This document shows, piece by piece, positions 1 through 64,000 of a DNA stretch of 64,000 bases (positions are counted from its first letter, which is position 1; every line of letters begins with the position of its first letter). Source of the DNA: Rhizoctonia solani. Its lineage: Eukaryota; Basidiomycota; Agaricomycetes; Cantharellales; Ceratobasidiaceae. The stretch spans positions 2,709,501-2,773,500 of the forward strand of contig NC_057372.1 in NCBI RefSeq assembly GCF_016906535.1. Direction: 5' to 3'. A program made the translations under genes and the position numbers. The notes beneath the pieces are model-generated. The model was given only the letters and a program-made list of their open reading frames with translations. It did not search any database and was not told where the DNA came from.

Positions 1-602
1 TCCTTGTGGAATTCTTCTCTTGCTTCTTTGGCATTGGCCACATTATCAACTGGTTCCCATGAATTGCTTCCTTCATCATATCCTTTCCATTTAACCAGGT
101 ACCATAATTTCCTTGTCTTGCTGCGTCCTTTCCATTTACTGTCCAGGATTCTCTCTACTTCATACTCCTCCTCACCTTCTTCTGTAATGATAGGTGGAGG
201 CTGGGGAGGATCATGTCCATGAGGATCAGGGTGGAATTTTGTAAGGAGGTTGATATGGAAGACAGGATGTATGCACATAGTATGAGGTAATTGAAGTTTA
301 TATGCGTGGGATCCTATTTTCTCAATCACTAAGTAGGGTCCTAGTTTTTTGTGGCTAAGTTTTATGGAGGGTCTATTGGTAGATATGTTTTGATGACTTA
401 GCCAGACCTTGTCCCCTACTTGGATTTCTTCTTCCTTCTTGTGCTTTTGATTGTAGAAGTATTTCATCCTTTCTTGTGACAAGGAGAGTGCCACTTTAAC
501 CTCATCATACCCTTTTTCTAGGAACTCTGCATGTTTGTCTGCGTTGGGAACTGCCTCATCTAATTTTTGTCCAACAGAAAATTGTGGATTTAACCCATAG
601 CA

Positions 603-1718
603 TGTCAGAGCCAACAACTACCAGAAGGTAAACCTAACAAGCTATTGCCTAATATAGGACTGATCAGCTAGTAGGATCTAACAATGCTCAAGGGCAATGC
701 CAGATAAGGGGTGGACAAGACCAATATAAGTAAAGTGCACTATGCTATTAAGATAGCAGGGCTAAAACCAAGGCAGGGACTATTACACTCAAGGTGCACC
801 TGATTGTATGCCAAGGGTAGGTAGTGTTGGAAGGGATAAGAGGTTGAGTTCTGAGGCTTAAGGCTCTCAGAACCCTCCTTATATATTCAACAAGTAGAGG
901 AAATAGTACATACATGAGCAAACACAATAACTGTCCTAAACGTCTGTAAGGACATCAAGGCAAAGGGCGCTTGCAGCTGGGCGTATACAAGTAAGAACCA
1001 CATAAGGCAGTGTGCAAGCTACCTACAACAACAACAAGCTATACTACAGTGGTCTAGCCTATAAGGGCAACAACAAGCTATCTAAGTACAACAATGAAGC
1101 CGCTTTAAGGCAGTGTGGGACTAGTGACTGAGTAGGTTTACTGGGCTATAGGGCCCTTGTACAATGTGGGATGCAACAAGAGGTAATCAACCTGGGTGTT
1201 ACCATGGTTGGTTGGCCTCCTTATATTTCTACAAGAGAGCTAATTACAAATACAATAAATCAAATACCTAATCCAATAAGAACCCTGCTCCGCAGTTGGC
1301 CTTACTCATGCATACGTGTCACTGATGTGTCATGATGACATCATAGGTGGAGGTGGCTACATGTGCTGAATAAGCGCGGGTAGGGACGTGGCTTGGCGCT
1401 TAGCGTATGATATAAGCGCCAAAGTCATGTGATTGAAAATGTTGTCCATTCAACTTTGTTTAAATTTGAGAAATTTGGAATAAATTCTGTGGTATTGAAT
1501 GTGTCTACAACAATAACAAAGATAAGGTCACCTGACCAAAGATAAGAAAGTTGTGATCACATGACTAAAGGTCATGTGATAGGATTACATAATATGCGCT
1601 CAGCGCTTAAATAGCATAAAGATGCATATATCCATAAATCTTCATGAAAATAGCGCATATATTCACTATTTCTTTGACTTAGTGGATTCTAAGGTGGTCA
1701 CACCTCTAGGGCATGACA
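603..1718 (-). mobile_element. Solo LTR-F, split by an LTR-B insertion
   Basis: An LTR with TGTC...GACA ends in minus orientation, flanked by the 5-bp target duplication TAGCA (598-602 and 1719-1723). It interrupts the family F pol. A second copy in plus orientation lies at 29297-29837. The sense orientation is taken from a TATA box (ATATATAAGG) near the middle of the LTR. Its body is interrupted at 932-1512 by a solo LTR-B. Confidence 0.85.
932..1512 (-). mobile_element. Solo LTR-B nested in LTR-F
   Basis: The copy reads TGTCCTAAACG...CTACAACA on the plus strand and belongs to the LTR family of the full-length element at 30848-37304. The target duplication ATAAC is present at 927-931 and 1513-1517. 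Many CpG sites of the intact LTR are TpG or CpA here, so the copy is old. Confidence 0.88.
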
Positions 1719-2413
1719 TAGCATACTTGAAAGGGTGATTTGCCAGTAGATGTTTGTTTTAGATTGTTGAGGGCAAATTCTGCTATGGGCAATAGTGAAA
1801 CCCAATCTGATTGGCAATGATTCCCAAACATGCAAATAAAGACTTCTGCCTCCTGTTGGATCTGTTCTGTTTGGCTGTCTGTTTGGGGGTGATAAGCTGT
1901 AGAGAATGTGGGCTTGATATCCAATCTTTTATACAGGTGTCTGATGAACTTGGCATTGAAGTTTGGACCTCTATCAGATACTGTACTTCTGGGCAATCCA
2001 TGTAATTTCCATATGTATGACATAAAAAGGTTGGCTATATCTATGGCAGATGATGTGGATTGGGTAGGAATAAAATGGACCATTTTAGAGAACCTGTTGA
2101 TGACTGTGAATATGGCATCAAATCCTTCCAACATTGGTAGTCCCACAATCATATCATAAGCTATATCTTCCCAGGGGTGTTCTGGAATTTGTAATGGTTT
2201 TAACAGGCCTATGGGTACTTGGTTTGTAGGTTTGGATCAAATGCAGGTTTTGCAATGACTGACGTAAGAGTTGACAAACTTTTTCAGGGATGGCCAGTAG
2301 TAATTTCTGGAGACAAGTTCCAATGTTCTGGCTTGTCCTGGGTGTCCTGCAGCTAATGAATTGTGCCTAGATTCTACAATGAGGTTCCTAATGGTTTCAT
2401 CTTTGGGTACAAA

Positions 2414-2868
2414 TGTCATGAGCCACACCCCTATTGTGCCCTCTATTCACATACCAGGGCACTCATGGTACACACTACGGTCACCGGAAACACGCATATA
2501 CTCGCACTTATGCACTCAGAACCCCCAGGTTCCCACATATAAGAGACTTATGGTTGACATGGCTGGACTTAGTGATATTCTCTAAGTCCAGGTCACATGA
2601 CCTCCCCCCCTCCAGTCCTTTATCAAATACTATACTAAACTACTACGGATTTGAGGTGGGGGGGGATGACATAATCTCTTCTATAATAATATATTATTCA
2701 GACCTTGCCCGCGGGCATTAACATTGGCCTGCGGCTAGGGGGGCTGGGGGAATGCAACGTCCCCCAGCAACTTATATTATTAATATATCACTGTGCATCA
2801 TATATACTATATATATCTTTGACAGTGGATATATATGGTAATAACCCCTCCAGATATGGGTCATGACA
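2414..2868 (+). mobile_element. 5' LTR of element E1 (LTR-E)
   Basis: A 455-bp LTR that starts TGTCATGAGCC and ends GGGTCATGACA. The same LTR flanks element E2 (41341-41809 and 47140-47605, inverted). It is followed by the same leader sequence as in E2 and by a gag gene. No 3' LTR of E1 remains in the window, so a target duplication cannot be tested. It is inserted in the family F pol. Confidence 0.82.
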
Positions 2869-4045
2869 TTGAAAACAAGCTGCTTACCTATACCCAGTAT
2901 ATATACATATATATGTGTATATGTATTGCCTATAGGGGATGTAGGGATGACTAATGCCCCTACATCAATGGTGCACAACATATTGTCCCAACAACACAAC
3001 TTCAGATTACCATTTATGGTAACTCACCTTCCTAATTAGGAAAAGACATAACTTGAAGAAGACTTTCAAGACAAATAGAGACTAAGCAACCTAGACTTAC
3101 CAAAAATGGCAATCCCCTTTCCAAATTAGGAAAGAAGATGAAATGGATGGATGACTAAGCTTAGTCAGCTGAACTCTGATGAGTCAGCAACCAGATCACA
3201 TGATCAACTCATTGATGACAAATCAAGTATGACTAAGCATGATGACAAATGCTTAGTCAGCAACCAGGTCACATGATCAACTCATGAATGACAAATCAAC
3301 TATGACCAAGCATAATGACAAATGCTTAGTCATCAAGTACTACCTGCACTGCCACAATCACATGATGATGGCTGTGCTCAATCTCCAGGAAAAACCAGGC
3401 CGGATTGGGGAGTAGGATTACCATATAAGGAAATTGGATGAGTCATACTTAAGCAGTGTTCCACATGATTATGTGCTAAAAATAGAACCAACTCTGCCAA
3501 GACCTCACCTCACCGGTGTATTTCTTAGCATCTGATTGGCTAATTGAGCACTGCCACATGGTTCTTTGACTCATACTGCTTCTTGAGGCTGTGCTACGGC
3601 TCCGAGAGGCTGTGCTCCCATTTGAAATATGTATATAGACCCAAGTGATGCCCAGGTATATATAGGGGCGGAACAAGCTGCTTAGAAAGCCAGCTTGTTT
3701 TCCCTTGTCTTACAACCTATAGGGACAAGCAGGTGCTGCTACACCTGAAAAAGAGCAACTGAGTGATTAATTTCAAATTCAACTATCAACAACTGTCAAC
3801 AAAAGGGTCTCCACTGACCCTTCTATCTGATTTGTGATAAGAAGTACTATCAGAGTCTTCTCATCACTTGGACCCTAGGTGTCCATTACTTTACTTGCAA
3901 ACAGCTAAAGACCTCTTTGTGGGTTGCGCTATTTTTGCTCTGATCAATAGAAGCTCTTTGAGTATTCTATTTGAATAAGATACTGAGGTATCATTGACTA
4001 TCAATTAAGATAGCCTTATCTTAAAGAAACACTTCTTTGAAACAC
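2869..4045 (+). promoter_or_regulatory. E1 leader with TATA box, hairpin and tandem repeats
   Basis: This non-coding leader is shared, inverted, with E2 (about 46080-47139). Three things stand out. GAAAACAAGCTG at 2871-2882 sits 2 nt inside the LTR, where a primer-binding site belongs. Two related units of about 75 bp (3178-3345) contain the motifs ATGATCAACTCAT and AAATGCTTAGTCA. A TATA box (TATATATA, 3657-3664) is followed 34 nt later by CAGCTTGTTTTC (3691-3702), the exact complement of the 2871-2882 site; this lies next to AACAAGCTG, so a hairpin can form. The likely transcription start is therefore in the leader rather than in the LTR. Confidence 0.6.
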
Positions 4046-5821
4046 ATGTCTGCCACTCCTGAACCTGACAGTGCCCCAGGGGGTGCAGATATTAGAAGAA
4101 ACCCTACTAGAACCAGTTGATCTTCAACCTTTGATGAAGGACCAGCAAGAAGGAGGGGAATCTCAGGAACCTCATCTGTAGGAACCTCTAGAGCCTCTTC
4201 TCCTACCTATACAGCAAGGGGACAATCTGTCATGCCAGGATCAATGCCTGGCTCTGAGGATGAAACTACTGTGATTGAGGATGATAGTACAGTAGAACAC
4301 CCTAGCATTGTGATTACTGACACTTCTAGCTTAGAACCCATAGTAGGACAGGATACACCTCCTACACTACCAACCACTCATATCCAACCTTCCAACAGAT
4401 CTTCTGTCACTATAGAAGACATTACTGCCCAGGAAGGGGATACCACTCTTAGGAGACACAACCTTACTGGTACCACCATAAGACAAGCCAGAACAAGAAG
4501 CACTTCCAATATGGGGTATCATGAAACAGCCCTACAGAGCATTCCTGCATCCATTACATCTAGTAGGAGAACAAGCCCTGTAGAGCTTGACCAAAGGCTG
4601 GGGGAACCAACACTGGGTCACCAGCCAGCAGCATTAATTGCACACCAACCACAACCCCAGATACCTATGCAGGGGTTACCTTTATCCAGGGCTGCTATAG
4701 CTGACTATGAGGCCAAGAACCATCAGGTGATGCCTCAAATCAGGGTAGAAGCAGCCATCAGCAGTGCCATCAATGATATCAAAGATGACATTGCCTTGAA
4801 GATGGGCCCTATCAAATACATACATGCTAATAGCTCTGAAAGTGCAGCTGCCCTGAGACAAGTGGGCAGAGATGTAGCGGACCTCAACCTACAGACCAAC
4901 TATATAAGAAGGAGCTTAGGTGAAGTCTCTGAGGAGCAAAGAGCAGCTCAAACAGCCCATAACCACCTTGTAAATCAAGTAGGGGAGCTACAAGACAAGG
5001 TGGATGCATTGCCTCAACTCTTTCAAGATGTGGAATCCAGAATAGCTACCATGGAGGAAAGACTTTTGGAAGCAATTTTGGAGGTAGACAGGAAGATAGG
5101 ACTACCTAAAGAACCAGAAACAGAAAGAACTGAGACTGAGAGCAACAGTGAGGAAGAGGATGGTGATAATCTTCACCTCTCTAGACAGAGACAGTCCTCT
5201 CCAGTCAGAAGAACCTCCATCCCAAAGGAAGCCAGACTTAAACAGCCAAATGTCTTCAATGGAAAAAGAGGTACTGAAGCTGAAACATTCATCATGAAGA
5301 TGGAAATGTATTTCAAAGAGTACCCTGGTACCTTCACTGATGAAAGAAAGATCAGGGCCACCTTAACCAATATGGGAGAGGGTGAACCAGTCAAATGGGC
5401 CAGTCCCCTGATGCAGAAACATCTCAGTGATGAACCTCATGAGTACCTGACATCATGGAATGCATTCAAAGCAGCATTCCTACTCAACTTCAGTGATCCA
5501 TCCAAAAGAGATAGGGCTATTAGGGAGATCAATAGCCTAAAACAAACTGGATCAGCACAAATTTATGCCAGTCAATTCCAAATTTTAAAGGAAGATCTTG
5601 ATTGGGATGAGAAAGCTCTCATTGACACCTTCAAAAAGGGACTCAAGATTAACCTGCAGTCAGAATTGATCCGCATGAAGATCACTACTCCTGAAATTGA
5701 CAACTACTCTTTGGAGCAAATCATTGAAGTAGCCATCAGGACTGATGACATTCTTCAACAGGCAGCTTCAATCAGGGACACTACTACACCACCTAGTATC
5801 CTAAAGAAAGGAAGGACCAAC

Positions 5822-7344
5822 TGTTATGGATATGACATTTCTTCTTTAATCTGTACTTATTTTATTAATTACACTAGTAATCTCACAGTAAATAAATGAG
5901 ATAAAGATGCGAACTAAGGTTTTCAAGGTCCCTCTATCCAATAGTGACCTTTACAAAACCTACAAAGCTCAGGAATACCCTTAATATGCAATGCCTTTTG
6001 CATATATGCTGTTTTCTCACTCATTTAAATATATATAAATTCAACTGAGTAGATAAACAGTAACAAGTAATATTTCTCTTGTTTGTAGCATTTATTATTC
6101 AAGATTCTATCTTGTGGCTACACACAGAAATATTCAGGGTCCCCCCTGTCGCATAGGCAAGTGCTCCGGCGCTTAATCAGCCCTTAAGCGCCGACGCACT
6201 AAATGCGCCTTTTCTCCATCACCCGGGCATCCCACACTGCCGAATCGCTTGCGCTTAGGTGCGCATGTTTGTGCGCTCCAGAACGCTGGGTCAAACTCCC
6301 AAAACGGACAACATTTGGCTGAGTTATGCCCCATTTACTGTAAGTACCCAATGCAGAGGTATCCTACCTTTGGGACTGTTTACTCCAAGGATGAAACACT
6401 TAGCCTTGGGACATCTAAGGACCCACACAGGTAAATACTGCCTTGGGGCAAACATTGCCTTGGGGCAAATATTAGGATCTGTTGTTTGTTTACTATGTAC
6501 CAAAGTATTGGCTCCCTCAAGTGTTTCAGTTGCCACATATACCTCCTGTACCCCCTCTTGGTATCAATCATGTATATACTTGTTTGTGCGCCTTCTCAGG
6601 GTATAAAAGGACCCTGTGAAGACGCTTCTAATGCATCCATTTATCCACTCTTATATATTGACATATACACACAAGCCTTTAACAGCTTATCTGCGCATTT
6701 ACTTTAGTGATTGACTCACTGTAAATAGCATAGGAGGTTATTCGGCGCACTAAGACCATAGGCCAGTCCCAACAGACACAGGGTAACCTATTAGTGTACT
6801 TACTGCAACCCTGTGCCCCTTGACTGTCACAGTTGTTGAGTTCAACATTGAGTATAGTGTGACAATACTGTAAGGATTGTTGTGATTGAGTGATAGTGTT
6901 TCAATCCACCATACCCCCTATATTGTAGATAGCTTTATCTACAATATCTCATAAATCCTAGATATATTTTAGGTAAACCCCATAAGTCTTAAGTCTTACT
7001 TAAGCATCTATAAGTCCTATACTTGTTAGGCAAATCCTATAAATCCTGTACATTAGTCAGGTAACCCTCTTACTTAAGGTACTATCCTAGAGACCTTAAG
7101 TATACATATCCTTAGTCACTTAGGCTTAAGTAACATTAGTCTAAGGTACTGTACATAACCAACCACCTGCACTTCATAGTTGCTAGACTATTTGTTAGGA
7201 GTTGTTATTCCTGATAATCTAGCCTATATTGTGCATATATTCTGTGCATATATTCTGATTCTTAATACTAGTTCTTAGTTATTCTCATATACATTTTGTA
7301 TATAGTAATTCTTTCTTACTCCTGTACTTACACAACTCTTAACA
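5822..7344 (+). mobile_element. LTR-A, solo, inserted in E1 gag
   Basis: A 1523-bp LTR-like element with ends TGTTATGG...CTCTTAACA and the 5-bp duplication CCAAC (5817-5821 and 7345-7349). A TATA box (TATAAAAGG, about 6602) gives the plus orientation. It contains no long reading frame. An inverted, partly deleted copy lies only 670 bp away at 8012-9361, and a diverged copy at 48120-50002. The internal region of this family is not in the window. Confidence 0.85.
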
Positions 7345-7540
7345 CCAACAACTATAGACCTACAGAGAGGTTCCCTACAGAGACTTTTCTGAAGAGAAGC
7401 CAAGCAGGTGAATGCCCAAAATGTGGGAGCAAGACTCACAAGATAAAACAATGCCCTGAGAAATTCTACAAACCTGACCCAGTACTGGGAAAGAGAGGGA
7501 CAGAGAAAAGGATAGAGGAGGATTGTGAATCCATAGAGTC

Positions 7541-7547
7541 AAAAAAT
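7541..7547 (+). promoter_or_regulatory. Probable -1 frameshift site between E1 gag and protease
   Basis: The heptamer A AAA AAT is in register with the gag codons (TCA AAA AAT). Slipping back one base opens the frame that runs into the protease, and this frame has no stop between here and 7568. Gag itself ends 18 bases further on. This is the standard X XXY YYZ layout. A downstream pseudoknot was not checked. Confidence 0.6.
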
Positions 7548-8011
7548 TACCAAGGGCCTCTGTAACCATGTCAGAGACTCCCCTAGAACCCTCAGAGGAT
7601 AGTGATGAAGTGTATATTATGAAAGGAACAAATGATACTCTATCCACTTACACTTCCATTGAGGGAATCATGGACCCTATTAAAACACTTATTGACTCTG
7701 GCTCTTCACAAAACTTCATGGATATTACCTTTGCTAGGAACCTCAAGATTCCTCTGATTGAGCTCCACTCCCCTAGGACAGTCATAGCCATTGATGGGAA
7801 AGAAGTAGAAGAAAAATTTGATATAAGGCCATCTTAAACCTTATCATTGAAGGAAGAACTTTCAGACAGACCTTTTATGCTATGCCACTAGGAGATACTC
7901 CACTCATCCTAGGTCTCTCCTGGCTAAGAGAAGCCAACCCTACCATCTGCTGGAGGGATTTCTCATTAAGCTACAAGGATGAGGAACCTATCAAAGGAAA
8001 ACTGGCAGAAG
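7548..8011 (+). pseudogene. E1 retropepsin (protease), truncated pol start
   Basis: This is the aspartic protease at the start of pol. The catalytic motif is intact: IDSGSSQNF at about 7690-7716. Near 7830 the frame shifts (the first frame stops at 7837) and the second half of the protease fold continues in another frame, with the typical motif PLILGLSWLREANP. The coding sequence then ends abruptly at 8011 where an inverted LTR-A copy begins. RT, RNase H and integrase of E1 are missing. Family assignment is sure; the gene is dead. Confidence 0.78.
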
Positions 8012-9361
8012 TGCAGGTGGTTGGTTATGTATAGTACCTTAGACTAATGTTACTTAAGCCTAAGTGACTAAGGGTATGTATACCTAAGGTCTCTGGGATA
8101 GTACCTTAAGTAAAAGGGTTACCTGACTAATGTACAGGATTTATAGGGTTTGCCTAATAAGTATAGGACTTATAGATGCTTAAGTAAGACTTAAGACTTA
8201 TGGGGTTTACCTAAAAGATATCTAGGATTGATGAGATATTATAGATAAAGCTATCTACAATATAGGGGGTATGGTGGATTGAAACACTATCACTCAATCA
8301 CAACAATCCTTACAGTATTGTTGCACTATACTCAATGTTGAACTCAACAACTGTGACAGTCAAGGGGCACAGGGTTGCAGTAAGTACACTAATAGGTTAC
8401 CCTGTGTCTGTTGGGACTGGCCTATGGTCTTAGTGTGCCAAATAACCTCCTATGCTATTTACAGTGAGTCAATCACTAAAGTAAATGTGCAGATAAGCTG
8501 TTAAAGGTTTGTGTGTATATGTAAATATATAAGAGTGGATAAATGGATGCATTAGAAGCGTCTTCACAGGGTCCTTTTATACCCTGAGAAGGTGCACAAA
8601 CAAGTATATACATGATTGATACCAAGAGGGGGTACAGGGGGTACATGTGGCAACTGAAACACTTGATGGAGCTGATACTTTGGTACATAGTAAACAAACA
8701 ACAGATCCTAATATTTGCCCCAAGGTAATGTTTGTTCCAAGGCAGTATTTACCTGTGTGGGTTCTTAGATGTCCCAAGGCTAAGTGTTTCATCCTTGGAG
8801 TAAATAGTCCCAAAGCTAGGAAACCACTGTACTGGGTACTTACAGTAAATAGAGCATAACTCCGTTAAATGTGGTCCGTTTTGGGAGTTTGACCCAGCGT
8901 TCTGGAGCGCACAAACATGCGCACCTAAGTGCAAGCAATTTGGCAGTGTGGGATGCCTGGGCGATGGAGAAAAGGCGCATTTATTGCGTTGGCACTTAAG
9001 CGCTGATTAAGCGCTGGAGCACTTGCCTATGCAACAGGGGGGACCCTGAAGATTTCTGTGTGTAGCCACAAGATAGAATCTTAAATAATAAATACTAAAA
9101 ACAAGAGAAATATTACTTGTTACTGTTTATCTACTCAGCTGAATTTATATATATTTAAATGAGTGAGAAAACAGCATATATGCAAAAGGCATTGCATATT
9201 GAGGGTATTCCTGAGGTTTATAGGTTTTGTGAAGGTCACTATTGGATAGAGGGACCTTGAAAACCTTAGTTCGCATCTTTATCTCATTTATTTACTGTAA
9301 GATTACTAGTGTAATTAATAAAATAAGTACAGATTAATGGAGAAATGTCATATCCATAACA
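8012..9361 (-). mobile_element. LTR-A, inverted and 3'-truncated
   Basis: A reverse-complement copy of the LTR-A at 5822-7344. Its right end (TCATATCCATAACA, 9361) is the LTR-A start. Its left end stops about 170 bp short of the LTR-A end and abuts E1 protease. No target duplication is seen, so both borders look rearranged. With 5822-7344 it forms an inverted pair with about 1.3-kb arms and a loop of under 0.9 kb. Confidence 0.8.
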
Positions 9362-9778
9362 GAGGCTGCTTAAGGCAGGGTAGACAATCTAGGCTAAGTG
9401 GTTACCAGGTAGTAAGACCCTCATACAAAATGGGGATGCAACAAGAGGTAATTAACCTGGGTGTTACCATGGTTGGTTGGCCTCCTTATATATTACAAGA
9501 CAGAACTAATTACAAATACAACATATGCAATACTGTATCAAATAAGAACCCCACTCTGCAGTTGGTCTTACTCATGCATATGTGTCACTGACGTGTCATG
9601 ATGACATCATAGGTGGAGGTGGCTACGTATGCTGTTTAAGTGCAGATGGGGATGTGGCTCAAGCGCTTAGCATATGATATAAGGGCCAATGTCACATGAT
9701 TGGAAATGTAGTCCAATCTACTTTGTTTAAATTCAAGAAAATAGGAATTAATTCCTGGGTATTTGTGTGTCTACAACA
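9362..9778 (-). mobile_element. LTR-B fragment
   Basis: Matches the inner and terminal part of LTR-B, ending in GTGTCTACAACA. The first 170 bp or so are missing where it meets the truncated LTR-A. Confidence 0.75.
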
Positions 9779-9930
9779 GCGCCCTTGGCACGGCATCTTG
9801 GCACAGCATCTCAGCATGATAAGCGCCAAGATCATGTGATCAAAAAACATAAGATAAAGAGTTTGGAAAAAATACTAAAATTAATAGAAGATTTGGGCAA
9901 TTGTGATGGTATATGTTAAGGGGTGTAACA
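9779..9930 (-). mobile_element. LTR-C fragment
   Basis: Inverse of the first 150 bp of LTR-C (compare 26831 onward), ending GGGGTGTAACA at 9930. It contains the family's palindromic GCGCCAAGATCACGTGA-like block. Confidence 0.7.
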
Positions 9931-11036
9931 AGGCAGCAACTAACTACCCTACAATGTTGAGGCTACTATCTACAATGACCAAGCACTGTAAGGAAATGGC
10001 AAGCTATGTATGTACAGTGACAACAATGCCTAAGGCACTATGGACAATGTATGTTGTAGACACAACCAATACCATGGAATTTATTCCAAATTTCTCAATT
10101 TTAAACAAAGTGAAACAGACAATATTTTCAATCACGTGACTTTGGTGCTTATATCTTACGCTAAGCGCCAAGCCACGTCCCCATCCGCACTTAATCAGCA
10201 TATGTAGCCACCTCCACCTATGACGTCATCATGACACGTCAGTGACACGTATGTGTGAGTAAGACCAACTGCAGAGCAGGGTTCTTATTTGTTATGGTAT
10301 TGCATATGGTGTATTTGTAAATAGCTCACCTTGGTAATATATAAGGAGGCCAACCAACCATGGTAACACCCAGGTCAATTACCTCTTGTTGCATCCCCAC
10401 ATTGTACAAGGCTTTAGGCTGGTAACCACTTAGTAACCCACACCTGTACTTGTTGCCTTAAGCAGCTTTCTCATTGTAGATACATAGCTTGCCAACGCCC
10501 TTAAGGCCTTGGTTGTTGTACTTAGATAGTCAGCCATTGTAGGTAGCTCCCTCACTGCCTTACGCGGTTTACTTAGTTTACATACAGCCATAAGCGCCTG
10601 CTGCCTTGACGCCCCTTACAGATGTCTAGGACAATGTATCTACTTAGTAACTTAGTGAACCTGGGCTGTAAGGCCCTGTGTACAAGAGGTGATGCAACAA
10701 GAGGTAATCAACCTGGGTTTTACCATGGTTGGTTGGCCTCCTTATATATTACAGAGTCTGAACTAATTACAAATGTACATATCAAATACCATAACCAATA
10801 AGAACCCTGCTCTGACTGTGGCCTTACTCATGCATACATGTCACTGAGGTGTCATAATGATGTCATCAGGTGAAGGTGGCTACATGTGCTGAGTAAGCAT
10901 GGATGGGGACATGACCTGGCACTTTAGCGTATGGTATAAGCACCAAAGTCACATGACTGAAAATGTAGTCTGTTCAACTTTGTTTAAATTTGAGAAAATT
11001 GGAATAAATTCTGTGGTATTGAATGTGTCTATGACA
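9931..11036 (-). mobile_element. LTR-B, older copy split by a younger LTR-B
   Basis: The two halves (9931-10051 and 10639-11036) join when the inserted LTR at 10052-10633 and one copy of its target duplication are removed. The 5' end of this older copy is missing. CpG sites are heavily decayed. Confidence 0.7.
10052..10633 (+). mobile_element. Solo LTR-B inserted in another LTR-B
   Basis: Complete 582-bp LTR in plus orientation (TGTTGTAGACAC...GTCTAGGACA). Target duplication ATGTA at 10047-10051 and 10634-10638. Confidence 0.85.
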
Positions 11037-11250
11037 CAAGGCCTTACAGCCAGTAACCACTTAGATACAGTGCCTTAAGCATCAACTCCCCTGTACTTAC
11101 ATAGTTAGCCACTGCCCATATGGCCTTGGTCATTGTAGGATAGTAGCTAGACATTGTAGGTAGCACTCCCACTGCCTTACACGGTTTCTCACTAGTACAT
11201 ACAGCCACAAGTGCCCACTGCCTTGACACCCCTTAAGGATGTCTAGGACA
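11037..11250 (+). mobile_element. LTR-B fragment
   Basis: Inverted outer part of LTR-B ending GTCTAGGACA at 11250. The inner border directly abuts the end of the neighbouring LTR-B. Confidence 0.6.
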
Positions 11251-11639
11251 CTGGGTTTTTGGGGCCCCTGTAGAGTACTGGTTGTAAGGCTTTGTACATG
11301 ATGTAGAGTGCAACAAGAGGTCATCAACCTGGGGATTACAATGGTTGATTGCCCTCCTTATATTGTATGGAGGCTGCACTATTTACAATGACATGTCAAA
11401 AACTGTATCCAATAAGAAGCCCACCCCATCATTGGCATTACTCATGCATACATGTCACTATGATGTCATCAAGGTGGAGGTGGCTACATAGCTTGGTAAG
11501 CAGAGGAGGGGATGTGGCAAGGGCACTTAGGTTATGACATAAGCACTTGAGTCATGTGATTGAAAATATTGTCTGTTTGAGTTCATTTAAAATTGAGAAA
11601 ATGGGAATAAATTCCCTGGTAATGAGTGTGTCTACAACA
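11251..11639 (-). mobile_element. LTR-B fragment
   Basis: Inner and terminal part of LTR-B ending GTGTCTACAACA at 11639, diverged from the others. The stretch 11640-12222 to its right holds nothing I recognise. Confidence 0.65.
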
Positions 11640-12222
11640 AATTTGCTTCTGATGATGGTGCATATTTTTTCTTTTAGAAACACCCTAGCCCTTATCCCTC
11701 TACCCAATGCATATGTCTTTCTTGTAGGAATCTCCTTGGAACTGTTTGCTTAGTCACCCAGACTACATGGCAGTATTTACATTACAGATTTGTATGTAAT
11801 GTAATTACTGTAACTGTAGTTCATCAACACTTTCAAGCCCAGCCCTGGTCATGTGAGAAGCACTTGATATTACCAGCACCCCCTTGCTGGTGCTGGAGCA
11901 TCACCACCTCCAGTCTCAAAGGCACATCTCACAGCTTTACCTGCTGTGGTCCAGACACAAGAAACAGCACTCCATCACTCCATTCCCCCCCTTTTCACCT
12001 ATAAACCTTGTGACTGAGGTTTCTAGATTTATTCTGCTTAAACAAAGACTTTGCACTCCATAGCCACCAAACCCTTGGAGTACAACTCTTTCTGAGCATT
12101 TGCTTTCCAAAAGATAAGCAATAGTATTATATCATGATGATTAAGATACTTTTGTAGTTGCAGAGCACTAACTACAATCACATTTACAAAAGGTGCAAAA
12201 AGAGCAGACATGCATGGGTTCT

Positions 12223-12395
12223 TGTCATAAACAGAGGAAAATAGAACTAGCCAGAATTGAACCAGCTTGACCACTAAGCCATAGAACCCTATTATTCCTC
12301 TGCTGACAACCCATGATTACACCTGCTACCCCCCAAATTTGGGCTTGGGCCAGCATGCAACCACTTGTACTGGTCATGTGACTGTGTCCAGGACA
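12223..12395 (-). mobile_element. 173-bp mini-LTR repeat, copy 1
   Basis: One of three copies of exactly 173 bp (others at 47629-47801 and 50858-51030). The ends are TGTCATAAACAG...GTCCAGGACA and there is a 5-bp duplication GTTCT (12218-12222 and 12396-12400), as left by an LTR-retroelement integrase. On the minus strand it holds tRNA-like motifs TGGCTTAGTGG and GGTTCAATTCC, but only 18 nt apart from start to start, too close for a normal tRNA. Best read as a solo mini-LTR (TRIM/SMART class) or a tRNA-derived element. Confidence 0.7.
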
Positions 12396-13218
12396 GTTCT
12401 GAATACTACCACTCAAAGTTAACAAGAGCGCTTAAATAATCCAGAGCTGTTTGTTTGTAGTGCAGTCATGTGAGCCAATATCCATTTCTGTCAAGCTATA
12501 CTGCGTAATCATTGCACAGGGATGCATTCAAATCACCAGGCACTTGCACAAGTCATAGACATGAAATTTGGATGATTGGGCAAAAGGATTTCTGGTATCT
12601 GTTAGCCATTTGTCTAGCTGATCTAAATTATTTTCCTGGATGAATTTCTTTTCTCTATGTCTACGGGGCCCCGAAAATCTTGGGAGCACTCCAGGACTTG
12701 CTCTTGTCTGCAAGCACTCTGGAGAGTTTGGTGTGAGTGTTAAACTGGATAAATTCGGACGGTTTAAATGTATATGTAATGCAGTAAATGTGAAGCGGTA
12801 TTGAGCTCCAATGTGATAGCTGAATAGTAAGTGAACGAGGTGAAGATATCCGCAGTGGTTTAAGCGGTCTGTATCGATTGTTTATATATCACGTACAAGG
12901 AGGAATCTAGAGGATGAAATCCACGAGTACATGCGGGTAACGGAAAGGGAGACAAAAGACGGAAAAATAACTTCGGCAGTTTAAAGCGCTGAACAATTGT
13001 GCGGGTTGTTGCCGACGCAAAGTTGCGGGGAAGAACGACTATGCGTCATGTTCAACAGTGAGACTTCGAAGTGCTCGCGGAGTACTCTCACGACCGTTCA
13101 GTGCTGTGGGGGTACAAACGGGTACATTCACTTTATGGTTACGATTGTTTTACATTCACGCGCACGAGCCGGTACAGACCCCGAGCTCACTTTCAATGAT
13201 TCAACGGTCTGGTAATAA
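12396..13218. other. Intergenic; one short palindromic repeat
   Basis: No gene was recognised. At about 12660-12722 there is a GC-rich block (GGGAGCACTCCAGGACTTG ... GCAAGCACTCTGGAG) that matches 19757-19805 and is related to 23700-23835. Confidence 0.5.
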
Positions 13219-14812
13219 TCATTTACGGTTCTCCAACAGCGTCGCGTATTTTTCCAGGCCATTACGAAGAGGCGTGCAAAGCTTTTGCGCCAGCTCGATC
13301 TCCTTCTTGAATCTCTGCAGGCACGCCAAACCAAGTCAGTTCAATTATCTATCAACTCGGCTGTAACAAACCACCGACCAAGTTCGAAATTGCCTCCATG
13401 CCACCTTTCAACGTTTCTTGGAATGCCCGAGTTTGTGCTTGAACCTATTGCCAACTTTGTCAAAGACTGGGCAGGAGTAACCGGATTGAACAGGACTTAC
13501 CGATGACCATATTTCGCCGAACAATGATAGTTTTTGGCAGATTAGTGCAATATCAGGTTTCAACCCGTCAAATGCTGTTTTAACATGCGCCAACGCCTCC
13601 TGCTGTCGATTGACTTCTGCGAGCTCCTTTCGCTTGTTCGAGAGTGTTATAGTCTTGTCTATGACAAAGTAACCAAGCTGAAACGAGTTGCAGAGAGGTC
13701 AGTCTCACCAACTCGTTGGGCCAGTGCCAGCGCCAGAATTGTTCCAGAAACTATTACTCCGACTAGCTGGAGTAACCTGTCAGACCAGATCACAAATAGA
13801 TCATCCTATGAGGACGCGTACCCCAACAAACGTTTCTATAGCAGCAGCACTACCCAACAGCGCGGCGGTAGCCTCCATGATCTACTCAGAACTTAGACTT
13901 AGGAAAAGCTGAAGTGAGGGCGGCAAGGACATACTCTTATATCTAGCCTATAACACATGTCAATATTGTAGGCATTATATAGATGAGGTCAGATGGAGAG
14001 ACTCACTCTTGAATTTCCACTCGGAGATTCTCGATCACCTTTTGTAGCTCCTGAGCTTGTTGCTTGAGTTCAGTGCTCGTCGTCTGGACCCATGCATCGA
14101 ATCTAACCACAAAGTCTTCTATATCATCTTTTAGGGTCCTGAAGCCTTCCGCCATCCTTTCGGGCTCGCTATTGTCCTCGTTCTGTCAATTCCGTTTCAG
14201 GACATATTAAGCAGTTAAAGAATTCGGAAAATACAAACAGCGAAACTTTCGAGCTCGACAATAGCATCTTCACGGTCCTGATCGGTTTTGATGGATTTCA
14301 CTATCTCGAGAAAGACTTTATCAAACCCTGTAAGTGAACGTCAGTAAGCAAAATGTGATAAAGAGGAAATGAAATTCACTTTGAAGAATTGCAGCCTGTT
14401 GGGAAGCTACATCTCGAGAAAGAGAAAGGTGCGTAGCCCATCGCTAGACAATTTAGTCAGCATGAGTTAACATCGGCGGTCTTCGCATGCAACTTACTTG
14501 GTTGTATCCCTCCCATTCGCTGAGGAAAGTGCGAAGAGGCGGAAAAGTTGTACCGTATCTATCATTCATATCTTTCAGGCCGTAGGTAACTTTGGAAAAG
14601 CTTTCATCGACATCATTGGCCCATTCTGCCACCTCGGAAACGTTCTTGGCAAGCTGGCCCTGGTCACTGTCCTTGTCTAGCTCGTTGATTAAACCTTGCA
14701 CAAATTGATCAGATTCCTCTTGAGAGACTCCTTCGGTCTTGATTTTGCCAAGTGCTACATCCAAGTGAGCCTGACTGGGAGCGGCTGCTGTGACGGCCAT
14801 GTCTACAATCAA
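13219..14812 (-). CDS. Coiled-coil membrane protein, ClyA/Hbl-like family, paralogue 1
   Basis: Multi-exon gene on the minus strand. Translation probably starts at the ATG at 14800 or at 14812 and ends at TGA 13219-13221. Exon 1 (to about 14499) is helical and acidic; further exons near 14443-14382, 14328-14238 and 14181-14008 build a long helix, followed by a 13-nt microexon (13935-13947), a hydrophobic exon pair (around 13890-13840 and 13785-13720, motif GVIVSGTILALALA), a second coiled coil (13682-13503) and a last exon with the family signature RFKKEIELA. A helix bundle with a central hydrophobic segment and a C-terminal coiled coil recalls alpha-pore-forming proteins (ClyA, Hbl, XaxA), but sequence evidence is weak and a plain coiled-coil membrane protein is the alternative. 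Exon borders approximate. Confidence 0.6.
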
Positions 14813-16671
14813 ATCGGAGGTGTCTAATATCGAGAGTAGCCTGTGTGTAGGTTTTTATATCAGTGTGAACAGGCTTAACTCCAAGGAACTGTGACATATA
14901 TAGTGTCACTTCGAAAACATACGCCCTCTACAACGGCTTTCCAGAAGCGCTGCCATCAGAACCCGAAGTTGCCAGAGATGTCTATGGCGTTGACTGGGAT
15001 ATTCATTCTGTTTCGGTGGTATACACTATATATTTTTTTCCTTCGAAATCTACTATGATCAATCGATTGTCCTAAACAGTGAGTTCAATTTGAGGATTAT
15101 TCCCTTCATCTATCTAACTCATGGGGGAATTCGTGCCGCTCCCCTCAGCTGATCATACCCCTTCCCTCAGCTGATCATACCGTACAGACGTGTCCCGTCC
15201 CAGGCTTGCATTGCTTCCGGCGGCTATCACAACTATTGCCTCATAGATTGCTTCGGCTGCTTTTAGTGATGCCCCAATTGTGCTGGCTCCAATTATCGAA
15301 GGACAGACTTTGGTTTCACAATCCAGAGGTTCGGAGAGAGGTTTTTCACATGTATAAGGCCAGGTAATGGTCCTTGTTCGAGGCTCGTCATAGTGGCGAA
15401 ATTTGAGGCTTGGCTTGGCTCCCACCCTTTGCGCTGCGCCCCGTCACGGTGCATCGTCCTCTCTCGGATCCGGGTGGTCGGATTTTGATGCAGATTACCG
15501 GGACCTCGGGCTACTCATTTTACCAATGGAGTCTATATATAATATTCAGGGGTCTATGAATCAATACTCCGGCTCTCTATTAAGAGTCGATCGGATTCAT
15601 ATACTTGATGGCCGGAGAAGGGGTTCCGGTACTCGTGCGAAATACTCCATGCCGTTTGCGAAGCAATATGACCTGGACGGAACACAACTAGAATTATGAG
15701 CATTCGTAAGTGTTCCTCAATCTTGAGCATCAGGAAAACAGGATGTCCAACTTAGACTTCTGTATATATTTGTAGACCTCTGTAGATGTCTACAGAGTCT
15801 ACGGTAGATGTCCGTGTTTACTGATGAGGGTAACCGTATAGGCTATGCGCTCTACACTCACAATTCATGTTCAATGAGTCGAAGACCGCAACGTGTTTAA
15901 AGGTGACGAACCTGTAGGCACGCTCACCATCAAATCTGGCCGCAAGACACCACAGTAGTTTCGTGTACCCATGAAGGTGTTTGACGGAGCGGTTGATGCC
16001 ATGAGATTAGAGGCCGAGACAGGTTTCCGAGGAATGTATAAGATTTAGACTCGATTGGTGCCAGCTTGGCTCGCCTGTCGTGGAGCTAGCCCTTGTCGAT
16101 AGCTCCCGGTCGCTCAGATTAACCGAAATGACGGACTGATGCAGAGAATCGATATGTCAATACCACAAATGTGACTCAGTCTCCAATTTCAGGACCGTAA
16201 CGTATCAACCATAATAGAGAATAGGCCACGCTAATCTACCACAAATTGAGGGCAATTTCATGACGTTGGATTTGGTAGCAGTATATGTCCATCGTTCTTC
16301 CGCAGCCCTAGCTCCCAGACGAATACATCTCTTCCCTACCACCGGTCGATTAGAATGGTAGACCTCCATAAGGCGCTGCAATCTTAGAATTGGTAGGTAT
16401 AGTCACACGTATATTCGTGTTCATATGATCGATCTTCCTAGGAGTGCACGCTCATTGAATAAAACAACGGAAGCTACATACGAGCTAGGCAAACTGTTCA
16501 TAAAGACTGGGTCAGAAACTCTATATGAAACAGAGCAGGACAACGCCCAAAGTAAAAGAGAACAACAGCACAACTGAGAAAGAGAATGAGCAGGTTGTTG
16601 GTGCAGGGCGAGCTTACGGGTGTCGTCAGGGCGAAAGTGGGGCTACTAGTATATGCATTCATGTGATCAAT
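14813..16671. other. Intergenic, no gene recognised
   Basis: About 1.9 kb without a supportable gene. A near-perfect short direct repeat (CCCTCAGCTGATCATACC, twice within 15143-15181) is the only local structure noticed. Confidence 0.4.
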
Positions 16672-18216
16672 CTACATCCAGCTCCGGAGCTGTTTGTTGT
16701 ATTCTATCAAGCCCTCCATCAATGGCGTGCAGACTTCCCTCGCCAGTTTTACTTCCGCTTTGAACCTCTGCGGACAATATTCATGCTAGATTCAGGGGAG
16801 GCGGAGAGGATCTCACCAAACTTGTGGCCGCTTCTAGGCCTCCCTTCAAGTGTTCGCAAAATTGGACGCTTTGGTTTCGTACCTGGCGATGAGTTTTTGT
16901 GAATGCTAAGATGAATACTCGAATAAAGAATAGGTTTACCGAAGACCATATTTCGGCAAATGTAAGGAGGTTATCGAGCATTAGATCAATATTTGGCGCT
17001 TCAAATAACAAGGAGGATGGCTGCTCCGCAACCAGTGAGTTGATTCCTGCTGTAACTTGATTGACCTTCCTCAGGGCTTCGATTTTTTCTGGCCGTAAAG
17101 TGTCAAACCGTGTAAATGACGTTATTTATCATGTTTCAATCACCTTGACGATAGGCTTGAAGCGAAGAAATCACTTGAGAGGCTCTGCCAGCTACTCCAA
17201 GTCCCTTGGATTAGTGCCAATCGGTCAGGGATTGCGATAATGGCTCGTATATGTGTATACTTACTACTAATACCCTACCTCCCAAAATGCCACCAAAAGC
17301 ACCTCGTACACTCTTGATCTGACGAACCCATGTTTTGAGCAAGAATTATAAGCGAAATTGTTCCGAACGAAGGGAGGTCTTACCGATTCATCGAGGCTAA
17401 AGTATGCTGTCAGCATAAGTAAATCCCAGAAGGCACAAATCAACACCAACGCTTTGATGTCGCTCGTAAGTGGGACGACCACCACTGCCGTGGCAGATAT
17501 TAGATATCTCTCTCCAAACGCAGCTACATCGCGCTTTAAGTTCAAAAATCTTCTGGAAATTTCCGCAGACTTGTCGTTCCTCTCCAACTCAAGCTAGAGC
17601 ATCAGCCCAAGCAGGTTATACACTATCATCTTTCAGAACCGATTGAACATACAATAAAGGGCTCTATGGCAGCAATCGCTTTGAGACGGTCTTCATTTGA
17701 TGTGATAGTCTCAACCTGGGCTAGATAGACCTGGTCAAAGCCTGCGTAGTTCAATATAAGGAAACGACTTGCGGTGATGAAGTCAACCTACGTTTCAGAA
17801 CCTCGGCTGTGTCCAATGCAACTTCGCAAGAAAATCTCAGGCACTCTCTCCATTGCTACAGTTGCCCGTACAAGTTAGCAAAATGCGCATTGCTTGGCCA
17901 TGTATAATTACTTCACCTCTTTCAAACCAATCCATTCAAAATACAGAATTAATATAGGCCAGAATCCGATAATGCCCACAGCAAGTAGAATTTGGGCTTG
18001 TTGATCAAAAACATCATCAATATCCTTTGCTAACCTAGCGGACTCCTTTATGCTCTCCTCAAACTTCGCAGCTTGGTCCGAGTCGCTAAGCATGGCTAGC
18101 GCATTTGCCACGAGTTCATTGTGTACCTCTTCCGGCAAACCTTCTGTTTTTAATCGTTGTAAAATTTCTAGGCATTGCTCGACGGATAACGCAGTGCTTG
18201 GCTGTACCATTGACAA
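16672..18216 (-). CDS. Coiled-coil membrane protein, ClyA/Hbl-like family, paralogue 2
   Basis: Second, diverged member. Exon 1 starts at 18216 and runs to about 17912 with the same helical N-terminus and a motif FEWIGLKEV where paralogue 1 has SEWEGYNQ. A middle exon (about 17595-17390) carries two hydrophobic stretches (VVVVPLTSDIKALVLICAFW). A later exon ends AEIWSS and the final exon (about 16765-16672) begins RFKAEVKLA, the family end signature. Stop TAG at 16672-16674. Intron phases were not fully resolved, and exon 1 itself has an extra hydrophobic run (LLAVGIIGFWPILIL). It may be functional or mildly decayed. Confidence 0.5.
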
Positions 18217-21200
18217 AAAGAAGCCGGGATCGTCTACTACAGCCCCAATCCAGCTAGGTTATAAACGTGTGTTGAAACTTTACAGCTCCTGGAGTGGGGC
18301 CTTCATACTCTATACACTCGTTTTTAAGAAGCTCAAAATAGGTGCTTGAAGTTATGTTTGTCTATGAATCATTCGCCAATAATTGGTGGGTTACCAGGAG
18401 ACTTCCATCGGGGTGGCCTACATTGGATCCACGCACCCCAGATCCAAATCCAAGGATTCGTTCAGTGAGGTTCTTTTAGCTCTTTAAGCTGGACCACCAT
18501 TTTGAGGGGACAAGATGTCAACTACCCAAAATTTATTACTCCTATTAACGAAATGCTCATCTTTACGGAACCCATAGAAAATTCGATCTTCGCTGTCTCG
18601 GAATGACGACACACCCTCACAGCTCAGTCACCTAAGCAGTATACTTTATGAGCTTCGGCTCTCACGAGTGCTGCGAAGTCCAGAGATATTTGGATTTACG
18701 TATACGGGAAGCTTCTATTCAAAGATTCTCCCGAGCTCGGGGTTTTGTATCTAATCCGGCTGTTTCCCATCGTAAGCGCAGGTGTTTAGGAGCTGGGTTT
18801 AAAGTAGTCTCTGCCTGGAATATAATATAGCGAGTTTTATTTTCTGTGCGTAAATGTGAGACAACCTACAGGTACGCATGAGATGTCATCAAAGGAATAG
18901 GGAAATATGTACTGTACCTCAGCTTCGTCTATGGTATAGCAACTGAGGTTTACATGAAAAGCTTTTGGTGGCCATGTATAAAAGACGTACAAACAGACAC
19001 AAATGCCTCACGTGGATACCCATACATAATAACCAGTTATGGGGCTGTACTGACATTCCAGCGTTTCTTTTATCCAGTACTGGTACCAGTAGGCCATTGT
19101 TGGAAGTTTTAGAATTCGTGGAGTCACATCAACCTCATGGCTAGCATCTGAATTACTTTATACATCTATCTGTTAATATCTCCCTGTACTTGTTTAGGAA
19201 GCATTTAATTGATTTTTCTTTTGGGGGGGGGGGGGAGTTTACAATTGGCCACATCAAAGATTTGTTGAGCATTGTGACCTAGTCCAGTCGAAGTGGACCC
19301 AAAAGCCCCATCAGTACTCGGGCTCTGCATCCCTCGACCATTTGCGTCAAAGCCCAGGCCCGCCAATAGGCCAACTGTCAAATGGGATCAGTGGTGGCCC
19401 ATGGTTCGGTTCCAGTCACATTTGTTGAAGGATCTGTCTATGGTCACTTTGAGCAAGCTGTCTTAGGACACTTCTCCTCGGCGGATATAGTCATCACTTC
19501 CACCCCAATAGTAGTTTGGGGTCTCATGATGTCTATATTCCTGTGCCCCGCAGTATTCCTATAGCTTGCGGCTCTTGGATATCTGGATCTACCAATTGTT
19601 TACAACAGTGTTCCGCAGGCTTGCGGACCAAAGTCCGCAATACAGTACCACTCACAATATTGAAGGATCGTGTTTGACTCTGTGCTCTTTGGAATTCAAC
19701 TCCAATTTTCCGGCCCTTGCGCAAACCCTCAGCTACCTCTACAAGGTCCTAAATATCTCGGGAGTGCTCCGGGACTTGGTATTGACGGCAAGCACTCCGG
19801 AGCGTTTTGTATGGCGCTCGGAAGTGCTCATGGAGTGCTCCCAGGTGCTCGCTGAGCAGTCCAGATTCCCTGGATCCTAACGAGGAGGCCTCCCAAACTG
19901 GAGCACTCCAGAGCGCTCCACGGTTCTTTGGGCCCTCATAGAGATGCAACCATAGTATGTGAACTCCCACTCCATGCTTTGTCCGCCGTTACCTGAGCGC
20001 TAGACCACTTATACAATTACGTTAAAGCTGCCGCCCGCATTGCGGACCTCATCCGCTGAGCTCTCCAGTAGTCAACAGGCATCTCTTCATCTTCTTTTAG
20101 TCTCTTTTGTCTCCCTGTCCGGTCTATCTTTACGCACTTTTTAGGCTTTTTTAGTTACATCAGTCCTATCTACTGATCTTGGTTACACTTACCACCTGTG
20201 AATGCCCCGTCTTACTGACACCCGCTTTCTTGTATATTAGTTGCGTCATATCATAGGGCCTGACTTCAAAACATTGTAGAATATATATAAAAATACAAAC
20301 AAAAATACTATTACACTCGTGTGCTATCTCACTCCCAGTGCTTGTATTATGCGTGATCACCCACTCTACACAAGCGTTTGGTTTCAGAGTTATTCTATTT
20401 GCGCTTCCTCACTCTGAACGTCAATATCGAGTGTATGTTATAACTTGTCGTTTATTATGACTTCGTCGCAAATCAAGTCTATGTACATCCAATAATTAGA
20501 GGCCTTAAGTTGGCGCGTCGAATAAATTCACAATCTAAAGGCACTTGCATGTCCTATTCCTTAATTGAAATTTAGGCCCTATTCTTTGTAGTAATATGGA
20601 CTTGTGCCACTTGCTCTTTCCTGTTCTATTACTGATTTATTGAACTTCTGTTTATTCTCCTCCAATCGTACCTCTTCTATTTGTCTCTACAACGACTACT
20701 AGCAACCCTTTGTGTTTGGTTATGTAAGTAAGAAATCGCAATCTATGATACCAGTTATATATAGATAGCTATATCCAACCAAAAACCAATCCTAGTGACT
20801 CTGTAGAAATAGGTAAATAGAAATTATACATATATTGATTAGCTATCCAGATACAAGGTGTAAACAAGAGTAAGAGTGTAAGTATAATGGTGAGTTAACA
20901 GGAGGCTTGACGAGCCACCTTATATACCCTAGAAAAAACCGTTTGGGTCACCAACAGAGGGTGACGCGTACTTACTGCGCATTAATGCGCATGTATGCTA
21001 CTGGTTAATCTAATTAGGTCTCGCTAACTCGATTACGCAGAGTATACTAAACTCGTCTAGTATTTACATGAGACTTATACGTGCTCCAATCTTGATAAAC
21101 ATCTTCTATAGAGTCAGAGTGACATTGTGGATCCAGATTTACTTACCAATGACTCCGTGGAATCAAATTCCTTTATTCTACTCACCATTGTTAACGCTCT

Positions 21201-21960
21201 GGTCGCGTTACCGTTTGTTACAACTCCAGAAAGGGTGTACTTTATGACGAGAACATGACAAATGGAATCAAAAACAAGAGTAGGATATGTTGCGTCAATG
21301 AAGTGGATGGAACATTAGATATGCACATAGCCATGTTCATAAGGGTTGTGCAATTTCAATGATGCGATTGCGGGATGTCTCATTTCTACACTTTTCCGTA
21401 CTCCCAACTCGGTAAATCCTTTACTCAGCACAGTCACCTATTGCTTCAAAAGGTACCAATTAGCTCCACGGTCCTCTGGAATACTCGGAATTAAGTTACC
21501 TGACTAGGGAAAACAGTGATTTAGTTGAGTATCAATTACATGATATGCATCAAGTATACCTGCAGGTCCGGTGAGTTCTACTATTCCAGGCGTCAGGTAA
21601 CTCCCGTCATGGCGTGGATTCCAGACTCAAATACAATAAAGGCATTGCGGCTGGATACCAGACCAAGTTGTTTTTGCATTGGACCGTGATTCTATGAGGG
21701 GGTGTCTACCAGTAATTAAAAATGATAGAAATTATATTTCTTAAACTCTATATTGATTCAAGCAACCGATCACAGACGCTCGACCTGAAATTCTCATATG
21801 TGCACTCATACATGCGTCCTGATTCAATTCAAATTGTAGTTGTGCTATGAATGACATGTATGTTTGGTTTGTAAAGGTAGGTATTGTCACAGAACAGTTT
21901 CTCCCAAAGTGGCCGAACCGCACTACAGCATATTTGCTGGCTCGCTGCCAAATTTAATCT
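18217..21960. other. Long intergenic region
   Basis: 3.7 kb with no supportable gene. It holds a 13-base G run (19224-19236) and an inverted-repeat block at 19740-19935. Base composition is that of the unique flanks and not of the retroelement blocks. Confidence 0.4.
19740..19935. repeat. Short GC-rich inverted repeat (GGAGTGCTC family)
   Basis: The block contains several copies of GGAGTGCTC or its complement GAGCACTCC. Reversed, its right part matches 23700-23755 (motif CTGGAGCGCTCTGGAGTGCT followed by CAGTTTGGG and TCGTTAGGAT), and its left part matches 12675-12722. Both outer ends carry GGGCCC-type sequence, so a small element with inverted termini is possible. Confidence 0.5.
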
Positions 21961-22823
21961 TCAGCCAAGCTTGGTAGCGTATTTCTCCAATGCATCTGCA
22001 ATCTTCTTGACCCCATTCTGAACGTTTGGCAAATCTTTTTTCAACTCCTGATGACACGGTGCCCAATTAATAACTAGGTCAGTGAGCAGGATTCAGGATA
22101 GCGCATACCGCAATAGCTTTATGCCAATCGTTCGAGTCTTGTAGGACATCACTAACATGCTTGCTCTCTCTTTCCGCCTAGAAAGGCTTGCTCAGAGTAT
22201 TAATCCATCCATTAACACATAACTTACTAAGGATTCAATTTCTTCAAATGCCTTCTTTGGTCCAGGGGTACTACCCAGCTGGTACTTGCTAGTGGGGCGC
22301 TCCTCCTGTTCAGTAAGGAGTGAGGAATAGGCCCGGAAGGGGAGACGAAAAAGAATTCACTGACACTTGAGAAGGACTGAAATTCGGCAATGACATCCTG
22401 GGCATCCTGTTGAGATCCGACATCGTTGATTAAGTTAAGGAAAACACTATCGAATCCTGTAATACGGACATACTTCAGAAGGACCATGTAGGTACGCAAT
22501 GGGTATACTCAACGTCTTAACCAGGCTGACATAGACGACGCACAATCTCTGGAATCTTGCAGAGATTTAGTCCAGTGCTGTGTTTATTGGTAGTCAAGTC
22601 CGGTGAGTGCTTCGTTTCGAAATCAACTTACCGGTTCGAATTGCTCCAGCGTGTCTTTTAGTTGAGCGGCATGAGAAAAATTGGAAGAATATTTATTAGA
22701 GAATTCTCTTGCTTCACGAACAGCACGAGCCACCCCTTCGTCGATGGCAATGCTTTCAGAAGAAAGATTATTAAGGTTTGTGATGTACTGCCCTGGATTG
22801 AGGAAGGGGGAGACGTAAGACAT
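21961..22823 (-). CDS. Short, diverged member of the coiled-coil family, paralogue 3
   Basis: Minus-strand gene from ATG at 22823 to TGA at 21961-21963, at least five exons. Exon 1 (to about 22631) is helical. The exon at about 22459-22373 starts GFDSVFLNLINDVGSQQDAQ, which corresponds to the motif GFDQVFLHMVEQ of paralogue 4, so the family link is clear. It is shorter, and no hydrophobic central segment was found; the last exon ends ALEKYATKLG, like the other C-termini. It could be a soluble partner or a degenerate copy. Exon borders approximate. Confidence 0.5.
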
Positions 22824-24233
22824 TTTTCAAGTGAACGATGAGGGCTATAGTTGAATGCTCTTGTTGGTATGGTGATAACACCACTCTTATATTACATTCC
22901 CTCCGGATCCGGCTATTTAGATAGACCATGCGCGAGACGGCGCAAAAGATTTGACCCCGAAAAAAGCTTACGAATGGGGGTTGGAGATCTAGATTAGTGT
23001 GGTCCCAGGTCAGAGCAGAGATAGAATGAGGATTCCCGCCGCATCGGTATGATATTAACAGCCCGAATGCATGCTCCTCCCAACTGATCCAATCGACTGT
23101 ACCTGTTCCTTTATGTTTCCGGGTATCTCTGAAGTTGATACTAACTAACTGGGACAAGTGTGACGTCGTTCGAAATTACTCGGTTTGCGGAGAGCGATTT
23201 GAGGACGTTCCCTAAACTTCCTAAAGCTATAGCTGTAATATCAAGACCCTACTTCTCGGTGGTCAATGGGTTTTATTGATAAACAGGGCTGCTCTTCCGT
23301 TCTGTATGAAGATCTCCGGAGATCATTATTACCGTAGAAATAAATGCGATGTTTGAGTGGTCATGGGTTTTGATCGAAAGATCTAGAACGAGGTAGCTTG
23401 AGATATATCACTCGGGCCCGGGGCGCTCGTGACTTTTTTGATGTACATACGGGTGCTTGTCGGTACTCGTCGGTTTCCGTCTTCAACGGTCAATGAATGT
23501 GAGGATGTCCACTGGTTTGGTATCAGTTCATTCAAGCCAATCTTCTGCAATATATGGGGGAATCAAATAATTGAATCCCTCTTCGAGTATGATTTCCTTC
23601 TGATTTCCGGACGAGTAAACCACAAACAACACACTAAGAACTTGGGCAGGACAGTGTGTTCTTCACAGTCTCCTTCAACTCGGCTCACTCTACCGAGGCT
23701 CAAAGAACTCTGGAGCGCTCTGGAGTGCTTCAGTTTGGGGGACCTCGTTAGGATTCGACGGATCCGGATTGCCTGCCGACAATAGCGAGTCGCGAAGCGC
23801 TCCCGTGGTTTTTGGGGCCCGTGGGGCATCTGCACCTGTGTCAGATGCAGACCCAAAAGGATCGGAAATCCTCATGTTAAGTCCTATTCAACCTCGGGCC
23901 AAATATGCATGTGGCCCTCTGCGCGCCCTTAATTCTATGTATTGAATTCGCGCTCTTCAGCAATAATAGGTTATTCAATAATCGCCGACTCCCCACTAGG
24001 AATCGGAGTCGTCTCCTTCAGTTTCCAGAGATCTACCTTACTATGACAAGCCCTGAAATCATCATGGCTTATTTTAGATCGAAATACTCTCGCCCCGTTG
24101 TGGCAATACAAGTTTTCAGAGCTGCCTGGAAGCCCAAATGTAACGAAACTAATAGAACCCCAATTCATTTATGGTCATTTAGCACCAACTGAGTGGTAAG
24201 ACTCAGCGCAACCAAGGCAGAGATTTCTTTGTA
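22824..24233. other. Intergenic between divergent paralogues 3 and 4
   Basis: No gene recognised. At 23700-23835 there is a member of the GGAGTGCTC short-repeat family, ending in GGTTTTTGGGGCCC. Confidence 0.45.
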
Positions 24234-24241
24234 TATAAATA
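24234..24241 (+). promoter_or_regulatory. TATA box of paralogue 4
   Basis: TATAAATA, 87 nt upstream of the start codon at 24328. Confidence 0.5.
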
Positions 24242-24327
24242 CTTCCGAAATCAAGCATCCTGTACTATAAATTTCGAGCTGACGTCCATTCCAACCCCTT
24301 TGTTACTTGGAATCTCTTCCCTTCAAT

Positions 24328-25919
24328 ATGGCCACGCTGTTCGAAAACGTTGCTAGCATCGATGATCTCCTCTCCGCTTGGTCTAAGTCCGGTCCAAGTG
24401 ATGAGGAGGTCATTGCATATGCTACAGCTGCTATCGAGCAACTCGGAGACAGCCAAATGCAAAACCAATTTGCAGAAAACGTGAGGCAAGCCGGAGTCTG
24501 GGCGAACGAAGTCGACAAAGCCTTCGACAAGGTAACCCGAAGCTTTGCGGACATGAATACGAGGTATGGGAAGGACTTTCCTGGATTCGGCAATTACAAC
24601 ACGCAGTGGATTGAATACAATCAAGTAAAGTTCCACGCTCCTTTCTTCGATGCAATTATTTTATATTTCTTCGTCTACAGCGATGGATAACACTACTTGA
24701 TGATTCTCGAAGGGTTGCGTCCCAGAATGTTGCTATACTGAGGCGTGTGTATAGCAATTTTATTAGCTTCCTTTTATTTTTTGATACTTTGCACAGGTTT
24801 TGACCAAGTGTTTCTCCACATGGTCGAACAGGTACAGACCGCTCAAGATCGTGAAGATTGTATAATAGAGTTACAGTCATTCATTGTTAGTACTATTTTC
24901 ACCACTTCCACCAACTCTTTATGTCAACTGTTATCATACCGTAGGACGAGGACCATGAAGATTCCACTAAGATGTACCAAGGTTTCCTCGGGCTCAAGCG
25001 GGACATTGAAGACTTTGTAAGAAGGATGGATAGGTTCATTGAAGAGACAGGCAGCAAAATTGCGGAGGACATCAAAGCGTTGACTCAACAAATCAAGGAT
25101 CTTGAAGATGAGATAACAATGTGAATATCTCTTTGCCCACTCATCGTTGCTATATATTGATTGTAGTATTGCGGCTATAGTTTAGATGGCAAGGTTCGCT
25201 GGATCCATCATGTGACCATTTAGGCATGTTTGGCTGACGATCTTTAATGCTAGATCAAAGATGCCCAGACGGCCCTTGTTGCCACCGGCGTTCTCCTCAA
25301 CGTTAGCCAAGCGATTCTTTTGTAAAGGAGTTTCCTTTTTCTAACATTTATATAGATCATTGGAATCATTGTTTCTGGTTCCGTCCTTGCGTCCTACCAG
25401 GCAGATCGCAGAAGTACGTACAGGAACTTTTTGGGAGTCACTAATATTTATATGTGTATAATGTTATAGCAAAAGCTGCAGACCTTGCCGATAAACAAAG
25501 GAAACTAGAAGATGCCAACCGCAAGCAACAAGGGCTTGCTCACCTTAAAACTGAGTATGACGGCCTCAAACCGAGTATTACTTTGATCTGCGAGAAACTT
25601 CTCTTGTTTGCAGAGATTTGGTCATCTGTAAGTTCACATTCCGGGGTTTGGGTTATTGCTCTTCACTTTGCCCAACGCGATGTACGTAGGTTCGTAGCCA
25701 GAGCGTTCAGTTTCAAACGTACCTCAAAGGTGGAATGAATGCGCAGACCAACCTGGTGAATTATTGTTTTGTGCATCGCAGTCGGATTATTTCGCTAATA
25801 GTGGCGTTTTTGTTTCGATACAGAGATTCAAAGCGGAACTCAGGCTTGCCAGGGATACGTGTGGACCCCTTCAAGAGGGACTGGAGAGATATGCAACCGA
25901 GCTTGCGAACCGCAAATAG
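24328..25919 (+). CDS. Coiled-coil membrane protein, ClyA/Hbl-like family, paralogue 4 (intact)
   Basis: Nine exons fit one open frame of 332 codons: 24328-24624, 24681-24744, 24797-24885, 24945-25120, 25181-25193 (13 nt), 25254-25301, 25356-25413, 25470-25627 and 25824-25919. The order is a helical N-terminal part (about residues 1-100), a long coiled coil (about 150-210), a hydrophobic segment (about 215-250, motif IIGIIVSGSVLASY), a second coiled coil (250-300) and the C-terminal signature RFKAELRLA. There is no signal peptide. This layout is that of alpha-helical pore-forming proteins; a toxin or defence role is inference from architecture alone. It has a TATA box and consensus splice sites, so it is the best-preserved of the four paralogues. 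Confidence 0.7.
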
Positions 25920-26830
25920 CTATTCAAAACACAAATCCTCTCGCCAAATCTGTCTTTATAGCATTGACTCCTTTGAAATATGTCAATGAAACAATTTCCT
26001 ACAACTTATGTTTGGCCTCAATGTATAAACCGCAGTATGACTGTGCATCGATTCATTTGCATTAACTCGACAGGCGTGTAGTGGTAGGTCTCTCATAGCA
26101 CAACTCTGTACAATCCACCTGAGCTCCCGAGCGCTCATTATGTGCTTCCTACAAGCTAACATTAGTGTTGTGTTGAGATAGAGACGACCGAGACAAGACG
26201 AGACGAGATCTGACAGTGTAGCTTGATGAAACGGGATCTTGTCTTGATAACCTCAGCAACAACCACGTACGAGAGCTGTGTTAATTGCAATTAGTATACT
26301 TGGCCTTGGGCCGGTGCAGCGAGAGGGATGGAAAAACTATGACAGTAAGATAAACAGCGGGGATTGGAAGAAGAAGAGGAGTGGGGACCAGAGAGGCAGA
26401 ACGCCAAACCGGAGAGCCACCAGGACCACGCCACCAAGCAAGCTCCCCCAAAAAGCATGAGCAGGAGGACAAGGAGGGGGTGAAGGAGGAGAAGCAAGGA
26501 CAAAGCAAGCGGGTGGCACAGAGAAAAGGGAACCAGCTCAATTTAGCTGAGTGATACATGAATACCTTCCTTTATGTGTGGTCAGCAGGTAAAAATTTCA
26601 ACTAATATTTACCTACCTGACCTTGTGGTTTAGCTGTGTTCTGTTTTATATGTCCCATGCATGTAAACATTGTGCAACAGTCCTGATGCACCAGACTAGA
26701 TGTGGATTACATGTAAATTATACTCAGCTGTTTACATACATGATACATATAAGTTAATTGTTGTTGTATGGGTGCTTGGTCAGATAAATAACCATTTTGC
26801 AGGAGTTGGGGGTACAGTCAACAATATATC
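25920..26830. other. Intergenic, no gene recognised
   Basis: Contains a short GACGAGAC-rich stretch (about 26185-26210) and purine-rich sequence at 26330-26500. The reading frames here look like composition artefacts. Confidence 0.4.
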
Positions 26831-27378
26831 TGTTACACTCCCTTGAAAGATACCATTGGAATTGCCTGAATTTTCTCTATTTTTTAGTATTTTTTACAGA
26901 CTTATATCTTTACTTTTTCAATCACGTGATCTCGGCGCTTATTTATGCCGAGATGCCGCGCCAAGATACTGTGCCAAGGGCACTTAGGAGAAATCCACAC
27001 TTCTGCACAGCCTGCAGCACTCTTCTCATTGCACATGGACTCTTCTTTTCACACAAGCACAGACCATGTAATTAGTTGACAGTTGTCTATATATACTGCA
27101 GGAAAATTGCTTGGAGATCCCAAGTCAATTTTACCTCATCTCATATCCATTGAGGAGGCACCCCAGCCAGCTAAGTAGCAGGCCCCCAGTAGTTCCCTTA
27201 CCTAACTCACCACACCTCCCAGGCCTAAGGCCCCCATTGTCAACAGTAGTTAGCAGTAGGTTGCCTTAAGTGACAGTAGTATAGCCTATTAGTTAGATTA
27301 TGTAAACTTTGTCAGTAGTAGTACAGCCTTAAGTGCCTGCCCTATTAGCAAGTACCCACCTTACAGTGGTGTACAACA
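26831..27378 (+). mobile_element. 5' LTR of element D (LTR-C)
   Basis: A 548-bp LTR, TGTTACACTCCC...GTACAACA. It is the 5' LTR of the plus-strand D element because it is followed by a primer-binding site, a leader homologous to that of B1, and then gag. It contains a TATA box (TATATATA, 27088-27095) with the likely transcription start 34 nt later at 27122. Solo copies of the same family lie at 48606-49177 and 51366-51913. No target duplication can be tested because the 3' LTR is lost. Confidence 0.82.
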
Positions 27379-27380
27379 TT

Positions 27381-27393
27381 GTAAAATTGACTT
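27381..27393 (+). promoter_or_regulatory. Self-priming primer-binding site of element D
   Basis: GTAAAATTGACTT, 2 nt inside the LTR, is the exact complement of AAGTCAATTTTAC (27122-27134) in the LTR, which is where a transcript from the TATA box at 27088 would start. In Tf1/sushi elements the first bases of the mRNA fold back on the primer-binding site and prime reverse transcription; this is the same arrangement. Confidence 0.7.
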
Positions 27394-27831
27394 CTGTAGG
27401 CTTGATTGACAACAAGAAGCACCCCTGTACTAGCACAAGGGAAAATATCTGATTGGACTCCCCTTTCAACTAGAATAATCAAAAAGTTGTCAGTCCCAGA
27501 TAGTACCAAATTGCTATAAGGCAGAAGGTGTCCAATTGCCCACATACCACATGCTTTGCCAGAACACAGCAAGTAGCACTCCTAGACAGCTGAAACAACT
27601 GCTTGCAAAAAACCTGCACATATCACAATTGCCAGATCTGCTGATTTGCTGTAGGGATTGTTCAATGCTAGTTGCTTGATGCAAGGAGTTAGCAAATGAC
27701 ATCTTGCAGAAAAACTGCTCATAAGTCCTGTCACAGGCACCTTCCCCTACACCATTTCCACCATTCCATCCACACACTCTGGCGTCCCCCACCCATACTC
27801 CTGTCCTACCAGCCACTCCAGCCGTTGTTCC

Positions 27832-29094
27832 GTGGCAGCCAACTCCCAACCACCCTCTTGCAACCCATCTCCCACTCTGCAAGACCTGCCAGGAATGGAA
27901 CCAGAGCCAACCAGAGCCACTCTCCTTGAGGCTGTCACAGCCCTCACAGCCACAGTTGGGTCCTTGCAGGACCAAATCAGAAATCAAGGCCAGCAGCTCA
28001 CAGAGCTTAAAGCCATATGCAAGGAAACTGCTGACCTACTTGGCAACAAGGCCAAAAGCCCAGGACAAGCCCAGCCTGGCCCATTGACTGGGCCTATCAC
28101 CCCTCCTACCCACACAGGGGGGGAAACCCACACTCCAGCAATGGTTAGGCCTGGGCTCAAGGATCCCTTCTGACCCATCAGGAACATGGTGGGCTACAAC
28201 TTGGAAGAAGAACAGCCAAGAGAGGAACCCCAAAGGATCAAGAGGGAACCTTGCAGAACAACTAGGGATCTGGGGACCCTAACTCCCTTCAGCTTGGGCT
28301 TGGACATCAAACAACCCAAGATGGAGTTACCCAACCCTTTTAAAGGAGAAAGCAGGGGTTGCAAAGTGGTACAATGGCTTGACCACATGCTTCTGTGGGG
28401 AGCCCTACATAGGGATCAGTTCAAGGAAGATGAGCAATTGATTGTGTGGATCCTCTACCACATGGAGGACAAGGCTGCCAATTGGGCCCTTCCTATCATT
28501 GGAACCATCATCAAGGACAAGATCAACACCCCTACCACTATCCCCACCATAACAGCCCAATTCAAGGAGGCCTTTGCCAACCCAGATGCCAAAAGAGCTG
28601 CCAGACGCAAGATTGCCACCCTCACCCAGACCGCCTCCACAGCAGAATACGTCACCAAATTCTGCAACCTCATTGTGGAACTTGACTGGAACAAGGAGGC
28701 ATATATTGCTCAGTTTACATGCAGCCTTCACTGGAAGGTTAAAGAGCTTCTGTCCACAAAGGACAACATCCCCAACAAGCTTGAGGCCATCTTTGCTGCC
28801 TCCATTGAAATTGATAACACTTGTTGGGAAAATGAGGAGAATTGTCCTAAGAAGCAGCCTGCCAAGTCCCTGGCCACTGTGGCCACCTCCACATCCACCA
28901 CTACCACCAGGGTTTGCCTATCTGAGGACCCCAATTACGTTACCCCAGAGGAAAGGGATTGTTGTTGTGCCACTGGCCTATGCGTTAAATGCAGTCAAAA
29001 GGGTCATGGGATCAAGCAGTGCCCAAATGGCTGGAAAGCCACTGTCAAGGAATCCACCAAGGTGGCCAAAGATGTGGGGTCAGGAAAAGATTGA
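27832..29094 (+). pseudogene. gag: Element D gag with one premature stop
   Basis: Gag polyprotein of the plus-strand D element. The frame is open from about 27830 (the true start lies upstream or here at GTG/ATG near 27830) but is stopped by TGA at 28171-28173; it resumes immediately and continues to 29094. It contains a coiled-coil N-terminus (LLEAVTALTATVGSLQDQI), a gag domain (VVQWLDHMLLWGAL, FKEAFANPDAKRAARRKI) and a CCHC knuckle (CVKCSQKGHGIKQC, about 28984-29025). It is similar in order and motifs to the B1 gag at 34855-36393. Its end (TCA GGA AAA GAT TGA) corresponds to the B1 frameshift site but the heptamer is decayed to AGGAAAA. Confidence 0.78.
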
Positions 29095-29296
29095 AGTCAA
29101 GGACTGCTGCCAAGCCCCCAACTCCCAAAAGGACAATTTAGATAGTTGTATAGAATTTGTATCTCTTGGTCTAGATTCAAATAAAAAGCCACTATTATTT
29201 ATCAATCTATACATCTAAAATTCCCCAGCAGAACCAATTAAAACCCTGATAGACTCCAGAGCAACATCCAACTTTATCTCCCCCTCTGTTGTTGAA

Positions 29297-29837
29297 TGTC
29301 ATGCCCTAGAGGCATGACCACCTTTAGAATCCACTAAGTCAAAGAAATAGTGAATATATGCGCTATTTTCTTGAAGGTTTATGGATATATGCATCTTTAT
29401 GCTATTTAAGCGCTGAGCGCATATTATGTAATCTAATCACATGACCTTTAGTCATGTGATCACGACTTTCTTATCTTTGGTCATGTGACCTTATCTTTGT
29501 CATTGTGTTTGGTCATGTATGTACTATTCCCTCTGCTTGTTGAATATATAAGGAGGGTTCTGAGAGCCTTAAGCCTCAGAACTCAACCTCTTATCCCCTT
29601 CCCACATCTACTACCCTAAGACATACACTTAAGAGTATTGCCTGAGAGCATACCAGTCCCTGTCAAAGGTCTCTAGCCCTGCTATCTTTATAGCATAGTG
29701 CATCTTACTGTATTAGGTCTTGTCCTACCCCTTCCTGGCAATTGCCCTTGAGCATTGTTAGGCCCTACTTGCTGATAAGTCCTATATTAGGCAATAGCTT
29801 GTTAGGTTTTACCTTCTGGTAGTTGTTGGCTCTGACA
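29297..29837 (+). mobile_element. Solo LTR-F in element D protease
   Basis: A 541-bp LTR, TGTCATGCCC...GGCTCTGACA, with target duplication TTGAA (29292-29296 and 29838-29842). It carries a TATA box (ATATATAAGG, about 29546). When it is removed the protease frame continues (PSVVE then KLKIPKTQL). Confidence 0.88.
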
Positions 29838-30847
29838 TTGAAAAACTAAAAATCCCAAAAACCCAACTCAAAAATCCACAAGTTGTGAGAATGTTAGATG
29901 GTACCATTTCCCAGACTGGTTGCATTTGGCACCAGGTCCAACTTGCAGTCTCAGCCAATGGCTACACCCACTCTATTCCCTTCCTAGTCTGCCCAATTGG
30001 CAACACTCCAGCTATACTTGGCATGACATGGCTCACAACAGAAGCCCCTCTCATTGACTGGCAACAGGGATTAGTTACATTTCCCAAACAAGCTCAAATT
30101 GCCTCTGAGGAAGAATCTGACCCAAATCCCCTGGTGGACCTACCCCCACAATATCACAAGTTTGCCAAGGTCTTTGGCAAAGAGGAATTTAAGGCTCTCC
30201 CTCCACATAGGGAATACAACATTGCCATATATCTTCTTCCAGATGCCAAGCTTACCCCTGGACCCTTATATTGCATGACCAATGCAGAATCCAAAGCTCT
30301 GAAGCAACACATTGACAAGGAATTGGCAACAGGCAAGATCTGCCCTAGCACATCTTTGGCAGGAGCACCAGTCATGTTTGTAAAAAAGGCAGATGGCTCT
30401 CTGAGATTGGTAGTAGACTACAGAAAACTCAATGACATAACCCACAAGAATATCTACCCACTACCAAGACAGGATGACCTAATGGCCAAGCTCAGACATG
30501 CAAAACTGTTCACCAAGCTAGACCTATGTTGGGGTTACAACAACGTACAAATCAGAGAAGGTGACAAATGGAAGACAGCTTTCAGGACAAAATATGGTTT
30601 ATTTGAATACCTGGTCATGCCATTTGGCCTCACCAATGCCCCAGCAGCTTTTCAACATTTTATGAACAATCTATTCAGGGACCTGATTGATGTTACAGTA
30701 GTCATATACTTAGATGACATACTCATCTTCTCAGAATACCCCAAGGACCACCCTACCCATGTCAGAGAAGTCCTATTGGAATTAATGAAGAACCAGCTGT
30801 TTTGCAAATTGTCCAGGTGCCACTTCCATGTCACAATGGTTGATTAC

Positions 30848-31431
30848 TGTCCTAGACGTCTGTAAGGACGTCGAGGAGGCGGGCGCTTGCGGCCGGGTAA
30901 GACTAAGTGAGAATCGCGTAAGGCAACGGCAAGCTATCCTACAACAACGACCGGCTATACTACAGTGATCAAGGCCGTAAGGGCAATGACCGGCAATGTA
31001 ACTACAACGGGGAAGCCGCTTAAGGTGGTGTGGGCTGAGTGACTAAGTAAGGTTACTGGGCTTAAGGCCCTTGTACAGTGGTGGGATGCGACAAGAGGTA
31101 ATCAACCTGGGTGTTACCATGGTTGGTTGGCCTCTCTTATATATTACAAGGGTGAACTAATTACAAATACAATATATGCAATACTATAACAAATAAGAAC
31201 CCCAATCCGCAGTCGGCCTTATTCATGCATACGTGTCACTGACGTGTCATAGTGATGTCATCAGGTGGAGGTGGCTACGTATGCTGAGGTAAGCGCAGAT
31301 GGGGACGTGGCTCGGCGCTTAGTGTATGATATAAGCGCCGAAGTCACGTGATCAAAAAAGTCGTCCGTTTGCCTTCGTTTAAAATCGAGAAAATGGGAAT
31401 AAATTCCCTGGTATCGACTGTGTCTACAACA
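30848..31431 (-). repeat. 3' LTR of B1
   Basis: 584-bp LTR. Read on the minus strand it has a TATA box (ATATATAAG, 31144-31136) and the probable mRNA start AGGTTGATTACCT at about 31108-31096. Confidence 0.9.
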
Positions 31432-31432
31432 C

Positions 31433-31445
31433 TGCCCCCCCTCTA
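31433..31445 (-). promoter_or_regulatory. Polypurine tract of B1
   Basis: AGAGGGGGGGCAG on the minus strand, directly inside the 3' LTR; primes plus-strand DNA synthesis in LTR elements. Confidence 0.75.
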
Positions 31446-34400
31446 AGGGCCTTGGCAGCGCCGAGGGCCTTCTTTTTCATCTCTTTCTCAAAATTTTTTA
31501 GGATTTTTTCGGCGTTTTTGAGGTTTTCCCTTGGTTCCCAAGTGTTCTCCTCTGATCCATAGCCCTTCCATTTTACCCTAAAGAACCATTTCCCGCCCCT
31601 TTCTTCCATGTCCGTGATCCCTTCAACCTCATATTCTTCCTCTCCATCCACGGTGACCGGTGGAGGGCAATTTTCGAAGGTGCGTTTATCATCCCTTTTG
31701 ACTTTAGACAGGAGCCCTACGTAGAATACGTTGTGGATGCGCATGGTTGGAGGTAGCTCAAGTCAATAAGCGCGGTCGGAGATTTTTTTGGTAACCTTGA
31801 ACGGCCCTAGGCGTTGCTCCGTTAGCTTTGGGCTCAGGGTTTTGAGGTTCACGTTCCTGGCATCAAGCCATGCCTCTTCTCCGACTTCGAATTCTATTGG
31901 GCTCCCATCTTCTCCGGCTATCATTCGTTGCTTAGATTGCCGGAGGGCGGATTCCACTTCCTTCCATTGGGTTTCCATTGTTTGGGCAAGGTCATCTGCT
32001 TCCGGGACGTCTGTAGGTACGTTGGATGGGGTTAAGGTAGGTTCCCATCCATACAATGCTTTGAAGGGGGTTTTACCCGTGCTACTGTGTACGGCATTGT
32101 TGTATGCAAACTCCGCCATAGGGAGCCATTTAGCCCAGTCCCGTTGATTGATCCCTGAATAAGCTCTGAGGAAGTGTTCAATAGAGGGGTTGACCCGTTC
32201 TGTTTGTCCGTCGCTCTGGGGGTGGTACGCCAATGAGAAGTGTGGGTCAATGCCAAGGCGTTTGTACAGGGCCCGCAGGAATTTGTTGTTGAAGACCCTT
32301 CCTCTGTCGGATATAGTCTTCTCCGGCATGCCGTGGCGTTTCCATACGTGTTCCAGGAACAACTCCGCTAACTCGGGTGCTTTTAGCTTCTTGGAGCATT
32401 TGACAAAGATCCCATACTTGGTGAAGCTATCCACTATGACCAGGATTGAGTTGTGGTTCCCGTCTCTTGGTAAGTCTACAATCATGTCATAGGAGACGTA
32501 TTGCCATGGTCTAGTTGGGAGTTCGAGCGGCTGCGGGGGAATGGAGGTGTACTTTGGCTTCCTTATTCGTTGGCAGGTTTCACAGGAATCCACATGCCAG
32601 TAGGTGTCCGCGCGGATGCCTGGCCAGTAGTAGTTACAGGACAGTAGTTCTAGCGTCCGTTGTCTTCCCGGGTGGCCGGCTAAGGGGCTGTCATGAAAAA
32701 TCCAAAGAAGGTCCGTTCTCAGAGTCCCTACATCTGGTACCACAATTTGGCCCTGGTAGAAAAGAAGTCCTGCCTCCATCTGGTAATCTTTGAATGCGCG
32801 TTTGATGGATGGGGGCGCCTTGGACTCGTTTTGGAGGAATTGTAATATTTCCTCCAGGGATTCATCTTGGTCTAGGGCGGCTTCGATCAGGCGTTGGATC
32901 TCCTTCTCGGGTGTTACCACGGCTATGTTGGCAAAAACAGGATCTGGTAGCATGGTCTGGCTGGCAGGGGGAATGTCAGCATGGTTGGATTGGCGGGATA
33001 GGGCGTCTGGTTTGCCGGATTGTTTGCCTGGGTGGTACACAATTTGGAAGTTGTATCCTGCTAGTAGTAGGTGCCACCGTGCATGACAACGGTTAAAGGT
33101 CCTTGACTCCTTCCAGTATTCTAGGTTCCGGTGATCCGTAAAGACCGTGATTGGGTGGACTGTCCCTTCCAGGAAAATACGCCAGTATTCAAGGGAACGG
33201 ATGATCGCAAGTAATTCCTTGTTGTGCGTATCATAATTCTGTTCTGCTCCCTTGAATGACTCCAAATGGAAACCCAGTGGGTGTAACCGGCCATCTTCTT
33301 GACGTTGACTAAGTATGGATCCCAAAGCTGCGCCGGATGCGTCCGTTTCAAGGAAGTAAGGCTTGGTGGGGTCTGCGTGGCAAAGTACCGGAGCGTTGGT
33401 AATGGCGTCTTTCAACCCTTGGAAGGCGGCTTGTTCCTTTTCTTCCCATTTCCACGGTGTGTCTTTCTTTACCAGGTTATGCAGGGGACGTGCTACGTGG
33501 CTGAAGTTTGCAACAAATTGGTGAAGGAAATTAGCAAACCCAAGGAAGGATTGGACCTCCTTAACCTTGGTAGGAATAGGCCATTCCTGTACTGCCTGGA
33601 TTTTGAGCTTATCCAAACTGAAACCCTTATCCGACACAATGATTCCCAAGTATTCCACGGAAGTGACGTGGAAGGTACATTTTGAGGCCTTACAGAACAG
33701 TTGGTTTTCTAATAAGCGCCGCAAAACTTCATGGACGTGCTGAGTATGGGATGCGTCATCCTTGGAGTAAATCAGGATGTCATCTAGGTATATGATGACG
33801 CATACGTCCAATAGATCCTTGAACAATTTGTTCATGAAGTGTTGAAAAGCAGCGGGGGCGTTTGTCAAACCAAAAGTCATTACCAGGGATTTGTATAGGC
33901 CGTACTTGGTGCGGAAAGCTGTTTTCCACTTGTCTCCTTCCTTGACTCGGACATTGTTATAACCCCATTGTAAGTCTAGCTTGGTGAATACCTTGGCGCC
34001 GCGGAGCTGGGCCATGAGGTCATCAGGACGGGGTAATGGGTACACATTCTTTTTAGTCCGGTTATTGAGGCAACGGTAGTCAACTACAAGGCGACGGGAG
34101 CCATCCTTTTTGGGGACAAACATGACAGGGGAGCTAATCGACGATTTGCTGGGGCGGATTTTTCCAGCCTTGAGTTTGTCCCTAAGCCAGTCCTTGAGTG
34201 TGACAGACTTGGCATCAGTCATGCTGTACAACGGGGAATTAAGTGGGCCTTCTTCCGTGAGTTCGATGGCAATGTTGTAATGCCTGTGCGGGGGAAGTTT
34301 GTTGAATTCTTCTTCCCCAAATACCTTGGCGTACTGGTGGTAATCAGGGGGTACTCCTTCAAGAGGATTTTTATCAGCTTCCTCCTCCTTGGCAATAGCA

Positions 34401-34854
34401 GCGTGATCTGGTGGAGTGTGGGGGAAAGAGAGGGTACGGGAGTTCCAATCAATTTCAGGGTTGTGGGCCTCTAACCATTTGATTCCTAGGATGGCGGCGT
34501 GTGATCCGGTGTTGCAAATCAGGAAGGTTTCCGTCATTTGTTTGCCATCAAATAGGAAGGTTAGGTGGGCCTTCTTCCAAATCTTTCCAGCCTGGGGGCT
34601 CAACCCATCGAGCATGGTTACGGTACGGGGTTGAGGGAGGTCTATTAGGGGTAGGCGGAGTAGCTCTGCGGTGTGAGGGTGAAGGAACAATGATGTAGCG
34701 CCTGAATCTATCAGGACTTCTAGTGGGTCCGCTTGTTTCTCTGGCTTAATTGAAATTGTGAAGAGTGGGGAAATTCTATTGATGCTATTCGATATATTAC
34801 AAATTTCAATAAGCCCAGAGTCCTTGGGGTCCTTGCGCGCGGCAGCAGGTACCC

Positions 34855-36393
34855 TTAGTCTTTTCCCGATTTGGGTCCAGACTCTTTGCCAATCTTGGCG
34901 GCTTCCTTCTTGACACCTTCCTCCTTGGGTGTGGCTTTCCAGCCAGTGCGGCATTCCGCAAATTTATGGCCCGCCTTACCGCATTTGATGCAGAGGCCTT
35001 CAGCCCTGCGGCGGTTGCGCTCCTCCTTGGAGACAAAGTTGGGGTCGCTGGAGAGGCGCTCTGGTCTTGTGGCCTGTTGGCCAGTACTCGCCCCCCTATT
35101 GGGGGTGGTAGTGGAGGAACCAGACTTATTACCCTTAGGCGGGTGGCTGGCGCGCTCCTCACGGAGGGCGTTATCGATGACCAGGGCCGCGTTCTGCAGC
35201 TCCAGGAGGGTGGTTGGGCACCGTTCTTGGGTGGCAATGAGGCGGCTGACCTCCCAGTGGAGGCCACGTGCGAATTGCCCACAAAGGGCGGCGTCATTCC
35301 AGTCCAGGTCCATAGCAATGGTTCTGAACTTTGTAATATACTCAGCACAGGTGCCTGTCTGAGTGAGGTGGGTGATTTGCCGCTCAGCGGCTCGCGTAGC
35401 ATCCGGGTTGCCGAATGCAGCCAAGAACTCCGTCCTGAAGTCGTTGACCGATTGGATTAGGGCCCTGTGGGACCCTAGTTGGTCAAGATGGGGGTGGGCC
35501 CATGCTCCTGCCACGTCCTTCATATTCATCAGGAGGAATGACAGGACCTCCTGATTGGTTGGGAACATCCTTTGGTTTAGACGTACCCATGCCAACATCC
35601 GCGTGAGCCATTGGCGGGCTTTGTTCCCTATTTTCCCCGTATAGGCGTCAGGGTGGTCTACCTTGACAGGGGCTTGATAAGCGGCTACAGGGACCGCTGG
35701 TTGTGGGATTTGAGGGGAGCGGAGGCGGATAGGCGAAGGCGGAGGGGGAGTATGGACTCGTGGGGGAGCCCGGACGGGAGTTGGTTGTGCAAAGGCAGGG
35801 GGAGCTTTGGAGGGGGCGGCCCAGGAGATGAGGGGCGCACTAGGCGCTGGAAAAGGTGTTGGTTTTGGATAGGGGCCTGGGCGTGGCCTTGACTGCCGGA
35901 GGTTTCCGGTCTTCTGGTGTGTGGGGGCTCCACCCCTAGCCTCAATGCAAGTGAGGGCTTGATCAACTGCGCCCATCCAGTCTTGGGCTTCCTTTGTTGC
36001 TTCCTTTGTTTCCTCAAGTTCCCGCTCGAGTCGGAGGATTTGATTTTGCAATCCCAGGATAAGGGAGATTGCTTGTCCAAGGGATATTTCCCTGTAGACC
36101 TCGGGTTCGAGGCTTGTTGGCTCATCGGCGGTTGCCAAAATAGCGGGTCCCAACTCTCCTTGATCAAGAGGGGACGGGGGACGAGCGGTGCTCCGGGAGC
36201 GGGTTGCCATTTCATGAGGATAGGAACGGCCTTGGTGGGAAGCGGTGCGCTGGGAAGCGCGGGAGGAAGCGCAAGAGGGGGTGCGGGAGGTAATGATGGG
36301 CAATGTGGGAAGAGTGGGGGCTATGTAGCCAAGGGTGCCTATATCAGGACTTATAGGTTGCTTTACTACTTGAACGCTAAACCTTTGTCTCAA
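34855..36393 (-). CDS. gag: B1 gag polyprotein
   Basis: An intact frame of up to 512 codons; the methionine at about 36210 (MATRSRSTARPPSP) is a likely start and the one at 36393 is possible. It has a leucine-rich coiled coil (ISLILGLQNQILRLERELEE), a Pro-rich linker, the retrotransposon-gag domain (RQWLTRMLAWVRLNQRMF ... FLAAFGNPDATRAAERQI) and a CCHC zinc knuckle (CIKCGKAGHKFAEC) near 34985-34945. It ends SGPKSGKD at TAA 34855-34857. It packages element RNA into virus-like particles. Confidence 0.88.
   Translation of the reverse strand: MRQRFSVQVVKQPISPDIGTLGYIAPTLPTLPIITSRTPSCASSRASQRTASHQGRSYPHEMATRSRSTARPPSPLDQGELGPAILATADEPTSLEPEVYREISLGQAISLILGLQNQILRLERELEETKEATKEAQDWMGAVDQALTCIEARGGAPTHQKTGNLRQSRPRPGPYPKPTPFPAPSAPLISWAAPSKAPPAFAQPTPVRAPPRVHTPPPPSPIRLRSPQIPQPAVPVAAYQAPVKVDHPDAYTGKIGNKARQWLTRMLAWVRLNQRMFPTNQEVLSFLLMNMKDVAGAWAHPHLDQLGSHRALIQSVNDFRTEFLAAFGNPDATRAAERQITHLTQTGTCAEYITKFRTIAMDLDWNDAALCGQFARGLHWEVSRLIATQERCPTTLLELQNAALVIDNALREERASHPPKGNKSGSSTTTPNRGASTGQQATRPERLSSDPNFVSKEERNRRRAEGLCIKCGKAGHKFAECRTGWKATPKEEGVKKEAAKIGKESGPKSGKD
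34861..34867 (-). promoter_or_regulatory. -1 frameshift heptamer between B1 gag and pol
   Basis: G GGA AAA in register with the gag codons (TCG GGA AAA GAC TAA), two codons before the gag stop. The pol frame is -1 relative to gag and is open through this site; the overlap is 100 nt. Confidence 0.7.
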
Positions 36394-36705
36394 CCGACCT
36401 AGCGTTGGACAGTCCTTTCAGCCAATCAGCAGCCGTGAGCGGGCGTGATGTGGAGCAGGTTTACTGCAAGCGGGTGGATTGACTGTCTAAGGTTGCAGGT
36501 AGAGGGTGCAATGACCAGGGGTATGCGGACAATTAAGACCTGTCTGCCTTGTAGTAATTTGGTACTAGGTGGGACCGACGCTGGTTTGATTATTAACAGC
36601 GAAAGGCAAGTCCAATCACCTGATTTCCCTCGTACTAGTACAGGAGGCTCTCTTGTTTGTTGGATCTAAGTAGGGTAGGGTGCAGAACGGTTTGCAACCA
36701 ACGTA

Positions 36706-36718
36706 AGGTTGATTACCT
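36706..36718 (-). promoter_or_regulatory. Self-priming primer-binding site of B1
   Basis: Read on the minus strand this is AGGTAATCAACCT, 2 nt inside the 5' LTR. It is complementary over 13 nt to the LTR sequence AGGTTGATTACCT about 35 nt downstream of the LTR TATA box. The 3' LTR matches perfectly; the 5' LTR copy carries one CpG change. No tRNA-type TGG start is present. Confidence 0.7.
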
Positions 36719-36720
36719 AG

Positions 36721-37304
36721 TGTCCTAGACGTCTGTAAGGATGTCGAGGAGGCGGGCGCTTGCGGCCGGGTAAGACTAAGTGAGAATTGCGTAAGGCAAC
36801 GGCAAGCTATCCTACGACAACGACCGGCTATACTACAGTGATCAAGGCCGTAAGGGCAATGACCGGCAATGTAACTACAACGGGGAAGCCGCTTAAGGCG
36901 GTGTGGGCTGAGTGACTAAGTAAGGTTACTGGGCTTAAGGCCCTCGTACAGTGGTGGGATGCGACAAGAGGTAATCGACCTGGGTGTTACCATGGTCGGT
37001 TGGCCTCTCTTATATATTACAAGGGTGAACTAATTACAAATACAATATATGCAATACTATAACAAATAAGAACCCCGATCCGCAGTCGGCCTTACTCATG
37101 CATACGTGTCACTGACGTGTCATAGTGATGTCATCAGGTGGAGGTGGCTACGTATGCTGAGGTAAGCGCAGATGGGGACGTGGCTCGGCGCTTAGTGTAT
37201 GATATAAGCGCCGAAGTCACGTGATCGAAAAAGTCGTCCGTTTGCCTTTGTTTAAAATCAAGAAAATGGGAATAAATTCCCTGGTATCGACTGTGTCTAC
37301 GACA
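36721..37304 (-). repeat. 5' LTR of B1
   Basis: 584 bp, 13 differences from the 3' LTR, 12 of them at CpG dinucleotides. It ends CTACGACA where the other copy has CTACAACA. Confidence 0.9.
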
Positions 37305-38641
37305 ATTACCTTGGTATTGTCATATCCCCCTCCAGATTTTTGATGGATCAGAAGAAAATTGAGGCCATCACATCCTGGCCCCAACCCAAGACAGTCAAGC
37401 AGGTCCAAGCATTCTTGGGATTCATAAACTATCTTTGCCAATTCATCCCAAACTTCAGCACAGTAGCATGTCCCCTACACAACCTCACAAGAAAGGAAAC
37501 CCCCTGGTCATGGGGAAATCCAGAGGAAGAAGCATTTCAGGAGCTCAAGTCTTTAGTAACCAAGGCACCAGTACTTGTTCATTCTAACCCAGAACTCCCC
37601 TACTACTTGGAAACCAACGCATCAGGGGTAGCAATGGGGGCAATTGTCAGCCAGAGGGGACAGGATAACCGCCTACACCCAGTAGCCTACATGTCAAAAT
37701 CCTTTTTGGGGGCCAAAGCCAACTATGACATGCACAATAAGGAATTATTGGCAATCATCAAGGCCCTGGAGGAATGGCAAATCTTCCTAGAAGCTATGGA
37801 TAAGCCAGTACAGGTGTTCACAGACCATAGGAACCTGGAGTATTGGATGCAGGCAAGAACCTTCAATTGCAGACATGCTAGATGGCAGATCTTCTTGAGC
37901 AATTTCAACTTTGAAATCCATTACTGCCCAGGGAAACAATCAGGAAAGCCCAATGCCTTGTCCAGACAATCTGACTACATGGAAGAACCCCAGGAACCAG
38001 AAATCATGCTCCCTGCCAAGGTCTTTGCAAATACATCAGAAGAAGAGCTAGAGATTGTTACAGAAATCCGTTCCAAATTGAGGGAAGACCCATCTCTGGA
38101 AACCATCATCCAATTTCTAACAGAGGATGCAGAAAATGCCCCCCCTTCCATTAGAAAGGCATATAGGGATTATGACTGGGAAGAGGACCTCCTATGGTAC
38201 CAAGGGAAATTAGTAGTCCCAGATTCAGAAGCCTTGAAGGAACACCTTCTCAGGGAATTCCACAACTCCCCACTAACCAGTCACCCAGGTCAGCAGAGGA
38301 CTCTTGAACTACTAGGCTGAAACTATTGGTGGCCAGGCATGAAGTCCTCTACCAAGGAATGGGTGGAATGCTGCCCCATCTGCCAAGCCAATTGGCAAGC
38401 CTGTGTTCCAGCTATTGCCTTGAAGCCTCTGGAAGTTCCCCCTTTCCCTTTCCACACAATTTCCTATGACTTTATCATGGCATTCCCCAAATCACAGGGA
38501 CATGATGCAATCCTGGTGGTCATTGACTCTTTCTCCAAATTTGGCCATTTTATTCCCACTTCAAAAAAGGTCACTGCTAAAGGACTGGCAGAACTATTTG
38601 TCACCCATGTATGGAAGCTACATGGACTACCAGTCAAAACC

Positions 38642-39224
38642 TGTCCTAGACGTCTGTAAGGACGTTGAGGAGGTGGGCGCTTGCGGCCAGGTGTAACTAA
38701 GTAAGAGAAACCACGTAAGGCGGTGAGCAAGCTACCTACAACAACAACCAACTATACTACGGTGACCAAGCCTGTAAGGGCAATGGAGGGCTTGACTAAG
38801 TACAATCAAGAAGCCACTTAAGGCAATGTGGAACTAGTAACTAAGTGGTTTACTGGACCTAAGGTCCTTGTACAGTAGGTAGATGCAACAAGAGGTAATT
38901 GACCTGGGTGTTACCATGGTTGGTTGGCCTCCTTATATATTCTACAGAGTAACTGATTACAAATACATCATATCCAATATGTGGTCCAATAAGAACCCCG
39001 CTCTGCAGTTGGCCTTACTCATGCATACGTGTCACTGACGTGTCATGATGACGTCATGGGTGGAGGTGGCTACATAGCTGATTTAGCGCAGGTGGGGGCG
39101 TGGTTTGGCGCTTAGCGTATGATATAAGCGCCAAAGTCACGTGATTGAAAACATTGTCCGTTTGCCTTTGTTTAAATCCGAGAAAATGGGAATAAATTCC
39201 GTGGTATTGAGTGTGTCTACAACA
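38642..39224 (-). mobile_element. 3' LTR of truncated chromovirus B2
   Basis: A 583-bp LTR-B copy inserted in the D integrase (left flank AAACC). It is followed on its inner side by a polypurine tract (AGGGGGGCAG on the minus strand) and by the B2 pol. Confidence 0.88.
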
Positions 39225-41340
39225 CTGCCCCCCTCTAAGGGCCTTGGCAGCGCCAAGGGCCTTCTTCTTCATATCCTCTTTGTATTTTTTCAAAATTTTT
39301 TTTGCATTTTTTAAGTTTTCCTGAGGTTCCCACGTATTTTCCTTGGGCCCGTAGCCCTTCCATTTGACTTGGAAGAACCATTTCCTGTTGCATTCCTTGG
39401 CATCTGTTATCCCCTCAACTTTGTATTCTTCCTCCCCATCCACGGTGACTGGTGGTGGGCAATTTTCAAAGGTGCGTCTGTCATCCTGTTTAACTTTTGA
39501 CAGTAGTCCCACATAGAACACATTGTGAATGCGCATAGTTGGCGGAAGTTCAAGCCGGTAAGCGCAGTCCAAGATTTTCTTGATGACCCTGAATGGCCCT
39601 AAGCGTTGTTCCGTTAGCTTAAGACTTAGAGTCTTGAGGTTGACATTCTTGGCGTCAAGCCACGCTTCCTCTCCTATTTCAAACTCTAAGGGATTCCCTG
39701 ATTCCCTGGCAACCATCCGTAATTTGGATTGCCGGAGAGCGGCCTTGACTTCCTTCCATTGTTCCTCCATGGTTACAGCAAGGTCATTGGCTTCTGGTAT
39801 GTCTGTTGGGACGTTGGATGGTGTTAAGGTGGGTTCCTGACCATATAGAGCTTTGAACGGTGTTTTCCCTGTACTGCTATGTACTGCGTTGTTATATGCA
39901 AATTCTGCCATGGGAAGCCATCTGGTCCAGTCCCTCTGGTTAACCCCTGATTATGCTCTAAGGAAATGTTCTATTGAGGGGTTCACCTGTTCTGTCTGGC
40001 CATTGCTCTGAGGGTGATACGCAGAGGAGAAATGGGGGTCTATTCCTAGGCATTTGTATAATGCCTTCAGGAATTTGTTATTGAAAACCCTTCCCCTATC
40101 CAAGACCGTTTTTTCCGGCATCCCATGTTGTTTCCATACATGTTCCAAAAATAACTCTGCTAGTTTGGGTGCATTTAGCTTCTTGAAGCATTTGACAAAA
40201 ATACCATACTTGGTGAAGCTGTTGACAATGACCAGGATTGAGTCAAAGTTTCCATCTTTGGGTAGATCCACTATCATGTTGTAGGATACGTGTTGCCATG
40301 GTCTGCTAGGAAGCTCAAGGGGTTGAGGCGGTATTGACGCATATTTGGGCTTCCTTATCCGTTGACATGTTTCACAGGAGTCCATGTGCCAGTATGTGTC
40401 GGCACAGATCCCCGGCCAGTAGTAATCCCTTGAGACCAATTCTAGGGTTTGCTGCCTTCCGGGGTGTCCTGCCAAGGGACTGTCATGGAGGATGCAGAGT
40501 AAGTCCGTCCTTAGTGATCCAACATCTGGGACTACAATTTGTCCTTGGTAGAAAAGGAGTCCAGCCTCCATTTGGTAATCTTTGAAGGCACGTTTAATGG
40601 ACAGGGGTGCCTTGGATTCATTCTGGAGGAATTGTAATATTTCCTCTAGTGATTTGTCCTGATCTAAGGCGGCCTCAATTTGGTGTTGGAGTTCCTTTTT
40701 TGGGGTCACTAAGGCCACGTTGGCAAACACAGGGTCAGGGAGCATTGTCTGGTTGGCCGGCGGTGTGTCTGCGTGGTTGGATTGTTGTGAGAGAGCGTCA
40801 GGTTTTCTGGATTGTTTCCCTGGGCGGTATACAATTTGAAAGTTATAACCAGCTAGCAGTAGATGCCATCTGGCATGGCGGCGGTTAAACGTTTGGGATT
40901 CCTTCCAGTATTCCAGATTGCAGTGGTCAGTGAATACCGTAATGGGGTGTTCTGTTCCCTCCAGGAAGATGCGCCAGTTTTCCAAAGAACAAATGATAGC
41001 CAGCAGCTCCTTGTTGTGTGTGTCGTAATTCTGCTTGGCTCCCTTGAATGATTCCAATAAGAAGCTTAGTGGGTGCAAGCGTCTGTCTTCCAGTCTTTGG
41101 CTGAGTATGGATCCTAAGGCTGTGCCTGATGCGTCTGTTTCTAGGAAGTAAGGCTTCATTGGGTTGGCATGGCAGAGGACTGGTGCGTTTGTGATGGCGT
41201 CCTTCAATCCCTGAAAGGCTTCCTGTTCCTTGGTGCTCCATTTCCAAGTTGTGTCCTTTTTGACTAGGTTGTGTAGCGGCCTAGCCATGTGGCTGAAGTT
41301 GGCAACAAAACAACAGAGGAAATTGGCAAACCCTAGGAAG
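39225..41340 (-). pseudogene. pol: B2 pol, 3' part (RNase H, integrase, chromodomain)
   Basis: Closely related to the B1 pol. It enters at 41340 between RT and RNase H (FLGFANFL region) and reads RNase H (LETDASGTALG), the H2C2 zinc region, integrase and chromodomain (FQVKWKGYGPKENTWEP). Two lesions were seen: the first catalytic Asp of the integrase is Asn (IVNSFTKYG near 40230), and a TAA stop interrupts LRAYSG at about 39952. Gag, protease and RT are absent because element E2 begins at 41341. Confidence 0.85.
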
Positions 41341-41809
41341 TGTCATAACCCATATCTGGAGGGGTTATTACCATATATATCCACTGTCAAAGATATATAT
41401 AGTATATATGATGCACAGTGATATATTAATAATATAAGTCGCTGGGGGACGTTGCACTCCCCCTGCCCCCCTAGCCACGGGCCAATGTTAAGGGAGCCTG
41501 CAGGCAAGGTCTGAATAATATATTATTATAGAAGAGATTATGTCATCCCCCCCCCCACCTCAAATCCGTAGTAGTTTAGTATAGTATTTGATAAAGGACT
41601 GGAGGGGGGGAGGTCATGTGACCTGGACTTAGAGAATATCACTAAGTCCAGCCATGTCAACCATAAGTCTCTTATATGTGGGAACCTGGAGGTTCCAAGT
41701 GCATATGTGCGAGTATATGCGTGCTTGCGGTCATGCTGGTGTGCAACATGAGTGTGTTGGAGGCTTGACAAGGTCAGGACTCATGGAAAGAATGGAGTGG
41801 GTCATGACA
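41341..41809 (-). repeat. 3' LTR of E2
   Basis: TGTCATAACCC...GTCATGACA. It differs from the 5' LTR at only a handful of places, mostly transitions and run-length changes, which suggests a recent insertion. Confidence 0.85.
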
Positions 41810-42162
41810 TTGCCCCCCCTTTTGCACATAGTTTAGGGGACATGAACTTGTGCCATTAGAAAAGATGTCTGGGTAGATATCTTATTAGGTGTCAAGTTCT
41901 CCTAGGTACAATTGTGCAATGAGTTGTTATGAGGTCACCTGACTTGTTCTTGGTCATGTGATCCTTGTTGGAATGTTGTTTTCTTCCTGTGGGAAAGTTC
42001 CCACACTACTGTCTTTGTAAGGTAGCTTCTCCAGTCTTCTGGAAGTTCCTGGTTAGCAACATATTTCATGGTTGCTTGGTTACTGTATGGTGCCATTTTA
42101 TTGTTCAGAAAGGATTGGTATAGTAAGTCATTTCCCTCTGACTCAGTCTCTTGGCCCCCATG

Positions 42163-42169
42163 GTATAAA
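42163..42169 (+). promoter_or_regulatory. TATA box of the Rep gene
   Basis: TATAAAG, 42 nt before the start codon at 42205, on the strand opposite to the element's own transcript. Confidence 0.5.
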
Positions 42170-42204
42170 GAAGAGGGCAGTGGGAGGTGGGATAAGTCAT
42201 CAAC

Positions 42205-43883
42205 ATGTCTCAATGCCCAACTGCCAGCGCCACTCCCTCCACAGTCTTGGATTCACAGCCTTCAGGGCTGTTGGATGCCACCCCCTATGTTTCCCAGATT
42301 GCATCTACTGTGTGGCAGAGTCAAGAGCTGCCTCTGTCACAGCTCACTCCCAGGACTCTCAAAAGAAGGTTGGATCTGGACTCCCAAGAAGAAGGAGTAA
42401 GTGGTCTTGTTTGATAGCAAAATCCTTTTACTAAAAGATAACTGTAAAGTCACAGATATCCTGCGTGCTTCCCCCCTTGTCCAGGCGTTGGTTAGCAGTG
42501 CCCAGCAACAGGGAAGACTTAGAAAATGGAGGAAGCTCCATTGTCCCATCCATGGCTCCATTGGAGTCAAGGGGATCTATTGTTCCTGCAGCCCCTGAAG
42601 GGCAGGAGGACATTGGGGTTCTTCCCCAAGAAGGAAGGCGCTTCCGTCGTAAGGGGAAGTGTTATCTTCTCACTTATGCTCGTTATGTCAAGAGTGAGGA
42701 GACAAGGGAAACCTCTTGCCATGAGGTTATAAAAGAGTAAGTAGTTATACCCAGGATGTTTTTACTTTTACTGAGGATTATTCAAGTCTTGTAGATCATC
42801 TTCTTACTCTGAGGAGTGGGGAAAATTCCCTTTTGGAGTATGCCATGGGAGTCACTGAGTCCCATGACCTGAGGGAAGGTGAATGGCAGCCTGATTGGCA
42901 TTGCCATGTTATTGTTTGGGCCAGGACCCTCATCTCATCAGAGGCCCTGAACCTATGGAAGCATAAGGGAGTGCGCCCTCATGAGCGTCTTCTTGTACTT
43001 AGGGATGATAAGGGAAGGTTTGCCCCTTTATCAGCCTATGAGTATCTCAAGAAGGAGGCAGATGCCTGGGAGGCAAGATATGGGACCCTTACAGAGGAGT
43101 TCCTATTGGGTCAATGCCCTGCAGGGTTGAAGGCCAAGACCAATGTAAGTTCCAAGATATGGAGTGAAATTACTTGCTAATAGTCTTCCTTTCACAGCGC
43201 AATGAGGACTTTGCCTATGCAATGGAGGCAGAGGATGCAGAGGGTTTCTTTGGTCGCTTAAAGGAGCGCCAACCTTGTGATATGGCCATGGGGTATAACA
43301 ACCTCAAGGCCTTTACTGGTTACTTCTACAGGGATAAGGGCGCCCTTCCTCAGGGTGTATGTGAGCCCAAGGCCCTTAAGAAGTGAGTCTCCTTCTTTTC
43401 TATGGTAGAAGGGAGTATTGACATGTTGTTACCAGGGCTACAGTCAATTTGCCACCTGGTGTTCAGGAGTGGGTTACCTCCAATATACTGGAGCGTGACC
43501 CTGAATCTGATTGTGGTAAGATCCTTGTTCTGTGGGGTCCCTCAGAGACAGGGAAGTCAGCCCTTGCTTGTTCTTGGGGCCACCACATTAGGTTCAGGCA
43601 GAACCTTAACTCTGATGAGTTTAGTGACCATCCTATGGTTCAGTATGCAGTGCTGGATGATATGGATTGGTCCAAGGTTCCTTTGAAGATGTGGGTGCAG
43701 GAAGATTTCAATTTCCGCACTAGTTACAGATCAGAGCGCCATTGCCAATGGGGGCGCTCTACTGTTATTTGTTCCAATTCTAAGCCTTCTGTATTTGCTG
43801 ATTGTAGTTATGCTACAGTTGATGGCAAGAATTGGATAGACACCAATTGCACCTTTGTGTATATTGGTGATAAGTTGTATTAG
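42205..43883 (+). CDS. rep: Rep protein, geminivirus/CRESS-DNA type, five exons
   Basis: Exons 42205-42396, 42456-42736, 42787-43144, 43198-43382 and 43436-43883 join in phase to 487 codons with no stop; the four introns are 50-59 nt with GT-AG ends. The HUH endonuclease motifs are all there: motif I LLTYARY, motif II WHCHVIVW (His-x-His) and motif III YLKKEAD (Tyr-x-x-Lys). The SF3 helicase part has Walker A GPSETGKSAL, Walker B VLDDMDW and motif C STVICSN. Rep proteins nick the origin and drive rolling-circle replication of small ssDNA genomes. The gene has its own TATA box and poly(A) signal and lies antisense within E2, so its introns would not be lost on retrotransposition. A virus-derived cargo gene is the best reading; no stem-loop origin was identified. 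Confidence 0.85.
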
Positions 43884-43939
43884 ATAGTTCCCTTCCTGTT
43901 TTTGTTTTTTCTTGCTTTGTATGTTTTGGTCCCTGTCTC

Positions 43940-43945
43940 AATAAA
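43940..43945 (+). terminator. Poly(A) signal of the Rep gene
   Basis: AATAAA, 57 nt after the Rep stop codon. Confidence 0.45.
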
Positions 43946-44097
43946 AGCGTCTTTTCTTTTCCTCCATTTGGCACTTAGAGATAAAATGATTCTTGAGCAA
44001 TCAGATAAGACAGATGGTTACTAAGAAGGAGCAAACATTGGAAGAAAAGGAAGAAGAGAAGGATGTAAGGTTATTGGATGGAATGTTACATATTTCA

Positions 44098-45797
44098 TCA
44101 CATTCCATCAGCATAATCCAAGGGATTCCATTTGTTCATGGCCTTGTTACTTTCAAGGTCAGACTCATGTCCTCCTTCATCACTTAGTTCATGGATTGCT
44201 AAGTTGGATATACTTCTGCTCAGATCATTCTGAGCTGCTTGCATGGCCCATTGTTTGAGCCAGTCATGTAGATCCTCTATGCTCATTTTGCGTTCTAGGA
44301 TCATGTAATAGACATCCTCAGGAGTGAGGTTGTCCACATAGCCACCTAAGCCTGATGGCAGTTTGTTTTTCCAGTTTTCAATTTCTGCAGCCAGCCATTC
44401 CCTTACTGTTGAGATTGGTATCCACCATTCAGGATCAATTTCCTCAATGTCTAGATGCCACTCTGCCAACTTCCTTGTGTGCTTTAGCACTGGGGCCCTC
44501 ACTACATCCTCCACAGAGGCACCCACATTACCTCTACACACAAAGAACTTGGTACTTTGCATTAGTTTGGGTTGTTTTGGTGGCTCACTGCCAACCCAGC
44601 GGAGGTATCCCCTGATTGGACAGCGTAGGGTTCTTCCAATCCAGTAGCATTTCCATTGTTGACCCATTGGTATGTAATCAAGGGTTGCTGAGGGATCAAG
44701 TAGTTTGGCATAAGCCTTGGATTGTTGGAAGGAGTCACATCTTGTGATGACCTTATGCCAGTCATAGATGTTGGTGATAGGGGGTTGATCATTCCCCATG
44801 TCCCAGCCCATGGATGGATCTGGGGGTGCCCATTGATCCAGGTTGTCCTGGGACCAAGGGAACTTGGTCCTGTGCTCACTGGATCTATCAAGGTGGTAAG
44901 AGGTGGCATCTCCAGTGGCCTTGGAGATCCTGGTCTCTGTTCTGATGGCAGGCATGATGTTCTAGTAATGGGGATAGATAAGAAGGTAGTGGTGCCAGTG
45001 GTGGTTTGAGATGACTTCCCAGGCATGGGATGCCTTCCTTTATACCCTGGGTTGCCAGGGCCCTTATCTTTCCGCTTGTCAGACCCTTTATTGCCCTTTG
45101 CCCTAGGGTCACGTGATTTCCTATGTTCTTCAGTAGAGTGGTTTGTTCTCCCACACACCTCACATTGGATTTCAGTAGACCCTGATTTATCAGAATTGGA
45201 TTCACTGTTGTTCTCAGCCTCCCAGAGGGAAGACAAGGGAAGTATTTTATCCAATTCATCAATCACTTCCTGAGAAATGCCTCAATCCAGCATTTCCTGT
45301 TCCATCTTTAGATGGTTGTCAATATGTTTCTCCAACCTTTTGACTCCCATTACTAGTTCCATTAAGAATCCATAGACCTTTTGGGTACTTGTAAGGTGGT
45401 CATTAGTAATCCGTTTCCTGTTTGCCTCAGTTTTTGGTGGTTGAGTTTCCTCAGGGAATTTGGCAAAGAAGTCTTCAATAAAATCCTTCACTGTCTTATT
45501 CCTGGTTGCCTCATCTACCAAAGGGGTTTCCTTTTCCCTGGTGGCAGGGTCCTCCAAGGGTGTGTTATTCCCTGGATTCTCATGCCTAGGGTCTAGGATC
45601 CTAGCTGTGGCAAGTTGAAATGATTCCATATCCGGTTGGTCAGCCTGTTTAGAAGGGGTAATTCCTACTCCTTCCTGATGTCCCTGTTCCATGCCTTGCA
45701 TAGGAGATGTCAGCTCCATGACATGATCATGTTCAGGGTTATCCAATTGGGGCAAAGTCCCAAATACACGCCTAGGTTGCATCTTATGAATTCCCAT
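44098..45797 (-). pseudogene. E2 gag-like protein of unknown family, with a stop and a frameshift
   Basis: Minus-strand reading frame in the place of gag. The likely start is ATG 45797 (MGIHKMQPRRVFG). A single TGA near 45280 separates it from the next block (45266 onward), which is otherwise in frame and holds a Cys/His motif CEVCGRTNHSTEEH, a CCHC knuckle with the last Cys replaced by His, followed by a basic stretch. Near 44955 the reading continues in another frame to 44098 with a well-formed domain (YDWHKVITRCDSFQ ... WLAAEIENWKN ... MSIEDLHDWLKQWA). I do not recognise that domain. The order of N-terminal helices, zinc knuckle and basic region suggests an RNA-binding gag; a virus coat protein is the less likely alternative. 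The stop may be a sequencing or decay change. Confidence 0.5.
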
Positions 45798-45874
45798 ATT
45801 GTTGCAAAAGGCCAAATAGAGCACTATAATAGTCTCTATTACTTGCAAGTTCCAAGATATACCTATCTTAGTCA

Positions 45875-46080
45875 GTAAGAAGCCAAATAGCGCAACCCAC
45901 AAAGGAAGTCTTTAGCTATTTGCAAGAAGAAGACAAGAAGTCTCAGTTAGTAAGAAGCAAAATAGCGCAACCCACAAAGGAAGTCTTTAGCTATTTGCAA
46001 GTAGAAGACAAGAAGTCTTAGTTAGCAAGAGGCAAAATAGTGCAACCCACAGAGGAAGTCTTTAGCTATTTGCAAGTAAA
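45875..46080. repeat. 75-bp tandem repeat upstream of the E2 gag-like gene
   Basis: Nearly three copies with a period of exactly 75 bp (GCGCAACCCAC at 45890, 45965 and, with one change, 46040). E1 has a single equivalent at about 3895-3935. The array lies in the 5' leader just before the start codon. Confidence 0.8.
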
Positions 46081-47139
46081 GCAGTGGACACCTAGGGTCC
46101 TAGTGATGAGAAGACTCTGACAGTACTTCTTATCACTAATCAGAAAGAAGGATCAGTGGAGATCCTTTGTTGACAGTTGTTGATAGTTGAATTTCAAATA
46201 AATCACGCAGTTGCTCTTTTTGAGGTGTAGCAACACCTGCTTGTCCCTATAGGTTGTAAGACAAGGGAAAACAAGCTGGCTTTCTAAGCAGCTTGTTCCG
46301 CCCCTATATATACCTGGGCATCACTTGGGTCTATATACATATTTCAAATGGGAGCACAGCCTCTCGGAGCCGTAGCACAGCCTCAAGAAGCAGTATGAGT
46401 CAAAGAACCATGTGGCAGTGCTCAATTAGCCAATCAAATGCCAAGAAATACACTGGTGAGGTGAGGTCTTGGCTGAGTTGGTTCTATTTTTAGCACATGA
46501 TCACGTGGAACACCGCTTAAGTATGACTCATACTCTTGGCATGCACAGCCACAATATAAGTATGACTCATCCAATTTCCATATATGGCAATCCTATTCCC
46601 CAATCCGGCCCAGTTTTACCCAGAGATCAAGCACAGCCATCATCATGTGATTGTGGCAGTGCAGGTAGTACTTGATGACTAAGCATTTGTCATTATGCTT
46701 GGTCATAGTTGATTTGTCATTCATGAGTTGATCATGTGACCTGGTTGCTGACTAAGCATTTGTCATCATGCTTAGTCATACTTGATTTGTCATCAATGAG
46801 TTGATCATGTGATCTGGTTGCTGCCTCATCAGAGTTCAGCTGACTAAGCTTAGTCATCCATCCATTTCATCTTCTTTCCTAATTTGGAAAGGGGATTGCC
46901 ATTTTTGGTAAGTCTAGGTTGCTTAGTCTCTATTTGTCTTGAAAGTCTTCTTCAAGTTATGTCTTTTCCTAATTAGGAAGGTGAGTTACCATAAATGGTA
47001 ATCTGACGTTGTGTTGTTGGGACAATATGTTGTGCATCAGTGATGTAGGGGCATTAGTCATCCCTACATCCCCTATAGGCAATACATATACACATATATG
47101 TATATATATACTGGGTATAGGTAAGCAGCTTGTTTTCAA
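46081..47139 (-). promoter_or_regulatory. E2 leader with TATA box and self-complementary sites
   Basis: Inverse of the E1 leader. TATATATA at 46312-46305 (minus) is followed 34 nt later by CAGCTTGTTTTC (46278-46267). Its complement GAAAACAAGCTG lies 2 nt inside the 5' LTR (47137-47126). Tandem ATGATCAACTCAT-type units are at about 46670-46850. Confidence 0.6.
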
Positions 47140-47605
47140 TGTCATAACCCATATCTGGAGGGGTTATTACCATATATATCCACTGTCAAAGATATATAGT
47201 ATATATGATGCACAGTGATATATCAATAATATAAGTCGCTGGGGGACGTTGCACTCCCCCCGCCCCCCTAGCCGCGGGCCAATGTTAAGGGAGCCTGCAG
47301 GCAAGGTCTAAATAATATATTATTATAGAAGAGATTATGTCATCCCCCCCCCACCTCAAATCCGTAGTAGTTTAGTATAGTATTTGATAAAGGACTGGAG
47401 GGGGGGAGGTCATGTGACCTGGACTTAGAGAATATCACTAAGTCCAGCCATGTCAACCATAAGTCTCTTATATGTGGGAACCTGGAGGTTCCAAGTGCAT
47501 ATGTGCGAGTATATGCGTGCTTGCGGTCATGTTGGTGTGCAACATGAGTGTGTTGGAGGCTTGACAAGGTCAGGACTCATGGAAAGAATGGAGTGGGTCA
47601 TGACA
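47140..47605 (-). repeat. 5' LTR of E2
   Basis: 466-bp LTR-E. It is followed by unrelated sequence and not by the interrupted B2 pol. Confidence 0.85.
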
Positions 47606-47628
47606 AGCTGCCTCAGTAGTATTGCACA

Positions 47629-47801
47629 TGTCATAAACAGAGGAAAATAGAACTAGCCGGAATTGAACCAGCTTGACCACTAAGCCATAGAGCCCTATTA
47701 TTCCTCTGCTGACAACCCATGATTACACCTGCTACCCCCCAAATTTGGGCTTGGGCCAGCATGCAACCACTTGTACTGGTCATGTGACCGTGTCCAGGAC
47801 A
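47629..47801 (-). mobile_element. 173-bp mini-LTR repeat, copy 2
   Basis: TGTCATAAACAG...GTCCAGGACA with a perfect 5-bp duplication GCACA (47624-47628 and 47802-47806). Nearly identical to copies 1 and 3. Confidence 0.75.
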
Positions 47802-47806
47802 GCACA

Positions 47807-47997
47807 CTTACCCTTATACACACTCATCACACCTCCCAGGCCTAAGGCCCCTTTGCTTCCAGTAGTTATAGTAGCAGGGCCCTAAGCACTGAATTAGTAT
47901 AGCCTAGGCAGTAGTTAGTCATAGATACCTTGTATTAGTTATGGCCCCAAGCGCCTGCCACTAGCATGTGACCAACCTTACAGTTGGGTCACAACAT
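47807..47997 (+). mobile_element. LTR-C fragment, terminal part
   Basis: Diverged 3' half of LTR-C (CACACCTCCCAGGCCTAAGG block) ending GTCACAACA. Confidence 0.6.
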
Positions 47998-48119
47998 GAT
48001 GGCAAAGGGGCCTGAGGCCTGGGAGGTGTGGTAGGTCTACTGAGCAGGGTGAGTGCTGTACTACTGAGGGTCCTAGCTACTTAGCTAGGCTTCTGAAACC
48101 TGTCTTGGATGAGAGACAA

Positions 48120-50002
48120 TGTTATAGAGTAGGGTTTTAGAGACTATGTAATTAAGTACAGAATACAATAAAGTGATTAATGGATCAATTATATATGGAT
48201 ATAAAAGGCAATAGACTAGCTATATAAGGGTAAATTAGGTTAGTAATCAGGGTGATCCCTACACTTAACAAGTAATCAAGCAATTACTGTAGATGCAGGT
48301 GGTTGGTTATGCTTATACCTATAGTATGAAAGTTAGTACTGAGTCTTATTTACTTACTGTAATTTATCTGGACTTGTTAGTAATTTATTTGACTGAGATT
48401 GCACTAAATTAAAGTGTATATGCCGCTTTCAAGGCCTTAAACTCTCCCAACTGACTTACTCAAGAGGTTCAGGGTTGCCCTAGAGCCTTTCCTAGCTACC
48501 CAGTATCTGTTGGGACCTTGCTAGAGGCTATATGCGCCAAGAGGCCTTACAGGTTAAGTTCAGTGAGTTTAAGAGGCTAAGAAAGCAAAATAAGACACTC
48601 TAAACTGTTATAACCTCCTAACATATACCACTGAATTTGCATGATTTTTCTAATATTTTTGGTATTTTTTCCGAACCAACTATCTTATGTTTTTGAATCA
48701 CGTGATCTCGGCGCTTATTATGCCAAGATGCCGCACCAAGATGCCGTGCCAAGGGCGCTTAGGAGAAATCCATGCTTCTGCGCAGCCCGCAGCACACTTC
48801 TCTTTTCCATTATGTACTTCCTTTTCTCACACACACAGACCATGTAGATAGTGCATTCTTGTCTATATATACAGCAGGAAAATTGCTTGGGAACACCAAG
48901 TCAATTTTACCTTGTCTCAAACTCATTGAGGAGGCACCCCAGCCAGCTAAGTAGCTGGCCCCCATCAGAAGTAACCTGCTTATCCCCTATCTTTACTCAC
49001 CACACCTCCAGGGCTAAGCCCCCATTGCCAACAGTAGATACCAGTAGGATGCCTTAAGCATTGTAGATACAGTAGCATAGTTAGGAGTACAGCCTTAGTT
49101 AGTTGACTACCTTGTTTAGTACAGCCTTAAGCGCCTGCCCACTAGCAAGTACCCAACCATACAGTTGGCGTACAACATAAACTAAGTAAAGAAGATCTAA
49201 TAGATCTTCAAGTTCACACAAGGGGTAAGAATGGGATGAAAAGAAGATGTATTCAAAGGGTCTCCCTCAGGGGGTTTATATACCCCAGAGGGAGAACAAA
49301 TAACTATATACATGATGTACAAAAGAGGAAGTTACATGAGAGGTACAGTCTGAGCTATTTGATACATAAAGACCAATTAGTCCCAATAAGTCCTAGTGAG
49401 ATAGACCCAAGGCTATTTATAGAATGTTCTAGAGCATATATGACTAAATTACATTAGTGTGAATGCTAAAAATAACCTTGAGGCAAGGTAGGATCTCATA
49501 GAAAAAGCTAGAAACTTAAATGGTTAGTATCTCCATCAATTTGGCTCAGAATCAGGCAATTCCTTTTTGAGAAGTGATATGCCGGAGCCTCCGACCTATT
49601 GGCATTGGTCCGCATAGTAATATGCCTATTTCCTGCCAAGATATTGGCGTTGGCGCGCCCCACCAACCTTTGGCGCTTATTTGCAATGACTAAGCGCCAG
49701 CGCTTGCATGCTTACTTGCACTTGTTCTATGGTCTATAAGTACCGTTCCTACATGAAAATGTATGCTACAAAAAATGCTATAAATCATATAAATAATAGT
49801 ATGACCACTTTGCATAATTAGATGTGTATATATGCAAGCGCAATGAGGAAATAAAGTATAAAAGGTCTTGTAGCACTGCCAGTTTCCAAATATAGTAATA
49901 TTCATGCCCATATTTGGATAGAGCAAGTATGATTACTCCAGTTTGCACTATTCACTATTGGCAATTAGGGGTGCATATGTCTAAATTAGTCATTCCATAA
50001 CA
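48120..50002 (-). mobile_element. LTR-A, diverged copy, split by LTR-C
   Basis: Inverted LTR-A: TGTTATAGAG...ATTCCATAACA, with duplication GACAA (48115-48119 and 50003-50007). Shared blocks with 5822-7344 include the CATAACCAACCACCTGCA sequence (48310-48293) and the TATA region (about 49270). It is about 1.3 kb once the nested LTR-C is removed. Confidence 0.72.
48606..49177 (+). mobile_element. Solo LTR-C inserted in LTR-A
   Basis: Complete LTR (TGTTATAACCTCC...GTACAACA) with duplication TAAAC (48601-48605 and 49178-49182). The TATA and start region match those of the element D LTR. Confidence 0.87.
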
Positions 50003-50314
50003 GACAAGGTAAAATCAACTTGGGATTTTACCAAGCAATTTCCCTGCTGTATAAATAGGCAAAGCACTATCTACAAGGTGGTCTGTGCATGTGGGAGAAA
50101 GAAGTACAAGTGGGAAAAGAAGCATGCTGCAGGCTGTGCAGAAGCGTGGATTTCTCCTAAGCACCCTTGGCATGGCATCTTGGTGTGGCATCTTGGCATG
50201 TATAAGCACTAAGATCATGTGATTAAAAAACTAAAGCAATAGAGTCTGTAAAAAATACTAGAAATATTAGAAAAAAGGTGCAATTCCAGTGGTATAATTT
50301 CCAAGGGTGTAACA

Positions 50315-50386
50315 GTTGTCCAATATACTTTGTTTAAATTTGAGAAAATGGGAATAAATTCCCTGGTATCAAGTGTGTCTACAACA
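50315..50386 (-). mobile_element. LTR-B terminal fragment
   Basis: The last 70 bp of LTR-B, ending GTGTCTACAACA. Confidence 0.6.
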
Positions 50387-50659
50387 CCAAGTCAATTTTA
50401 CCTTGTCTACCCTCACAGACAGGTACCAGTAGTTCAGCAGTACTGTCAGGACCATAAGTCCCCTAACTAATGTAGTAGATAGTTCAGCCCTCATCCTCAC
50501 CAGCCTAAGGCCCTTCCACACCATAGTTAGTAGTCACCACACCACCCTAAGCAGTTTAGATACAAGTAGTATAGCCCTAGTTAGTAGATTGCTTTGTTGT
50601 AGTACAGCCACAAGCACCCACCACTTGCAAGTACCCAACCTTACAGTTGGTGTACAACA
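50387..50659 (+). mobile_element. LTR-C terminal fragment
   Basis: Starts at the transcription-start region of LTR-C (CCAAGTCAATTTTACC) and ends GTGTACAACA. The break at the R-start region suggests a template-switch or partial cDNA event. Confidence 0.6.
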
Positions 50660-50857
50660 GAGACAGGGAAACAAATTAACATAAGTCTCAATTAAGTTAC
50701 AGTGAGTTCTAGAGACTAATATTTAGGTTAAACACTGCTCTGCTTGTACCTTGCATCACCTACTACATAGCAATACTCATATTACTAGTTATTGGTAGGG
50801 ATCACCCTGATACTAACTAACTTATTCCCTTAGCAAGTCAATTGGCTACTTTAACAT
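50660..50857 (+). mobile_element. LTR-A-like fragment
   Basis: Shares the block TAGGGATCACCCTGAT and flanks with the LTR-A at 48120-50002, in opposite orientation. Diverged. Confidence 0.45.
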
Positions 50858-51030
50858 TGTCATAAACAGAGGAAAATAGAACTAGCCAGAATTGAACCAG
50901 CTTGACCACTAAGCCATAGAGCCCTATTATTCCTCTGCTGACAACCCATGATTACACCTGCAACCCCCTAAATTTGGGCTTGGGCCAGCATGCAACCACT
51001 TGTACTGGTCATGTGACCATGTCCAGGATA
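50858..51030 (-). mobile_element. 173-bp mini-LTR repeat, copy 3
   Basis: Third copy, same length, ending GTCCAGGATA. The flanks AACAT and ATTAC do not match, so this copy is older or rearranged. Confidence 0.7.
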
Positions 51031-51039
51031 ATTACCTAT

Positions 51040-52172
51040 TGTCCTAGACGTCTGTAAGGACATCAAGGAGGCAGGTGCTTGCGGCTGGGTAAAACTAAGT
51101 AAGAGTTGCTTAAGGCAACAAGCAAGCTACCTATGACAACAACCAACTATACTACAGTGACAAGACACTGTAAGGAGTTGGCAAGCTACCTAAGTACAAT
51201 GAGAACAATGCTTAAGGCATGTGACTAAGTAGTTTACTGGGCTTAAGGCCCTTGTACAGTGTAAGGATGCAACAAGAGGTAATCAACCTGGGTGTTACCA
51301 TGGTTGGTTGGCCTCCTTATATATTACAGAGGGAACTAATTACAAATGCCATGTATGTGGGAAAGTGTTACACTCCCAAGAATTATACCATTGGAATTGG
51401 ACAATTTTTCTATTATTTTTAGTATTTTCTACAGACTCTTTATCTTTACTTTTCAAATCACGTGATCTTGGCGCTTATTATGCCAAGATGCTGTGCCAAG
51501 GGCGCTTAGGAGAAATCCACGCTTCTGCGCAGCCCACAGCACACTTCCTTTTTCACATGTAGTCTTCTATTCACACATGCACAGACCACATGTATTTAGC
51601 AGTCTTGTCTATATATACAGCAGGGAAATTACTTGGAAACCCCAAGTTGATTTTACCTTGTCTCACATCCACTGAGGAGGACCCACCCAGCCAGCTAAGT
51701 AGCCAGCCCTTAGTAGTATCAGAAGTTACCCCCTTACCTGCGCTTACCACACCTCCAGGGCTAAGCCCCATTTGTCAACAGTAGTTAGAAGTAGGATGCC
51801 TTAAGCGTCAGTAGCATAGCCTTAGTATAGATTAGATAAGCAGTGTTAGTAGTAGTACGGCCTCAAGTGCCTGCCCACTAGCGTGTACCCAACCTTACAG
51901 TTGGCGTACAATAGAAAGGAAGCTATCTATATGCAATAAGAAGCCTGCTCCACAGTTGGCCTTACTCATGCATACATGTCACTGACATGTCATGATGACG
52001 TCATAGGTGGAGGTGGCTATGTGTGCTGATTAAGCGCAGAAGGGGACATGGCTTGGCGCTTAGTGTATGATATAAGCGCCAATGTCACGTGATTGAAAAT
52101 GTTGTCCATTTGTCTTTGTTTAAAACTGAGAAAATTAGAATAAATGTCCTTGGTATACATGTGTCTACAACA
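51040..52172 (-). mobile_element. Solo LTR-B split by a solo LTR-C
   Basis: TGTCCTAGACG...CTACAACA with duplication CCTAT (51035-51039 and 52173-52177). LTR-C is inserted at 51366-51913. Confidence 0.87.
51366..51913 (+). mobile_element. Solo LTR-C nested in LTR-B
   Basis: TGTTACACTCCC...GTACAATA with duplication GAAAG (51361-51365 and 51914-51918). The terminal CA is TA here. Confidence 0.87.
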
Positions 52173-52285
52173 CCTATCTTTATAAGATTATTACCTTTTA
52201 TAGTTAACTAGTTACTCTTTCTATCCTTTTTCCTCTTTTAGTATTTTTCTTTCCTTTTAGAGTATATTCTTTTATTAATTATTTT

Positions 52286-52345
52286 TCCTATCTATAACAC
52301 CCTCTAACCCTTTATACAAGGAGTACACTGATGACAATTGAAACT
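52286..52345 (+). pseudogene. Fragment of the DUF4112 gene
   Basis: TATACAAGGAGTACACTGAT with its flanks matches exon 2 of the DUF4112 gene at 56590-56645 (protein motif PLYxEYTDxN), with a few substitutions and a stop. The surrounding 52180-52285 is AT-rich and unrecognised. Confidence 0.6.
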
Positions 52346-52359
52346 CATATTCTAATGCC

Positions 52360-53604
52360 ATGGCCCAACATAAAGCATTACTCCTTTTTGAAAAGTATGG
52401 TGAACTTGAAGTAAATGCTTGTCCCACCCCTATCCTGCAGAAAATTCAAGCTCTTGTCAAGGTTAATGCTGCTGAAAGTAAGTCCTTGCCCTAACGTATA
52501 TATTGCTTTGGCTGAATAGTGATGTCTTAGTCAACCCTGCCAATTGGAAGGCCAGTGCACACCTGTCCTACTTTCAATGCCTGCCCTCAACTATCAACTC
52601 TGTAGATCATTGACTATGGTGCCCTTATAGAAAATCTCCCGACCATTCTGGGAGTTGACAGTGCTGGAATTGTAGAAGTAGTTGGTCCAGAAGTGACCGA
52701 CTTCAAGGTCGGAGATAGAGTGTGAGTCTTGCTTGACTACCCTTGTTCCATCATCTGATATTGCCATATAGGTTTTCCCAGGGACTTTATGATAGTTCCG
52801 ATGAAACAGCATTCCAAGAGAAAGTCATTGTCAAGACCGATATCATTTCTAAGATCCCAGACAACATCACTAAGGACAAAGTATCAACTATTCCATCCGC
52901 TACTATCGCAATCTGGGTTGGTCTCTTCCAATAGACTGGCATCGAAGCTCCAACAAGCAGCCCTACCGCCAATGGAAAGGGTGTTCTAATCTTAGGAGGA
53001 AGTTCGTCCGTTGGCCAATTTGGTGGGTGGTACTTCGGAGTATCAATTTCTATTTCATATATATTACTTACCGACCCCGGGACTTGATCAAGGCATCCAA
53101 CTCGCTCGCATTGCTGGTTTCTCACCAATTGTCACTACTGCATCGGCTCAGCACGCCAACTTCCTCAGGTCACTTGGAGCAACTCGTGTCTTTGACCGCA
53201 ACGTGGATACAACAACTGTCCAATCCGCCTTCCCCACCCCTGTGTCTCTTGTTCTAGACTCAATCTCCATTGCTGCCACTCAGGAGTTCGCTTTTGAGGT
53301 CTTGATTACTCAGTCTCTTGTACCGGACGCACACATTGTACTCATGCTCCCGCCCACCAATTCGCTCAAGGAGAAAATCTCTGGGGAAAAGGTTGCTGTG
53401 CATACTGCCTATGGTAGCTCTCATAGGTTTAAGGACCTAACCATGCCATTCTGGCGAAATATCGAACAGTGGATCAAGGATGGCAAATTTGTACCCAACC
53501 GAGTACAGGTTGTGAAGGGAGGTCTGGCTGCGCTGCCGGAGGCGATAGATATCTCGCGCAAGGGTTTGAGTTGCGTAAAGATTGTCATTCATTCTCAGGA
53601 GTAA
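52360..53604 (+). pseudogene. Zinc-type alcohol dehydrogenase-like (MDR) protein, one stop codon
   Basis: Medium-chain dehydrogenase/reductase, enoyl-reductase type. The exons start at 52360 (MAQHKALLLFEKYGELEV), about 52520, about 52606 (GVDSAGIVEVVGPEVTDFKVGDRV), about 52772, and about 53090 to the stop at 53602-53604. The NAD(P)-binding loop reads ILGGSSSVGQFG, as in quinone-oxidoreductase-like members, and IARIAGFSPIVTTAS follows. No Cys/His set for catalytic zinc is visible, as in many enoyl-reductase relatives. TAG at 52932-52934 interrupts GLFQ-TGIEAP; CAG would restore it. The gene sits right beside the repeat block. A missed splice form is possible but the flanking frame is continuous. 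Confidence 0.7.
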
Positions 53605-53917
53605 CCGCAAGGGGCAATCACTTGTACTTATACAATGCTGTTAAATCTGAATGTATTTGGTTGTTCGATCACACCACAAGGGGCGGACTTAGTCTGGAGA
53701 TGTTGAGGCTAATGTTGAGGCTATCAGTTAATTAGAAAGAGATATATCGCTGTTTGGGTTATCTATGGCTAAGGTTTGAAGAATCGGACAACTCAAACAC
53801 GTTCCCTCTCCCCCATCTACCGAATGCTGGGTGGAAATCGTTGAGTGGAGAAAATGTAATATTGATTCTACGGGAAACTCCATACATCAAGCTATCTGAC
53901 AGCCGTTATCAAATTCT

Positions 53918-55411
53918 CTACGCGGATTCTTCATCGTCGCCATCTACGGCCTTGAGCCCAAGCGACACAAGGTTGTTAACCTCTCCATGGATCGTGTTTA
54001 CCGCCGCTTGCTCTTTGGCATTTTCGTATGTAGACGCATGCCAGTTGTGTCCTCCTTTATTGTGTACCACCAAATGGAACAAGTCATGACGAGAGTAATT
54101 ACCCTAAGATATCGTCGAAGCCATATCAGTACCCAAAGCTCTAACATGAGGGTGTTAACTAACCTGATTATCGGCAACAAGCTTCACTTCGTCGATTTTA
54201 TCCAGAGAAATATCTGCATACAAGATGGTCTCCACTCCAGGGTCGACAGGTTCTACAAGCTGCGAGCCATCTGGTCCATATATCTATTTGTATCCGACTC
54301 AGATGCGTGAGTACCAGTCTCATCAAGCGGTACTTGCCGTAGAAAAGCCACCTCCGGGGAACTTGAACCAAGGGAAGCCGGTCAACTAATCGATCCGTGT
54401 ATGAGCTTTTGTCTAACCACAGAGAATTACTTGCTTACCTTCATTTTTTCTGCTCCTTCCTTGCTCACGACTTGGCACCCAACAATTCCAAACGCCGAGC
54501 CTTCCATGGCGACCATCTGGGTCATCCTACTTGATGCTTCACCAGAGACGATGTACGGAGAGCCGCCTTCGTGAGGCGCGAATGCCGGCCACCAGCCTCC
54601 GACAAAGATTTGGGGGTGCTGGCTGTAGAAGTGCGCCTTGAGTACTGGGGCACACGGCATATTAGTAAACAGCAATAAATGAAGTGCATACTGGTCTTAC
54701 GGGGTTGAATATGTTCCCACTGATACGCGTGATCCGCAAACGGTAGGATTAGATGGTGTAAATACGTGTGAAGGTATGGCACTTACGCAGTTGAGGCTCC
54801 CTAGACGTCCATACTTGGTCTGGACTACGTTGAATACGCTTTGAGCCGACCCATCTCCGTAAATAGTCTTTTCATAATGCGTTGGCTATCATACCCGACA
54901 GGTCAGACTGATATCATTCACAAAGGAGAAACAGGCAATGTTTACCTTGATCTTACGGCGATGGTTAGCAATCCGCCCGTCAGAAGTGATCGTGACTTGA
55001 GCAATGTAAAGGGACCCAGCGTCCCGCTCAGAGAAGCCGAGTACAACCTCAACACCTGCAGCCTTGACGGCCTCTTGGATGCGCTGCATCTCCGGAGAGT
55101 GCAACGGGAGCGAGTTCGCCTGGTATGCCTTGAGGACCGGGGCGGCAACCGCAAAGTTCTGTGCCCATGGAGTCCACGGATATCCCGGAATGAATACCTC
55201 GGGGAAGCCAATGATCTAGATGGAAAAATGAATATATGCGCCACAAAGGTCGCTCAAGACTGACCTTTGCTCCGTTGGAAGCGGCCTCGTTGATGATCTT
55301 GATCGTCTTGTTTACAGAGCCTTCAAGGTCGAGCCAGGCGGGCTCGGCCTGGACAGCGGCGACCTTGAAGGTGCGGGTGTCAGCGTTGGAAGGGGTGAGG
55401 TTGACAGGCAT
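53918..55411 (-). CDS. Nitrilase / carbon-nitrogen hydrolase
   Basis: Eight exons give an exact open frame of 364 residues: 55411-55265, 55215-54946, 54885-54787, 54719-54701 (19 nt), 54644-54439, 54385-54338, 54283-54164 and 54103-53918. The Glu-Lys-Cys catalytic triad of nitrilases is visible: Glu in [12 protein letters not shown], Lys in HRRKIK and Cys in LGSLNC followed by WEHIQP. Family members turn nitriles, including cyanide in some fungi, into acids or amides. The microexon encodes WEHIQP, right next to the active-site Cys, and the intron after exon 6 starts with GC. No targeting signal was seen, so it is probably cytosolic. Substrate cannot be told from sequence. Confidence 0.88.
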
Positions 55412-56489
55412 GTTTCGAGTAGTAAAAGTAGTGGAAGTAATGGGAGATTGCTGGTGAAGAGAGCAGTGAAGAAGTAAGCTGGGTAGCATGTGTTCTTATA
55501 TAGTAGTAAACTTGAATAATGACATAGTTCAAAAAATGCTAGGTCGTCATGTAGTCGTATTCTACTTGATTTAGGAAATCAGTTTTCGCATCCAGCGGGT
55601 ACACGACTTGCGCTTGGATCATGGGACTCACGATTCTATGATCCTATCATATTCTTCGACTCGACTGAGAGAAGCAAATAGCAGTAACGGAACGGGAGGA
55701 TTAGGTAAAGAATTCGGATTAGCTAGACAAATAGCTAACGGATATCAGAAACCCGTTTGCCCAAGCATCTAAAGTTCATGTCCATGGCCCGTGCGAATGC
55801 CCGACGATTTGAATGCATCCCTGCGCGACGATTGCGCAATATAGCTCGACGGAGATTGATATCCGCACACATAACTGCACTACAAACGACCAGCTCTCTG
55901 AATTATTAAGCGCCCTGGTTAACTTTAAGTGGCAGTGTTTAGAACCCACGCATGTCCACTCGTTTTGCGCCTACTGTAAATAGGTTTGTAGTCGGTGCTC
56001 CGCAGCTGCAAAGATATTATCAATATTATGATATAAACTATTGCTTATCCACTAGAAAATGAATTTTCAGAAAGAGTTCTATCCGAGGGTTTGGTGCCAT
56101 GAAGCGCAAAGTCTTCGTTCAAGCAGAATAAATCTAGACACTTCGACCACGAAGTTTTGAGATGGAAAAAGGAAAAAGGAGTGGTGTAGTACCTTTTCTT
56201 GTGTTTGGAGCGCAGTAGGTAAAGCTGTGAGATGTGCCTGTAAGGCCGGAGATGGCCATGCTCCAGCACCGGCAAGGGAGCACCGGTAATACCAGGTACT
56301 CCTCACGTGACCGGGGGGGGGTGGGTCCGGCATAGCCACCGAGTGACATCACACCGGCTCACGCATCCCATTCCACTCCACCACACCACACTCCTCATCT
56401 TCTATTGCATCACTGCTGTGCCTATATTTAATCCCCCCACTTGATATAAACTTTGTCAGTTCTCGTAAACCTCCAGCATCCTCCCTTCC
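55412..56489. other. Divergent intergenic region between nitrilase and DUF4112 gene
   Basis: About 1.1 kb with no gene recognised; it should hold both promoters. A G run lies at 56312-56320. Confidence 0.4.
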
Positions 56490-57375
56490 ATGTCTGCCAT
56501 TGCCAAGAAAGCAGGTCTGGTAAGCTTATGGTTGCGAACAGCTGGTTTCAGCATCTGACGTGATTGCAGAAATTGTTCGAGAGGCACCTAGAAAACTATA
56601 GCCCCTCTGACCCTCTATACGAGGAGTACACTGATGAGAATGGAAAGAAGAAGCGTAGAAAGGTGCGTTGATGGCCCCTACTAAACTGCATGTGGTTGAC
56701 TCTGGTCCTAGCGCGAGTTGCCGCCTGGCTTGTCCAAGCGCGACGCAGCCATCTTGAAGAAAGTCAAGAAACGCGCTCACTATCTCGATAAAGGCTTTTC
56801 TGTGTGTGGACTGAGATTTGGCTGGACGTTTGTCATTGGTACGTGCTCGCCCATTCAAGTGTTATACTCCCAGCAGTTAACCCGTCATCTAATCAGGTAT
56901 CATACCTGGTGCTGGTGATGCTGCTAACGTAGCGCTGAACTACCTCCTCGTTGTTCGCAAATCACGGCAAGCTGAAATCCCCGGCTGGTTGCTCCGCAAG
57001 ATGCTTGCCAACAATGCTGTCAGCGCTGGCGTTGGCTTGGTCCCTGTTGCTGGTGATGTTGTTGTAGCGGCATTCAAAACTAACAGTCGCAATGCTGCGT
57101 TGCTCGAAGAGTTCTTACGAATTAGGCAAGTCCCCTTTATCCTCAATTTCCAACTGGCAGTGCATTTACCTTTGCTCTGCAGAGGAGAAGAATTCTTGAA
57201 AGGCGAAGCGGCACGACAAGAGGATCCGGCAGTTGTCAAGCCTGGCGCCGGTCGCGAACAAGGCGAAGCCATCCCCGGAAAGAATGCCAGCACAATGAAG
57301 AGTTTGTTCTCTGGGAAGCCGAAGAAAGGCAACCCATCGACCGCACTGACAAACCAAGAGGGTCCTCGTCGATAG
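56490..57375 (+). CDS. DUF4112 domain protein
   Basis: Five exons: 56490-56519, about 56570-56661, 56712-56839, about 56898-57125 and 57181-57375. The domain carries the usual Gly-rich hydrophobic pattern of the family (GWTFVIG, IIPGAGDAANVALNYLLV, GVGLVPVAGDVVVAAFKTN), suggesting a small membrane-associated protein, with a charged C-terminal tail (LKGEAARQED ... NQEGPRR). The last intron has a GC donor (GCAAGT). Function is unknown. A fragment of exon 2 has been copied to 52286-52345. Confidence 0.82.
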
Positions 57376-57732
57376 AGACTGGACTAATGGGATTGAACGA
57401 TTGTATTTTCTTTCTTTCGAACAGATACCCTCCTTATGTTAATACACGTTTGTATCTATACGCTGTAAACCCATCCAAGCATTCCAGTTCTGTAGTGGGT
57501 TGGATAACACCAAATTTTATAAAACACCGTATGCGAGCGGCCTCTAACCTTGGAAAATCAACAGTGCAGTAATGGTCATAAGCAGAGTGGTGATCTTTAA
57601 TATCTTACAAAAGCGGTAATTATTAGATTAGTATTTAATGGTGAATGCGTTTCTATTTTGTAGGTTCACTGTGTTGCCCGTCTGCCTCTGATACGCCGGT
57701 AAGCATATGCCAGAGCTCCGGGCCATCACGAA

Positions 57733-58842
57733 TTATGGCCTGCAAAATTTTAGCGAATTTTGCATTCCAATAATTAATCCACTCACTATCACAACTTCGA
57801 CCGCAATTAGTGCAATGATAATCAACTCCATTCGATGTCCTGAGCTCTCTGCTAAAAGCTCTCTCAGCAGCCCTTGCAACTCAGCCGCATACGTGATCTT
57901 CGCATTGACAGAATCCGCTCGAGCCTTAATTTCTAGTGCCTCGCTCACAGAATCAAAGTATCCCTCCAACACTGGCTCCGTCCAATATAAGTCTGGCGTA
58001 TCCCCGAAGGATTCGCGACCCAGGTTAACACCTTGTCGGAACCGCATAAGCTGTCCTAATTTCATTCGCAGTTCTTTCCGGCCCAGACCGGGTTTCCCGG
58101 TTGTACCGAGAGTCGATGGGAGCCGGGACACGCTGTGGAGATAGCTATCGAGCGATGTCTCGAGTGCCGCGAGCGCTGAAGAGCGTGCGAGAGCGTGAGA
58201 GAATGCGTATCGTGCTGGAAGTGTCTCTGGAGATATGGCTGTTGAGGATGAGGGAGGAGAGGGAAATTCGACTTCAGATATGGGGGGTATCTGGCCAAGT
58301 ATTATTAGGTCCCCTTGAAGGCGGGTCGTTCTATTCCAGTTAGGTACAAGAAAAAATATAGTTTATGCTTATAAGTTCAAGACTTACTCTTTAGGGTCTG
58401 TAACAAACTCCAGTTCTTCAAGCTCCAGTGTCTTTAGCTTGTCCACTTCGACCCCCTTCACACGCATGATCACCTCGGCAACAAACATTCGTGCTTCAGC
58501 CTCACTCAAGCCCCAGAACACACAGCTACCAGAGTCAAACACCCAGACTTCTCCAGACTTCCATTTTGGAATCCACCAGGCAGCATGTACGCGTTGAGAA
58601 CCAGCGGGAAGAGTACCCTCCAAAAAGTGAGGATTATATGATTCGGCGGTAGCAAGCGTTAGTACGGGTCGAATTGTACCGCGCGTAGGCGTAGGGTTAG
58701 AGCGGATTGGAAGGGAAGCCTGAGCTGCTCGACGTAGTGTTTGTGGCTTAGATTTGGGCGAAGCTGGAGGAGGTGAATGTGCAAGTTTCCGAGACGTCGA
58801 AACAATAGTTCGAATAGAAGAATATTGAGGCTTATAATTTAT
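57733..58842 (-). CDS. RMD1/RMND1-like protein (DUF155), 5' end uncertain
   Basis: Minus-strand gene with at least two exons. The upstream exon (from about 58842 to 58384) has HAAWWIPKWKSGEVWVFDSG and CVFWGLSEAEARMFV, the DUF155 core. The next exon (about 58320 to 57733) reads SHALARSSALAALE, GRESFGDTPDLYWTEP and ends in a transmembrane helix (ELIIIALIAVEVVIVSGLII). This is the family of yeast RMD1 and mitochondrial RMND1, membrane-anchored proteins linked to mitochondrial translation. The N-terminus is Ser/Pro/Arg-rich, compatible with a targeting sequence, but the start codon lies in an exon I could not fix. Confidence 0.78.
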
Positions 58843-59112
58843 TCTATGTGTTGGAGGTTTAGTTCCAGTCAGAAAAATGTAGCTCGATTAGCTCGCAGAG
58901 CCGAACGCGTCAGCCGAGTGATATTCATGAAAATATTTGGTGCGAAATGAAGTGGTCAGGATAAAGTTCCGGTTCGGCAACTACGATTGCGTACCCAAGC
59001 GGCGGATTAAGCGCCCCGCCGGCAAGTATCGTATCACGTGACTTGCCTTGTCTGTTAGTTTCGACCACACCGATTTTACCTCTTCTTGCGTAACTAGGGC
59101 CAAATCGTCGAG

Positions 59113-60607
59113 ATGAGCCAAGGGGGTGTAAGCGAAAAGCATACGAATAAATCCAAGGTGGAATCTGATTTGTTTACATTGACAGCTCGAGCGTGATATC
59201 TTTGGTGGCTCTGACGACTCGGACTTGTCCGAAGATGGTATGTTCAATCCGTGATCCTAGTCCTGATGATCTTTTCTTACTCCTCTCTCCGCCCGAATAG
59301 AGCGCCAAATGTTTCGCAAGCGCAAAGAGGCGTCTCGTTCAGAGACACCACCTGCGCGTGGTGACGCCGGTTCGGACTACAATGACGAGGGGACGGGAAA
59401 CCCCCCAAGTTCGAGTCTGAAATTTACCAAACGCAAAAAATCAACCGGGGGAACAGAGGGTGAAGGCGCCAGTGGGAGTATGGTTCCAAAAAAGAGGCGC
59501 AAGCGCCGCGAAAAGGAACGTGAGAGGGAACCCAGTGTTGAGGCGGATAAAATGCAGGACCTTACTCCTGAAGAACGCGAGTTTGGCCACTCTTCTAAAA
59601 CCATGCATGTACTAATCCTTAATTTTAGGCAAGCGGCTCGAACTGGCGCAGAAGATTGATTCGATTATCAAACCAGGCAAAGCCGGAAAGAGGAAAAAGC
59701 GAAAAAAGGGAGGCGACGAAGAGGTATATGTCTATTACCACCACCATCGAATCCCTACCTAAGATCTGCCGGTACCAGGAAATTGATGCACATGGGGATG
59801 AGGAAGTCAACCGGTTACGTCAGGCCATGCATGCTGCAGCAGACCGGGACATCGAGGCCAATGCAAACAAGCAGCCGGCAGTTTCCAAGCTAAAGATGCT
59901 TAGTGAGGTTATGGATACGCTACAAAAGTGAGTATGTCAAGACTCATTTTGAGTGTGATGTACTAATAACCCACCCAGATCCTCCCTCGTCCAATCTGTT
60001 TTGGACAACAATCTGCTTGAGGGTGTCAGGCGCTGGCTCGAACCTTTGCCGGACAAGTCTCTTCCTGCCCTTAGTATTCAAAACGCCTTTTTTGAGATCT
60101 TGCCAAAAGTAATGACATACTATCCACCCAAAAAAAAACAGGCACTGACCTTGACTTTAGCTTGATATCGAAACCGCTGTTTTGAAAGAGTCAGGTCTCG
60201 GGAAGATCGTACTCTTTTACACTAAATGCAAACGGGTTACTCCAACTATCCGTCGTATCGCCGATACCCTCGTTGCCAACTGGTCTCGTCCGATCGTTAA
60301 GCGCTCTGCCTCGTATCGTGATCGTCACGTTCCGACTGCCGAGACCGAAGTTTCCGTGCGCACAGAGAAACTCAATAAGTTACTCGAACGTGCAGCCACT
60401 CTCAGTAACAACGGACGTGGCCGCAAAAATGCGGTACGCATTCCAGAGAGCGCTATCGGACGGTATACCGTTGCCCCCAAGTCTGGAAATGCCGGTGTCA
60501 GTGCGAATGTGGCCGCAGATGTGGAGCGGCGCAAGGCAAACCAGGAACGTTTGCGACGGATGCAAAGGAAACTCGATACAGCCAAGCAAAAGGGGTCGAG
60601 GGCATAA
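59113..60607 (+). CDS. IWS1: Transcription elongation factor IWS1/Spn1
   Basis: Starts at ATG 59113 with a 15-nt first exon (MSQGG), then 59186-59237 ([12 protein letters not shown]) and 59301 onward, a Lys/Arg-rich disordered region ([14 protein letters not shown]). After further introns near 59600-59635, 59723-59779, 59929-59980 and 60108-60164 comes the TFIIS N-terminal-like (TND) fold: [90 protein letters not shown]. The tail ends KQKGSRA at TAA 60605-60607. IWS1 binds Spt6 and RNA polymerase II during elongation. Exon borders in the middle are approximate; identity is firm. Confidence 0.88.
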
Positions 60608-61130
60608 GTTTGCGAGACTTTGATGGTTGGTTATGGTCTGATTCTGTGTGTACCCCTAATATTATGTATCGGGCTCGGTGTTAAACATTTCATGGGGATA
60701 CCCATTGATAATTCCAATCTCGGTGCTTGACAAGCGATGGGTATTCAAAGCACCTGTCCGGTGTGAGTACCAAACATTATCGTAATGAGTGAGGCTAGTA
60801 GGCCGGTAACCTCTTCAGTTTGAGTGCATATATCTGTTCTAACAGTTATGAGATCGGTAAACTATATGCAAGGTATATCAAAAGCTATCCCAACGGATGT
60901 CGAAGCTCCAAGTAAGGGCAGTTAACAGTCTAAAAAGAAACCATCAGTGAGTGCTAGTATTCCAATCTGCTCCGGCTTGATCATACTAACGGGCATTTTT
61001 ATTCACATATATGTCAACGAGATGAATGTATAGATACAAGAGCAAGAAAAAAGCAAGTTACAAGAAAGCGTTGTGCATACAATCAAGAAGCGAATTCACC
61101 GTTCAATAACAAAATATATGTGTATCAAAC
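60608..61130. other. Intergenic between convergent genes
   Basis: No feature recognised; it should contain both 3' ends. Confidence 0.4.
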
Positions 61131-62641
61131 CTAGATCCAGCCCCCACAACTAGGGCAAGTAACGATAGGTAGTACTGGGAGCTGGCATGAAGCAAATGGC
61201 GCCACTTTCTCCTCTGTTGGCCAACATTGCGATTCGGCAGTTTCTCTAAGGATAGCCCGGGCCTTGGCCACCATCTGCCCAGTTCCGACAACCCCATATT
61301 CCTTCCCGCGAACGATTGGGCTACGTGCGCACCATAGAACCCTTTCTATTCTCTCAAAATCTTCCATGTTCTTGAGAATGGATGAATCAAGGTTGAGGTT
61401 CTTTTCTTCAAAATCCTTGCATCGAATCAAGTCTCGCTCTATATCCTTGAGGGAAGTGAGGAGGTTCGAACAGATAGAAGCTAATTCCTCATCAAACTCC
61501 TCGTCGACTTCCAACGTGTTCGAACTGTCTATCGGGGTTTCATCGTCAGCAGCGTCGTCAGCACCCCCGAATCCAGGCGTGCCTTGGAGCATGCGAAGGA
61601 GTGAGTACACTGAAAAAGGTTGAACATGTTCCCGATTCCGTAGACATTCCTCATGCCACCATTCTCGACACAACCATCGAGGGCAAAATCGCTGGATCTC
61701 TTCGTCTGGAGAGTAACGTGCTTGACATCCTGGCATCCTGCACCCAGCCTGAGGGAGCTATATAACTATATTAGGATAAACTTACTTCTGAGAGACGCCT
61801 GATACTCACCGAGTAGTTTTTTCTCGTCACCATACGCCCCAGACCAGTCTTGAAGTGGTATCTACAATATAACATATTTCGCACGGTCTTAAAGTCATTC
61901 CACGATGTATCTTACCTGTACCAACGATCTTTCGGACCGATCTGTGCACCTCCATTATTTCCATCGTCTTCATCGAAAAACAAAATCCGGGCCTTGCGGA
62001 CAATCCAAACGGCTGGGATAACCTGTATGTGGTCCGACAAGACCATCTCATTTTGGCCAAATCGGCAAGTGTTGCTAAACAAACAGCAATCTTAGAGTGA
62101 GCCATAAAAAATAGCTTCTCTGACAGAATCTTACACTTTGCCGACAGTCTTATGGTAGTGATCAAGATCTGCATAGAAATCAGACTGAATGTGGCACAGC
62201 TGGTGACGGATCACTGACTGTAAGGCGTATAAAACCAACGAATCCGTACATACACCTTGAAAATGCTTTCAGATTAGTCACTGGCATTGCCTAATAAAGA
62301 AGCAAGCCAACTGACATCTTTACGCTTAGTGGAGTGCTTCTTGTCAGTCTTGATATCCATAACTTCAGCGAACCACATTTCGTTTGGAGCCGATGTGTTC
62401 GAAAAGTCCTCGCCAGTAGCCACTTGGACGCTAAATATCCTATCAGCTGGCGATTGATTGGGCGCTAATAGATGGAAACTCGCCATTGGTCGGTTGTGAT
62501 TTCAGTACCATCGCTCAAGCTGAACTTGGATAGACGATAACCATGAATAGCAAAGATTTGGCCTAATTTTTCCCAATTGTCCAGATCGATGTCCTGGAAG
62601 CTGATGCAACTACGACGAGCACCCCTCGGCGGCGGTGGCAT
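61131..62641 (-). CDS. BAH-domain protein with a PHD-like zinc motif
   Basis: Multi-exon minus-strand gene. The probable start is ATG 62641 (MPPPPRGARRSC); the stop is at 61131. The middle part reads WFAEVMDIKTDKK, VSWLASLLG and NEMVLSDHIQVIPAVWIVRKARILFFDEDD, the pattern of bromo-adjacent-homology domains, which bind nucleosomes or modified histones. Downstream are CQARYSPDEEIQRFCPRWLCREWWHEECL, a Cys-rich PHD-like motif, and a helical acidic region, with a final CPSCGGWI. A chromatin reader is likely. Exon borders were not resolved; at least five exons. Confidence 0.65.
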
Positions 62642-63113
62642 ATCGCGTGGCTCACTGTAGTAGAGTGAGATACAAGGCAAGAACAATACAGCAAGGCGAG
62701 CGAAATCTGAGGCTCAAACTTTAGTTGAGAGTAGCAAGGAGATCAAAACTGCTCCCTCCAATCTTATTCCCCAGTTGATGTACGAAGAGACGACGTTTGA
62801 GCGAGGCGGCCCAAATTATACAGACGGCGCAACGCTTTTTGACAGCGTGTCCAAACAATCCCCCACTATTCCCTTTTTAGGTGATCGAGATATTGAAGAA
62901 ACTTAAAATGATGTCATTACGATCCAAAAGGCGACGGCAACCTTTGAATTCAATTAGCTCCACTCTAATCAAAGCAGTAGACAAAAGAAAATAAATAATT
63001 ATGCGCAATTTTGGTACATAAAATCCCCTAAACGAAACAATCAAGAGATCACAAATGAAAGGGAGATACAAGACGACAGCATGCACGCATACAAAGCAAA
63101 CCGAAAACCTGAC
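62642..63113. other. Intergenic
   Basis: Probable promoter of the BAH gene and 3' region of the Q/A-rich gene. Nothing else seen. Confidence 0.4.
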
Positions 63114-64000
63114 TTATCCTTGACGTTGCTGTTGTTGTTGTTGTTGCTGTTGCTGTTGGTGCTGATTACGAATATACTGCTGAAGGTGTTCCAGCCCTGG
63201 CTGACCTCCGGGAATACCCTGTTGAGGTCCAAGGCGCGGCTGCATCCCTACACCCATATTATTCGCCATATTCTGTTGCATCTGTTGGCGCAAACGAGGT
63301 ACCAACTGCTGGACTTGCATCAGCATGAGCCGTCTTTGTTGTTCCGGCGCAGCAGAGAGCTGGGCAGGCGTATAGCCAAGTCTGGCAAGGGCCATCTGGT
63401 TGAGCATGCGATTGAAATTTTGCCCGGCAGAGTTTGCCCCGGCTGCGGCCGCTGCGGCCGCAGCGGCAGCTGCTGGGTTCAGTCCTGGAACCATACCTGC
63501 ACCGGAGATTCCGGCGGCGGCAGCGGCAGCGGCGGCCTGATTAATTCCGTTCATAGCTCCAGCGGCACTCATAGCCGCTACGGCAGGATTTAGTCCTTGC
63601 ATCATTGCTGGGTTAATACCCGCACCAGGCATACCCGCGCCGGGAACACCTGTACCTGGAATAGTTGGTGGGACAGGACTGGATTAGCATGGCCGACATT
63701 AGAGCCATGTACACCGGGTGGTGCAGTTGGTCGTCCAGGCATTCCAGGTACACCTCCTGCGCCAGGTATCGTTGGTGGCGCACCAGGAATACCTGGGATA
63801 TTTCCAGCCCCTGGTGCAGGACTTATACTGGGGGCGACAGGAACTGGAGGATTCGGCACCGGGGCGGGAGGCTGAGAAGGCCCAGGGTTGTTCCCACCAG
63901 ATCCAGGTGGTAGCGTTCGCGTGATCGCAGGTCCGGCAGGCTGTCCACCATGCACGAGGACAGGTGGGCACGGCCGGTCAATAAAGACTTTGAATAATAT
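63114..64000 (-). CDS. C-terminus of a Gln/Ala/Pro-rich protein, cut by the window edge
   Basis: The last exon (from about 63690 to the stop at 63114) encodes poly-Ala runs, a GYTPAQLSAAPEQQRRLMLM segment and a poly-Gln tail (CAA/CAG run at 63122-63160) ending RQG. Upstream, a Pro/Gly-rich part (PGIPGAPPTIPGAGGVPGMP) lies in another frame and is probably joined by a short intron at about 63680-63750. Such low-complexity tails are common in transcription coactivators and chromatin remodelers, but no domain identifies the protein. Confidence 0.6.

What the first reader, a model, noticed from the sequence alone, without database searches (positions are those of the whole stretch)
42205..43883. 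Spliced, intact geminivirus-type Rep gene inside an LTR element
All three HUH endonuclease motifs and Walker A, B and motif C of the SF3 helicase are present, and five exons join in phase to 487 codons with no stop. Two identical-type LTRs surround it. Rep-like genes of ssDNA viruses are known in fungal genomes, but one that looks selected for and travels in an LTR retroelement would be a new kind of mobile unit. It lies antisense to the element transcript, which explains why four introns survive.
Basis: partly seen in the sequence, partly recalled or inferred. Interest (0 to 1): 0.92.

Follow-up and report, generated by a model that had tools for sequence, protein, structure and literature searches.

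The report
Virus-type Rep gene in fungal retrotransposon
A fungus carries about twenty copies of a jumping genetic element that moves through RNA yet holds a replication gene of the type used by small circular DNA viruses, and that gene bears the mark of having been kept working by natural selection.

Summary
Window 41341-47605 is an LTR element with a five-exon Rep gene (42205-43883, +) antisense to the element. Three HUH motifs, Walker A, B and motif C are present. Exons join in phase to 489 codons (reader: 487), using AAG acceptors for introns 1 and 2.

Of eight copies with two LTRs, four have exact 5-bp target duplications, so Rep moves with the element. No RT was found in it; it shares LTR, primer site, about 1.1 kb of leader and polypurine tract with an intact Ty3/gypsy chromovirus, so it is a non-autonomous derivative.

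Rep shows purifying selection (dN/dS 0.16; at least 1.04 in four of five other frames) and has a TATA box and poly(A) signal. Its nuclease and helicase modules were exchanged between near-identical elements. Related Reps occur in AG-3, AG-8 and Ceratobasidium.

A Rep in a DNA transposon is known (Tuber); my searches showed none in an LTR element. What Rep does is inferred; no origin-like hairpin was found.

The parts
41341..41809 (-). 3' LTR of the element (element sense = minus strand)
   Evidence: 469 nt, TG..CA, 98.3% identical to the other LTR
41810..41825 (-). polypurine tract (GCAAAAGGGGGGGCAA read on the minus strand)
   Evidence: same tract before the 3' LTR of autonomous element L033
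42164..42169 (+). TATA box of Rep, about 40 nt before its ATG
   Evidence: TATAAA in 14 of 15 aligned copies
42205..42396 (+). Rep exon 1 (starts MSQC)
   Evidence: MSQC start also in AG-8 relative P0022
42450..42736 (+). Rep exon 2 (HUH motif I, 42657-42680)
   Evidence: exon 1/2 junction as in gene model P0024
42787..43144 (+). Rep exon 3 (HUH motifs II 42896-42919 and III 43037-43060)
   Evidence: exon 2/3 junction as in P0020
43198..43382 (+). Rep exon 4 (linker; region of the geminivirus Rep central domain)
   Evidence: relative P0007 scores 25.8 bits on PF08283, cut-off 24; this exon alone gives no Pfam hit
43436..43883 (+). Rep exon 5 (SF3 helicase: Walker A 43533, B 43647, motif C 43764) and stop codon
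43940..43945 (+). Rep poly(A) signal AATAAA
   Evidence: 14 of 15 aligned copies
44077..44109 (.). hairpin with perfect 10-bp stem and 13-nt loop between the tail-to-tail Rep and ORF1
   Evidence: present in 14 of 15 aligned copies, with small changes in some; function unknown
44098..44961 (-). ORF1, C-terminal exon frame (287 aa)
   Evidence: 11 related proteins, 10 named R. solani, 1 without organism name
44562..45782 (-). ORF1, N-terminal frame from MQPRR, with CX2CX4HX4H motif; in-frame stop at 45282-45284 in this copy
   Evidence: open frame of 449 aa at 6 of 28 matches in the genome
45912..47139 (-). 5' leader with tandem repeats, mostly shared with the autonomous element; primer site at its 5' end
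   Evidence: (95.7% over 1111 aligned columns to L033)
47140..47605 (-). 5' LTR of the element
2460..5820 (+). truncated autonomous relative: LTR, leader and Ty3/gypsy gag ORF (from 4121)
   Evidence: (PF03732 53.7 bits)

Best explanation
Shown: a family of about twenty LTR elements in which the gag-pol region of a Ty3/gypsy chromovirus is replaced by two tail-to-tail genes, a sense gene (ORF1) and an antisense five-exon Rep (HUH nuclease plus SF3 helicase motifs) with a TATA box and poly(A) signal. Rep moves with the element and its sequences bear the mark of purifying selection. Inferred: by its shared position Rep was in the element before the copies spread; the autonomous chromovirus sharing LTR, primer site, leader and polypurine tract supplies Gag, RT and integrase in trans. 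The element RNA is antisense to Rep, so Rep introns are not spliced out of it and survive each round. Rep is made from integrated copies by host Pol II and most likely acts on the element's DNA, for example by nicking and unwinding extrachromosomal circles to make more template (this last step about 30% likely). The confidence given is for the non-autonomous, helper-moved, Rep-selected reading, not for that last step.
For: 19 of 21 fetched loci plus the window hold Rep with parts of the same element. In 7 of 8 copies with two LTRs the pair differs at 2-5 of 444-469 sites; 4 of these 8 have exact 5-bp target duplications. dN/dS is 0.165 over 17 copies, with frame controls. HUH motifs I and II, Walker B and the GKS of Walker A are in 17 of 17 copies. 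L033 is an intact element: LTRs identical over 460 nt, gag ORF 675 aa, pol ORF 1134 aa with RT, RNase H, integrase and chromodomain hits, sharing the polypurine tract and, but for one base, the primer site. TATAAA and AATAAA are each in 14 of 15 aligned copies. A Rep relative (P0020) and an ORF1 relative (P0013) in another R. solani assembly come from contigs of equal length, 275560.
Against: No transcript or protein evidence. No Rep-type origin: no NANTATTAC in the window element, and TAWWDHWAN matches sit in stems of at most 4 bp, no better than shuffles (both motifs recalled). The conserved LTR hairpin is also in the Rep-less autonomous element. Introns 1 and 2 end in AAG in the window's subfamily. 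9 of 17 copies have a stop or an indel in some Rep exon. Recent copies differ as if neutral, e.g. L018/L022 dN/dS 2.1 and 0.65. Rep alleles are far more divergent than ORF1 in the same copies, so part of the selection could predate the present backbones. The window copy lacks a target duplication and its ORF1 has a stop.
Confidence: 0.8

Rival explanations
1. Rep is an antisense accessory gene whose product regulates or stabilises the element (DNA binding, host factors, cell cycle) without replicating it, like the antisense ORFs of plant Retand and Grande elements.
For: Same layout: antisense gene just upstream of the 3' LTR (passages of PMC11963269). Needs no origin, and none was found.
Against: Nuclease and helicase motifs are both kept, more than DNA binding alone should need. 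The Retand antisense ORFs most often carry TRP28, not Rep.
Confidence: 0.3
2. Rep benefits the host, for example by interfering with ssDNA mycoviruses, and the element is only its carrier.
For: Purifying selection. Related Reps in AG-3, AG-8 and Ceratobasidium.
Against: No Rep match outside the element family except the two broken fragments in L027 and L028. Recent copies look neutral.
Confidence: 0.12
3. The Rep modules behave as a selfish cassette that spreads among element copies by nuclease-driven gene conversion.
For: Sharp exchange tracts in Rep modules: 42410-43077 17% divergent against 1.8% elsewhere (window/L014); 43103-44077 10% against 1.8% (window/L018).
Against: Homing should homogenise Rep, but deep Rep lineages persist. 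Template switching during reverse transcription gives mosaics too, and pairs with older copies show further divergent tracts in the leader or LTR.
Confidence: 0.08
4. Rep is a neutral passenger captured recently.
For: 9 of 17 copies have a stop or an indel in some Rep exon; very recent pairs look neutral.
Against: dN/dS 0.16 against 1.04-1.35 in four other frames; motifs kept in nearly every copy; synonymous divergence up to 0.47.
Confidence: 0.03

Closest known systems
Geminivirus-like transposon of Tuber melanosporum (PMC3198968; passages seen)
   Same: Multi-copy fungal mobile element with a geminivirus-type Rep
   Different: That one has 37-bp terminal inverted repeats, two transposase ORFs, no obvious target duplications and an interrupted Rep ORF; here LTRs, 5-bp duplications, a retrotransposon leader, no transposase seen, and a spliced Rep under selection
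Non-autonomous LTR retrotransposons that share termini and leader with an autonomous partner (kind recalled)
   Same: LTR, primer site, leader and polypurine tract shared with intact chromovirus L033; no RT of its own found
   Different: Carries a virus-type Rep and an unrelated sense gene
Plant Retand elements with antisense additional ORFs (PMC11963269; passages seen)
   Same: Antisense gene between the sense genes and the 3' LTR, present across the family
   Different: Those most often encode TRP28 and keep gag-pol in many cases; here Rep, and gag-pol is gone
Bdelloid rotifer LTR elements with captured ORFs (PMC5408684; abstract and section list seen)
   Same: Capture of foreign enzyme or viral genes by LTR elements
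   Different: env-like, esterase and exonuclease ORFs in addition to gag and pol; no Rep named in the abstract
CRESS-DNA virus Rep (gemini-/genomovirus type)
   Same: HUH I-III, Walker A, B and motif C; central domain PF08283 in relative P0007
   Different: Four introns, 489 codons; PF00799 not detected; lies in a retroelement

Membership tests
LTR retrotransposon, Ty3/gypsy, non-autonomous | Direct LTRs with TG..CA ends | tested here: met
LTR retrotransposon, Ty3/gypsy, non-autonomous | 5-bp target site duplication | tested here: met
   exact in 4 of 8 copies with two LTRs, 4 of 5 bases in two (L018, L021), none in the window copy and L024
LTR retrotransposon, Ty3/gypsy, non-autonomous | Primer site and polypurine tract next to the LTRs | tested here: met
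   tract as in L033, primer site one base apart; priming mode not determined
LTR retrotransposon, Ty3/gypsy, non-autonomous | No RT or integrase of its own, with an autonomous partner | tested here: met
   no pol-like ORF listed in 41810-47139 and no RT hit in the ORF1 and Rep pieces scanned; partner L033. Mobilisation in trans itself not testable here
CRESS-DNA virus-type Rep (geminivirus type) | HUH motifs I, II, III | tested here: met
   I and II in 17 of 17; III in 15 of 17 (deleted in 2), with a Lys change in 2 of those 15
CRESS-DNA virus-type Rep (geminivirus type) | SF3 Walker A, B and motif C | tested here: met
   Walker B unchanged in 17 of 17; GKS in 17 of 17, with a change beside it in 3; motif C with one change in 2
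CRESS-DNA virus-type Rep (geminivirus type) | Pfam PF08283 central domain | tested here: inconclusive
   relative P0007 25.8 bits, cut-off 24; window exon 5 alone 13.9 bits; whole-genome search found nothing but its controls rang nowhere
CRESS-DNA virus-type Rep (geminivirus type) | Pfam PF00799 catalytic domain | tested here: not met
   no hit in exon pieces or gene models (exon pieces split the domain; P0020 bears the name 'Geminivirus Rep catalytic domain' in its source record)
CRESS-DNA virus-type Rep (geminivirus type) | Origin hairpin with nonanucleotide | tested here: not met
   (window element only)
CRESS-DNA virus-type Rep (geminivirus type) | Phylogenetic placement with viral Reps | not tested
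   no viral relative confirmed in 3 IMG/VR scans with Rep queries, so no tree was built
CRESS-DNA virus-type Rep (geminivirus type) | Nicking, joining and helicase activity | not testable with these tools
   needs a bench assay
Geminivirus-like TIR transposon (Tuber) | Terminal inverted repeats and transposase | tested here: not met
   LTRs with TG..CA ends; no transposase hit in the pieces scanned
Helitron | HUH plus PIF1-type helicase, no target duplication (recalled) | tested here: not met
   SF3 motifs, 5-bp duplications

The most novel reading that the evidence does not exclude
A hybrid mobile element that spreads by reverse transcription but also amplifies its extrachromosomal DNA circles by rolling-circle replication with its own virus-derived Rep, and diversifies by swapping Rep nuclease and helicase modules between element copies.
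Probability: 0.2. Interest if true: 0.95.

Novelty: new variant of a known kind. Interest (0 to 1): 0.8.

Why it matters
LTR elements are known to capture genes (PMC5408684), and Rep genes of ssDNA viruses are known in fungal genomes (PMC3198968), but here a complete, spliced Rep that shows purifying selection is a standing part of a retrotransposon family. It joins two replication strategies, reverse transcription and HUH-type DNA replication, in one unit. It makes testable whether a retroelement can use rolling-circle replication, and how a gene with introns persists through an RNA stage by lying antisense.

Tried and rejected
Chance ORFs: rejected by frame controls. Independent viral insertions with random borders: rejected, since 20 of 22 loci carry parts of the same element. 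ORF1 as an ordinary gag: no retroelement family hit in the window pieces or in relatives P0010, P0013 and P0017. Viral relatives: four IMG/VR scans (three Rep queries, one ORF1 query) confirmed none. Solved structures by sequence: nothing convincing (AAV Rep40 at E 0.6 is noise level). PF08283 over the whole genome: nothing, and its controls rang nowhere. LTR hairpin as a Rep origin: not specific, also in the autonomous element. NCBIfam: nothing useful. L031, fetched as a possible autonomous copy, showed only LTR matches to the parts searched. Structure prediction was never accepted. Print searches on Rep or ssDNA-virus genes in fungi, retroelements or Rhizoctonia; on antisense ORFs in LTR elements; on R. 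solani genomes. I saw listings with the starts of abstracts, capped at 10-20 papers where more matched (e.g. 15 of 133, 12 of 74); no listed title or abstract start named a Rep in an LTR element. The library holds open-licence PMC papers only.

Full report
Observation. The window holds an LTR element at 41341-47605. Its LTRs (41341-41809 and 47140-47605) differ at 5 of 466 sites plus 3 gap columns. On the plus strand, 42205-43883 carries a five-exon Rep gene. Exons 3, 4 and 5 join with ordinary GT-AG sites. Exons 1/2 and 2/3 join in phase if introns 1 and 2 end in AAG at 42449 and 42786; the nearest strong YAG sites are out of phase. Aligned copies support these sites: intron 1 ends there in TAG in 10 of 17 copies and AAG in 7, intron 2 in TAG or CAG in 8 and AAG in 9. 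Gene models of another R. solani assembly (P0024, P0020) use the same junctions, and the AG-8 relative P0022 keeps the MSQC start and a similar sequence across the second junction. Motifs I, II, III, Walker A, B and C are present.

Genome survey. The window lies in a 40.7-Mb, 16-contig genome. Two R. solani proteins come from contigs whose lengths equal those of C3 and C1, so the genome is taken to be R. solani. Exon 5 matches 23 places, two of them in one locus, so 22 loci with the window. I fetched the other 21. Of these, 19 hold Rep with LTR and/or ORF1 of the same family in the same order, several partial or interrupted by other insertions; with the window that is 20 of 22. The other two (L027, L028) hold the same 650-bp Rep fragment, with stops, among gypsy-type sequences (judged by similarity to gypsy stretches of the window and by eye); they are 98.6% identical over 5.95 kb and so one event. 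L011 and L012 are an inverted pair with no synonymous difference in Rep and may also be one event. A search with exon 3 gave 24 matches, all at places of these loci.

The element. Eight copies show two LTRs. Seven of the eight pairs differ at 2-5 sites; L024 differs at 33 of 465. Exact 5-bp target duplications flank L013, L014, L015 and L022; L018 and L021 match at 4 of 5; the window copy and L024 have none. No pol-like ORF is listed inside the element, and the ORF1 and Rep pieces scanned give no RT hit. L033 is an autonomous partner: LTRs identical over 460 nt, a gag ORF of 675 aa and a pol ORF of 1134 aa with RT, RNase H, integrase and chromodomain hits. To the window element it is 94.2% identical over 414 LTR columns and 95.7% over 1111 leader columns, with the same polypurine tract and a primer site one base apart; about 55 nt at the U3 end of the LTR differ. 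This fixes the element sense as minus and Rep as antisense. The Rep-side lead (41810-42204) gives 24 matches, 18 of them at Rep loci, while the leader gives 51, many away from Rep (lower bounds).

The sense gene. ORF1 (45782 to 44098, minus) is read in two frames, with a CX2CX4HX4H motif; public gene models either splice this motif out or keep it. A 449-aa open frame occurs at 6 of 28 matches; the window copy has an in-frame stop. No Pfam family was found over its cut-off.

Selection. Over 17 copies (the window and 16 loci; L016 and L027-L030 dropped as partial) dN/dS is 0.165: exon 1 0.29, exon 2 0.46, exon 3 0.12, exon 4 0.06, exon 5 0.11; mean intron distances are 0.08-0.26 against a mean synonymous distance of 0.19. 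Eight of 17 copies have no stop or indel (relative to the window) in any exon; nine have. In other frames the ratio is 1.06, 1.34, 1.04 and 1.35, and 0.31 in the antisense frame that shares wobble positions. Of 10 pairs looked at by halves, the 8 older ones give 0.05-0.45, with neutral P from 0.08 down to 4e-14; the two very recent pairs look neutral, as expected for copies decaying after insertion. TATAAA and AATAAA are each kept in 14 of 15 aligned copies, although the 150-nt stretch holding the latter differs by 13-24% in 11 of 16 pairs.

Mosaic Rep. Between the window copy and L014 the element differs by 1.8% except for 42410-43077, which differs by 17%: the nuclease module. Between the window copy and L018 the divergent tract is 43103-44077 (10%): the helicase module and the tail-to-tail spacer (window and 14 loci aligned, 13 pairs tested; L016, L019, L020 and L027-L030 not in it). 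Pairs with older copies (L010, L012, L024, L025) also have divergent tracts in the leader, LTR or lead, so the pattern is sharp only among recent copies. ORF1 synonymous divergence is 0.006-0.12 in the pairs compared, while Rep reaches 0.47. So deep Rep lineages have been shuffled into near-identical backbones. This spoils a simple clock and leaves open where the Rep lineages diverged.

Wider distribution. Relatives of Rep are named in R. solani AG-3 and AG-8, further R. solani records and Ceratobasidium sp. 423; exon 3 is 70% identical to AG-8 and 68% to Ceratobasidium. Whether those copies lie in LTR elements could not be tested. One hint: an ORF1 relative (P0013) and a Rep relative (P0020) in another R. 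solani assembly come from contigs of the same length, 275560.

Mechanism. Shown: anatomy, mobility as a unit, a plausible helper, the signature of selection. Inferred: trans-mobilisation, Rep expression from its own promoter, and action on element DNA. I put action on element circles at about 30% as Rep's role, and the full hybrid reading at 20%. Against it, no origin-like hairpin was found, and the strongly conserved LTR hairpin is also in the Rep-less autonomous element.

Prior work. PMC3198968 (passages) describes a geminivirus-like transposon with inverted repeats and transposase ORFs in Tuber. Antisense ORFs in Retand elements (PMC11963269, passages) and captured ORFs in rotifer LTR elements (PMC5408684, abstract and section list) are the nearest LTR precedents I saw. 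Eight searches listed no paper whose title or abstract start names a Rep in an LTR element; the lists were capped and the library holds open-licence papers only.

Noticed in passing
window 2460-5820: Truncated copy of the autonomous chromovirus (LTR, leader, Ty3/gypsy gag) that shares the Rep element's LTR and leader.
   Followed up: yes
window 5821-7175 and 8008-9362: Two copies of a 1.36-kb repeat in opposite orientation, 95% identical; a related repeat lies next to the Rep fragment in L027 and L028.
   Followed up: no
L027 6001-6647 (-) and L028 3270-3916 (+): A 650-bp Rep fragment with stops among gypsy-type sequences outside this family; the two loci are 98.6% identical over about 5.95 kb.
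   Followed up: partly
L028 7008-8042: Tc1/mariner-like transposase ORF on the minus strand (by eye, not searched).
   Followed up: no
window 45866-46090 and 46672-46817: Tandem repeats of 75 nt (3 copies) and 73 nt (2 copies) in the leader of the element.
   Followed up: no
window 41623-41651 and 47419-47447: 10-bp stem, 9-nt loop hairpin in both LTRs, kept with at most a few changes in 27 of 27 LTRs aligned, autonomous element included.
   Followed up: partly
window 44098-45782: Relatives of ORF1 (P0011, P0012) are named 'Vegetative incompatibility protein HET-E-1' in public records; nothing seen here supports that name.
   Followed up: partly
window 41341 and 47606: The window copy lacks a target duplication; its left flank is a gypsy pol and its right flank other repeats, which suggests recombination between elements.
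   Followed up: no
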